Assembly: GCA_035235625.1 (NCBI GenBank) | Contig: CP141142.1 | Coordinates: 36,032,995 to 36,096,994, forward strand | DNA length: 64,000 nucleotides | Source: Saururus chinensis | Taxonomy: Eukaryota; Streptophyta; Magnoliopsida; Piperales; Saururaceae | Reading direction: 5' to 3' | Shown: in pieces, positions 1 through 64,000 of the stretch | Layout: each line of letters starts with the position of its first letter | Position numbering within the stretch: position 1 is the first letter of the stretch | Program-made: the position numbers and the translations under genes | Notes under the pieces: generated by a model | Database searches by the model: none | What the model was told of the DNA's origin: nothing | The model's input: only the letters and a program-made list of their open reading frames with translations

Positions 1-150
1 CATACTTGCTAGCCATCACTAGTACACACATAATCTACATACATAGCTTACCAACATACTCGCTAACCATCACTAGCACATACATATTCCACATAAATAG
101 CTTACCAACATACTCGCTAGCCATCACTAGCACATGAAACATACATAAAC
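1..150. repeat. 54-bp tandem repeat at the left edge
   Basis: Units starting at 1, 55 and 109 share the core CTNGCTARCCATCACTAG followed by a run ending in agcttaccaa. The period is 54 bp with about 2.8 copies, and the array probably continues left of the window. It is AT-rich and non-coding, and lies in what looks like the LTR of a minus-strand gypsy relic. Confidence 0.8.
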
Positions 151-1985
151 CATACTTAGAGCTCACACGCATGTCATATGCATTTCAACATGGCATAATT
201 TATCCTTTTACATCATGCAAAGAATCATGATTTAACATCCAAAGCATTGAATCATACAATCCTACCATGTTGCTCCACATTCAAAGCATGTTATCATGAA
301 ATTACGAGTTCAAAGCTCCTACCTCATAATCTATGATGTTTGATGGCTAGCACACAACGATGGCAGCATCGGTGGCAGAGTTGGCAGCTACAAGCATTGC
401 CAACTTGAAAGAGCTATTGTCCCAAGGGTCTAGGAAGTGCCGGAAGTACTCACGGCCAAACGGGGTGACACAAATCAATGCGGTAAAATCTGGGATCCAT
501 GACAGCACACTAGGGTGGCCAGGATAAAGTCGTGTGAACAGAAATGGCAAATGCGACCAAACATCGAGATGGACTAATTGAAGGTCGACTGGTGGCTGAG
601 AAGTACTCGATCGGCTGCAAGATGTCGAAATCAGCTGTGGACAACACCCAACAATGTCAATTTCGCATTCATAAAGGCCCACATAAGGGCGGAGGGCATG
701 AGTGATGCGCAAGGATGGAGGAGAGGTGGAGGAGGGCTTTGATGGTCAATCCAGTCAGTGGCACAACCAGCTGATGGTCTAGCGGCATAAATGTAGCTCC
801 TGAACCTTGAAACGCAAACATGGCCACATGCACATGCAGCCAAAAAGGGTCACTTTAGGGGGAGATGGGTCAGACGGTAGTGGCCCAAGGCCCACAAAAG
901 GGCAATTGAGCTAGGGCCAGGAAGTGGTGGCTAACCGAAATAGCAACATTACCAATTGCCACCCACAACCAACAGATTTGGTGCAGGCAGCTATGCATCT
1001 CCCATAGTATAGGGCAAGGGGCAAGTGGCCCATTTCGGCGAAGGTATAATCGGGCCAAGTGGGGTTGGCCCTCACTATTGCCGAGCTAGGGCAGAGCCCA
1101 CGATGGCCAAATGGACCACGGCTCACCAATGGCAATGACCCAAATGCACGCAAAGCATGTAATTGGGCGAAAAAATAGAGGAATAGTGAGGCGGAGGTGG
1201 AACCGAGTGGAGGAGAGGAGTTGAGGGGGCATAGGAGGTCAATCCAACTACACATGGGATGGAGGGGTGGTGGCAAATCAGAAATGGCTGACGGAGGCAA
1301 TAAAATAGTTGTCTGATGGCCAAATTCATTTTGGCACAATGAGAGAAATAAAACTAAGGAAAGTATCGATAGCTTGCGAAGGAGTAAGGAAAGCATGGCG
1401 GTAGCCCTAACAAGTGCCTATGGGTTCCTAGTTGCTGAATGAAGATAAGTCCAGTGCAGAGCGGCAGCAAACGGCGGTAAAATAGCCCTCTGGTGGCCCA
1501 AAAAATAAATTTGCAAGGTGAGAAAAAACAAGGAAAAAACTGGTACCTTGTGGATGAGCAAAGAGGACATGGCGGCGGTCCTAGCAGGTACTAATGGACT
1601 CATGGTGGTAAGGCAAAGTGGATCCTAACAAGAACTAGCAGAATTCAACAATGGAGGAGGCATGACGGAACGACTAAAAACTCATTTGGGTTTCTCTCCA
1701 TGTTTTTGGATGAACGTCGGACTTTCCATCTGTTATGGAATGCTTCGTGTTCTAGACGTTCATTATTTTATACTCTTTCTTTTTTTCTTTTATGTCCCCA
1801 TCACGCTGAAAGTGCGTGTCAATGCTTGTGGCATGCGACTCAGCCCCACACCTGACTCTACATGTATAAATACTAAGGTCTAATATGCAAATACAAATAC
1901 ACTGAAGTGTCACATTTTTTCACCGAAAATGATAAAAAAATATAGCAAAACAATCACAAAAAATTGTAAAAAAATCAAGGATGTT
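150..1985 (-). mobile_element. Probable LTR part of a decayed Ty3/gypsy element
   Basis: This stretch begins just beyond a polypurine-like run at about 1991-2003 (minus strand), where a minus-strand gypsy 3' LTR would start. Positions 350-1650 are unusually GC-rich for the window and contain open frames on the minus strand, but these are proline/leucine-rich, low in complexity and resemble no protein I know. The far LTR end is not seen and may lie outside the window. This is an inference from position, not from a matched LTR pair. Confidence 0.35.
1289..1606. repeat. Diverged tandem duplication
   Basis: The block at about 1289-1430 and the block at about 1470-1606 share an ordered series of short matches: a taaaatag start, a ctgatggcc/ctggtggcc step, an aaggaaa run, and a catggcgg(t/c) end leading into 'gcctatggg' or 'ggtactaatgg'. 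The period is roughly 180 bp. The copies are strongly diverged and non-coding. Confidence 0.5.
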
Positions 1986-3060
1986 ATATTCTTCCCTCCT
2001 TGGAAAAATTTTGTCCCCAAAAATTTAAGATCAACTTGCAACGTACATCTAGAACAACAAATACCTTGGGGTGTCTTTCTCTCATATCTACCTGAATATC
2101 TCAAGTCTCCATCTCAAGAATATGATATTTGCTATAATATCTTCTTCACAAGAATGGCCTTTGTCTAACAACTTACCTTGTCCATTAAAGGATTTGACTG
2201 AAATGGTTCACAACTCAAACTGGAAATCACTTCACCTCCAATTAGCATAACTCTTCTATGAGCTTTGGATTGTCTAAAGTCCTTGCCCGACTAACTTCAA
2301 CTTGTCTGCACAATGCCAAACAATTCACATTTTAGCATCTACAGCTTACTTACTTTAGCCCAACATGTTGGTGAATCAAAATGTCCTTTCATACAAGACC
2401 TCCTAAGGGTCATCCTAATGCCAGAGTGAGTTTTTATAATAATAAACTCAAATCAATGGCAAGTGTAGCTCTAAAAAGCCCTTCAAAATTCTTCCAGGCT
2501 AGTCATCAATCAAAGGAAGAAATCCTCAACTTCATCCTTTGGTCCACAGTGACCTAAATGGTCTCATGCCTCATTCATGTACAAGGCAACTTACAACAAA
2601 ATTTCCTTCATAATGAGTGCTTACTTCCACTCTGGAATCACCATATAATATAGGGATCATGGCGGCTTCTAATGCCCTGACATTCACCGATGTCCCTTTT
2701 CATACTATTCAACAAAAGCCAATTCATCACATCAATACTTGCTATAGGGTGTGGTGAGTCCAAATGACATCCTTTGAAACATGTAATCATCATATTGAGT
2801 TCACGAGGCCGTCTTAGGAATAACCTCAGCACAGACCCTAAGCAGGTAATAGCCAGACCTCAAGTCAATTCTTAAAACATCTTGGCTGACCATAACCTAT
2901 TAAAAAGGTTATCCAACCTGAACATAAACTTATTCTTAAAAATGACTTGAGTTTTAACGTGAGGTGTGCCAGTTTTATAATTAGAGAATTGCAATCCAAT
3001 TGATCTTCACTCTCCTTGGTGTATCCTTCTCTTTGTTAAGGTATATTTGACCACTAATCT
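1986..3060 (-). mobile_element. Ty3/gypsy pol remnant with polypurine tract
   Basis: Read on the minus strand, about 2960-2690 gives a broken reverse-transcriptase block: a piece like 'KNKFMFRLDNLFNRL', then 'LRSGYY.LRV', then '..IPKTA', the usual plant gypsy RT order around the LRSGYHQLRI motif. Stops and frameshifts interrupt it. Further along, about 2040-2000 (minus) reads like the conserved tail of gypsy polyproteins ('KFFQGGKN') and ends in the purine run ccaaggagggaag at 2003-1991, a good PPT. No intact ORF survives. Confidence 0.6.
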
Positions 3061-3299
3061 TGTTATTTTTTATTTTAAAAGGAAATTAATCTCAATATGT
3101 CTCATTAGCTAAACCAATCAAATTAAAACCAAAGCAAAATCAATTGCAAAACCAAGCAAAAGCTATACTAATTTTTTTATTGACCATATTACCTTTTTTT
3201 TGTTTTTTCATTCAAAACATATGAGTTAAATACATGTAAAAACAAAGTAAAATGCAATAAAACAAAAAAAAAACATATGTCCAAATGATAGAAAAAATT

Positions 3300-4151
3300 A
3301 AAGCAAAGACACAAATTAGAATCTCTTACTTAGATATTTGAGACTCCTTAGCCTTGCCTAGCCATCTAATCCTAATGAAACCTAAGGTAAACTTCTTTAT
3401 TCTTCCTAATTAATCATTCAAAGCTTGAAGATCAACCTTCTTCACCCACACTCCCTTTATCTTATTTTCAAACACTTAGTGGTGCAACATAAGGGTAATG
3501 GGGGTAGTGTGCTTCTTCTCATTTTTCTTTGACTTAAGTTTGAAATAGTAATTCTTAGGATATTATCTTCTACTATAGGTCTCACTATATAAAATATTAT
3601 ACACACCTACAATATTAAAACCTATCATTCCTCCTTTCACTCTTGACTTAGGTGGGTTGGGCACTATCTAATGGTTTTTAACGCTCTCTTTTGCCTTCCC
3701 AAAGATAGTAGGTTTTGCTAAGGGGGTAGACAAGCAATTCCTAAAACGTAAGCCCATTTTGTTAGTTTGACCAATGCAAAACCTAGTCGCCAACTTCCTC
3801 TTCCCACTCATGAAACCATCTAACTTCTCTTTATAGGATATGAATTATCTATTAAGAGCACTAGACTTCTCTTTATCATTCTATAGGTCTTTTTTAAGGT
3901 CATGCACATCTCTTTCAAGTTTGTTATTCAACTCAACTAACCTATTTACCTCTTGAGAAGACAAAACTAGTTCTCCCTCTTTTTTCTTCAACTCCCTCTC
4001 AAGGCTTTTGGCTTTCTTATTAAAGACTAAAAATTAGAGGAATCCCTTAAACTCATTACAATCAACCTCAGACTCTGAGTTCTCTTAAAGAGAAGTTGAC
4101 TCATGAGAATCTTCTTCGGAACTATCATCCTTCACACATTCATTAAAGACA
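3300..4151 (-). pseudogene. Copia-type gag remnant, distal part
   Basis: On the minus strand this reads as an acidic stretch ('DDSSEEDSHES') followed by a lysine/glutamate-rich heptad-like region ('SLERELKKKEGEL', 'LVELNNKLERDVHDLKK') typical of the coiled coil behind the zinc knuckle in plant gag proteins. Several in-frame stops are present. It is the continuation of the gag piece at 7557-8676: the two are separated only by the 3.4-kb insertion at 4157-7556, and the frame runs on across the duplicated GTATA. Confidence 0.6.
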
Positions 4152-4580
4152 GTATATGTAAGGACCCTCATCTTTAAAACCGGTTTTTGGTTTTCTTTAA
4201 TTATGGATTATCGTGAGATTTACGTGTTTTCTGATCTTATTCGGTGATTTCGTAAATAAATAGAGTTTGTGATGGTTTTAACCAAAATTAACTTCAATAT
4301 TAGTGGTTTTAAGTAATTTTAAACCAAATGTGAATTTTTGAGATTTTTCGGAATTTTTACTATTTTCCCAAAAATTAGGGTTTTGGCGGGACCCCTGTGG
4401 GCCCCACGGTCGAAAATTTTATTTTTGTGTCAAATGAACCTAGACATATACTTAAGGTCACACAAAAATTTTCAGAATTTTATTAGGCTTAATTCGTGCT
4501 TAAATTTGTAAAATAACCATTTTTAGCCTACTTTTCATATTTACACCCCAAAACTTACCTTTGCCTACCCCAACCCTTAC

Positions 4581-4589
4581 TATAAAAGG
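4581..4589 (+). promoter_or_regulatory. TATA box of LTR copy A
   Basis: The sequence CTATAAAAGGG lies 425 bp inside the element and is conserved in copy B at 29393. It is the likely Pol II promoter that separates U3 from R. A conserved AAG/GTAAGT donor-like site follows about 100 bp downstream in both copies. Confidence 0.6.
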
Positions 4590-5257
4590 GCAAACCTGAG
4601 CCATTTCCATTTTTGGGAATAGGCTAAGGAAGGAAAGCTGGCCTAATCCCCACTTAGGCCCGAATTAGAAGCCGATTAAGGTAAGTTTGCTCTAATTAAG
4701 CACTAATCCATGGCTTTTCTCTTAATTTCTTCCAAATCTACCATTTTCCCCTTGATTCAATCCGTTTTTGACCATCAAAAGCTACTGATTTGTGTTTTAC
4801 TACAAACCCTAATGTTGAAAATTCGATTTTTACTACCAACAAGCCCTAGATCTAAGGTTTAATTAGGGATTTCTTGGGTAAATTGATTTCTATTAGAGTT
4901 TAATTCAAACTCATTGTGTTTTCAAGGATTTCAAGAAGGGTGACTCTTCAATCTGAGCTTAATCAAGTGCTGAGGTAACGGGTCTTCGAAATCTTTGTTT
5001 ATCCATGGTAAAACTCTTCATTTTTGGCTTATTTCGAAATGGTTTGCTTGATTTAGTGTGTTAATGGTAAGATTAGAAAATGGAATTATTTAATCCCGAT
5101 TTCTTAGGGTTTTACATTATTATGGTTTTGTTTGATATTCTGGAAGTCAAGGAGGACTTTTGATGATGATTAGGGTGCTAGATGTGGATTTGAAGTGTTA
5201 TCTATGGTGTTTCAGTTTGATTTTGCGAAAGGAAGAAGATGACTGTTCTGCCGTGTT

Positions 5258-5345
5258 GGCGATCGATCGGCCTTGCAGGGCAATCGATCGGCTGAACTGA
5301 AAATTTCAAAATTTTGCGTGTAACCGATCGAACGGCCTGAAGGGC
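5258..5345. repeat. GATCGATCGG palindrome cluster in LTR copy A
   Basis: Two head-to-tail modules each consist of a GATCGATCGG-type half, a short spacer around CCTGNAGGGC, and a second GATCGATCGG half. Copy B has three such modules at about 30074-30236, so the module number differs between copies. Confidence 0.7.
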
Positions 5346-6162
5346 GATCGATCGGCTACACAGGAAATTTGTATGTTGTGTGTATGATGCCTATTTTGAT
5401 GATTCCACTTTGGATTGCCAATTTTATATGAATGTGGAGTGTTTTCAGCTATATTAGGCTACTGGAAATGCATGCTATTAAGTTTATGGAGTTGAGATAT
5501 ATGCTTAGAGATGGTGGAATGACTTATGTTTTGTGGCATAATGTTGGAATCATTATCTTGATATTTTGAATGGTTGTTTCCCTTTGGTTAAGCATATTTT
5601 CAGTAGGACTACAATCATTGTTGGACTGATTTGTCATGATGGATTGTGGTTAGTGGTGTGTGGATGTTGGTGAATGTCATGACTCAATGAATGAAATGAG
5701 TGATGTTATATGTGTTTAGCCTTTGTGGTTGAGTTTTGAATCTAGCTATGATTTCAACGATTCTTCTACTATGATTTCCGCTGGAATTCATGTTTAGATA
5801 GAAATTCACATGTGTAGTGTGGTAGTGAGTTGATTTTCAAGCATGTTGATATGCATTATGTGAAATGCTTATACTAGATACACACACACATGTGGGGTTA
5901 AATGATGATGTTGAAGCTTAATATTGTGATTATGAATGATGCATTAGGGGCTGGTGAGAGCACTTATCATGATTAGGGTTCATGTATGCTTTGCCCACGC
6001 ATGTACCATGCTGCACGCATCATGAAAATGGATTTCCAATTGAGGTTTCATCGTGATTAATCGAATTTGACCGATTAGATGCAATGTGATGGAATTGTGT
6101 GCCGGATTGATCTGTCGTGGATTAATCGCAAGTTGATTGGTCCGAAAGGACATATTTTGTTT

Positions 6163-6560
6163 TGAAGTTCCTGTGTGGAACGATTTAGAGTTCCTGTGTG
6201 GAACGATTTGGAGTTCCTGTGTGGAACGAGTGCACTCCCCGGGTTGAGTCTTGTTTAATGGAATGATGTGGGGACGAGTTGTGTACTTGTCTTGCGGATA
6301 TGTGAGAATATTTTTACGTGTGTCATCTGGACCCTGAGAATCCAGTGTGGTATGCCGTGTGCACCCCGCTACCACGTGTTCTAGGGTTCTCTGTGTGAGA
6401 ACTCGGGCTCTTCCCTCCGCAGGAGATGTCCCTGGGCGAACACCCCTGCTCTAGATTCTCTGTGTGAGAATGGGACATCCTTGGCCAGGATCGTCCAGGG
6501 CAAGCAGTATTAGGGATTGACAACCCCGATCTTTCTTGAATTCTTGTGTAGAATTTTGTA
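6163..6560 (+). repeat. Run of short hairpins sharing a TGTGT loop
   Basis: Six perfect small inverted repeats have different stems but the same loop: GTTCC-TGTGT-GGAAC three times (about 6165-6227), GTTCTC-TGTGT-GAGAAC (about 6386), ATTCTC-TGTGT-GAGAAT (about 6455) and GAATTCT-TGTGT-AGAATT (about 6538). The series recurs in copy B (31045-31390) and copy C (37962-38330). Confidence 0.75.
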
Positions 6561-6654
6561 CCATGACACGCCTTCGTGGCCTTGTCTATGCTCCCATCTA
6601 TGTGACGTTAACGTGTGATTACTCCTTGATGGAGGTGGATTGTGATGACATTAT

Positions 6655-6925
6655 GCATGTGGGAATATGTATGTTAGAGATACATCCATGCATGTTGATT
6701 TTGATGTTATGCATGTGGAATATGTATGTTAGAGATACACCCATGCATGTTGATTTTGATGCTATTATGCATGTGGGAATATGTATGTTAGAGATACATC
6801 CATGCATGTTGATTTTGATGTTATGCATGTGGAATATGTATGTTAGAGATACATCCATGCGGGATTGGTTATGATGTGAATGCATGTGGGAATATGTATG
6901 CTAGAGATACATCCATGCAGGTTGA
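6655..6925 (+). repeat. 57-bp minisatellite in LTR copy A
   Basis: Five units of 55-59 bp each contain GGAATATGTATGTTAGAG followed by ATACATCCATG. Each unit can pair ATGTAT with ATACAT around a GTTAGAG loop. Copies B (31483-31690) and C (38420-38640) carry four units each. The apparent ORFs here are products of the repeat and are not genes. Confidence 0.85.
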
Positions 6926-7556
6926 ATTATGCATTATGATGCAGTGTTAGGTGATATGAATGTGTGATCAGAAAGTGATGCACCATGTAAATCTTTGATC
7001 TGAACGATCTCATTTCTAAGCTATCGTATTTTCTACGTTGACAGTGATATTAAAAACCATTGCTGAGTGTTAAAACTCACCCCTCTTTTGTGTTTTGATT
7101 TGGGGCTGCGTGGTGCGACATGCAGACGGACAGGATTGCCTTTTTGAGGAAAGGTCAGAGGTAGCTTGGGTGTGATGAAGGAGATCGTTGCGCGACTTAT
7201 CATCGTTTATTTCATGTTTTATGTTTGAACCTTTGTGTAGGGTTCTTGGTTTGGATTTATGTCTTATACTACAGTTGTGATGCTTATGACTTATTTTGAG
7301 CCAGTGTGGGCTTTACTTAAACTAAGCTTGTGGGTTTGAGATTGTTGTTTACTTTGTGTTAAGCAACACCTTTTTCTTCCCTTTTAGTTACTCTTGCTCA
7401 AAGGATTGTGTGCACTCCGTGTTGCTGTTAATCGCCCGTGGTTAGGGTTAAGTCTTCCGCTAGATCGTTTTCTCAATGTTCACTTCGTCGCCCCCGCGCG
7501 CTTGACCGGCCCTTGGACCGGGTTCGGCTCGGGTCGGGCATCGCCGGGGCGTGACA

Positions 7557-8676
7557 GTATAGTTGCACAATTCTTCTTCTTCACAAGAGTTCTCATCAGA
7601 GTAAGTTGCTTAAACTATATTTCCCTTTTTTCTTATAATCATACCCCTTTGATTTCTTAGGCTTATCATAAAAATAATTGTCATAATTGATGTTAGGACA
7701 ATTAGCAGCAAAGTGACCTAACTTATTACATTCAAAGTGTTTCAAAATTTTCTTGTCTTGTTTAATTTGCCTCTCATCTCTCATCTCTCCTTGTTTCTTC
7801 CCTGAATTTTGTCTCTTATTTTCAAATCTTAAGTTCTGAGTTTTCATGAATTTTTTGAAGTTATTAGCCAATAAAAACATTAGTTCTTCATTATTTTAAG
7901 ACTCTTTAGATTCACTAAGGTGTTTAACACTTTATTTTTTCTTAGAAGTTCTTTTAGATGCTTTTAGAGCATTCAATCATACCTTGGACTTTTCAAACAA
8001 CTCTTTTTTGTTATCATAGGACTCTTCTTGCATCTCAAAGGTTCTAACATTCCCAACCAACTCCTCAATATCTAAAATGATAACCTTCTTAGATTCATTA
8101 ATTACAAACACCTTAATTTTAAATTTAAATGACAAGGACCTTAATAACTTTCTTACACTAAGGTAATCAGGTATAGTCTCTCCTAGTTGATCACATGTGT
8201 TTACTATGTTTAAAAATTTAGCATAATATTTAAAAAAATGTCCCTTCTTTATTCATTATTATGTTCTCAAACTCTAGGGTCAACATTTCGAGCCTATACA
8301 CCTTCATAACCTCAATTCTCTCATTATGTTTTACCAATTTTTTGTATGCAACCTTAGCAGGTACACAATTAGAGATCAACCTATATTGCGATTTTTATAT
8401 GGAATTGAATAATGCACTAAGGGCTTTATTATTTTGATTTACAAATTTAGTCTCATTCTCATCTCATTCAGTTTCATCTTTTAGAATAAAATTCTCTTCC
8501 TCATTGTTGGTTATTGGATGACTCTAACCTTTAACAACCGCTTTCCAAGCATTCCCATCAAGTGCTTGTATAAATGCTCTCATCTTATTTTTTCAATATG
8601 AGAAATTCTTGCTATCCAACAAGGGAGGTCTGTTCGTTGGATTTCTTAAGTCCCTAGTTTCATTCAACTTAGCCAT
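7557..8676 (-). pseudogene. Copia-type gag remnant, proximal part
   Basis: A minus-strand ATG at 8676 opens a gag-like frame: a start like 'MAKLNETRDL', then 'PPLLDSKNFSYWKNKM' and 'ALDGNAWKAVV', the usual N-terminus of plant copia gag. After several stops and frameshifts, the part at 7596-7880 is still open and carries a zinc knuckle (residues 'ECNKLGHFAANC') whose first cysteine pair is damaged: one position is His instead of Cys. The frame then runs into the acidic tail, which is cut by the LTR insertion at 7556. Not functional. Confidence 0.65.
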
Positions 8677-10470
8677 TGATTTTAATAAAAAAATAACCCA
8701 AGCACCACAATTTAAGCACTTAAATTAAGAAAAATTATAAGAGGATCAACTAGCAATCTAGGGCACACAAATAAGCAAGTTTAATCAAGTATTTCTATGA
8801 GCAAACAAGTAAACTTAAGCAAAATTCATAATTCATACCCTAGAATAAGAAATTAAACTATGGAAGTTTAAGCAAGACTATGAAGCACTAACATTGCAAA
8901 TCAAATTGATATTATGAAGCACAATTAAAATTTGAATAATTAAACCTATGCTACCACTTGTGAGTTTAATATTTATCTATAAAAGTATAGAGGATCACTA
9001 GATTGCCCCTAGTCCGATTATTTATAAGGATAAAGACTATAAGTTCTAGCTTCTTCTAAGCAGAATTTTTATACATAATAGAAACAAATAAATATTCTCT
9101 CAAACCTCACTCATGTTGCATCAATTATCCAAACCATAAGCATTCAATCTATACATGAACACAATAATTTAACGTGGAAAACCTTAACATGGGTAAAAAA
9201 TTATAGTAGCCGATAAATGACTAAATTAATGCACTAGTAAGGAAGACATTGCATTAATACAAGTAAACCACCAACATTTGTTTTGACTCTAATACAAACT
9301 TCTCCTGTTTAGATCTCCATAAATATTTGTTATTACTAACCTTCAAGTCTTCTCCCTCAAACATTTGATTTGTTGTTTTCTTTTGGTTAGAAGTTCAATT
9401 TTTATCAAGGGAAGTGCTTAACCTAAATATGATATATCATTTAGACACAACAAATCACTTGAAAGTGTTTGAGATATCCACTTAGAAGATGAATGCCAAA
9501 GGTCTATCTTTCTTTACTGCATTCTTCATCTTATTCACTTGTCCTCAATTTTGAAAATCATGCACACACTTGTGATCTAAATTCTTATTTTTTAGATAAG
9601 TTGAACTTTTTAGTTAAAAAAATTGTACCTTGTCATATCAAATTAATGGAGTATTAATTTGACAACTTCATGTAATTTTTTGGGAGTTAGTCATCATATT
9701 TTCATGACACCTTTCACCACACAACACAAAATTCACACCAAGAAATACGCTTTCTGTTGAATGAAGAGTTGAAGATCAAGGAGACACTATTGCACTTATT
9801 GGAAGGCATAGCTACAAGAAGACATGATGAGGAAGGAACAACTCGATTTGAGGGGTACTTGCAGGTAGTCAAATAGTTGGGTCATTGAAAATGAGTACTG
9901 CTTTGGTAATTGTATATATAGTTTGGATTTTACTTTCCTAATGCATTAATTAATTGGCCTAGAGTGGTAATGTAGGTTTTTATTCTAATTGAGTTTCATG
10001 TAAAAAGTTTATGGTGTGTAATTTTAGTTTCTACTGTTTTGTTATCTAGAGATTAATATTAGACTTTTTTTTATTTCCTTATCAATCATGTAGATCCAAT
10101 ATTTATTTCTTTATAAACCTCTTAACAAAGCCTCGTAAAAAATCAATAAGTTTGGTGGATTCTATATGACATTGTATGAATAATTTATATGAGAAAGCAT
10201 AAGTGGACTCCATGGTGAGTGAAGTTATGATTCTAGCCTTGAAAAGTATTGCTGTTTCAAGTTCTTATACATAGGCTTTGTACTCCTAACTCATAGTGAA
10301 TTATTCATATGGACTAGGACTCATGGTATTTTCTCGTTATTTTTTTTCACATAAAAATCTTATGTGCAATGTGCGATTACTCCTATAACTACTCGTATGT
10401 GTGATCACTTGTATAGTTACTTGCATATAAATTTTAGAATAATACTTTTGTGACATGAGGATTTTTACCT
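8677..10470. other. 5' flank/LTR of the gag relic, then no gene
   Basis: On the minus strand, just upstream of the gag start, the sequence TGGTAGCATAGG at about 8950 resembles the TGGTATCAGAGC primer-binding site used by plant copia elements (initiator tRNA-Met). The adjoining DNA up to roughly 9700 is therefore probably its 5' LTR, but no second LTR was found. From 9700 to 10470 I see no gene or repeat. Confidence 0.35.
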
Positions 10471-10530
10471 GATGAACCTACTTTATCCTTCCATCACCAT
10501 TGATTAATTGACAGATAGAGTAGGTTCATC
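10471..10530. repeat. Inverted repeat, 16-bp arms
   Basis: GATGAACCTACTTTAT at 10471-10486 pairs with ATAGAGTAGGTTCATC at 10515-10530 with one mismatch, leaving a 28-base loop. It stands alone in non-coding DNA. It could be a MITE relic or a small foldback. Confidence 0.6.
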
Positions 10531-10855
10531 ACATACGAAACATAATGTTAGCATAGCAAGTTTTATTATGTTAATTGTATAGTTACTTGCATGTGAGTTT
10601 CCATTGTGTGTAATTTAATCATATGTGCTTGCAAAAAATTAATGGTATGGCGCATTGGGAGCTATCCGATCTTCATCCGGCGGCTCCCTAGGTAGGTGGG
10701 TGATGAAAAGGGTGATGAAAACACAACCTACCTACCCCTTAATTACATGGGCAACAAGACTATATATAATAGACTAATTGGGGGTAAATTGTAAAATAAT
10801 TTCTTACATCAAACATTTGATTAATTTATTCATAGACTAATTGGGCTACAACTAG

Positions 10856-11120
10856 GGCTATCAATGAATAACCATTTACCCGCTTCACCCACTCGCCCGA
10901 TCCGAAATTCGTGGATGGGTAATTAATAAATGGGTAAAGGGTAAACTAAGTGGGTAATTTTACCCATCCATTTATTACGTGGGTAGGGTATGGATAACCC
11001 CTTATCCATACCCATTACCTATTACCCAATTTAATATATATAATACCCATCACCATTTTTATGTTTAATTATTTATATATACTTATAATTTACCCACTAC
11101 CCCAATCCCCAGCCCAATAA
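10856..11120. mobile_element. Possible hAT-like MITE rich in GGGTAA/TTACCC
   Basis: It starts CTAGGGCTATCAATG, like a hAT terminal repeat, and is followed by many GGGTAA and TTACCC blocks that can fold back on each other (for example around 10940-11030). No clear matching right terminus was found, so the call is tentative. Confidence 0.35.
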
Positions 11121-11999
11121 CCCGTCCAATCCTAATGCCCAAGCCCAGTAACCTGCCCAACCCAACTCAAATGCATAAAGTAAGTACCCATTACCCACCT
11201 AACAAACCCTAAATCATAAGTGACATTGGTTGTTTTCTTTTAATCGACCACCCACAAAACAAGGGATGACGAACAAGGCATAGGGCAGTGGCGGCTTAGC
11301 GTAGTGCTTCTTCTATGTTATTTCTCCTACTCCTTTCTCCGGTGACTAACCTGGCTTCCGCTTAGTCTCTCCTGGCGAACAACCACTGAGTGATACATTG
11401 GATAGAAGGCTTTTGAGAAATATGTATAAACTTATAATGCAAACTTCTTATAGAGAAAAGGGAAGAGAACTTTGTAAATCTTTTTTGTCTTTGCTTTTTA
11501 TATAAAAAGGGTGCATCTTGTAGCATTTTGGTATAATGAGTCAATAAATTTGGAGTAATGAAAACATCTTTGAGTCTTAGTTTTTTTAATAATTTAAGTT
11601 TATATAAGGTGTTAGATTCTTACTATGTTTTATTTTTTTATATGAATTGTGAGGTCCTTATAAGTTTATATTAGGATGATTTTTTTTGTCCCTGCTAACT
11701 ATGAGGCTAACATAAAAAATGCTTGTAGACCATTTATTTTTAAGAATACATTAGTGCATATCGGTGATCTAATAGATGAACGGCCCTAAGGCGTTTCTTA
11801 CGTTTGGCTCACAGAACATTAAAAAATAGAATGTGTTTACCCCCCCCCCCCCCACAAAATAAAAAAAAAAACTTAGAGCCCCCCCACCATAGAAAAATAA
11901 TAGACATTTTTTAATAGCCCAATACCCCCACACCCCCCTATAATTTTACTCATGCTCACCCCAATACCCTAAAATTTCTTAAGGTTTTTAGTCGGGTGG
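11121..11999. other. Intergenic, no gene seen
   Basis: AT-rich sequence with a C homopolymer tract near 11840-11854 and another C-rich run near 11880-11945. No coding signal or repeat family was recognised. Confidence 0.5.
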
Positions 12000-12360
12000 T
12001 ACCCTCTGCTAAATAAAACTAATTTGGATGGAGACTTTAGGTCCCCGTCAAATTCTATATATTGTGGTAGTGACCACCCCTGCCAAAAAATTTCTAGAAG
12101 TTTAAAAAACTTTTTGAGGTTTTGTCCCCGAACAAATAAAACTGCATTATACGGGGAACAAAGGTCCTTGTCAATGTCTATATATTATAATGGTGACCTT
12201 TCCCGGCCAAAAACCATCCAAATTTTTTTAAAACTTCTGGAGGTTTCTTGATGGGGGATACCATCTGCCAAATAAAACTTATTTGTAAGGAGACCTTAGC
12301 TCCCCGTCAAATTCTACATATTTTGGCAGTGACCACCCTGCGCTAGAAAATTATCTAGAC
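12000..12360. repeat. Diverged tandem repeat, about 130 bp per unit
   Basis: Three units have matching landmarks at 12040, 12163 and 12300 (GGTCCCCGTCAAATT-type core), each followed by a tatatatt(g/a)t run and a GTGACCACC-type block. Spacings are 123 and 137 bp. No coding potential. Confidence 0.7.
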
Positions 12361-13265
12361 ATTTTCAAGAGGAGTAGCAAGGCGAAGCCAAGAGGGAAAA
12401 TGATCGTGGATTAGGAGCCACAAGTGAGGGGGAAGAAGCAAAATATCGAAGAAGAGGAGCCACAAGCAACCATGGAAGGCCGTATCGATATGAATGATAG
12501 TATCGATGACTATGAATACAAGTACGCGCTGATGATGTGCTTGATATGTGCTGAAACGGGAATACACTCTTTTATAAATATAAAAAAATATTATAATTAA
12601 TAATATATTATTATAATACTTCATTTAGAGCATAATATGACTGTAGAATCCCATATCAACTGATATATGTATTCTAAAATTAGTTTATTTGGAATCATAC
12701 ACTATTATACTCTCTGTCCCATACAAATTATTGCTTCGTGCTCTGAATTAGTTTATTATAAAACCAAATAATATACTTAATATGAGTCATAATTATATGT
12801 TTAAATAAATGTATAATTGTAGAGCATTATATGTAAAAAAAATAATTATGTAAATTATATAAACCTATCTATATTGATCTCATATTAACTTTAAAAATAT
12901 TATTTTTAATATAACAAAAACTTAAACTTTCAAAGAAATTAGATTTAAATTGTGTTTTTATTTATAAAGAAAAAAATTTATTTTTTTAAATAAAAATATT
13001 TTAAATATTTTAAATTATTTTTTAATATTATATCAATGTATCAACTATATTAATACGATATGGTTAATATATATTAACTTTTAGCGTAAAAGTATATCAT
13101 CTCCGTATGAATATGTATTAGTTGATACCAAACTGTATTAGTTGATACAACCTTCTAAGTAAGTGACAAAAGAGAGCTGAAAAAGTAAAAAGAAGATTAA
13201 AAATGAGGCAATATAAGAACAGAAATAGAATTAAAATATTTAATAATTTATTTAAATTTGTTGAG
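12361..13265. other. AT-rich intergenic DNA
   Basis: Very AT-rich. TACTCTCTGTCCCATAC at about 12710 looks like a Stowaway-type terminus, but no partner end was located. No gene seen. Confidence 0.4.
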
Positions 13266-13843
13266 TAAACTATAGAAGGGCTTTCGAAAAGAGCCGCGTT
13301 CTAAAAAAAAAAAAACAAGCTCAAATGGCGGCACAAACCACGTGGGGTAAGTGAACACAAGCCGGACTGAACCGATGAAATCGAGAGAACCCATGTCCGT
13401 ACTGACGCAGTGAGGCTGTAGTCACCAGCCACACTCTATTCAGGCATCGAGCTTTGCTTCCAGTAGGGTTTCTACCTCTCTCTCTCTCTCTCTCTCTCAG
13501 TTCTGGTTTTTATGCTTACAGAGATCGAAACTGTTAAAAGGGTACCAAGCGTTTCACATGATTTGAGCCTGTTTTTAGTGGAGATCATTGTTGTGTTTGC
13601 TGTATGAATCAAACATCATCTCTTACTTCCTCATTCCAGAGTTGTGAAATGGCAGTTCTGCATTTCTCTTTTATTCTATGAAGTGAAATTTATTGTTTAT
13701 TGATACTCACTATGGCTCTTGGAGTCGGATTACTGCTTCTTGAGAAGTGTAGTAATCCATAATTCTGTTTCCCGTTGCGATATTTCGGTGAGTGCAAGAA
13801 GAGAATCTATTGGTTGTGATTGCTTGTTGGGTTTCTGGGGAAA
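13266..13843 (+). promoter_or_regulatory. Promoter and 5' leader of the EngB-like gene
   Basis: A TATA-like ACTATAGAAGG lies at about 13268. A (CT)n tract at 13476-13498 sits in the presumed leader, a common plant 5' UTR feature. The mRNA start is not determinable. The ATG at 13820, in frame and 24 bp upstream of the chosen start, is an alternative. Confidence 0.45.
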
Positions 13844-16800
13844 ATGCCGAGTGTGGTGCGGTTGAAGAAGACCCTGGCAAAAACCAAGTTGAAAGCAGGA
13901 AGAGGAAAGGCTGCAGCTAATAAGAGTGAGCACTATGATGGTGCGACTCAAGGCGCGAAGGTTTTGTCCAAAGAGGGAAGGCGTTTAGGGCCAAGGAGTT
14001 CAAAAGACAAACCTAATACTTTGGGAATGCCCAAAAGAAAATTGCTGGAAGAAAAAGAGAAACGTATAGTGAAAGATGAAGCCAAGAAAGTGAGAAATAG
14101 AAGTGAGCATTACGAAGGTGCGATTCAGAGGCCTAAGGTTTTGTCTAAGGAGGGAAAGAGTTTAGGGCCAAAGAGTTCAAAAGGCAAATCTAATACTTTG
14201 GAAATGCCCAAAAGAAGATTGATGGCAGAAAAAGGAAACAAAGTAGTGAAAGACGAAGTTAAGAAAGTGAGAAATAGAACTAAATTGCCTCGAAAATCGG
14301 GAGCTTGTGATAGTGGTAAGAATGCAGTTGATGATAATGACTCTGAGGGGACAGAGCTTCCCACAAGAAGACCTGCTTCTACCAAGGGAAGAGGTACTAG
14401 GGAAGATAATTCTTCTAAAGATGTAGATAGCAAGAGGAAATCTAATGCTACAAGGGTCAAAGAAAAAATTGAGAGTTTAGAAATGGGCGATTGTAAAAAC
14501 AAATCGAGCACTAAAACAATAGGAAAGAATTTATCTGTAGAATGGAGCACTAGAACTAGCAGAATTGCTTTGGAGGAGAAACGTACTAAGAGGAAACGAA
14601 AAGGAAATGAACTTGAAACTCTTGATCGCTTTAGCCAAAAAAAGACACCTTCCAAAAGTACAGTAGATGCAAAAACTGTTGTAGTTGATGAAACACCAAG
14701 AAAAAGGAAGAGAATCATGCGAATTGATCCACGTGATGTATCTAACAAACGGTTAGTTGATAGTGTTGCAGTGAAAGGTCAGTAAATTCTTTTCAGTTTG
14801 CTATCGTGGATGAAAGTTTTGTTTGGATTTGCTGGCTGTATTATATGTTTTATCATTTTATTAAGAGCATGTATTTTGACATATTCACGTCGCTTGCATT
14901 CTCATTGTACTAAGTTTGCACAAATATGAACTGAAATCTCCAAAAGGCATCATTGGGATGGACAAGATGCAATCATTAGCTGATAATGACCGTAGCATTC
15001 TATTACTTGCTGCTGTTTGTTTGCTGTTCTTTAGATATTGCTTCTTCTCATGTTTTCTATGAAAAGAAAGTTTATATAAGACCTTATGTGCTTTTAGTTA
15101 TTTGAAAATACTCTTTTTCTTAGCCAACCTTGTGATTTAGCGAAAAAAGTCATTTTCATTAATTATTTCTTTTTTTGCAGAGGAAGTTGTGGAGAAAAGC
15201 CATGAAATTTCAAGAAATGCACAATTTCGTGCAATTCAGCCAAGTCCCTCCATCCTTTCCTTTGTCGAGGATAACGTATGGGGTTCAATTGCTGACATTT
15301 TCATTGTACCTTAGCAGTAAAAGCCATAATGAGATTCACTGTCATTTCCAGTTACTTGGACGCAGACGATTGAATGATTTGAGGAGAGCGGGATACAATA
15401 TTAAGCTTTCAGCACCACTAGACAATATTCCCTTCTCTACGAATGCAGAAAGAGAAAGGATTGAAGAAAATGTATGATTTTTTATGTCAATTTTAATTAG
15501 TTCTGCCATTATCCTTTTCCCTTATGCTCATGAATTGCATTTTCCTCAGTCACGATGTACACTTTCTAGACCTACTGTTTAGCTGTGACTGAAAATAATG
15601 TTTCTTTCCCTATCTCTGAATGTAATTAGGTATTATGCATGTGATATTAGTATTAGTGTCCTTTATTCCATGGTTTTAGTTATTATTCTTGTAAAAGATT
15701 GTTGGTAATGCTACACGTTTAGGTGTTGAAAGTTTTTTCCTTTTTGTATTCCTTTTAACCAAAATTACCTTTGTAATCATACTAAATGTAAACTTTCACT
15801 TATTTGGTGCCCTGTCTTAGTATGGAATGAAGGAATCCTGCTTAAAGGTTATTTTCATTTGGCAAGATGAAAGATTTCACTATCAAGAAGTATTGTTAAC
15901 AATCTAGTAAGGGCCCATACAACAATGTTTGACTGCCCTCTCTCACTTTTGCAGTGAAATCTGTGTCCATGCAAATTATCTCAATCATGAATTTACTCCT
16001 TGGTAGTCTTTTTCTTCGTTTAAGATTTAAAAACTGTGTATATATAGTTTTTTTGGTGAAATGGTTGGCTTGTTTTGTCATATATTTGAAGTCTGATACA
16101 TTCTTTTTGGGTCAATATGCTAAGTGAATTCTGACTGCAGGTATTTAGGAACAAATTGACATTTTTCGCTTCTGCAAAGGTCTCTTCTTCATTCCCACCT
16201 CCAGAGGTTCCTGAGATAGCATTTGCAGGTATTTAGTGTCATTTTATGTCCTTGTATGGGAAGATGGTCTACCTTCCCATCCCATTAATATATTTTGTGT
16301 TCCTAAATGTCCACCTTGTCAAATAGCATATATGAAGTTTATGTCTATAGTGATATTTTTTTTGGGAGATGATGGATAGTTGGCAGCTTAACTGTGTTAT
16401 GCTTTTAGGTAGGTCAAATGTTGGAAAATCCTCTCTACTAAATGCGCTTACAAGACAGTGGGGTGTGGTCCGAACGTCAGACAAGCCTGGGCTTACCCAG
16501 GTATTTTCCCCTCTCATTTTTTTTTATAGGTCATAATGCTTATTTTCATTGTGAATCTATATCTTCTTTTTCCCCTAGACTATAAACTTCTTCAAGCTTG
16601 CATCAAAGCTCTGTTTAGTTGATTTACCTGGATATGGCTTTGCCTATGCGAAAGAAGAGGTTAAGGATGCATGGGAGGAACTGGTAAGTAGGTAGCTATT
16701 TTTAGCAGTTTCCGTCCATATATGCATTTGCCTTATCATATTTATGTTTGGGTTCATTAATACATCTCATGAATTGCCAGTTATTCGCTGCTTGACAATT

Positions 16801-17778
16801 TAAAAAAATTCTCAATGTCATAGGTAAAGGAATATGTATCAACTCGTATTGGTCTGAAAAGAGTATGCCTTCTTATTGATACCCAATGGGGTATGAAGCC
16901 CAGGGATCATGAGCTTATCGACTTGATGGAAAGGTCTGTATGCAGCTGAGTACATTGGATGCTGAGTAATTCTAACATGGTTTGTACATAAGCTATTTTT
17001 AACAGCAGGAATGTAATATCAGGTCCCAAACAAAATATCAAATTGTATTAACCAAGACTGATATGGTTTTCCCAATTAATGTAGCACGTCGGGCTATGCA
17101 AATTGAAGAGGTAATACGTGAATGGTCCAAGCTTGCAACTTCTTTTGCTTTTATGTTTGTTTGACTTTCACTCGTTTTCCATTCTTTTATCAGTGGCTGA
17201 AACTTAACTCCTAATCCATATTGCAGAGCCTCAAAACAAGTAGATCAATGGTCAAGCCTGTGGTAAGCTTTTCTTTTCCTTGTTTATAGATGGTTGATGT
17301 TTTCACTTTAGAATAAATATACGTACATGGTCCAGGTGAATGTATCATTCTTTTAATAAAGGCATCATTATATGAATTGATTTCATCCATATTCGAAAAG
17401 AAAATAACTAGCTTGCTCTTCTCATTCTAAAATATTTTGTAGGAAATGCCACAAACAATATTTAGCATTTTGATAATTTTGTGCGCAACAATTAAAAAAT
17501 ACACTGTTCCTTGATCCCACTGACTGAAGGATTGTATTTTCCAACCAGTGAGATAAATGTGTGAATTTCTCCGGGCCATGGGTGATTGAATAGAGACTGA
17601 TATATTTCGCTTTATCTATCTCACAAACCATTTACTGTCTGCCACCTTGCATTGATAATTGTATTGTCATTAAATATCATCTTTTTTATTGTAGATGATG
17701 GTAAGCTCTAAGTCTGGAGCCGGCATAAGAAGTCTAAGAACAGTGCTGGCAAACGTTATTCGTTTTGCTAAGCGATAG
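13844..17778 (+). CDS. EngB/YihA-family GTP-binding protein with long basic N-terminal extension
   Basis: Ten exons join in frame: 13844-14777, 15181-15275, 15352-15471, 16141-16228, 16409-16500, 16579-16683, 16824-16933, 17023-17110, 17227-17262 and 17695-17778 (TAG). All have GT/AG introns; the product is 583 aa. The GTPase domain fills about residues 384-583 with all G motifs visible: G1 GRSNVGKSS (413-421), G2 threonine in PGLTQ (442), G3 DLPGYG (458-463), G4 TKTD (525-528) and G5 SSKSG (560-564). EngB GTPases assist large-subunit ribosome assembly in bacteria; plant homologues mostly act in organelles. Residues 1-340 are Lys/Arg-rich and hold a 59-aa tandem repeat. No clear transit peptide is seen, so plastid, mitochondrial or nuclear targeting is open. 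The architecture resembles Arabidopsis At5g58370 (from memory). Starting at 13820 would add 8 residues. Confidence 0.9.
13925..14278 (+). repeat. 177-bp in-frame tandem repeat in EngB exon 1
   Basis: Two units encode 59 residues each, starting SEHYDGA (residue 28) and SEHYEGA (residue 87), with shared KVLSKEG, LGP(R/K)SSK, MPKR(K/R)L and KKVRNR blocks. Both units keep the frame, so the duplication expanded the basic N-terminal region. Confidence 0.9.
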
Positions 17779-17989
17779 ACAAGTTTCTGAATCCCAAAAG
17801 AATAACATCTTCACTATGTACAAAGCTTTTCTGTCATCCGATGATGGGTAATGCTTCAGCATCCACCTATGCCAATTAACATGGGGGAGTTTCACTGTTC
17901 CTTGTTCTCCGTCTAAATAGCTAATGTCAGAATGGCTATATTTTTTACCAGCAGTATAAATGTGGTATGATCTCTTTAGGATTCAACTA

Positions 17990-18230
17990 AATTGTGACAG
18001 GCTGCTTGCATTGTAATTTTCTTGCAAGCGATACACTTTGTCTGCCAGCTATTTATTGTCTTCAAAATAGCAAATCTGGCTTCAGAATACGAAGCCTGAG
18101 CTTGGCGCTAGACTGCTGGCAAACATTGCTCATCTTGCCAAGATCATTTGATTCATTGAATGAAAAAAGAACAACCCTTTAACATTGTAAGCAAGCTTTT
18201 TTCTCATTCCTGGTGCTGATGACATTATTT
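17990..18230 (+). pseudogene. Decayed tandem copy of the last EngB exon and 3' UTR
   Basis: About 360 bp downstream of exon 10 the sequence repeats its order of landmarks: CTTGCATTG at 18004 (17646 in the original intron), AAATCTGGC..AGAATACGAAG at 18070-18093 (matching the SKSG..IRS codons), CTGGCAAAC at 18116 (17746 in exon 10) and AAGCTTTT in the 3' UTR part. The reading frame is broken after the serine/arginine codons. It is a partial duplicate that lacks the exons for G1-G4 and cannot encode a GTPase. Confidence 0.75.
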
Positions 18231-19693
18231 ATTAGTAGTATTCTGTTATACACATGAATACCAGCGGATACATTTTGAAATATTATTTTATCATATGTTG
18301 ACGGTATACTCACAACAGACTGATACACAGGGTCTAATACCCTCAAAGACCACATGGCTGCATGCTTTCATATACTCCTGTGGCTGATCTTGCAGTTGAT
18401 AGTTGGGTATTAGGGTGAAAGCAACTTCTGTTATGTTGTCAATTATGTGGTTACATTTGAGCATATTATGTTTTTTAAGCTAGTTAGGATTGCTGACCAT
18501 ACATGATAATTCTGTCTAATTTTGTGTTTTTACTTGCATGTTAATCAAATGTAAGTGGTAAATGTTGATAGTGTTGTACGCAATGTCATATATCTTTTCC
18601 TACCACCCTAGCATGAATTGCTTTGTTGCAAGCCATAAAGGAAGGCCAAATTGAGTTTTTAGGTTTGGTGCGCTAATAATTTCCCTTGTCACATTATTAT
18701 TTCTCATAAAGCGGATATTTGTTCTCATTGTGGTAAGCTGACCATCTGTTCTAATAGTCATAAGAGTAACTGTAATTGCTTGTTCCATGCAAGTGGATTC
18801 TGAATCTGGCCAGGCATGCCTGAAACTGTAGCTAATTTCATTGGTGTGGGCACAAATATGTTTGGGGCTAATATATTGGTTACTATGTTTTGCCTGCATA
18901 TATACATTATCTTACATTCATTCATGTTCTAAAATTTCTCTTTAAATACGTTTTATTAGACAAAATTGGTTGTACAAATTAAGTAAATCCTTTCTCAAAA
19001 GTTAATCAAAGCCTAGCAGACAGAAGAAGCTCCAGCTCAGTTCTCTAGCTAATTAGAAGTTAATTAAAGCATCAACAAATGTATGAAGGCACAGTAAAAG
19101 TTGGGGAAGCGGGTCATAAAATTTATTGTACTTAGACGATGGTTAACAAGGATAATAGCTTTCACTAGGTTTTTCCTGTTAGCTTAAAAGAACCACTGAC
19201 CACCTAGAGATAATCTGGCCATTTGGCCCTTTTTTGTGTGTAATTTCCTGATGACTACTTGACATGTTATGTCCTTGAGGAGATAGCATTGGCTAGAGCA
19301 TGCTACTCGTAGATGCTGTTGCTTTTCTTAAGTTAGGCAATTCCTTGAATAGCTTCTGCGATGTCACACCTACTGAACATTTATCCAGCATAAGAAAGCC
19401 TTCAGATGCCATGTTACTTGAGAACTAGGTTAACATGGACTTATGTCTAATTTGTCTCTACTTGTTTACATATATTTCCCCTCCTTAGGCTTCAGTTAGT
19501 CTCCTGAACACAGCATGACATGCTATGTCCACATGGCCATCACAGTTATTACAGGCAAATTTAGTGCTAGTGGTAGAACTTGTCGCCTTCCTCAAATTTA
19601 GGTGTTTCCTTGGGCAGCGCTGCCAGTGGAATTTGTTGCTGGCTTGTGGTCCCCTTTCTTTATAGTTGTTATGTGTTAGTTCCACCCACCCCC
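18231..19693. other. Intergenic, no gene seen
   Basis: Moderately AT-rich, with no convincing ORF, splice pattern or repeat. It borders the left LTR of the copia element. Confidence 0.5.
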
Positions 19694-19962
19694 TGTTAGA
19701 ACTAATGTCATATCTTGTCTTATAGTGATATGTCCTCTTTAGTCATTTTGAGTCGTTTATTATGGGTTGGTAAGATTTGGAATCTAATAGTCTCTAAAAA
19801 CTAGGGTAAGATAAGAAAGGGAGAGTCTGGTGAATGAGTTGAACCCTATTTTGTGAAATGGCTTAAAAAGCCTTCTTCTTCCTCTCTTATGTGTATATGA
19901 TAAAACTTATATATCTTGGAGTTTTTTTCTTATTCATTCAATATTTTGTGTACTTTCTTTCA
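19694..19962 (+). repeat. 5' LTR of the copia element
   Basis: TGTTAGAACTAATG to TTCTTTCA, 269 bp. It shares with the right LTR the blocks CTTGTCTTAT.GTGATATGTC, TTTAGTCATTTTG, CCTCTCTTAT and TATTCATTCAATATTTTGTGT. The two LTRs are clearly diverged. Confidence 0.8.
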
Positions 19963-22900
19963 CAAGTTATCATAGCTTGATTTGATTTACAATAACTTGG
20001 AGTGAAGACATTTGAATGGAAAAAAATATATTTCAAGAAGAGGACAATTGCAAGTGGAAGAAACAGTGCAAGTAGGGTCCAAAGTCCTCTCTTTCTCATC
20101 TTTGATGAAAAAGTTATGATTATTGATATGTAATTATAGGAACGTTACTTATTTTTCATGATCTATGAGACTTGATTGAAGATGGGTTTGAAGAACCCAA
20201 TGATGTGGACACTTGTATGAATGTCCTAGAGCATCAATGATAGAAAAATACGAAAAGAAGATGCAAAAGTTTTTCACTTAATTCGACAAGGAGTTGTTCA
20301 TACAATTTTTTTCAAGAATCATCAATGCCACAAATGCTAAGGAGGCTTAGGAAATTTTATAAAAAAGAGTATATATGCACATTGAAGGTAAGAAATGGCT
20401 TCAATCTCTTAGAAGGAATTTAGAAAATATAGAATAAAGAATTTGGAATTGTTGAACAATTATTTTTTTAGTGTTGTAGAAATTATGAATTAAATGAAGA
20501 CCTATAGAGAAAATATTAGTGATAAAAAAGTTGTTGAGAAATTTTTAATTATCGGTGGTCTTATTATTGCCGTTGAGGAGACAAAAGATATTTCTTCATT
20601 AGCTATTCAAAAATTGATGATCTCTATTATTTTTTTTTAGTAAAGTTTGAGTAGATCTTCCGAAAAGTTAATTGAATGTGTTTTCTAATCTAACTTCAAG
20701 GTTAATTCAAATTCTATAACTTAAGTAAAAATCCCTCTAGTAGCGATCAATCCAAAAGTTAGCCTCCTAAAGGTGAAAAAATAAGGGAAATAAAGAGGAA
20801 AAATGGAATAGGAAGGTAGAGAAATAATTCTAAAAGAAAATGAAATGTGTTAGTCCACTTAACAAAAGTGTGAAATTTATAAAAGAAGTACAACATGATG
20901 GATGTTGGTTTAAAGGGAAATTACAATGTTATGATTGCAAAAAATTTGGGCATGTTTAAAATAATTGTAGGGTTAAGAACTACCAATAAGTTAATTTTTC
21001 TAAAGAGCGGGAAAGGTGATGAGAACATATTTTATGCTTGTCAAATAGTGGTAGATCAAAGTAATGATATGTTTATTTTTTAATGGGTGTAACAATCATG
21101 ACTAGTGAGAATATTATTTTGTAAATATAGATAATTCTTCAAATTCTCAAATAAAAATGAGAAAGTGTATTGATCCAAGTAAAAGGTAAAAGTACTATTG
21201 TCATAGAAGTAAAAAATGGGAAAAAGATACATCCAAGATGTTTTGCTAGTTTTCAACTTACATAATTGGTTGTAATGTAATTTGTTGAGCATGAATACTC
21301 TACTTATTTTGAAGTGGAAAAAAATAAAAAAATTTTATTTACTTTTAGATATTCAAAGAATATGGCTTAAAAATGAATGTGGTTGACGAGTCATGACTTT
21401 TGTAAAAAAGAATTTATGACAAAAGATTGTGGTTTGTAGATTGGTTACTATTTAAGAAGTGAGAGAAGTTTGTAAAGGCTGTACTCTTGGCTAGTATTAT
21501 CGGGAGTCATTTTCAAAGAAAAGAATATGAAGAGCTATAACAACATTGGAGTTTAATTTATATCAATGAGTTTGAGTCAATTGTCACTACAACTCATGTA
21601 GGTAATAAATATTTTATAATTTTTTGATAATTTTTTTTAACATGATGGGTTTATTTTAATATTGATGAGGCAATGGTCAAATGTGTTTGATATCTTTAAA
21701 AAGTTGGAAAAGCTTCTTGAAATGCAAAGTGGACACCTCATAAAGGTACTAAAAAGTGATAGAGGGAGAGTATACAACTCAATTGAGTTTAATAAAATTT
21801 TTAATGTCATTGGTTTGAATAGGCAATTGAGTATTGGTCATACCATATGTTAAAATGAGGTGGCTAAAAGAATGGAATAAGACCACTATTGAGATGGCAA
21901 AATCAATGCTACATTAGAAATAAATAACTGCTATCTTGTAGTAAAAGTGGCGTAAAGATGATTAGATGCTTAACAAAATAGTACAAAATAAAGTTTCATT
22001 TGAAGCTTGGAAGAGAAAATATCAGTGAATCATGTGAAAGTATTTGATTGTATTTTCTTTGTTTATGTCCCAAAGGAGGTGAGACATAAGATTGGTGAAG
22101 CTAGTAAAAAATACATCTTTATAAGTTATAACTTGAAATCAAAAGGTTGTACATTTTAATTTGAAAAAAAAATATAATAATTATTTATATGAATGTTCTC
22201 GTCAATGAGAATGCCTCTTAGGATTGCAAAGAAAAGAAAGTTCAAGATGAAGTCATCACTTTAAATAAATATTTGGGGAGTTAATAAAATAAAGATGCCC
22301 AAATAGCTCCACAATAAATTATTCCAAATGCTAATTCACAAGCATAGCTTACTTCTACATCAAGTTATGTCGTTCTCTCCAAGTTCAACTTCAAGAAAAA
22401 AAATTTAAAAGACTTTGTAATGTATATACATGTTATAACTTTTGTGTTGTTGAACCAAAGAGTTTTAAAAAATTAGTTTAAGAAAAAATATAGATAAAGG
22501 TTATGAAGAAGATATTCATGTTATTAAGAAAATTAGAATTTGTGATTTGGTGTGGTGACCTAAAGAAAAAGAAAGTTATTGATGTGAAGTGGATTTATAA
22601 AACAAAACTCAACATGGATAACTTCATTCAAAGAAAAAGCTAAGTTAATTCAATGAACTTTTGGAACTTTTAAAAGATAGCAAATACATTTTATTTTTGT
22701 TTCTTAAAATAATAGAAACCAAAGTTATTCTAAAAGTCATTAACAAATTTAAAAAATACTTCTTACCTCCATGAGTTGGAGTGATATTGACCCATATACT
22801 AGTATGAATAAGCTACAAGAGTGCTATAACTTTTTAGAGTTTTATTTTGAAAATGACTCCTAGTTAATTTTGCCAAAAGTGCAATCTTTATAAATTTCCT

Positions 22901-23692
22901 TTACTTTTTGAATAGTAAGTAATCCATATATCATGCTTTTTTATTGTAAATTCTTCAAGTTTTGGAAGTTCAAGTGCCAAAATCTTATATGTCAAAGCTA
23001 TGACTCATCAATCACATCAATCTTTAAATCTGTTTTAATTTTTTTTCCAACTTGTCTTCTATCACCTTTGCTATAGACCTTACAAACAATAGTCTTCAAA
23101 ATAAATAGTATCAATGCTCAACAAGTTGCCTTATACCCAATAAATTTGGCTCTAATTGTAAATTAGTCAAATATCTTGGATTTATAATCTCCTCATCTTT
23201 GTCTCCATGGAAATGATATTTTTACCTTTTGTTTGAACTAAAGTACAATTTTTCATCTTTTATTGAGAATTTAAGAGTTATTTTAAGTTTACTAAATACT
23301 TTTGTCATTGGTCATATGATTACTATACCTATTATCAAAAAATCATACATCATATTTTTTACTTTAATACCATTTTGAAAACATAGAGTATGTTTTTCAT
23401 TACCTTGTTGCTATTCAGATAAATTAACTGTTAATTATTTTTAACCCTACAAGCCTTTTGAGTTTTGTTTCGTCTAACATTACAATGGCAAACAAACTTT
23501 GTCATAGCCAAACGAAGTATATTGTTATCAAACATCACAGTCATTAGAGAAGTGAAGAATGATGAGATCCAATTCAAGTAGTAAAAAAATAAAGATCAAG
23601 TAGTACACATCTTCACCAAAGCTCTTCCAAGCGACAAGTTCCATTACTTGTGAGAAATATGAGGTGTTTAAAAATATGACATGAAAAGGGAG

Positions 23693-23965
23693 TGCTATAT
23701 CATTTCTTGTCTTATTGTGATATGTCTATTTTAGTCATTTTGTCTTATTGTAGGTACGCAGTATTAGAATATGATGTTGTCTCTAGAAACTTAAATATGA
23801 TAAGAAAAGAGGAGGCTCATGAATGATTTGAACCCCCAGTTTTTTTTAAGAGGCTTAAATGTTTGTTGCCTCTCTTATATATATGTGTTGCACACCATTA
23901 TAAAGCTTATATCTTTGAAAATTCTTACATCTTATTCATTCAATATTTTGTGTGATTCCCTTTCA
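23693..23965 (+). repeat. 3' LTR of the copia element
   Basis: TGCTATATCATTTC to CCCTTTCA, 273 bp, directly after the polypurine tract. Colinear with 19694-19962. Confidence 0.8.
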
Positions 23966-26782
23966 AGTCAAACAAACCTTTGGTATTGGAAGTCTAGATT
24001 TTGTTGGTTTCTTGTTGCCTCTTACTCTAATTGGTGTGACTCAAGTACAGATGGTGATTTTCTTTGTTGTCGATGTTGTGGGTGTCCCCCATATTTCTAC
24101 ACTTCTTTAGCGGTGGGTGGGTTGAGGTCATCATATGAAATTTGAGATAGTAGCTGACTTTCCTCACTCCCCATTGACCTTAAAGCTGATAGGTGAAGTA
24201 GTTCAATTTGTTATTGTGGAAGTACACTCTAGATTTTCACCGTTAATGATATGTCTCATCCTAAGGGGTGTGGGTGTAGCCCGTTTGTGGGATTTGTATG
24301 CTAGTTAATTAGGATTTACTTTTGTTAAGGACATTTAGGTTAGTAGGTAATAGTATGTTTTTAATTAAGTTGATAGGTTTCAAGCAATAATTAGTGAGCT
24401 GACTAGTTACTCTAAGTGTTATAGCCATGCGTTAATGAAAATTATGGAACAATAATCATCTTAGGCTAATCCCCTCGTCTTTCATGCTGTCCACTTTCTA
24501 TCCTTTCTGTCCCCCTTTTATTCCACTTCTCTCACTCGATTACTATATGTTTTAAGTGCTCTTCTAAGCCCTCTTGCATTGCTACTTTTTGTGGGTCCCC
24601 TCCACCTTTGGGTGGACTTGGTGCTTGGTTTCAATTTTCTATTAGCATTTGGTCGACCCCTTGGAGGTGGCATTCAAGTAGGCAAGGGAGTTTGAGGTAT
24701 AATACAACATTGGAGGTGGTATGTATTTCTCTCCATCTATCTTGTTGTATTGGTCCATCATGGTTGGGTATATAATATTTGGGTTGTGTGCCATTAGTTT
24801 TTTACTCTTAGCATTGTTATGTTTTTGTATCTGTGATGAAGTGCACAATTATGGCTCATTGTGGATGTCTATGCTATGGTGGTTTAGCATTTTATTTAAT
24901 ACTCCTTCATCCAAGAAAGACTATCGATTATCAAATAAGTAAATTTAAGGAAGAGTGGGGCTTGCGGTGTTAAGTCTTGATCTAGTTTATAAATTACTCA
25001 TAAACTAATCTAATCAATTTATCCACATCAATTTATTGATCTAGGTAAAAATTCTTAACTTGTGGAAATAAGTAAAGCAGTAAAAGCACAAGGTGCACAC
25101 AAACTTTTTCACATGGAAAACCCTATTTGAAGAAAACAATGGGACATAGTCTACTCTTAAATCTAATATATAAATGTAAAGTACATATCACCTCCCTTGT
25201 TACTTCAATTTTATGGTTACATACAAAATCATTCTTCATACCTTGTTTCAATCACTAAATCACCAATGACTCATTCCTAATGTGTATGATCTTTAGTCTT
25301 CAACAATTCATTACTACCTTGTGAACCTTCAAAATTTCATAAAAAAGATCACAACTCTTCAAAGCATTTAACTTTTTACTAAAGGTGTAAAAGAAGACTA
25401 AGACAAGGCAAAACAAACCACTCTCTCATTAAACTCATTAGAAAACTAATAAAAACACTGGAAAGTTTGACTAGTTTTAGAGCATAATGATGAAAATTTT
25501 AAAAATATCTAAATTAAATAGTCTTCAAGAAGAAAATATCAAAACTATTGAGAGACAGACAAACCCAAAATACTCTCAATAGGAATAGGTTCTCTAAGGC
25601 TTCTTTACACTTAAGTCATACCCAGAATAGTAGAAAAAAATATCTATATATAACCCCTTAGGTTGGTTACATGATTTTTAGTCGATTTAAAATTGTCTCA
25701 AATTAAATCTTTCTATTATCATGACAATTGAAGTTGTGCTTATCTTTAAGGTGGAACATTCTCATACTTTTAGTTGTACATTGTACTTAATAATTGTACA
25801 AAAATAGGCATATGCTCTGAGCGTAGCTTTAACCACAATGGTATTATGATTCTTTAAACTTAAGGTTAAACATTCAAGTTATGTAGGTTAAACATTTGAG
25901 TGTTAAAATACTGTGAATTAAAGCTTGACCTTTTCAATTCAATTATAATTCTAATTTTTGGGTTGATGTGAAATCTATGTAATTAATTAGGAATATATTT
26001 TAAAATGTATTATTTAATTTTGGAATCTCATGAAGCTTGTTCAAGGCATCTATGTTGCTTCAAAGTAAATTAAAACTTCATTCAATATATATCTTCAAAA
26101 CTAATATTTAGATTTATAATACACCTTAAGTTTACAATTAAAAATAGATTCTAACATCATTTTTTTCCAACCTTTAAATTGTGTTACTATTGTGGGATTT
26201 ACCAACACACATAATTTCTTTTAAAGGACCCATAACTAAACCAGGACAAAAAAATACAAGTTTTACTTTCAAAAGCATGTCCATTATTCATTGTTCAAAG
26301 TGGGCAAACAAGACACTCTTGTAAATCCATATACTCGCTACAGGATGGAATGGGTAATATATTTTTTATTATATTATATATACTAATATTTATAGCTCGC
26401 TAGGATTTTACTAGGCCTCTTGCAACCTTTCTTATGTAGTGGGTTTTTTGCTATTATATGAATGAAGATGCCTAGCTAGCTCCTCGGCTGTCTTTATGAA
26501 TAGTCTTTGCCCCACATAAGGGCATTTATTATTTAAGAAAAAGAAGTCTCCAAGGCCCCTAAATAATATACACGGGTGGATTTGCTCAGCCATAATAGGG
26601 CAATGAAAAGTTTCAGTGCAAAATAAAGTATTTGCTTCAAGGCTTAACTATTTAGGGGCAAACCCATCTTACTTGTTAGTGCATGCATCTAAGTTAAATC
26701 AATGATATGGTAGGAAGGACCATAGTGTGAGGAGTCTATGAGACCCTACAAACACAAAATGACTATTGAAAAAGAAAATTTT
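23966..26782. other. Intergenic repeats, no gene seen
   Basis: AT-rich DNA with only short chance ORFs. Positions 24960-26200 resemble retroelement flank in composition (for example a TTTTTCACATGGAAAACCC block near 25107), but no terminus, domain or partner copy was found. Confidence 0.4.
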
Positions 26783-26980
26783 CCTCCACCCTATATTAAT
26801 AGCTATATTTGAAAAAATGATAGTTTTTATTAAAAGGTGAAACCCATATCTAAGAAATAGAAAAATAAGCTTGTTATACGCTTTTTTAAGTACCCATCCA
26901 CTTAAATTTAACAAAACACATCTATTAATATGAAACAAACTTTTTTTCCAAATGGAACTATTAATTTAGGATAGAGAGAG
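26783..26980. mobile_element. Stowaway-like MITE
   Basis: The left end CTCCACCCTATATTAATAG and the right end ACTATTAATTTAGGATAGAGAGAG are imperfect inverted repeats of the CTCCCTCCGTCC family. A TA dinucleotide follows the right end. About 198 bp, non-coding. Confidence 0.5.
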
Positions 26981-27946
26981 TACCAACTCAAAATGTGCAT
27001 TGGGGCATTGGGTGGTCTATATAAAAAGATTACATTTAGAAAAGCAAAAATTTACTTGCCTTTTTTTATAACAAAAAGTATAGTTACTTTCTAATTAAAA
27101 AAATGAAAGGGATAGAGAACTGATAAAACAAAAGGGTCTTAACCAAAATTTTTTTAGAGAAATTTATATATACATGCACTATTAAGAATTTATGTTAAAA
27201 AATTATACATACATGTACTATTAAGAATTTATTTAGAATTGTTATAATAATTTTAAAATTTTCACATAAGGACACATTTAATGATTTAATCCTAATTTAT
27301 CTTATCAAAATGTCAAACGTACCCCTTACTGTATATTATCCCTTCTTCCATCTCTTTCACTAATTGTTGCCACCTCAGCTGTTGGCGCTTTGACTTGACT
27401 CTCCTAGCCATCATTCTCTCATCTCTTCAATGGCCTAGAGGCTGGCCATGGTATGTCGGCGTGGCCAAGCCAGACCAAGTTGTGGTCAGGTTATGCTCGT
27501 AGCCAATTTTGGTTGATGGGTCTCATGGCTAGTTACCATGAACCCAAATTGTGTTCATTAATGAAAACAACATGATTGTGTTCTTTCCTTAAAATAGTAT
27601 GATTTTTGTTTTTCATTGAAGGTTGTAATGGTATGGTTTGTGTTTAGCAGTGGTTAACCATTAGTTTGGTGATGCAATTGGTGAGCTATAGCAAAACTCG
27701 CACAAGATCCTAAAAAATAAACCAATTATATTGTTTCAAACAGTGAAACAATTTTAATATTTTGTTATTTCTTGATAGAGTGGAAGATTCTCCACGTGGG
27801 TGGTGGTGGCACAACTTTGTTGGGGTTGGTGGTAACACTAGAGCTCTAGTCGATGACAACAAAGGTGGAAGCCGATAAGAAGCTTCGGCAAAAGTGGCCC
27901 GCTAAAGCTCCATTGATAGTGGAAGTGTACCGACAGAGCTTATCAC
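26981..27946. other. Intergenic, no gene seen
   Basis: AT-rich at first, then a GC-richer patch at 27360-27560 and 27780-27990 without a coherent frame. Confidence 0.4.
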
Positions 27947-28968
27947 ACCCTGAGACCCTAACCAGACCCAGGCACTGGCAACCCTGAGCGTGATAGGTCT
28001 AGTCTAATTCCAATGAACTAGATTGGCTAAGAGCACAACAAACAAAATTTCTATTTGGGAAAATACTAAATTTATTTGCGCCATAATTTCAATTACTAAA
28101 CACTAAATTAGTCATTATTACATACTTATATAAAATTCTAATATAATAAGTTCTTCTACAAATAAATAAAACCTTAAAAAAAAATCTTAGTCTTCCTAGC
28201 ATAATTCTCATAATTCACTTAGCAGGCATGCCGATGTCGGCTTCTAAGTCTTCCAGATACACCATTGCCTCTATGTCATGATATACAGAAAAAATTGAGC
28301 AAAACAATAAAACACAAGGGTGAGTAATGCCCAAAAAAGAAATTTATCATCGTCACATATAATTATGAATATCCATAAACACATGGTAACACATAGCATT
28401 CAACCATACATGTTGAAATATCAAATTCCTATTAAAGTGAGTGTCATTGAACCTCATTCAAAATTAATCAAATCATTTTGATATGATAGAAATCTCAATC
28501 AAACCTCGTTCAATTGAATCATTTTTTTCACTTAAGATCCATTAGAACCCGTTGTCTCCGCTATGAAATCACAACACTTCACTGAGTCCACTACAAAATA
28601 TCAACGAAAAAATTACGGGAGAGATTTGGGGTTTTGCACCTTAGGTTGGACCCTATCCTTTTGAAACTTTTGGGGCACTAGAATCCATACTTTATATTTG
28701 TCATTTAATCAGCAAGTATCATACACCTCATTTTTAATTAAGAAAGAGGAAAGTATCGAGTTGTCCATCATGTGATATATTCTTCAAATTATTCCAAAAT
28801 CCTGTTAGATAAATTTCACCCCTTAGCCCTTCCTAATCATGCATAGACATCTTATATAATATCAGATGATGCATGATGTTATAATCATACCAAAGTAGAT
28901 GCCTAATTTGTCTAATACAAGACATATATCTCTTCATTTACATACATGCTCATACATTCAAACATAAT
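27947..28968. mobile_element. Repeat DNA into which LTR copy B inserted, left part
   Basis: TATCACACCCTGAGACC at 27947 looks like the start of a plant gypsy LTR. The stretch is similar in character to 1-330 (cataaacacatg/aacatgg-type runs). It continues at 32325 after copy B. No matching terminus was confirmed. Confidence 0.3.
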
Positions 28969-30073
28969 TGTAAGGACCCTCATCTCCAAACCGGTTTTGA
29001 TTTTCTTTAATTATGGGTTATCGTGAGATTAACGCGTTTTCTGATCTTATTCGGTGATTTCGTAAAATAAATAGTATTTGTGATGGTTTTAACCAAAAAT
29101 TAACTTCAATATTAGTGGTTTTAAGTGATTTTAGACCAAATGTGAATTTTTGGGATTTTTTGGAATTTTTACTATTTTCCCAAAAATTAGGGTTTTGGCA
29201 GGACCCCTGTGAGCCCCACCGTCGAAAATTTTATTTTTGTGTCAAATGAACCTATACATGTACTTAAGGTCATACAAATTTTTTTAGAATTTTATTAGGC
29301 TTAATTTGTGCTTAAATTTGTAAAATAACCACTTTTAGCCTACTTTTCATATTTACACCACAAAACTTACCTATGCATACCCCAACCCTTACTATAAAAG
29401 GGCAAACCAAAGCCATTTCTATTTTTTGGAATAGGCTAAGGAAGGAGGGCTGGCCTAATCCCCACTTACGCCCGAATTAGAAGCCGATTAAGGTAAGCTT
29501 ACTCTAATTAAGCACTAATCCTTGACTTTCTTCTTAATCTCTTCCAAATCTACCATTTTCCCCTTGATTCAATTCATTTTTAACCATCAAAAGTTACTGA
29601 TTTGTGTTTTACTATAAACCCTAACATTCAAAATTCGATTTTTACTACCAACAAGCCCTAGATCTAAGATTTAATTAGGTATTTCTTGGGTAAATCGATT
29701 TCTATTAGAATTTAATTCAAACTCATTGTGTTTTCAAGGATTTTAAGAAGGGTGACTCTTCAATCTGAGCTTAATCAAGTGCTGAGGTAATGGGTCTTCA
29801 AAATCTCTGTTTATCCATGGTAAAACTCTTCATTTTTGGCTTATTTCGAAATAGAGTTACTTCATTTGGTGTGTTAATGGTAAGATTAGAAAATGAAATT
29901 ATTTAATCCCGATTTCTTAGGGTTTTGCATTATTATGGTATGGTTTGATATTCTGGAAGTTAAGAAGGACTTTTGATGATGATTAGGGTGTTAGATGTGG
30001 ATTTGGAGTGTTATCAATGGTGTTTCAGTTTGAATTTGCGAAAGGAAGAAGATGGACTATTCTGCTTTGTTGG

Positions 30074-30236
30074 CGATCAAACGGCCCTTGTGGGCAATCG
30101 ATCGACAACACTGCCAGAATGACACTTTTCCAGTTCAGCCGATCGAACGGCCCTTGTGGGCGATCGAACGGCCGAACTATAAATTTCAAAATTTTGCGTG
30201 TAACCAATCGATCGGCCTGCAGGGCGTTCGATCGAC
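30074..30236. repeat. GATCGATCGG-type palindrome cluster in LTR copy B
   Basis: Three modules of the form GATCAAACGGCC..GGGCAATCGATCG, GATCGAACGGCC..GGGCGATCGAACGG and AATCGATCGGCC..GGGCGTTCGATCG. The second module is missing from copy A, which has a shorter version of the interval. Confidence 0.7.
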
Positions 30237-31482
30237 TACACAGTAAATTGTATGTTATGCATATGATGTCTATTTTGATGATTCTACTTTAGCTTGCCAA
30301 TTTTATATGAATGTGAAGTGTTTTAAGCTATGTTAGGCTACTGGAAATGCATGATATTAAGTTTATGGAGTTGAGATATATGCTTAGAGATGGTGGAATG
30401 ACTTATGTTTTGTGGCATGATGTTAGAATCGTCATCTTGGAATTATGAATGGTTGGTTTCTCATTGTTAAGCATATTGTCAGTAGAACTATAATCCATTA
30501 TTTGACTAATTTGTCATGATAGAACGTGGTTAGTTGGTATGTGAATGTTGGTGAATGTCATGACTGAAGAATGAAATGAATGATCTTATATGTGTTTAAC
30601 CTTTGTGGTTGAGATTTGAATTGGATACGATTTCAACGATTCTTTTCTATGATTTCCGCTGAAATTCATGTTTAGATGGAAATTCATATGTGTAGTATGG
30701 TAGTGAGTCTATTTTCAAGCATATTGGCATGCATTATGTGAAATGCTTCTACTAGTTACACACACACATGTAGGGGTTAAATGATGATGTCGGAGCTTGA
30801 TAGTGTAATTATGAATGATGCATTAGGGGCTGATGAGAGCACTTATCATGGATTAGGATTCATGTATGCTTTGCCACGTATGTACCATGCTGCATGCATC
30901 ATGAAAATGGATTTCCAATTGAGGCTTCATCGTGGTTAATCGAACTTGACCGATTGGATGCAATGTGATGAAATTGTGTGCCAGATTGATCGGTCGTGGA
31001 TTAATCGCAAGTTGATTGGTCCGAAAAGACATATTTTGATTTGAGTTCCTGTATAGAACGAGTGCACTCCCCGGGTTGAGTCTTGTTAAATGGAATGATG
31101 TGGGGACGAGTTGTGTACTTGTCTTGCGGATGGTGAGAATGTTATTACGAGTGTCATCTGGACCCTGAGAATCTAGTGTGGTATGCCATGTGCACCCCGC
31201 TACCACGTGTTCTAGGGTTCTCTGTGTGAGAACTCGGGCTCTTCCCTCCACAGGAGATGTCCCTAGGCGAACACCCCTGCTATAGATTCTCTGTGTGAGA
31301 ATGGGACATCCTTGGCCAGGATCATCCAGGGCGAGCAGCATTAGGGATTGACAACCCCGATCTTTCTTGAATTCTTGTGTAGAATTTTGGACCATGATAC
31401 GCTTTCGTGGCCTTGTCTATGCTCCCGTCTGTGTAACATTAATGTGTGATTACTCCTTGACGGAGGTGGTGATGATGTAATG

Positions 31483-31690
31483 CATGATGAAATATGTATA
31501 TTAGAGATACATTCATGCATGGTGTTATGATATAATGCATGTGGGAGATATGTATGTTAGAGATACATTCATGAATGAGGTTATGATATAATGCATGTGG
31601 GAATATGTATGTTAGAGATACATCCATGCAGATTGTTATGATATAATGCATGTGGGAATATGTATGTTAGAGATACATCCATGTAGGTTG
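31483..31690 (+). repeat. 57-bp minisatellite in LTR copy B
   Basis: Four units with TTAGAGATACAT landmarks at about 31500, 31557, 31612 and 31669. Confidence 0.8.
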
Positions 31691-32329
31691 AATTATGCAC
31701 TATGATGCTGTGTTAGGGATATGTATATGTGATTAGAAAATGATGCACCATGTAAACCTTTGATCTGAATGATCTTATTACTATGCTATCGTGTTTTCGA
31801 CGTTGATAGTGACACTAAAACCATTGCTGAGTTTGTTAAAACTCACCCCTCTTTTGTGTTTTGATTTGGGGCTGCGTGGAGAGACACACAGACGGACAGG
31901 ATCGCCTCTTTGAGGAAAGGTCAGAGATAGCTTGGGTGTGAGGATGGAGATCGTTATGTGACTTATCTTCTTTGGTTCTATGTTTTATGATTTGGACCTT
32001 TGTGTAGGGTTCTTTGTCTTGGACTTATGTTACGTTTTACAGTTGTGATGTTTATGACTCATTTTGAGCCGGTGTGGGCTTTATTTAACTAAACTTGTGG
32101 GTCTGAGAATTGTTGTTTACTTTGTGATAAGCAATACTCTTTATTCCCCTATTATTTACTCTTGCTCAAAGGATTGTGCGCACTCCATATTTTTTGTTAA
32201 TCGCACGTGGTTAGGGTTAAGTCTTCCGCTAGATCGTTTCTCAATTTTTACTTCGTCGCCCCCACGCGCTTGACCGGCCCCTGGACTGGGTTCAGCTCGA
32301 GTCGGGCATCGCCGGGGCGTGACAATAAT

Positions 32330-33593
32330 AGTAGTAAACCTCTATTCTTATATGGTCATAAGATACATCATAACAAATCATCAAACATACATTATTAAGG
32401 AATAAAAAAAGAAGATCTATTTTATTTTCCTTAAGTGTATGAAATTCATGCATAGAGTATATAAAAATGTAGTCCTTAGAGATAAATCATAAACACTTTA
32501 AAAATTATCAAATGTTTTACTAAGAATTGCTAACATGATAATAGGTCCATATAAAAATTTATACCCTAAAAATCAATCATCTGGCAGTATAAAAATAATA
32601 GAATTCAGAGGGGAAATTTGGTCTTTTTGCCTACCTTGAGGCTTCTAAAAATTCTTGAATAAACATAGAAAACCAATCTAATTATTACCACATCATGGTT
32701 AAAATTTCATGATTTTCTTATATCTATAGAATTATTTATGGAATTTCCAATACTAAGCTGAGTATATCATGCTAATTAAATATGTTAAAATAAACAAAAA
32801 TCCACATCGTACCAGAATTCAATCAAACTATATTATAACAATTATATAATTCCTAATAATGCCAATTAATATTCATAACAATCTACATTCATCGATCGGT
32901 TCCCTTATCCCCGATCTTTTATTCATGCTCGACCTCTGTGTACTCGGATCCTATGAAAATTAAAGAAACGTTCTAACACACGATTCTTAGTGTAAAAGAA
33001 GTCAGATGAGAGATATCTAGTATGAGGGAGAGGTTTAAATCAATTTTGCTTGATTTGAAAGAGAGAGTGGAAGAAATTGAAATAAACTTTAAAATAGATA
33101 GAAAAAGAGGAAAGAGAGAAGGGGACGTGTAGAGAGAGGGGGGAGAGGGAGAGGCACGCACCACAAGGGAGAGGGAGGGACATGTGGGAGGGGAGATGCG
33201 AGGTTTTTGCCTTTTTATTGTACTTTCATACAATAATATTTTCTAACCACAAGTAGTTAGAGTGACTAAGTCAAATGAGTTGAAATTGGTCAAGCCAAGA
33301 GGTTAGTTGCAGCCCGGCCGATGGAACTAGTGACCTGGATGACTGATCCTATTCAAGTTTTAGCCAAAAAAAAAATTATAATGCTAACTTCGCCCTAGTG
33401 CCCTACCCTACAGTGGCTTCTGCCACACTTCTCCTTGTCGGAATTGGGGTCATAGTTTGGGCTAGGCTGCTAGAGAGGAGAGCGAGGGGAAGCTGTGGTC
33501 AAGGGTGTTCTGGGAAGAGAGGTGGTTGCCCCAATAGGAGAGGAAGAGGGGAAGGGGTAAAAGATAAGGTAGTCGTTGTTGTTAAATTTTAAT
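32330..33593. mobile_element. Repeat DNA around LTR copy B, right part
   Basis: Continues the host repeat of copy B. It includes GATCGGTTCCC and CCCGATC near 32895-32920 and purine-rich minisatellite-like DNA at 33050-33200 and 33470-33570 (GAGAGGGAGAGG, GGAAGAGGGGAAGG). No gene recognised. Confidence 0.3.
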
Positions 33594-35297
33594 TATTTAC
33601 ATGCAAGCGCACGAATCTAAAGTAGTTAAGTGGCTAAATCGAGTGTCAATCCCACTGAAACTTGAAATCGGATATTTAAATTTAATCTAACTCAACTAAA
33701 CCCTAATCTAGTTAACAAATCTAAAGAGAATAGCTTTACCAAAGTAACTAACAAAAGCAAATAAGAATTTAAAGGCAATTAAACTATCCAAATAAAAATT
33801 CTAAAGCTTTAATCCAAGAATAACAAAGCAATGCAAAATAACTAAAATATCAAATAAACAAAACACTAGGGTATAGAATCCACACATTCATTAAATCATA
33901 GAAACTCTCATAAGTATGATCATTAATTATTATTTTTTCACATTCATCTCATAATAATTTAGAATTCAATCTTCGTTATTATGGAAAATATCATTATTAA
34001 GCTCTCATGTATAGTAAAAAAATATATTGTTCCTCCTCACTTCAATAGATTAAATTAAATCAAGTCATTAATTGTATCCTCAATTTACAAATCACAACTA
34101 ATACCTAATTTTAATATTAAATAAGGCAAAACCAAGTAAGAAACTAATGAGAATCAATTTAAATCACGAGAGAAGTATGACTAAACTCATATCCAAGTCA
34201 ATCTCATCAATTAAAGAGATAGAAATAATTAACATTAAATCTACCATTAAAACAAATTAATCAAGTCTCATAATTATAAAATTCTATAATTTAATGAAGC
34301 TTCATCCAAGCCCTAATAAAGAGTTTTAGCTACTCATTAACCTAAGAAATAATTTTTTTATTAAATAAAAAGAAACTTAAAAGATAATTAAAGATAATGA
34401 AAATAAAAATTCCAACTTGGCCAACTTGATCTAAGCTTCATTCTTCTCTTTTTCTTCTTCTTCTTCTTTGGTTTGACTGCACTTTCTTTTGGTTTTCTTT
34501 TTCTAGTTGCTTCACGTCCCTTGCTAACTTGAGCTTTCACTTTGCTTCAGATTGGAGCTCCTTGAAAGAAGATAATAGCCACACCCCTTCTCCTCAATTA
34601 GTTGTGCACCTCTTGCTTTTTATTCCATTGAGAGCAAGTCTAAATCAAGTAGGTACCTAAGGATTTCCATTAATGATAATGGGGCCTACCACTACAACAT
34701 TTTTTCCAAAATTAATTGATTTGTTGCCTTCTCACCTTCTTAGTTTGTCTTTTCCTCATTTATCTTCTAATTTGGACCTTCTTCTCTTATTTTCCACTTT
34801 GTTGCATTCTATCTTTGGCCCTTTCCTCAATTAAGACATTCCCTTCTTTAGCCATCACATCAACTGCATTCCTTTCTATATTTTTCATATTTCAGCCACC
34901 ACCTTTTTTTATTTTCACTTGGAGCAATGTTAAATATAGAGACAATGTATTCTTTCTTTATACACTTAATCGTTCAAAACCAAAAGTCCTGTATAAGACC
35001 ACTATGAGCCGGCTCATACTCTTTCCTTTCCTTGGCCTCTTGCTCTTCTCCCTTCTAGTTTGTTTCTTTCCATTCTTTGTCCTTACTATTTCTAAACACC
35101 TGTCTACCAACTTAGTTCTAGCCGAGTAGTTTTCCAACTTGATTTAGTTCTTGTACATAAATTCATCCTAAATGCTCCAAAATAGCAATTTCATTAATTA
35201 AGCTCTTCAAACCCTATAAAATAGAATTAAACTCTAATAAGTCAATATTAATATAAAATCAACCCTAAATTGCATAAAACTAGGGTATATGAATGGT
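33594..35297. repeat. Dispersed repeat starting near CAAGCGCACGAATC
   Basis: The block TGCAAGCGCACGAATC..GAGTGTCAATCCCACTGAAAC, followed by an A-rich stretch, is a pattern I associate with dispersed plant repeats. A related piece with GCAAGTGTACAAGG..GTTGTCGAACCTCAGGAACAG lies at about 37570-37730. The long ORF at 34716-35129 is a T-rich, leucine/phenylalanine-biased chance frame. No termini found. Confidence 0.35.
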
Positions 35298-35650
35298 TTA
35301 TATTACGTTCATATCAGTCGTGGTTGGGGTCAAAAGACCACGAAGGAGGGGGGGCAGCCCCAAGATAGGAGGAAGAGGGGAAGAGCGGAAGGAGGGGTCA
35401 TGGTCAAAGTTGTAAGGATTGAGGTAGGGGCTGAACCATTGGGGAGGAGAGGGAGGAGAAGTTAGGACCAAGGGGTGCTCTGGGGTAAGGGTTAGGGCTA
35501 CGCCTCTGAGGAAGAGAGAGGGTGGCCCTAAGAGGAGAGGAAGAAGGGAAGGGGGAAGAGAGGAACCGGGGAAGCTACCGCCAGTTCCTTTCTTAGGATT
35601 AGGAGTGAGTGGGTGGGTTGGGGTGAGCATATATTTTATATCAACCAAGA
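35298..35650. repeat. Purine-rich G-tract block
   Basis: The plus strand is strongly purine-rich (GGAGGGGGGGCAG, GGAAGAGGGGAAG, GGAGGAGAGGG), giving a proline/serine-rich chance frame on the minus strand. Similar tracts lie at 33470-33570, 39700-39790 and 40255-40560. Confidence 0.55.
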
Positions 35651-36612
35651 CAACCTAGGTTGACCCCCAGTTAAACTAGCCCAACCACCAATCCAGGTCA
35701 AGTTTTAAAACACTGGTTTGCCTCCCCCTCTTTTAGCTAGTCCAACCCTTTAACAAAGTTAGTGAATATCCACTGCATGTATATATCTAGATAGTGGATA
35801 TTTACTGTGTATAAGCGGGGTTGGCCGACTAAAACAAGGGGTGATAGACACTAAATCCTTACGTCTTTGTATTCAATTATGTGAGTAGCATGTGGTACCT
35901 ATGGAAGCCACGAACTATGATAGGTAACTCATCTCTTAATTGTTGATAGATAGAATTTCCTAATTTAATGTAGATAGCTAAAATTAAGATAATGCAAGAC
36001 TAGAAATGCTATAGGCTATAAATTAAGGGCGGGTATTATTTTTATTAACCCCAAAATGTGTCAGATCAACCACTCTTAATTTTTCTTTCTTAATAGGAGT
36101 ATTTTGTTTGAAAATAGCATTGTTGCATTTCAACCATTCAAAGCCACTTAACTCTCTCTTCCTCTTCCCCAATGTCACTCCCCCATATAAAAATATTTTA
36201 AAAAAACTCAACAAAAAAACAAAAAAATTGTTAAAATTATACATTCTTAGGTTGGTAAAAATAGTATCCTAAATTTAGACATGTAAGAAATATGATTCCT
36301 AGTAAAAAAATAATATTATAAAATAAAAAGGGTATATTGAACTTATCCCCATGTCTTATATCAAAATTGCACATTACTCTCATCACATATTGAAAATAAT
36401 ACACATAAATCTTTCACTTAAATTTAAAACAAATTTAAATTATTTTAAAGAAATTTTAAATTTTATCCTTGTCTTCTAGCATTTAGTCCTTCCCTCCTAA
36501 AATAAGTGTTCAATTTGAAGAAAAAATTTGTGTTGAAATAAGTGTCACTATTGATGGGTGTATCACATGTTTATTTGTAGAGCGTCAACCACTTTCTCCT
36601 GTTTCACAAGTC

Positions 36613-36615
<3 letters not shown>
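35651..36615. other. Intergenic, no gene seen
   Basis: AT-rich. No domain, splice pattern or terminus recognised. Confidence 0.45.

Positions 36616-36710
<95 letters not shown>
36616..36710. repeat. (TA)n microsatellite
   Basis: An almost uninterrupted run of about 47 TA units. Open frames of alternating Tyr/Ile across it are artefacts. The length is likely to vary between individuals. Confidence 0.97.
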
Positions 36711-36711
<1 letters not shown>

Positions 36712-37161
36712 TCCTTATCAGCTTTTCTTGTGTAATGGAGAAAATGTAATTTTGAAAATAATTTTTGGCTTTTGATTAATATCACATGACTAAAATATTT
36801 GATTTTTTTAAACAAGAATTTATTTCAAGATGGACTCCTGATTTCGAAACCCTTGAATAGAAGCATGATGTCATACACTTTCTTCTTAAATTCCTTTTAG
36901 TAAGTTTATAATAACTACTTTAAGGGCAACACCACTAATCAACTATGAAATTAGACATATAATTTCAACATAATGTCTTAAAAAATTATCAATTACACTT
37001 TATCATATGGAGTTTTGTTGTTAGAAATAGGCAAAAATTATCTTAAAATGACTTAAATTTGATGGAAGTTAGTGACGAAGGCTATGTTCATTGTTTGCTA
37101 AAAGTAATAGAGGTTAGAGCAATTTACAAAAATGGCCCTCAATTACAATGGATTCCAAGAA
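36711..37161. other. Intergenic, no gene seen
   Basis: AT-rich, leading into the left arm of an inverted-repeat pair. Confidence 0.4.
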
Positions 37162-37217
37162 GTCACTAACTTTTTAGTATTCTTGGAAATGACCTTGCCC
37201 ACATATGAACCCCTACA
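37162..37217 (+). repeat. Left arm of a long-distance inverted repeat
   Basis: Positions 37162-37217 match the reverse complement of 39963-40019 along about 56 bp, for example ACTTTTTAGTATTCTTGGAA against its partner ACTTATTAGTATTTTTAGAA. A second, shorter direct copy of the first half occurs at about 37262-37290. Confidence 0.65.
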
Positions 37218-37539
37218 CAAGGTAAGAAATATCTAAAGTACCTTCCTTTTGTCATCGGCTTCAAGAAGTCACTAACTTTTTAGTATTCCTTTTTAAGAAA
37301 ATCGTAACATTTCATTTTTAAATTTTTTCCTTTTCATTGGTAAGCACCTAACATGTTGTTGAGCACATCGATGAAAATTGGTTGTAATGGTAAGCAAGAC
37401 CAACATGTTGACGGTTGTGTCGGTAAAACCATAAAATTTAGTTGCCTCAGGGATCGTGGACAGTTATACAATTCTAAATCCTAGAGAACATTATGCCCTA
37501 TTTAAAGGGAGAAAATCTTGGATTTTAGGGAATGGAATA

Positions 37540-37730
37540 GTTGATCGTTTATAATTAAACCCTTTGCAAGTGTACAAGGTAATTGTACTAGGATAAGTAT
37601 TTAAGGGTTGTCGAACCTCAGGAACAGATGAATTATCTCTAAATCTAAAGAGGAATTTGCGGATTGAAAACTAAAACAAACTTGAACTTTAATTAAGTAA
37701 AGGAAAGAAATCAACTAGTTTAAAAACTAG
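37540..37730. repeat. Fragment of a dispersed repeat, cut by LTR copy C
   Basis: GCAAGTGTACAAGGTAATTG and TTGTCGAACCTCAGG resemble the start of the repeat at 33594. The sequence changes abruptly to LTR sequence at 37731. Confidence 0.4.
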
Positions 37731-39267
37731 GAATGATGCATTAGGGGCTGATGAGAGCACTTATCATGGATTAGGATTCATGTATGCTTTGCCCACGCAT
37801 GTACCATGCTGCACACATCATGAAAATGGATTTCCAAGTGAGGCTTCATCGTGATTAATCGAATTTGACCAATTGGATGCAATGTGATGGAATTGTGTGC
37901 CGGGTTTATCGGTCGTGGATTAATCGCAAGTTGATTGGTTCGAAAGGACATTTTGATTTGAAGTTCCTGTGTGGAACGATTTGAAGTTCCTGTGTGGAAC
38001 GAGTGCACTCCCCGGGTTGAGTCTAATTAAATGGAATGATGTGGGGACGAGTTGTGTACTTGTCTTGCGGATTGTGAGAATGTTATTATGTGTGTCATCT
38101 GGACCCTGAGAATCCAGTGTGGTATGTCATGTGCACCCCACTACCACGTGTTCTAGGGTTCTCTGTATGAGAACTCGGGCTCTTCCCTCCGCAGAAGATG
38201 TCCCTGGGCGAACACCCCTGCTCTAGATTCTCTGTGTGAGAATGGGACATCCTTGGCCAGGATCGTCCAGGGCGAGCAGTATTAGGGATTGACAACCCCG
38301 ATCTTTTTTGAATTCTTATGTAGAATTTTGGACCATGACACGCCTTCGTGGCCTTGTCTATCCTCTCATCTATGTGACGTTAATGTGTGATTACTCCTTG
38401 ATGGAGGTTGATTGTGATGATATAATGCATGTGGAATATGTATGTTAGAGATACATCCATGCATGTTGATTTTGATATTATGCATGTGGAATATGTATGT
38501 TAGAGATACATCCATGCAGGTTGAATTGTGAAATAATGCATGTGGGAATATGTATGTTTGAGATACATCCATGCAGTTTGATTTGATACTATGCATGTGG
38601 GAATATGTATGTTAGAGATACATCCATGCAGGTTGAATTATGCATTATGATGCAGTTTTTAAGTAATGTGAGTATGTGATCAGAAAATATACACCTTGTA
38701 CATCGTTGATTTAAAAGATTATATCGCCATGCTATCGTATTTTCGATGTTGTTAGTGATATTAAAACCATTGCTGAGTTTGTTAAACTCACCCCTCTTTT
38801 TGTGTTTTGATTTGGGGCTGCGTGGTGCGACATGCAAACGGACAGGATTGCCTCTTTGAGGAAAGGTCAGAGATAGCTTGGGTGTGATGATGGAGATCAT
38901 TGTGTGACTTACTTTCGTTTGTTTCATGCTTTATGTTAGAACCTTTGTGTAGGGTTCTTGTTTTGGATTTATGTCATATTTTACAGTTGTGATGCTTATG
39001 ACTTATTTTGAGCCAGTGTGGGCTTTACTTAACTAAGCTTGTGGGTTTGAGATTGTTGTTTACTTTGTGATAAGCAACACCTTTTCCTCCCCTTTTATTT
39101 ACTCTTGCTCAAAGGATTGTGCGCACTCCGTATTTCTGTTAATCTCCCGTGGTTAGGGTTAAGTCTTCCGCTAGAATCGTTTCTCAATCTTCACTTCGTA
39201 GCCCCCGCGCGCTTAACCGGCCCCTGGACCGGGTTCGGCTCGGGTCGGGCATCGCTGGGGCGTGACA
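37731..39267 (+). mobile_element. 5'-truncated LTR-like element, copy C
   Basis: Colinear with copy B from 30813 to its end, finishing GGGGCGTGACA. The first 1.8 kb, including the TATA box and the palindrome cluster, is absent. It has the hairpin series (37962-38330) and four minisatellite units (38420-38640). No target-site duplication is possible to judge because the left end is lost. Confidence 0.85.
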
Positions 39268-39962
39268 TAGTTCGCCACCAATGACCTATTTTTTTCGGCA
39301 TTAGCAACCTCCATCTCTAATGCCAACAACCTCCTTCTTTGGCATCACCAACCCTTTTTCCTTACTTGTAACAGCTGGTAGTCGACAATTGATAACTACA
39401 TGTTTTAAACCTACTTTATTTTCTTGTTTACCTATTTAGTTTATTGTGATGGTTTAATCCATGCAATGGGGAGATATAGTCACTAAGTACGTTGTCTTAT
39501 TACCTTTTTACTACAATAAATTTGGTTTTTGGCTATCAACTTCCAAATGTCAACTTTCGACTGCAAGTTATTATAAGTCACTATTAGTTTTGAGTAGTTG
39601 ATTATATTTATGTAATTATTTTAAAATATTGGAGCTTGTAGAGAAAAAATCATATTTTTAAATGGCTCTGCTTGCTAGTTTGTGGTTGGTCTCCTTAGAT
39701 TCCGGGAAGGAGGCATAGGAGGAGGGAAGGAGGAGGTAGTGGAGAATGAGGAGGAGAAAATAGAGGAGGAAGGTTGAGATGTCAGTGGTAGAGCCGATAA
39801 CAAAGCTAATGGCAAAGGAGGTAAAGCAGGTTGTGGAGGAAGCAAAGCCAATGTCGGAACTAGAGCCGGAGTCAGTGGCACTAAGAATGCACTATTGTTA
39901 AGTGGGTTGGTGGAGTGAAAGGAGAAAAGAAAGAAGGCATACCTTAGACATTTCTAATTACA
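39268..39962. other. Intergenic with a purine tract
   Basis: Includes a repeated CC(A/T)CTAATGCCAACAACCTCC-type stretch near 39310 and a GGAGGAG-rich tract at 39700-39790. No gene recognised. Confidence 0.4.
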
Positions 39963-40019
39963 TGTGTGGGGTTTCACTTGCAGGTAAGGCCATTTCTAAA
40001 AATACTAATAAGTTGGTCA
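39963..40019 (-). repeat. Right arm of the long-distance inverted repeat
   Basis: Reverse complement of 37162-37217 with roughly 80 % identity by eye. The pair encloses 2.75 kb that includes LTR copy C. Confidence 0.65.
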
Positions 40020-40084
40020 CATTTATTAGATTATAGTGTTGAAGGTGTGGTTATATGCAATTTTTAATAGGATCGCGATACACC

Positions 40085-40798
40085 TAGGGTTGCATCTCAG
40101 TTCAGTTTTGGCTGGTTCCTTCAGTAACAAAACTAGAACTAAATTCTTGAAACCGATTAAGGAACCGGTTTTATTGGAACCAACATGGAACCGAAACCGA
40201 AGCAAGAACCAATTTGGAACAGAGTTTTCCCCATCACCTTGGCCGAGCTCACCGAGGAGAGGGGAAGTGGTGGTGGGAAGAGGGGAGAGGGGAAGTGGGA
40301 AAGGAGGTAGTGGGGGGGAAGGAGATGGAAGGGGCATTGAGTAGAGGGAAGGTGGTGTCGGGAAGAGGGCAAGGGGAAAGGAGGCGGTGGGGGTGTTGGG
40401 GAGAGGGAAGGAGGCTATGGGGATCAGGGAGGCTGCATTGGGGATCGGGGAGGCAGTGTCGGGGCAGTGGCTAGCGGGAGAAGGAGGTGGTGGAGGGAGA
40501 GGGGAAGGGGATAGGGGGAGTTGGAAGGGAGGGAAGCTAGGTAGTGGGAGGGAATAAGGGATGGGGACATTTAGGGTTAGGATAAGAAAAGAGAGGGTAA
40601 ATTTCGACCATTCATTGAAATAAACAGTCAAGATTATAGTAGAAAATAAAAAATAAAAAAAATAATTTGGTTCAGTTTTGAGTTTTTATAAATTGGAACT
40701 AAACTGAACTAAATCGGTTCTTTAACTTCCTTAACTTAAGGAACCGAATTAAGAACCTACCCAGTTCAATTCGCTTTAGATTTTTTGGTGCAACCCTA
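40085..40798. mobile_element. hAT-like non-autonomous element with purine-rich core
   Basis: The terminal inverted repeat is TAGGGTTGCA at 40085 and TGCAACCCTA ending at 40798. The subterminal regions are full of GGAACC/GGTTCC motifs in both directions. The 8-bp flanks (GATACACC and AATGCATC) agree at only five positions, so the target duplication is weak. The core (40255-40560) is a long GGGGAAG/GGAGG tract that gives a 201-aa proline-rich chance frame on the minus strand. Confidence 0.6.
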
Positions 40799-41546
40799 AA
40801 TGCATCCAACAAATTAATCCAATAAAATGTGAGCCTTATATAAAGGTCCCTTAGAGCCTATTTTATGTTTAATTAATATCTAATTATAAAATTTTATTAA
40901 ACAAATTTAATGAGGTCTTTTTTTAATAAGTGGTCAGAGTTATATATAGTTTAAAAAATAAAAATAATATTCTTACACCCTGTAAGTCTTACACTACCTT
41001 TAATTTAATAAGAAAGGTAGGTCCTATCATGAATATTTTTTCTCGTATATTCATAAGTTAGAGAAAGCTTATAATATTGAAGAATAAGGTATAAGAATAA
41101 TGCTTGAGCCACGTAAAATAAAATTTTATATGTCAAAAACGTTAAATCTTTTCAATATGATTAATGAGTAGGGCCCACAAAATATATTAAAATTTTATGT
41201 CACAATATCATTACTCATACATTTTTTTTACATGATGTCATGGTCATAAGAAAGTGAGTTTACTTTAATTAAAAAAGAAGGTTAGTAGAGGCTTCTTATA
41301 ATAGGACCATCTTCTATTACAACCTCCGGTAGAAGGAAAGTAGACCGGGTTTCCTTCCCTCCTCTCATGGCGTCAGTTGATCCTTCCCACCAAACCCACC
41401 TTCTTCCCGTGTTCCCATTGTTTCCTTCTTCCAATTCCCTTCTTTCCATGCCTTGTGGGTAGTGGGGACTTAAGACCCAGGAGTGGCCGACAGGGCCAAC
41501 GACCCCATTCTCCTCCAGAAGCGGTGGAAGACGGCGAGAAATCAAG
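40799..41546 (+). promoter_or_regulatory. AT-rich flank, then 5' region of the small gene
   Basis: 40799-41280 is AT-rich without features. 41290-41546 is GC-richer and pyrimidine-rich, as expected for a plant promoter and leader. No sure TATA box was chosen. Confidence 0.3.
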
Positions 41547-42209
41547 ATGTGCCCCCTCCGCGTCGTCCTAATCTTCCTCTCCGCCACCTTCGCCGGCTTC
41601 CTCCTCCTCAAGGGCCTTAACTCCGCTTCCGACGAACTCCAACAACCCACCGACGCCAGCGACAAGTCCCAAGCTTCCCTCGACGAGTCCAGCGCCTCCC
41701 GCTCTTCCAAGGTCTGGGACAGATCTCCATTTTCTTCAAATTATTCTTGAAGTTTGTCTGTGTTGTTTCTTCCCCATTTCCGGGGCTTCTCTTGGCTTAA
41801 ATCTTGGTCCTGCAACTTGTTCTTTGCTTTTTTTAATCTGGGTTCCTTTAGTTTTTCTCATTTTTGGATATGTTTGGCGGGTGATCAATATTAACATGAA
41901 AAGGTTTATCTTTTTTCTGATCTGAAATTCTGATTTTTTTGTCTTATAGTTTTTAGAAATTTTGAATTTTGTTCTCATTTGTAATCTTTTGGAGGTGAAT
42001 GTGGAAACGTAAATAGTATTTCTACCTGTTTTTTGTTTTTTCTCTCGCTTCTTGATATCAATGTGTACTTTTTTCCTTTATCTGATTCACGTTTATTTTT
42101 CTTTCAGGTTTTTGCTGCTATTAGCTTGGGGTTCTGGACTTGTGTGGACATGGCAAGCGGCCGCTACCTGTGGAGGAATTTGTCTGCGCTGAAGCAATCC
42201 ACGGACTGA
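41547..42209 (+). CDS. Small conserved plant protein with N-terminal hydrophobic segment, two exons
   Basis: Exon 1 is 41547-41711, ending TCC AAG before GTCTGG. Exon 2 is 42108-42209 after TTCTTTCAG and ends TGA. The intron is phase 0; the product is 88 aa. It starts MCPLRVVLIFLSATFAGF, a single hydrophobic segment (about residues 4-22) fitting a signal anchor. A polar Ser/Asp-rich middle follows, then a compact C-terminal block with GFWTCVDMASGRYLWRNL. To my memory, plant proteins with this start and this C-terminal block are annotated 'methyltransferase-related' although far too short to be methyltransferases; the function is unknown. Exon 1 is much more GC-rich than the surroundings. The exon junction recreates an unbroken conserved frame, which supports the model strongly. 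Confidence 0.85.
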
Positions 42210-42887
42210 TCTCAAGACAGGTGTTTCTTTTGTCTTCCCTTCCCGATGAATTTGTGCTCTGTGTTGTTGTAGTTGTCAATCGTTTGTACGCTGCTTGTGC
42301 ATCTGGCCTATCTACTGACTACCAAAATTTTCTGTGGAGAACTGATTTGTGTTGTATATCTGCTCAATTTGTGGGTATAAAGGAGAGGCGGAGCCAGTTG
42401 ATGCGTATGAATGTTGTTGAGTATTATCATGTATCTGGAGAAATTTTCAGAATTTGTGCAATTATATTGCAAATATTCCAACGTTTGATTTTCTGTCTGT
42501 ATGTAGTTGATCATAGTCATAGGAGAGGCAATCTTGTGTACATTATATGGTAGTTTTTAGACTCAGTCTCTGTAAGTGATTATCCCGGAAGTTAAACAGA
42601 ACAAATATAGTCTTACACATTGTTCAGCAAAAAAAAAATGAAAAGAAAAGAAATGAACAAAAATGCATATGTGCGGAGGCTAAGAGGTCAGTGAGGATGC
42701 GTCAATGTTTGACGGTATCTATTATCTGTTCAAGTATGGGAGACTAAATTCTTCAAAATTTATGGGATTAAGTTCCGTTATCTGCACTTGGTACTGGATG
42801 TATTTTGCCATAGTGCTTGTAAATATTTTAGAGTAATGCATTACTATGGAAGGTAATGTCCCCTATTCATGGGCACTGGACAACTTT
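42210..42887. other. 3' flank of the small gene
   Basis: Probably includes its 3' UTR. The open frame at 42140-42553 is the other reading of exon 2 plus UTR and is not a gene. Nothing else seen. Confidence 0.4.
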
Positions 42888-43260
42888 GACAGTTACCATT
42901 TACTTAATTACTATCCAATACATTGACGGATATGTTTTAGAGATTCAAGTAATGGGAATATATACAAAAGTCTACCCCAACTCAGAGGGAATACTTTTGG
43001 TTCTGATGATTATCTTGCATATGAATCAGTACAATAATTTAGGCACGGTGAATTTGTGTTGAACCTCAGTTGATAGTTAATATTTACTTAATTAGTAGCT
43101 AATACATTGATGGATACGTTATAAAGATTCAAGTGCACGATTATAGACAACAGTTTACTCATCTGCAACTCAAAGGGAATAATTTTGGTTCTGATGATTA
43201 ACTTATGAATCAGTACAATAATTTGCACAAGGTGAATTCGTGATGAACCTCAGTTGATTT
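42888..43260. repeat. 185-bp tandem duplication
   Basis: Two copies (about 42888-43070 and 43075-43260) share TTTACTTAATTA.TA, ATACATTGA.GGATA.GTT, GGGAATA.TTTTGGTTCTGAT, ATGAATCAGTACAATAATTT and GAACCTCAGTTGAT in the same order. Non-coding. Confidence 0.8.
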
Positions 43261-44550
43261 TATCAGATTTTGCTACCCTAGTTCTCTTGTAGGCTTCCAT
43301 TCTTGATACTGCCTTATTTTCTATTATTGCCTAGCAGTTAATTTGGTGATTGGTCTTGTGTAGACCAGATTGTATGAAAGCAGCTTTAGAAAAGTGCTAT
43401 GCTATGTACTTTTAGGCGTGTGATCTGCTATTACAGAATAGTTCGGTACTTTACTTCAAGTTATTGACAAAATAGCATTTTGGTAAAAAATAAATTTCGT
43501 CTGAGGGATTTATGGTACTGGAAGCTCTGTGCGTTCCTTGTGGTCTTTTAAGGTCAACTGGAGCAGTAAGCTCATTCATGCATTAGATCCATGAAAATTT
43601 GCTCTCTACCCTTTACTTTTTCCACAATTAAGAGTTCCTTGTTACTGGGTAAAAGAATAATTCTTCCTTTTAATTCATTTGCACTGTTGCCTGCGACTAA
43701 TATTCCACTTGATTTAATTTATGAACGAAGGGGTTCAACCACGGGGTCCTCTTACATTTGTAATCAATATATTCCGATACCAGATTTCATTTTGGGTAGC
43801 GTTGACTATGTTGTATTCTACTCATGCATTCATTGTGGAGTTTCTTCATGTTGTTTTCTTTTTGTGAAAATCTCATTTAGGGGTTGCAACAATATTCTCT
43901 TCAATCGTGATTCAATTGCATGTAGCTCATGCTCTCATCATGGTTTCCTCTTAATGTTTTGAAGAGTATGATTGAAGGGGGACTAGCTGTATTTGCAATT
44001 TTGATATTTAGATACCATTGACTCCGTTTGTTTAAAGTAGCAGGTTGAACTTTAGTATGTGCTTTAATTGTACTTTTTTGGCTTGTGCCATTTGAGAGTT
44101 GCACCTTGAATGGTGGGTGTGCGTCAGAAGTTATGCGGATCGCAATTTGAAGGAAAATGTTTTAACTAAAAACTAATGAGGTCTGACATCATCTTACCCT
44201 CATCCTCACCCTCTTCTTCCTTGAGGGGATGACCTGTTAAACACGGGGGAAGGAGGTAGCAGCCACCAGCTCTGCCTGACGAGCTGCTGTTCACTGGTTG
44301 GGGCCGCTCGACCACTTGCCCTTACGTGCAGGGTAGTTTTACCGAAACTAAACACACTATGGCTGTTGTCGGCGAGATTAACCATTGACTGTGAATCTAA
44401 CTGTGAACATGGCGGTTTGTTAACAATCTATGCAGGATTCATCTCGTCTATGAAAGAAATTAGGTTTAGCTTTGGCGATGATTTCATGATAATAACACCA
44501 TCTTTTGTATTGATTCATAACAAGCAATTGGGTGTACTTTGTGGGCAACG
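43261..44550. other. Intergenic, no gene seen
   Basis: Mixed composition. The frame at 43591-43962 shows no recognisable domain. A GC-richer stretch at 44200-44420 has no continuous frame. Confidence 0.4.
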
Positions 44551-44760
44551 ACTGCATTTAGTGGATAAGGTAGGTAGCCCTTAATGAGAAAAGGATATGC
44601 AAATTGAGATTAATTAGTAATTAATCACCTTACGACTGCATTTAGTGGAGAAGGTGGGTAGCCCTTAATGAGAAAAGGTATGCAGATTTAGATTAATTAG
44701 TCATTAATCACCTTTTATCCTCTAAGTGGAGAAGGTGGGTAGCCACTAAAGAGAAGAAAA
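44551..44760. repeat. 84-bp tandem repeat
   Basis: Units have GTGGA.AAGGT.GGTAGCC landmarks at 44561, 44645 and 44726, the first two followed by CCTTAATGAGAAAAGG and TTAGATTAATTAG-type sequence. About 2.5 copies, abutting the Stowaway-type end at 44777. Confidence 0.8.
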
Positions 44761-44851
44761 GATGGGTAACTTTATACTCCCTCCGTCCTATTTTAATAGC
44801 TCCAATAGGATAAAAACACTCTTTTATATTAATTACTCCATATCGATGAAT

Positions 44852-45106
44852 TTAATCTATAAGACGTCTATGATGATTCTCACATAAATACTTAAAACCT
44901 ATTGGATTCGTCCTTCTCGTGGATTGCCTCCCAGTCACTGTCTTTTCTTTAGCGTCCAAAATATTCCTCAGCTCCATTGTACAACTCCTCCAACGAGCAA
45001 GAAGTTTGTTCAAACCTTTCCATACCTTGAGGAGCTCATCGCCGCCGTCCTCTTCTCCGGCTCCTGCACCCGTCATCTCCTTATCAGAAACCATCCTATC
45101 TTCCAC
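44852..45106 (-). pseudogene. Unrecognised coding-like fragment beside the GATA relic
   Basis: This minus-strand open stretch has coding-like composition ('DELLKVWKGLNKLLARWRS'). I do not recognise a family. Its position and GC content suggest it belongs to the captured DNA; it could be a third source gene or flanking non-coding sequence. Confidence 0.25.
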
Positions 45107-45289
45107 TTTCTCCTCCCCCCATCCAGCAGCCGGGGCCTCCTAGTTGGCCGGTAGCTGAATCATCTTCCCGAACAGCTTAATCATCGTGTCCCGGTTCTCC
45201 AATATTCCTCACCGATGAACAACCACACCTCCAACAAGACATGGTGATCTAAAAAATTTGAAATCCAAATCTCTCGACCTTCACTCCCC

Positions 45290-45690
45290 TCCCAAGTATC
45301 TGATACGCGAGAATTCCAGGCTAGGACAATCAGCAGCTCCCTCTGGCGCCGCAACTCCATCACCTTCTGGTGCAAGTTCGAGTGATGCATCAGCACGAAC
45401 ATGGGGCTCGCCGCTGGCCTGTACTCCGGCATCAGCCTCCCAGGCTTGTACCAAACCCCGCAAGAGTTGCATAGCGACTTGGGCCCCATCGGCCCCATCC
45501 ACCACTGCGCAATGCATGCACTTCCTGGCTTCTACCTCCCCTACCGCCGAAGATGAAGATGATGGAGCAGCCAAGCCCGAGGCGGAGCCTCCTTCCTTTC
45601 TCCTCGGTTTGATCATCTCCGCCAGGACCGTGCTCAACGAAGCCGGCGAGTGGAGAGGGGCCCAGCTATTTCCCGAGGCCCCCACTGCTA
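45290..45690 (-). pseudogene. GATA transcription factor fragment, frameshifted
   Basis: On the minus strand one frame ends in RKCMHC, the first C-X2-C pair of a plant GATA finger, and a neighbouring frame continues with [14 protein letters not shown], the second C-X2-C pair. After it come [16 protein letters not shown] and KVMELRRQ, the conserved tail of plant class I GATA factors. A short deletion in the zinc loop shifts the frame between the two pairs, so no intact finger can be made. GATA factors bind (A/T)GATA(A/G) sites and respond to light and nitrogen; this copy is only a relic. A Lys/Arg patch (KPRRKEG) upstream fits the usual basic region. Confidence 0.8.
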
Positions 45691-45744
45691 TGGAGCACTT
45701 GCTCCTGGCCCGGCCAGGGACGGACTAGTCCCGGTGGACGCTCG

Positions 45745-46330
45745 GGTTCTTGATCACCCTGCACTCGACGATGGTGTCGGAATACACGGAGGAGTCGGAG
45801 AAGGAACTTGGACAGCCATCTGGGTCTCCATTGAAATTTTGCACAAGAACAACCTCCCGCTGGTAATTGACTTGAGCCCAGTCGGGCCCGAATCCGGGAA
45901 CCCGCCCAACCAACAACTTGTGATATTGGTGACGGTCTCTATCACACAGACATGGTCATCCCCGACACTGATGTTGGATAGTGCCATCGAGCCGGAGTAC
46001 ACGTTGCATAAACTAGTATCCTAGCAGAGGAGGACGGAGCTGCCGCCAGTAGCTAGAGCAAGGCCATAGAGGAAGTCCCTGACGCTAGAGATGGACAAGA
46101 AGGAGATGTTGGGTAAGAGAGGGAGGGAGAGGGCCGTGCCACCATGCCAAATTAGGCAGAAGATGGATTGGGACGCCTTAGCCTGTGGAAACTCCGTATT
46201 CCGCCTTGGAGGAGACAATGGCAAGAGTGGAGGCAAAGCCTAGTGCAGAGGCTGGGGACACCACGGCTGAGATTGGGAGGAGCACGGCTAGGGTGGATGT
46301 AGCGGCTCTGGTGGTGGAGTCATTGAACGA
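45745..46330 (-). pseudogene. CCR/CRINKLY4-type receptor kinase ectodomain fragment
   Basis: In order on the minus strand: a hydrophobic leader piece ending SALGFASTLAIVSS (46290-46210), a frameshift, then NISFLSISSVRDFLYGLA (46130-46060), LSNISVGDDHVCVI (45980-45940), CWLGGFPDSGP and LKSITSGRLFLCKIS (about 45900-45840). This is the spacing of the repeated 'SISxG..FxCGL' and 'ISVG..HVCAI' units in the extracellular repeats of plant CCR receptor-like kinases. No transmembrane or kinase part is present, and frameshifts and stops break it. Confidence 0.6.
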
Positions 46331-46508
46331 GTCTCACAGGTCTAGTCGCGGATCGGTCTTCATTGGGGGCAACGTTCTCAACAACACAGAGCAATGAGCC
46401 AAAATTAGTGTTTTAGTACTGTTAGATGCGCAAAAGAGAGACATAATTACTATCTTAATTAAAATGATAAAATTTAGATATAAAACTATTAATATAGGAC
46501 AGAGGGAG

Positions 46509-46885
46509 TATTAATTAGGTAAGTGGGAATGCCATATGCTAACGAAGTAAAAGCCTAAAATTTTGTAGGCATTTTGACACATTAAAATTTTGTGCCAATA
46601 TTCTAACGCCTTCTTGCACCAATGGTTTTTTTCCTACAAACTTAGCCAAAAAATGAGCCCAGCCAAAATAGTGCGCTGAGATAAGGCTTCGAGCTCTTGA
46701 AATGGGTAGGGTCCGCTCTGGTTCAGCTCCACAAAATCTCAATTGACAAATTTCTAGGTTTCAATTATTTTCGTTTTCTCATTAAGAAGTTTCGAAATTA
46801 TGAGTATATAATAAAGAAAGTAGAATCATGAAATGTGCCCCCCTACCGACAGTTATACGGAAAAATATCCACATAATTCTTTAAG
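46509..46885. other. Intergenic, no gene seen
   Basis: AT-rich, with no feature recognised. Confidence 0.4.
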
Positions 46886-49010
46886 TAGGGTTGGTGACCT
46901 GACCTGAGCTGACAATTTAAATATAAAAAACTTGACGCTACTTAATATTTGTTCTTTAAAAAATTTGACCTCACTCAAAAAAATAAATTCTACCCTTTCA
47001 ACCCAATATTAGGTTAAATTTTATTTTGGGTTTTGTCCCCGCATTAGAATTTTGAGTTTTTTCTATATTACTTGACTTGATATATTAGTATTTTATATTT
47101 TCTGAATTTTGATACTTATCTCATATGACCTGGTTTAGGATAAATATAAGTCAAACCTAAACCTACACTCAAACTCTTATCTCATTATTAATAAAAATTA
47201 CCAACAATAGCACAAATTTGTATGAGCAAAATCAAAACACAACATATAGAAAATAAATTACCCACTTAAAGATGATCGATAGAAAGTAAAAAAAATTTCT
47301 TTCCTAATCTTGTGTTCCAGATAACAAACCAAAACAGAATCACCTCCCGATTTCAATCTAAAAACTAGTTGAAAAGGGGGAATCAAAGGAAGCTACTTTA
47401 GTGCTTGTTAAATTTGCAACAAATTGAATGTTCTAGCAATCTAAAAAATTGGGTTGCGTTTAGAACAGATTGAAGGCCTCCAGAGACTTACGCCAAATAG
47501 AGATTGAATGCTGCAAAAAGAAATATTGTTGGGAGTACAACGAATCCGAATGAATTCGGGTAGAGTACATCAACTTTGCATGACTCGCAATACTTTCGAG
47601 AATGTGAGAATGAGAGGATAGCTCCCATTAAACGGACCAAAAATCTCACGCTCCGCATGACACGTATCCAACACTTAAATCCATATCGCATATACGATAA
47701 CATAATATTCGTCATAGCGTATTATCGATAACATGATATGTCACCATAGCGTATTATCGATAATAAGATATGCCATCATAACGTATTATCAATAACACGA
47801 TATGCAACCATAACGTATTATTGATAACACGATATGCCAACAATGTATGCTATTGATAATACAATATATTACGATATCCTTTATATCACATATACGATAA
47901 TACAATATTCACCAAAAGCTTGTTATCGATAACACAATATTTGTAATAGTGTATTATTAGTAACATGAGATTCACAATAGCGTGTTATTGACAATACGAT
48001 ATGTTGGCATAGCGTGTTATCGGTTACACGATATGCCAACAAGACGTGTTATTTATTTTTTTCTAGATCGCATATAGTATAATATGATATTCGTCATAGC
48101 ATATTATCAATAACACAATATTCATCATAACGTGTTATCGATAACACGATATGCTAACAAGATATGTTATTTATTTTTTTCTATATTGCATATACAATAA
48201 TACGATATTCGCTATAGCGTATTATCGATAACACGATATGCAACCATAACATGTTATTGATAACACTATATTCGCCAGTATTTGTTATTTATATAATTTT
48301 TTATTAAGTCAAGGATAAAAACTTCTGAGATCATGTATATGCTTATATAAGATGTTCTACATAGTAAAACTTGCATATGAAAAATCATATTAGAGTCCCT
48401 CTTTATACAATAGGGTAGGAGGTTATCATAGCTATTCTACAATGTCCTTCTTTGGCATTTATATTCTTCTTTATTCTTATATAGCTATATTCTCCCTAGA
48501 TAGTCCATCAAGATTTATTTTTTGAGTTGTAGTATCATCTTAATTTCCTTTTGTAATGATAAATAATTTATGGTTAGAAATTTTTAGACGAAAATTAGAG
48601 AATAACGATGGCTGATGAAATCAGAGAAGCCGACAATTGCTAAATAGAAATCAAAATTTATTGCTAATAAAAACCGCCAGGCAAAAATCACAAATCGTCT
48701 CTAAGCTCCTATCTCCTCTTTGTTTATGCTTTGTCACAGCTAATTTATATGATTTTTAACCCAAACCTTATTAAAAAGGTATTTTAGTCTTTTTTTTTAA
48801 ATATCGTGTTAACCTAGGTTTTATATAATATTTAAAAAAAATTAAAAAATATAAAATATTTATATCTTAAGCCAAGTAATATAAAAAAACTCTAAAATTT
48901 TATCTCAACGTTGGGTCAGTTCTTAATTTTCAACATCTATCTCATATACAGTAAGGTTTAGGAAATCAAGAAGACTATCTCAAGTTGGGTGAGGCACTGT
49001 AATACCAACT
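46886..49010. mobile_element. Inverted-repeat structure around a TTATCGATAA array
   Basis: The segment 47046-47101 matches the reverse complement of 48849-48902 at about 80 % (for example TATATTACTTGACTTGATAT against TATATTACTTGGCTTAAGAT). The arms lie on both sides of the tandem array at 47700-48280. The outer limits (AGGGTTGGTGACC at 46887 and the GTTGGGTGAGGC region near 48980) are guesses. No transposase is seen. It may be a foldback-type element or an array that grew inside an older element. Confidence 0.45.
47700..48280. repeat. TTATCGATAA-containing tandem array, 39-40 bp unit
   Basis: Roughly a dozen units centre on the palindrome TTATCGATAA or its one-base variants, followed by CACGATATGCCAACCATA-type spacer. 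A longer period of about 118 bp (three units) is shown by the shared GTTATTTATTTTTTTCTA insertion at about 48048 and 48166. Repeated ATCGAT gives many near-identical self-complementary sites. Confidence 0.85.
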
Positions 49011-50078
49011 CAAGATGAAGGAAGCCCTACTTTGACAACAATGATACCACCACGGCTTTCATCGGGCCCTCCCCTTTCCAGATCTACTCGTCCTCGGCCA
49101 GATCTAGCGGGTCTGGCCATGTAAAAGCCAGGCCAGATTTACCACTCACGACCAAATTGGCCTAGCCATGGCCAAAACCAGGTTACAATGGAAAGTCGTA
49201 GCCTTTCCTGGTAGCAGTCAGGCCAGATCCGGTGCCCGGTAATCAAAGTAGGGGTATGAAAAGTCTTTACACTATTATTGCATACAGAGTGATTCAAATC
49301 AGGGGCAGTCGCTTGTTTTTTGACTTTTTTCCGTGTGAGCATATCATATTCAAATATGAATCATATGATGGTACACACCTCGCTTGGCACAAAAAGAAAA
49401 TCTCTTTCTTTCACGTGTATATAAGTTTGTAACAGTTGGAGGGCATAGGGAACCCAATCAAAAAAATTTGATGGGCTTTTCTTTACAATACCAATTATAA
49501 GTAAGGTTTGCCTCCGTTATGGTCAACTCCCGAGATGGGTTTCCAAAACCGTCCTCAACCTGTATTCAAGTGGTTAGGCAATAAACTTGGTGTCACGTTC
49601 CAAGATTTTGTGCATGTCCACTAAGTGCCCGAATAGTCAACATGTTAGACCTCATGTTGGATAGATTAGTAACTGGTACCAGTGCTAAACAATAGTCCAA
49701 AAGCTTCACATGGCTTCGACACCATTTCAATATTGCCGACTCGACACCTATGTCGACATACCCTCTCAACTCCATAAAATCTCCAATTCTCTTTTCCTCC
49801 AACTCTGAGAATTATTTTTGAATTTACAAGGTGTCATGGTACAACCCGGTTTAACACTTAAGTTGTGATCAAGAAGTTTTCTTGATCCTTGAACACGACT
49901 TAAATTGCACCTACTATCTTATTATGGTTTTCATCCTTTGAATGTCAAAAGTCTTCGTAGCAACCCCCGTGATGAGTCATGATTAGAGTATGCTCCTTTC
50001 ATCTGAACCCCTCCTTGAATCTTGGCTCTCAAATTGTAAAGGCTCCAACCCAAGAACTAGAGTTTCACTTAACCGTAA
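49011..50078. other. Intergenic, no gene seen
   Basis: A GC-richer patch at 49080-49250 is full of GGCCAGA/TCTGGCC motifs. A perfect foldback GATCAAGAA-GTT-TTCTTGATC lies at about 49868. Positions 49510-49800 look like retroelement-derived DNA, but no domain could be named. Confidence 0.4.
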
Positions 50079-53000
50079 TGTCACGCCTTATTATACCCCT
50101 GGACCCAAACCCGACCGAAGTGGGCTGACGAAGGTGTGATAAAGTAAGATATTAACCCAAAATCGAGTTAAATCGAAGTACACAATACTCCCTTTGTATA
50201 AAAGTAATTGATAAAAAAATAGATAAAATTAATTAGTCTCTTAATCAATTACATACCCACGTAATCTCACAAAAATGTAAGAACATAAGTGTATTTATAT
50301 CATGTATTGAATTATTTTTATAATTAAAACAAAGTCATTGATATGTAATTTTATAACATCAGGAAATTTTCTAAAATTTTAAAGTCGACCACGTAGAAAT
50401 TAGGGTGTTAGATCTCTTGTTTTTCTAATCAGAATAACTTAATCATCGTTTGGAATTTGTAGCTGAAACTGATATAGATAGAAAGTAGATAAAAAGAGCT
50501 TTGAAAACTACAAAAATGCACAAATCGAAGTTCAGATGAGGGAGATACAATCATTCGAAGTTGATCATAATGCGTAGGGCCTGTTTACCTGAATTAGACG
50601 CACAAATTATCCATTTAAGTCACTATACGGACCCGATTAATTAAAGTTACAAAATTATGTTTTAGGGGACCAATTAGGTGGCTTAAGTAGGGGGTTTTGT
50701 CCCAACTCATAAGGGGATTAGGGTTAAAAAACTAATTAGGGCTCTTCGGAGGGTTATCTTTTGGCCAAGAAGGGAAGGAGGAAGAGGGGACAATGGAATT
50801 TTCTCGCGAGGCTCCGACAGAGGTGGATCGATAGCAACTCGGCCATTGAGGTAAGATTTCAAGTCACTATTAGCATAGATTTCATTAAGTAAATTAGAAC
50901 AATTATACATCGTATCTATAAGTTTTATGAATAGTGATTTCTGCAATTGCTGATCAATGAGTTTTTTTTTTGCTATCTAATTGTCGGCTAGTCATCGGTC
51001 GGCCAATCGCTAGTCATTAGACCCATTGCAGGAGGGGTGGACTAACCCTGACCATGGCTACCTTGGCTGCAGTGGCCCTATCCGCAGTGGCCTCGACAGC
51101 GGCAGATGTTGTTAACTAGAAGAAAAAAAAGGAATCAGTGTGGCTGCGTGGAGTAGCCCTCGGCCAGTGGCGGGACCTAAGTTGCCAGAATCGTCAGATG
51201 ACAACAATCATACTAGGGTTTGGGATAATTGACCATTTTATCCCTAGGGTTTAGGGTAAACTATTAGGCAAACCTGGGGCAGTTCAAAGGGTTCATGACC
51301 CCATCGCATGCCATAAAAATTATACTGAGTTCATAAAGTCATGTAGTACCTTTGAGCCTAATTTTGGACCCATTGGAAGTCAATAAAGCTTTAAAAAAAT
51401 GATAAAAAACCCCTTTGAGTGGACTTGCCAACATTGTGAATGGAAGCGCAGGTCAGTTTGAGAGTGGAGCCTCCGGAGAGGATTATGACTTAAAATAAAT
51501 AAAATGGTAGTGAGATGACCAAATGACTAAAGGGAGAGTACCATACCCTAGGTGGTAGAATTACCCTAATGCCCTTAAGGGTAGTATGTTCTGTTTTTGT
51601 CAAAGCTAATAACCTAACTACCAAGCATTAGGGTATGCTATAGTGATGTTAAATGGCTTCAAAAGGAAGGGGTGTGACTTGTAAGTGACACGAAGACCTT
51701 GGCAGGTCACAGTGTAATGGGAAAACAAGGGGAATAACCCTAATTCTCGAGGGTTTAAGGTAGCGAATTACACATGTCTATAATGCAGCACAGAAATTCA
51801 CTAGGGTACTATATACATAATTCATGTGATGTGTTAGAGTTATTTATATTTATGAACTTGAATTTGTTAAGCCTTAGCCTTGCAAATGAGTGCAACAAGC
51901 CTTCATTTATTATTTATGCAATGGTGTGACTACATGTTATTTATGTTAACTATTTTCATGCATGCTTTTATTATTGATGCATTAATTTATAATGGTAACT
52001 TAAGATTAATGAAGGTTAATCAAGAGGTATTGGTTGCCGTTGGATTGGGAGGAGAACATCTTATCAAGAAAAAGACTAAAATACCCTCAATAGGGTTTGG
52101 GACCTATTCAAAGAGTGAATAAGGCTCTGACATAAAATTTTATCTTGTTTAATAAACTGAGGGTGGTTATGGGATGTTCTTGAGTCTTAGCTTATAAGCA
52201 ATTTATTGGGCCGATTCATAAAGTGAAGAGGATTCAAATGGTTAGGCGAATACTTAACTAGATAATAATAATCTAGTTTAAGTTTTGAATGCTTGGGGGA
52301 GTAAATGGACATAAAGACCCGAGGCTTCTATGAATACATTAGTAATGTCTTAGAAGACATTTTTTTCCCAGAGTTGGGGAATGGTGGAGATTACAATATG
52401 TTTTTTCATCACCAAGACTATTTAGGTATTGACCAGAGGGTCTTTACCGCGGGTCTCTCGCAGGTCTTCCTATAACCATATAGTACATATGAAAAGTGGA
52501 GTTATATGAGCATCATGGAAGGCTTGTACTTCTTGCCAATCTGTGTTTATGAGCACAGTTGGGATCCTCTTCTCCAGATTCGTGGAAGGCTACTAAGAGC
52601 CCTGATGATTTGGGTCAAACTGCTGTTAAGTAGTCTACTCCAATGTTAGAGTCTTATGTCTTGAGATTTCTTGATAATATTAATTATTGAATAAGAGCTG
52701 TGAGATAATTAATAATATTATTTAATATTATTTATTAATTAGACAAGTGGAACAATTAAAGGACTTGCATAAAATATAGGTTGCTTTAAAATACTTAAGT
52801 ATTGCATATGTGATGATATGCTTATGAGGATAGTGTAGATTTTTAAGCAGAATTACGTCTGAATCCGATTTTGTTAGAAACATTAGAGATATTGTCTGAT
52901 GAGTACATAGGCAACTAACATCGGGTGATGTTAGCCCGATTCAAAAAATATTAATAAAATCTTTTGTCCTTTGGAAGCTCTTCTCTTGAAGGTAGAGAGG

Positions 53001-53088
53001 TTTTATTGTTGTTGTCGTCTAGGAGACAACAGGTGAGACCAAGATTGTCGAGCACATGATAAAGTTCTTTATTTCTGTAACTCCAGTA
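50079..53088 (+). mobile_element. Possible 3.0-kb solo LTR with CGTAA flanks
   Basis: It begins TGTCACGCC, a common start of plant gypsy LTRs, directly after CGTAA (50074-50078). A second CGTAA stands at 53089-53093 after ..CTCCAGTA. The right end reads TA rather than CA, so either the end has mutated or the match is chance. The interior has an exon-like leader near 50770-50850 and a perfect-stem hairpin GTTGTTGTC..GAGACAAC near 53010, but no protein domain. Confidence 0.4.
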
Positions 53089-53685
53089 CGTAAGTGTATC
53101 TTTTGCGTAAGAGTTAACTTAGTTTTTTTTTTTTTTGTAAGAGTTAATTTAGTTATTTATTTTTAAACGGATGACAGACTTGTACTTAGATAGATAAATT
53201 GTTCTTATTTAATTTTGAGATGTGTAATAATATTATTGAACCATGTAAACTTTGATGTTCTTTATCTATCTTGCTTCCTAATTTATAGGATAATGATATT
53301 TATACTACAAAAACTTACATAAGATTTTTAATTGGACTTCGTAAATGTATCTTACACAAGGTTTACATGGGCTCACTTATTTATACCAATCAAAACTTAT
53401 GTGTAAATTTTTAATATATAATTTTAATGTAAAATTATTACTTTTCTCATTTGTATTACACACAATAATGTAACCACTCCTTTGATTATAAGCTACATTG
53501 ATTCTACCTAGCGTATAATCCATAACATGAATAAGACGTCGGTGGCCAAAACTAATCGGGTCATATTTTAAATTACACGGGTCACGTGCTTGATCGCTCG
53601 GACTCGCTCGCGGAGACCGAACAAAAGAAAGAAACCCTTCCCAACGGTCGAATTTTCATCGTCCCCGTCACAGAGAGAAGCGAAG
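53089..53685 (+). promoter_or_regulatory. SLX1 promoter region with G-box
   Basis: The palindromic G-box core CACGTG lies at 53583-53588, about 100 bp before the start codon, with TATA-like CATATTTTAAAT at about 53562 and a GACGTC at 53536. The CACGTG is probably in the core promoter or the first bases of the leader. G-boxes bind bZIP and bHLH factors. Confidence 0.45.
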
Positions 53686-55961
53686 ATGAGAAAGGGGAGG
53701 GGAAGAGGGGAGAAAGTGGGGAAGGAGGAAGGAGGAGGGAATGGGTTTTACGCGTGCTACCTCCTCTGCTCCCTGAGCCCCCGTCACAAGGGCCACACCT
53801 ACATCGGGTAAATTTCTCCTCTCTCTTTTTTTTCCTTCCGATTTCTTTTCTTCATGTTCTTTCGTTTTTTTCTCTAGCATTTGGATGATTTCCTTGTTTA
53901 TTGATTATCTCCTCTGGATGCGATGTAGTCTTCTGGGTTGGAGTTATCGAATGGGATGGTCTGAATTCGTGTTTGATTTTCTCAGAGAAACAATTATGAT
54001 TTTTTCTTATGTTATTTTCTTTGCAATTATAATTTGAAAGTGAGAAATCGAGAAGGATCTATTTACAGGACATATTACAATTAAATTATCAGAAGTACAT
54101 AAAAATGATGGATCTATGCTTGAAGAGAATCTTTATTGATTATAGAAGTCCGAACTGATTAATTTTTATATGTCCCTCTATTTTTTCTTTTTTAATATAA
54201 GGGTCGTCCTGTAGATTTTTTTTTTTTTTGCTATCAATCCTGCAAATGCTAATGATTATTAAATTCAAGGCAAATTGTTAGAAAATCATCAGTTTTTTAA
54301 CAATCTTGAACTATAAAATTTTCAACTTCGCATCAATTGTCAAGATTCTTTACATTGAAGATAGAAGTTCTTAGAATCTTTCTTTTCTCTCTCTCTCTCT
54401 GGAATCTTTATAAATGCAGTGGCAACCTTCCTTTCTGTCTGACTATCAATCTCTACTCAAGGCAAATTATTGGTTTTGATCTATTTGCAGCTTCACGATC
54501 AATCCACAGAGACGAATTAGACAACACAATGGAGAAATACGTTGTGGTGCTTGGAGAACAAAGCGAAAGAGACCATGGGAGATGATATTGTGTATATATG
54601 GTTTTCCCTCTAATGTTTCTGCGCTGCAAGTAATGCATCCTATAGGCTTATGGCACTCAAAGTGTCTTGTCTTCTTACTAAAATGTATTAAGCAGACAAG
54701 TCCTAATTTTTTTATATAATTGCAGTTTGAATGGGCATGGCAGCATCCAAAAGAATCATTGGCTGTGAGAAAAGCAGCTTCCAGTTTCAAATCTATCTCA
54801 GGAATTGCCAACAAAATTAAGCTGGCTTACACGATGCTCACCCTTCCAGCATGGCAGAAGTAAACTTTAGTCCCTTTTCTTTTTTCATTTTCATGAAGTT
54901 GCTACCTTGAAGAGCTTAAGAATTAACTGGAGATGGAGTAATGATCTTGCATATCTAAATTGTTGTCATTAACCACTATTCTGCTATAAGTGTCTTATTA
55001 ATTACTGTGCTATCTGCATAAAATGCTCTTTGTATATTATCATCTCCAACTGTTAAAGGGACCTCATGAAATGAACTTCACTCCCTGTCATTGATTTATA
55101 GAAGTTCGATATTTGTTTCCTTTGTCAATATTAATTGAGGATGAACGGGAACATTTTGCTTCAACATTTCTAGCCCTGTTTATCTTTGTTCATCTTTTCA
55201 CATTTTTTTACCCTTGCTTGTGGTTTTGTTGAAAATCCAGCTTAAGTCTGACAGTGAACTTCTTCTCTACAAAGTACAAGGAACACATGGCAACTTGCCC
55301 CAAGTTGCCTGATCAGATGAAAGTTCAGGTCTGCCCCATGGATGATCTTCCTTGTTACGTGGGAGGCTGGGTTTTGCGCGATGAAGAAGATGAAAATGAC
55401 TTTGGCTTTAATGGCCATAGTGTAGATGATTATGATGATGCTAGTGACGCAGCATCGCTTCATGGAAGAGAAGTTGGGGACAAAATGGAAAACATGACTT
55501 GCTGTCCATCACAAGAGATTACTGGCCATGGTTGTGAACAGATGAAGGAATCACCAACTGGAGAAAACGTTTTACCAAACAATTTATATTCTCAATATAG
55601 CAAAGAAATTACGTTCCCCTCTTCAACACCCACAGAAGATATATCAACTGGACAACAGAAATTCGCAAATTTGACATCCGATCTCATCAGAAAGGCTAAC
55701 TTGAGGCAGCTCGACATGCATTTAAACCCAACTGGTGTTGATAATTTTGCCGCAGAAACTAGTGTAAGTTATTTTACGACAAGATTTGAAGACAATAAGG
55801 CGGTAACCTTATCCCCAATTGATCTTCTCACTCCTGAAGCCTCAGTGTCAATGTTGAGGAGTCCCTCTTCTGGCCGTGTGGTGAGGTTCTATAGCAAGGG
55901 GTCTTCAGTATACCCCAAGATCATTGACTTGACAGATTCGCCCCTTGTCATTCAATTGTAA
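53686..55961 (+). CDS. SLX1: Structure-specific endonuclease subunit SLX1 (GIY-YIG nuclease)
   Basis: Four exons, 53686-53807, 54491-54629, 54726-54859 and 55241-55961, join in frame to 371 aa. The GIY-YIG domain is complete: the GIY-equivalent ACY (residues 23-25), YIG (39-41), the catalytic arginine in RRIRQHN (R49) and the catalytic glutamate in FEWAWQHP (E89). SLX1, activated by the SLX4 scaffold, cuts branched DNA such as 5' flaps and Holliday junctions in the nucleus during repair. After [17 protein letters not shown] the C-terminal half is acidic and Ser-rich, ending [14 protein letters not shown] see no Cys/His array like the RING/PHD finger of animal and fungal SLX1. An in-frame ATG at 53590 exists, but the 53686 start gives the N-terminus usual for plant homologues. 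The last codons are repeated downstream. Confidence 0.92.
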
Positions 55962-56835
55962 TATTTTTTAGAATTGCACTGAATAACAACCTTTTGTTGT
56001 TTCATGGTTTCATTTATATGTATTTTTTACAATCAATAAGTAGGATCCAGGATGTATTCCTGAATCATTCAGCATGTTATTGACAGATTCTCCCCTTGTC
56101 ATCCAATTGTAATGTTTTTTAAAATTGCACTCAATAACAACCTTTTGTTGTTTCATGGCTTCATTTATATGTATTTTTTGCAATCAATAAGTAGGATCCA
56201 GGATGTATTCCTGAATCATTCAGCATGTTATTGACAGATTCTCCCCTTGTCATCCAATTGTAATGTTTTTTAAAATTGCACTCAATAACAACCTTTTGTT
56301 ATTTTATGGTTTCATTTATAATATTTTCGTAATTAATAAGTAAGATCCTGGATGTGTTACTGAATCATTCAGCATGTTCTTCTCAGTTTGAAAATCATAT
56401 ACGAGAAGTTGAATCATCGCTTCCTAAATAATGTTGTTTGGAATTACACTGAATAACAACCTTTTGTTGTTTCATGGTTTCATTAATGTGTATTCTTCCT
56501 AAAATCAGTAGGTAGAATCCTAGATGTACTACTAAATCATTCAAAAAATTATTCCTGCTTCATATATGAGAAACTGAATCATCGCTTCTTTAATTTGTGA
56601 TTGTAATGTGGTCTGCAATTATACTGAATAAAAAACCTTTTGTTGTTTCAGGGCTTCATTTATATGTATTCTTCTTAATCAGTAAGTAGAATCCTGGATG
56701 TATTACTAAATCATTCAGCAAATTATTCTCAGTTGACGAAGTCATATATGAGAAACGGAATTATCGCTAAGAATAATGTGATCGTAAAGTGGTTTGCACT
56801 TACACTGAATAACAAGCCTTTTTTGTTTCATGGTT
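55924..56835 (+). repeat. Tandem array derived from the SLX1 stop region and 3' UTR
   Basis: The first unit contains the last SLX1 codons (GACAGATTC.CCCCTTGTCAT.CAATTGTAA) plus 3' UTR. Copies start at 55931, 56082 and 56233 (period 151 bp), the second and third still holding the same terminal codons and TAA. Three further copies, marked by ACTGAATAA.AA.CCTTTT at about 56452, 56627 and 56806 (periods 169-179 bp), are more diverged and have lost the coding part. Six copies in all. Confidence 0.9.
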
Positions 56836-57509
56836 TCATTTACATGTATTTTTCATATTCAACATGGAGGACCCTAGGTGTATTTTTCATATTTGAGAAA
56901 TTCAGTTCCTACGTAACTGTGAGTAGGTCACAGCTCGAGACTAAAGTTGTCGGCACATGTTTCTGACCGCGTCCCTGAAGCACTCTGGCGATTTTTTTTC
57001 CCGAATGGATCTTTCTCTAGCGATTAAAGAGCCTTCTTTTCTGGAACTATTGATTAAGAAAACAATGATCCCAGAATGTCGTGCACAAATAACTCTGTGG
57101 AAATCATTCTACTACGAAAAACATTCGACTCAAAGGAAGTGAAGTAGAACAAATACGATTCTTTTTTGGTAGTATTCAGTATCAGTTTAGGTAATTCTAC
57201 GATTTACAGTGTGCAATCGAGACTTTTTCAAAATTTCGGCCCAGTTACAGTCCCTTGGGCCATATTAGCTTCAAACCATTTCGTTTAGACTTAAGGAGGG
57301 GCCACAATATTGCGTGTCAACAAACTCAAACATGGGCATACTTCCACCACACAACAAAAATAACAAATTGTACAAAACAGAGTTTACATGACGATCCGAC
57401 GTAGTTCAACAGATGAACAAGAAAATGTAAGGTACAACTAGTAAGTTACGTCTTCAGGGAACAATACTGAATAAAACCCATAATCAGAAAAACAAGATTT
57501 TGGCCTTTA
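56836..57509. other. Convergent intergenic region between SLX1 and the CIPK
   Basis: Contains the 3' flanks of both genes; 57360-57509 is probably the CIPK 3' UTR (minus strand). No other gene seen. Confidence 0.45.
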
Positions 57510-58859
57510 TTAGGAAGCTAACAGCGGCTGCTGTTGCTGTTGCTGCTGCCGCTCACCTTGCCAAGCCCAAACAATATCCTTCAGTGCTGGTCTGATCTCT
57601 TGTGTCAAGAGATTCTGATACTCCAGAGTGTCTCCATTGGACTTCTTCACCTCAATTAGATGTAATGATGGAGTGACCTCAAATATCTCGGCATCTATTG
57701 ACAGAACTCCTTTTCTACCTTCCTTTGTTCCCTCTAATTTCATTACTCCATCTTTCTTTGCAACTTTCAGCTTCAGTCGCTTTGCAATATCCTCCAGTTT
57801 CTTTATTATGCTTGAGGCAGGCTGCCTCGAGGTGAATCTTGCCTCTCTCTTTTGCTCACCATCCTCAAACAGACCAGACAGGTCAAATCCTACAGAAAGA
57901 GAGATTATATCGAAGGCATTCAAGTTAGTTGGTTTAACTAACTCTTGCTTCCCCTCTGGAATACTATTATCATAACTACTGAAAACTGCATCAGTATCCA
58001 CAGGAGTCAAATCCTTGGTGTCAATTTCACCTTTGTTTGGTTTAGCATCAAACCCCTTCCTGAACCAAGGGTTTTCCATAATCTTAGCTATGGAGATCCT
58101 AGTATTAGGGTTTGGATCCAAAATCTTGGACAACAGCCTGCGGACATCCAAGGGAAACCAGTGGGGGCATTTGAAGTCCGCTTTGCCAATTTTCCTATAC
58201 ATCTCCATGAGGTTTGAATCGTGGAAAGGTAAGTAGCCAGCCAAGAGGACAAACAAAATGACCCCAGAAGACCAAATATCTGCCTTGGCCCCATCATACC
58301 CCTTTCTGTTAATAACCTCAGGGGCAACATACGCAGGGGTCCCACATGTCGTGTGAAGCAACCCATCTTGCCTCTTAGATTCAGCTAGGGCACTCAACCC
58401 AAAATCTGAAACCTTCAGATTCCCGTTTTCATCTAATAGCAAATTTTCAGGTTTCAGATCTCTGTGATAAACACCTCTACTATGGCAGAAGTCAATAGCA
58501 CTAATAAGTTGTTGGAAATACTTCCTAGCCACATCCTCCTTCAGCTTTCCCTTGGCCACCTTGTTAAACAGCTCACCACCTTTCACGTATTCCATCACAA
58601 AATAAATCTTTGCTCTGGTAGCCATGACTTCATAAAGCTGAACAACATGAGGGTGTTGCACCAGTCTCATCACAGAGATCTCTCGCTTAATCTGATCCAT
58701 CATCCCCACCTTCAGCACTTTCTCTTTATCAATTACCTTGATGGCAACGCTCTGCCCAGTTTTAAGATTCCTTGCATAGTAAACCTTAGCGAACGTGCCC
58801 TGTCCTAATAGTCTTCCCAACTCATATTTTTGCATCAGAATGTTCCCTTTATTATCCAT
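57510..58859 (-). CDS. CBL-interacting protein kinase (CIPK/SnRK3), intronless type
   Basis: A single uninterrupted frame of 449 aa. The frame is open to an ATG at 58883, but the start at 58859 ([15 protein letters not shown]) matches the usual CIPK N-terminus. Kinase domain 12-266: glycine loop GQGTFAKV (19-26), catalytic Lys41, HRD (132-134), DFG (152-154), APE (179-181). The NAF motif lies at 314-316 within [10 protein letters not shown] and binds CBL calcium sensors, relieving autoinhibition; a PPI-type segment (about 340-368) follows. CIPKs phosphorylate ion transporters and other targets in calcium, salt, K+ and nitrate signalling. The sequence ends VWAWQGE plus a run of seven Gln. Closest in memory to the CIPK2/CIPK10/CIPK20 group, which is intronless; the exact orthologue is not assigned. 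One oddity: DIWSSG where most CIPKs have DIWSCG. Confidence 0.93.
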
Positions 58860-60500
58860 TCCAAACTTCATAAGATTAATCAAACACGCAATATGTGGAT
58901 ACTAACCCCCAATTTTATTGTATCACACTCTACTTACAGTCTGGGGGCTTCTAAAGCTATAAGGCTCAACCGTCTTCACAAAGGTCGTGATTTAAGATGG
59001 CTGGTTTTCTACAAGTTGTTGGCCCATCGTGGATTGAAGTAGAGAGCGTATAGAAGAATTGATGTCCAATCTCATCAAGGATAAACAAGGACAGCTCTAT
59101 CTGAGCATTAATCTCAGAGATATCAGAGAAGTGTGTCATCGCGGTCACACACATCTTTCTGCATTCCCTGAGGCTGTGCTTCCAAAATATACCACACTGA
59201 AAAATATTACCAAACACTCGAAATCAGTAACAAGCCAGTGCCAATAGAAAAAACTAAAATATCCCAAAAAGATAATATGTATTATCTAAAAAATGCTAAA
59301 TTTACAATCAGTGATATACAGACAAGGAATTGAATCCAAAAAATAAAAAAACATCAAATCACCAAATACTGGAAGAACAAAAAACCAATTGTGCAAGCAT
59401 TAAAACATACCTCAAATTCTTGTCAACTAGTTTGCTGGTTAAACAAACAAAAAAGGCCCTTAATTGACACAATTCTATAGCCAGTAGTATAAAACTAGTT
59501 GATATTTTTGGATGCTGCAAGTATCCAGCCTCACAGACAAGCTAATTTTACTTCAAAATAAATTTGCGTTCACAATCAAATCTAATCTAATAGATGAAAA
59601 TCCGTAGAAAATGGCGGCCCAGTGAACACAACAACAAGAACACAAAAGCACAAAAGCTTTTATTCCTCCATTAGCAATGATTACAATTCAATCAGTAACA
59701 TTAAATGAACAAGCCAAAACATGCCCAAATTTTCAATCCGAACTAAATCTAGTTGAGCTATAGCTTTCCTCTTTGGTGGTAGAACACGTATTTTTCCAAC
59801 CTCAGGGGAAAGAAGACAACAAATTTGGTGGACATCTCAAACAAGCAAATAATGAATGAGCTCTTACAGCAACAAGGGGGAGAAACATGCGCAATAAGAA
59901 GTATATGCACATAAATCAACATGGATAACTCTAAAATAAAAACACTGGAAATCGCCAACTGTTCAAGTAAAAGGAAAAAACATCTGGGCATCTGAAAATT
60001 GAAAAACAACTTAAACAAAGCAGAAATTTAAGAAATTAACAAACAACAACCATAATAAAACGCACAAAAACGACAATATCTCCAAAATTTTGAGGTGCAT
60101 CAACAAAATTAAGGCATCCCATAAAACGAACAGCTCATTCCACCAGAAAAAGATACATTCAAACAAACAAAACCCACAATTCCCATCAAACCCAAATCGC
60201 GTTCGATTCAGAAGAACAACACCCACAAACCCAAAAACCCAATTTCAAGACAAAATCAATTCTTTTCCTTTTAAAAAAAAAAAAAAACGTAACCCACCCC
60301 GGCGAATTAAAGCTACAATCTTTACCCTCAGCAGACAACACGAACCAGGAATCGAATATGCCCAAAAAAGCGCAGAAATCCGACAAGCACGAAGAATCGA
60401 GCTGAGCAAACAACTGGGTAGATTCGGATCGAATTACCTGAGACGGATCGCCGGTGAAGAAGAGGTCGGAACTGACGCCAGACAAAGAGAAAGAGAGATG
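58860..60500 (-). promoter_or_regulatory. CIPK 5' leader with probable leader intron, and promoter
   Basis: Just inside 60500 (minus strand) a leader-like sequence ends TCTCAG/GTAATTC, a good splice donor at 60437. An acceptor ATTTTTCAG/TGTGG lies at 59197. This suggests a 1.2-kb leader intron, common in CIPK genes. A TATA-like run (AATAAAAGG, minus strand) lies at about 60535. Several upstream ATGs would remain in the leader downstream of 59196, so another acceptor nearer the start is possible. Confidence 0.4.
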
Positions 60501-60943
60501 GAAATTAATACAACGCCAGCCATCACTACCTTTTATTACCTCTCCAATATATCTTTGTGTCCACTTGGTTTTCAAAATACTTTAAAATAATTAAATTTTA
60601 TGAAACTGCCCCTGCCATAACAGGGAATTGCAGGAGAGGCGCCACGCCTCGCTGGGCTCCGGTCCTCGTGAGGCGCTTCTGGAATCAGGATCTTCTGCGA
60701 GACGGGGACGGGCGGTATGGAATGTGGACGGAATTGGAGCTTTTTGCGGGCGATTTGCAGTCCGATCTGAACGAGTCTGCTGAGTCGCGAACCGAATCGT
60801 TGCTCCTGCCTTGATTCGGACTCCGGTTTCGGTTGTTTGGTATCCGACCTGAGTCCTGACCCGACCCTAATGGTTTTGAGTTTGGGTTTTTAACCCTTCG
60901 AATAACCGATTTGAGTTAACTCTTGGTCTTAAATCAATAACTT
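60501..60943. other. CIPK upstream region, GC-rich patch
   Basis: 60610-60815 is GC-rich with a short open plus-strand frame but no recognisable protein. From about 60830 CCGACCTGAGTCCTGACCCGACCC and, at 61508-61540, CCCGACCCAAACC..ATGACAACCCT suggest the two ends of a degenerate hAT-like repeat. Confidence 0.35.
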
Positions 60944-62340
60944 TATTTGGCTTAAATTTTTATTTTATATTATTAATTTCATTTTATTTAATTTAAATAA
61001 TTAAATACTTAAAAATGTATATTATATATTTATTTTCTCTTTTAGGTTTTATTATTAAATAAAAATTATTATTTTTTAAATGTAGCTATTAAAATAAGAC
61101 TAAGGGTGTTCTTAATATGAGCTGCAATTGAATAAAAAAACTTCTAAAAGCCCACTTAAGTAGGGAATAATTTTTTTAAAATAAATTAAGCAAGGTATAG
61201 TTAGTATTCTTACTTTACCTTATTCACCTTTTTTACTAGCGTCCTTCTTCCCCTTCTCTAAGTAATATGGGGAGCCTCATATTTTATCAAGTCTAAGTTT
61301 TAGGTTATTCAAATAAAATATATAATGAATAAAAATAGTTTTTTAATCTAAACTAATTATTATATTTAATTTTAAAATAATAATAATATTTCTACAATAT
61401 TCTTTTTGTTCCAAAAGCCTACTTTATCTTTAATTAGATTCGAAAAGGGTTTGATTAAAATAAGTTGAATTTTTTCAAATGGTATGTGATTTAAGTTTAC
61501 TAAATCCCGACCCAAACCTAATCCCATGACAACCCTCCTATCTTACGCATAGAAGGAAATAGAAAACTTAAAATCTGGGTGACGATGATGAGTGATTATT
61601 CCATAATAAAGTCAAAGTTATACAACTCATACACGCTTTTATTGGTGATTGATTGCACTTTCTTGCCTTTTTTTTTAAAGTATGCAATTGACCATACCTA
61701 AATGCAATGATTCGTGCTCAAAAACTTGCCTTAAGTTTCATTAAAAAAAGTGTCTTAAGTGGCAAGTGACAACATGCAAAGTATTGAACCCGTCCTAATG
61801 CATACGAGAGAATGGAACTCGGACACGATCTCTTGTAGTCACTAAACTTTTTCTTAGATTTTTCTATGTTGCTTCATCTTGTGGCACTTGTAGGGTAACA
61901 TTTGAATGTTTTTTGTGTGTAGTTTTCTCTTTATTTTAAATTAATATCTCTATTTGGTAAAAATAATTATTCTAATATTAAGAACTTCATTTTATTTAGT
62001 TTAAGTAATTAGGTATTTAAAAAAAGTATTATAGGCTTATTTTCTCTTTTATTAGATGTAAGTTTTACTATCCAATAAAATTAAATATTTTTTTAAATAT
62101 AGATATTAATATGGGACAGAGAGAGTATAACATAATTATTCTTCTAATAAAATTTTTCTTTATCCCATATTAATAGTTTCATTTAGCAAAAAAAGTTTAT
62201 TTTATTTCAATAGCTCTATTTTATTTAATTTAAATAGTTGAGTATTTAAAATATAGTATTATAAACTTATTTTCCTTATCTTAGATATAGGTTTCACCGT
62301 TCAATTAAAACCACTATTAACATAAGACTCAATGAGTAAT
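60944..62340. repeat. Three related AT-rich Stowaway-like repeats
   Basis: Copies at about 60944-61108, 61930-62125 and 62160-62338 share the series TTTATTTGG.AAAAAT, TTCATTTTATTTA.TTTAA.TA.TT, TA.TTATAGGCTTATTTTCTCTTTTA-type blocks and a closing CTATTAA.ATA.GAC. The middle one ends GGGACAGAGAGAG followed by TA, a Stowaway-type terminus. Confidence 0.55.
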
Positions 62341-62974
62341 ATAATTAAATTTAAGAATAATCTTAATAATATTTTTGCACCTACGAAAGGGAAAGGGATA
62401 TATGGGATGGAAGGGTCTCAATTCTTAAGAGGATCTTAAACAAGTGGGGTAGGTCCAAAGTCTTTAAATAATGCTAGCAGGAATGTAAACACATAATGCA
62501 TATAAATGTATATTAAATAAATATTATATATATATAAACATGTATAGGCAAAATTTTTTAAAAATTATTATTAAAAATTATGTTATATATGTGGGGCCTA
62601 TAAAAAGTTTGAGAAAATATAATCATATAAGATTTCATTTGATAAATCTCCTAGAGAGCTTTTCAATAATACTAAGAATCCAAAAATCAAATTCAAAAGT
62701 GCAAGATATATATTTTTAGGTTATGTTAAAATCAACATAACCTAAAAATAGGGTTTATGTTATATTAACCCCTAGTATTATATTATCACATGGCCAAACA
62801 TCTAAAAAAATATAAGTAAATAATTTTATTAAAATACTCTCAAATTACATACCAATTAAATTTTTTATTAAATAATATAAAATACATATAAATTAATTAT
62901 TAAGGGTAAAAAAACATAGGTAAATTAGTCAAAAAATAAAAAATTTATAATCACCCAAATTATTTTATATGATA
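62341..62974. other. AT-rich intergenic DNA
   Basis: A perfect-looking foldback lies at 62717-62754 (TAGGTTATGTTAA..TTAACATAACCTA type, AGGTTATGTT and AACATAACCT). No gene seen. Confidence 0.4.
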
Positions 62975-63076
62975 CTCCATTTGTCCTAAATTAATAGTTT
63001 TATTTAATTTTTTTAAAATGAATTAATTTTAAATCATTTTGAAAAATCAAATGAAGCTATTAATGTTAGGAGAGAG
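62975..63076. mobile_element. Short Stowaway-like MITE
   Basis: The left end CTCCATTTGTCCTAAATTAATAG and the right end CTATTAATGTTAGGAGAGAG are inverted repeats, flanked on both sides by TA. 102 bp, non-coding. Confidence 0.6.
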
Positions 63077-64000
63077 TAATACATTATTGATCAACTTTGA
63101 TTGTATGTATTTATATTTTTATTAATTATTATTATTATCAACATATTAATTTAGGTTATGACATAGAACCTATATTATATTTAACTTATCAAAACCATAA
63201 AAATAAATTTAATTTCATTTACAAAATTTGATAAGTTTAATTTGTAGCATCTAGAAGATGACCTGTTCAAAAAATTGTGTAATAGAAAAGTTATATTTAC
63301 ATATGGGTACATGGAGGTTGGCAATGTAATTAATATAATAGAATGTAATCAACATGGTAGTTATGTCTATTTTGCACGCTGATTTGGGTGAGTAACTTTT
63401 GTTGTGGGGTTGTGATGTATGCTATGTTAATAACTTTATTTATTTTTAAAAAACTAAACATGAGTATTAATGTGGGACAAAGAGAGTATTTAATGTGTTT
63501 ATAGCTTATTGTTGTGTGCTTCTAGGGTATTGGCCGTAGCCACTTCTGATATGTGTATATAGAGGCATTTTTATATATTATGTTTAGTAGAACATATTTA
63601 ATGGAAGATGTCAAATTGAGTTGTTAGAGATGTTCAAGTAGCTTAAATTGACCTTTTCAATTGTCTATGTAACAATTTGACACTAAGTAAAGTTTAAATG
63701 TGCATGAAATATAAGTAAGAGAGGCAAAAAATTTAAAGAAATAATAACTAAAATATAAAAAATAATATTTGAAGTCTTAACATAGGATTTCAAATTTGAA
63801 ATCTCAATTGAGGGACACCATTTCTACATAAAAAATAGCGCCTAAGTTTGTGTTAGCTAGGACTCAACTCCAATTCTGTTCACGAACACCAAATCCATTG
63901 AAGAAAAAATATGACCACAAAAATAATAGCGCCTAAGTTTGTGTTAGCTAGTACTCAAATAATTAATGGTTTGTAATGTTCTTATAAAAAACAGACCACA
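63077..64000. other. AT-rich right end with a direct repeat
   Basis: AATAGCGCCTAAGTTTGTGTTAGCTAG.ACTCAA occurs twice about 92 bp apart (about 63834 and 63926). Another Stowaway-type right end (GGGACAAAGAGAG followed by TA) lies near 63474. No gene seen. Confidence 0.5.

Follow-up and report, generated by a model that had tools for sequence, protein, structure and literature searches.

The window, a 64,000-nucleotide stretch (C3:36032995-36096994) of a 516-Mb assembly in 11 contigs, contains an element of 1,732 bp with Stowaway/mariner ends at positions 44777-46508. The element starts with CTCCCTCCGTCC at 44777 and runs up to GGACAGAGGGAG at 46508, with TA outside each end, and the first 24 bases of its left and right ends are identical at 21 positions. 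A preliminary description had noted inverted ends each flanked by TA, an observation that holds to the base. When the 44 left-type and 41 right-type TA-flanked starts in the window were paired at spacings of 70 to 3,500 bp, only two end pairs passed, and this element was the best of them. No further TA-flanked end was found inside it at up to two mismatches in 12 bases or up to four in 14. Its interior is mostly higher in G+C than the surroundings. Pieces of three genes follow one another between the ends, ordered on the minus strand as CCR receptor kinase (46400-45833), GATA factor (45819-45335) and, last, the beginning of a CDF/Dof gene (45351-45016). The features are as follows.

44775..44776, no strand: left TA target-site duplication, from the sequence and, for the C2:8.35 Mb copy, from empty sites with one TA
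44777..46508, minus (reading strand of the gene pieces): the whole element, very probably a Pack-Mariner, 1,732 bp, recognized from both ends with TA and from other copies
44777..44799, plus: left terminal inverted repeat of the CTCCCTCCGTCC type, from end searches and pairing
44777..44888, no strand: left end region of ~112 bp, common to many loci of other content, from genome matches to the end only
44889..45015, no strand: stretch between the left end region and the CDF piece, which the C9 copy and the older C2 copies have as well, from genome matches
45016..45351, minus: CDF (cycling Dof) piece with 5' leader, start codon and exon 1 with the IKLFGK motif, 88% identical to a gene at C1:13.30 Mb
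45335..45351, minus: GATA/CDF junction on microhomology, 13 of 14 bases common to both source genes
45335..45819, minus: GATA piece, inside one exon and broken by frameshift, 84% identical to an intact GATA exon at C8:34.68 Mb
45820..45832, minus: short CCR remnant beside a ~39-column deletion common to five copies, seen when the C9 copy and the older C2 copies are aligned with it
45833..46400, minus: CCR receptor-kinase piece, covering ~80 bases of 5' leader plus the first part of the ectodomain, with frameshifts and stops, 81% identical to a gene at C3:38.25 Mb
46417..46508, no strand: right end region of ~92 bp, common to many loci of other content, from genome matches
46486..46508, minus: right terminal inverted repeat, from end searches and pairing
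46509..46510, no strand: right TA target-site duplication, from the sequence

Three degenerate ~83-bp units lie directly to the left of the element (44548-44759). Elsewhere in the window, short Stowaway-like elements with related ends occur at 26783-26980 and 62975-63076, and Stowaway-like ends are abundant in the 61.9-63.5 kb stretch. The window also holds a CIPK-type kinase as a single open frame (57510-58901, minus strand; Pkinase and NAF domains) and two open frames that look alike by eye and both carry EGRARVLTQRTLEHVVAGCT (5980-6450 and 30853-31416, both minus strand), the first of which has no match in Pfam.

Taken alone, the broken gene pieces give weak scores. Two Pfam runs were made, one on ten fragment frames and one on eight sequences (joined or X-marked frames plus other genes of the window). 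Among the fragments of the element, only GATA scored in either run: the broken frame matched PF00320 with an E value of 6e-5 and 23 bits, below the curated cut-off of 26.8, and two frames joined gave 21.9 bits. The best solved-structure match of this piece is a plant GATA factor (E = 1e-4), and a protein search of viral contigs returned one weak GATA-like match. The CCR fragment itself had no Pfam match and no meaningful match among solved structures. The names CCR and GATA subfamily (subfamily I-like) are our presumptive labels for these pieces.

Intact parent genes for CCR and GATA, which the preliminary description had proposed to look for, are present in the genome. The CCR piece aligns at 81% over 593 bases to C3:38.25 Mb, where a stop-to-stop frame of 829 codons encodes RCC1_2 and kinase domains. 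The intact GATA exon on C8 scores 58 bits. Both of the broken genes read at first sight, a CCR-type ectodomain and a GATA finger, are thus borne out by these genomic matches. That description had further suggested a mariner-type element that fused two unrelated genes. Capture and fusion stand, but the number of genes is three, as the CDF piece at 45016-45351 had been missed. Its source on C1 has a first exon reading MSENRDPAIKLFGKTIQL and a downstream exon with a Dof domain (114 bits). The IKLFG motif of this piece is the one described for CDF1 in the part of PMC9252474 available to us, and it appears as PAIKLFGKTIPL in rose Dof proteins in the accessible text of PMC7969895. Ends of ~112 and ~92 bp carry CCR, GATA and CDF pieces whose best sources, among the genome matches listed, lie on three chromosomes (C3, C8 and C1), each place matching one piece only.

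The CCR piece includes ~80 bases ahead of the start codon, and the CDF piece extends ~10 bases beyond the likely splice donor, which points to copying from DNA. Processed, RNA-derived gene copies were rejected because these ~10 bases were kept at the sole testable exon edge. The longest ATG frames in six copies measure 97-167 amino acids. Frameshifts and stops break both the GATA and the CCR readings, so a protein product is unlikely; judged from the sequence, the gene pieces most likely encode no protein. It is possible that the element acts as a source of small RNAs regulating the source genes, or as an exon donor.

The composite is present in several copies, as the preliminary description had suggested checking. 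A DNA search of the genome with the element gave 48 match rows, with the best 40 of 459 candidates scored. Among the matches listed, three further copies have both ends and TA on both sides: C8:35.73 Mb (87% identity), C2:57.16 Mb (86%) and C2:8.35 Mb (86-91%, in pieces). Two-ended copies, the window included, measure 1,716-1,753 bp, and all four have the TA duplication. In the C2:8.35 Mb copy, positions 106-182 are missing and a duplicated stretch near 1206-1277 has diverged. At C4:34.65 Mb (89%), the right end with TA is present and the left end is missing; at C9:34.11 Mb, the left end with TA is present and the right end has decayed. Two more diverged copies, at C2:15.7 Mb and C2:31.2 Mb, are interrupted by gaps of ~4.5-5.8 kb. 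The stretch at 44889-45015 has 10 matches, eight of which are copies of the element and two of which (41-44 bases) lie elsewhere. C10:6.85 Mb and C9:16.85 Mb match from the left end to ~44949. A further place, C5:7.10 Mb (L021, 2001-2530), holds only the right end and CCR 306-738, followed by unrelated DNA; it represents either truncation of a fuller copy or an earlier stage at which CCR was the sole cargo.

We found that the composite of three gene pieces occurs as a unit at TA sites in unrelated flanks, and that one copy has empty sites. The flanks of six copies, 12 in all and each up to 1 kb long, had no cross-match at an E value of 1e-5. The C2:8.35 Mb copy sits in a repeat, and its joined flanks gave matches running straight across the join in 38 of 40 rows (the best 40 of 2,596 candidates), the other two being its own flanks. 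Two of the empty-site rows were aligned by base, and both read TTTTGTATTTTATCATT with one TA, against TTTTGTATTTTA-element-TATCATT at the filled site. For an SKP1-bearing element with similar ends (C9:25.30 Mb), 39 of 44 rows span the joined flanks, as row-level matches without base alignment. For the window copy no empty site was found, its joined flanks matching only themselves. The local 83-bp repeat might continue on the far side of the window copy and so supply its empty site, but this was rejected as too weak, since seven of 5,475 TA sites, itself included, score as high.

Pack-Mariners combine mariner/Stowaway terminal inverted repeats, a TA target-site duplication, more than one copy, and a match of more than 50 bp (E < 1e-5) to non-transposase host coding sequence. 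The window element has such ends, a TA on either side and further copies, and it matches three genes at 81-88% over 342-593 aligned bases, partly in 5' leader and in genomic genes rather than a CDS set. With 1,732 bp and three gene pieces, it is not a Stowaway MITE in the narrow sense, that is, a short element without gene cargo. We are confident in placing it among the Pack-TYPE elements, as a multicopy, gene-carrying and non-autonomous member of mariner/Stowaway type.

Breakpoints, expressed in source-gene coordinates, reveal the order in which the pieces were acquired. Seven places bear GATA, and five of them (the window, C8, C4, C2:57 and C2:8 copies) have in common deletions of ~39 columns in CCR and 11 columns in GATA; these are the younger copies. 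Their CCR piece starts from 309 (window, C4 and C2:8), 317 (C2:57) or 374 (C8, which has an extra separate 21-base CCR piece from 317) and always ends at 900. Their GATA piece runs from 588 (613 in C2:57) to 1098 or 1100, and their CDF piece from 501 (505 in C8) to 841-842. In the two older copies (C2:15.7 and C2:31.2), CCR continues to 951 and is followed directly by GATA 587, which ends at 1087 or 1089; CDF then runs from 500 or 513 to 841-842. The C9 copy passes directly from CCR 307-975 to CDF 412-836, and GATA is absent. It keeps 24 bases of CCR (952-975) and ~88 bases of CDF (412-499) that are missing from all seven GATA-bearing places, so a loss of GATA cannot yield the C9 arrangement. 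CCR and CDF were thus joined in the element before GATA entered, and GATA later replaced their junction. The outer breakpoints agree closely, with a CCR start at 306-317 in eight of nine places (C8 through its small separate piece; C2:15.7 starts at 395) and a CDF end at 836-842 in all eight places having CDF.

The pieces are joined within 0-14 bases. The GATA/CDF join falls on CGCCAGA(A/G)GGAGCT, in which 13 of 14 bases are common to both source genes; among 4,488,036 pairs of 14-base words from the GATA and CDF source stretches, only two reach an identity of at least 13 of 14, and the join is one of them. The CCR/GATA join has microhomology of at most ~1 base. K80 distances are 0.07-0.15 among the younger copies, 0.18-0.27 from these to C9 and 0.10-0.18 to the sources. 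The younger group is supported at 0.97 in the CCR tree and 0.98 in the CDF tree, with other nodes weak; one copy and the source gene form a group in the GATA tree (0.81).

The placement of GATA over the former CCR/CDF junction, together with the GATA/CDF microhomology, favors repair of a break with template switching over the fusion of neighboring insertions. We consider it reasonably likely that the cargo was taken up stepwise during repair of breaks inside a resident element, which in its larger form then spread to new sites. A break would arise inside the resident element, and a trimmed end would pair by short homology with an unlinked gene. The paired end would be extended by a few hundred bases before switching back, and the enlarged element would subsequently be copied elsewhere. 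A relative with matching ends would have supplied the transposase for its movement.

The main competitor is the published Pack-TYPE model, in which neighboring Stowaway insertions are mobilized together with the DNA between them and their inner ends are later lost. PMC8903248 puts this forward for Pack-TYPE elements, a rice Pack-Mariner cluster among them. Stowaway-like ends do lie less than 2 kb from the GATA and CDF source pieces (L018 at 390; L020 at 719-787 and 308-321), as insertion of neighbors predicts, but such ends are common here. The near absence of microhomology at the CCR/GATA join also counts against break repair, and fusion may explain how the first piece arrived between the ends. 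However, the three best sources are on three chromosomes, the pieces abut without a recognizable inner end at the joins, and GATA has partly replaced a CCR/CDF junction that was already there, one of its two borders showing microhomology. We regard fusion of neighbors as an unlikely account of the composite.

Several gene pieces in one orientation are a Helitron-like cargo, and Helitrons and Pack-MULEs are the usual multigene capturers, so an element of either kind might be nested in, or mistaken for, a Stowaway. One CTAG-T follows a small hairpin on the plus strand at 45728, but it falls within the GATA match, which runs through it. The element has a TA duplication rather than the Helitron pattern of A/T insertion without duplication, a 3' hairpin and a CTRR end, its only CTAG hairpin being in the GATA piece. 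For Pack-MULEs, which have 8-11-base target duplications and inverted ends around the cargo, a search of 42001-49000 for exact direct repeats of that length with inverted ends (11/16) gave no candidates, against 0-2 in ten shuffles. With ends and an empty-site TA of mariner type as well, a Helitron or Pack-MULE origin is very improbable.

Stowaway ends are frequent here, several of them in the window, and two separate complete or truncated MITEs could by chance surround pseudogene fragments. This reading, which the preliminary description had named as a way in which its own might fail, meets no inner ends at the thresholds used, and the outer structure recurs in four copies whose flanks are unrelated. 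The empty sites for the whole C2:8.35 Mb copy speak decisively against it, and we give it hardly any credence. Unrelated flanks and single-TA empty sites likewise tell against a segmental duplication of a locus with neighboring genes, a reading of negligible probability that the preliminary description had also named and that found no support in the analyses made, as the best sources lie apart on C3, C8 and C1 (CCR and GATA were not found as neighbors elsewhere) and the pieces are joined within so few bases.

The ends of this Pack-Mariner recur widely in the host genome. A 34-base right-end pattern had 467 sites at up to three mismatches and a 34-base left-end pattern had 443, with none for either reversed-pattern control. 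From 100 listed sites per end, we obtained 27 inward pairs of 790-2,564 bp, and no same-strand or outward pairs within 3 kb; the genome probably holds several hundred end pairs. Among the loci examined, 11 end pairs passed the filter, or nine after removal of two repeats of one place. Only L023 and L054 have interior sequence in common, and the outer pair of L054 may span two elements. L023 carries an SKP1-like piece (PF01466, 1.5e-17), the one Pfam match among six cargo frames of other elements; related places lie on C4, C7, C1 and C3, and an SKP1-like gene at C2:1.07 Mb. L042 consists of two abutting parts, 4-546 matching C1:51.49 Mb and 547 onward matching C5:6.39 Mb, and its positions 549-690 match an S-domain-type receptor-kinase frame on C1. 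In L082, whose cargo we take to be VPS8-like, 36-336 (two pieces) matches C5:26.60 Mb and 333-1023 matches C3:3.37 Mb, the latter part also being matched in two pieces by C5:1.71 Mb. All four elements searched against the genome, the window element included, hold sequence matched elsewhere, and three of the four from more than one place; outside the window genes, a match may be donor or copy. L034 has four left-end copies in a row at 217-bp spacing, without TA (545-1297; C6:25308344-25309096), resembling a tandem repeat that has incorporated a Stowaway end.

No transposase could be linked to these ends. The DDE_3 profile had no matches in the genome. DUF7769, presumably a domain of plant mariner transposases, had eight, one of which (C11:21958352-21958510, minus strand) lies in an open 476-amino acid frame and is a candidate mariner transposase.

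Gene capture of this kind has precedents. The preliminary description held that capture by Stowaway/mariner MITEs is not usual, a view now out of date, since Pack-Mariners are known from rice and maize (Gisby and Catoni 2022, PMC8903248). In the available part of that study, they are mostly of low copy number, 19% of those in rice hold several loci, and mobilization of neighboring insertions is favored. They resemble the window element in Stowaway/mariner ends, TA duplication and captured coding DNA. Our element differs in genome and cargo, in a capture order visible from a GATA-less copy, and in joins without the neighboring-insertion structure proposed there. Stowaway MITEs have the same CTCCCTCCGTCC-type terminal repeats, TA target and lack of a transposase, but they measure a few hundred bases, and the window element has 1.7 kb with gene pieces inside. 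Pack-MULEs are likewise non-autonomous elements with terminal inverted repeats around chimeric GC-rich gene pieces; they have MULE ends and longer target duplications, in contrast to the mariner-type ends and TA seen here. Animal Pack-TIRs, explained in the accessible text of PMC8277862 by a gap-filling/FoSTeST model, are alike in having fillers with microhomology breakpoints within a resident TIR element, whereas ours is of plant mariner type and an earlier stage of it survives. As far as these sources go, the joins fit neighbor mobilization poorly and the gap-filling/template-switching of animal Pack-TIRs better.

Among the papers listed by our literature search, none describes a banana Stowaway family with gene cargo, nor is there such a description in the available part of PMC12550479. 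Pack-Mariners, including multilocus ones, have already been published for rice (PMC8903248, in the part available); the surviving earlier stage is the unusual and valuable part of the present case. How DNA transposons take up unlinked gene pieces is still an open question, and a 2026 review allows that unlinked fragments may be captured by a mechanism yet to be discovered (PMC13317346). Since a single genome provides source genes, junctions, an earlier stage and an empty site, the order and kind of each join can be read. The repair/template-switching model is directly testable in a plant mariner family through other cargo-bearing elements with similar ends. The window element shows how jumping elements can stitch new gene combinations from unrelated genes. 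On balance, we favor the view that C9 preserves a fossil stage of cargo uptake, with plant mariner-type elements acquiring unlinked genes one at a time by microhomology-guided break repair, and that several hundred end pairs may form a platform for gene shuffling in the host genome.
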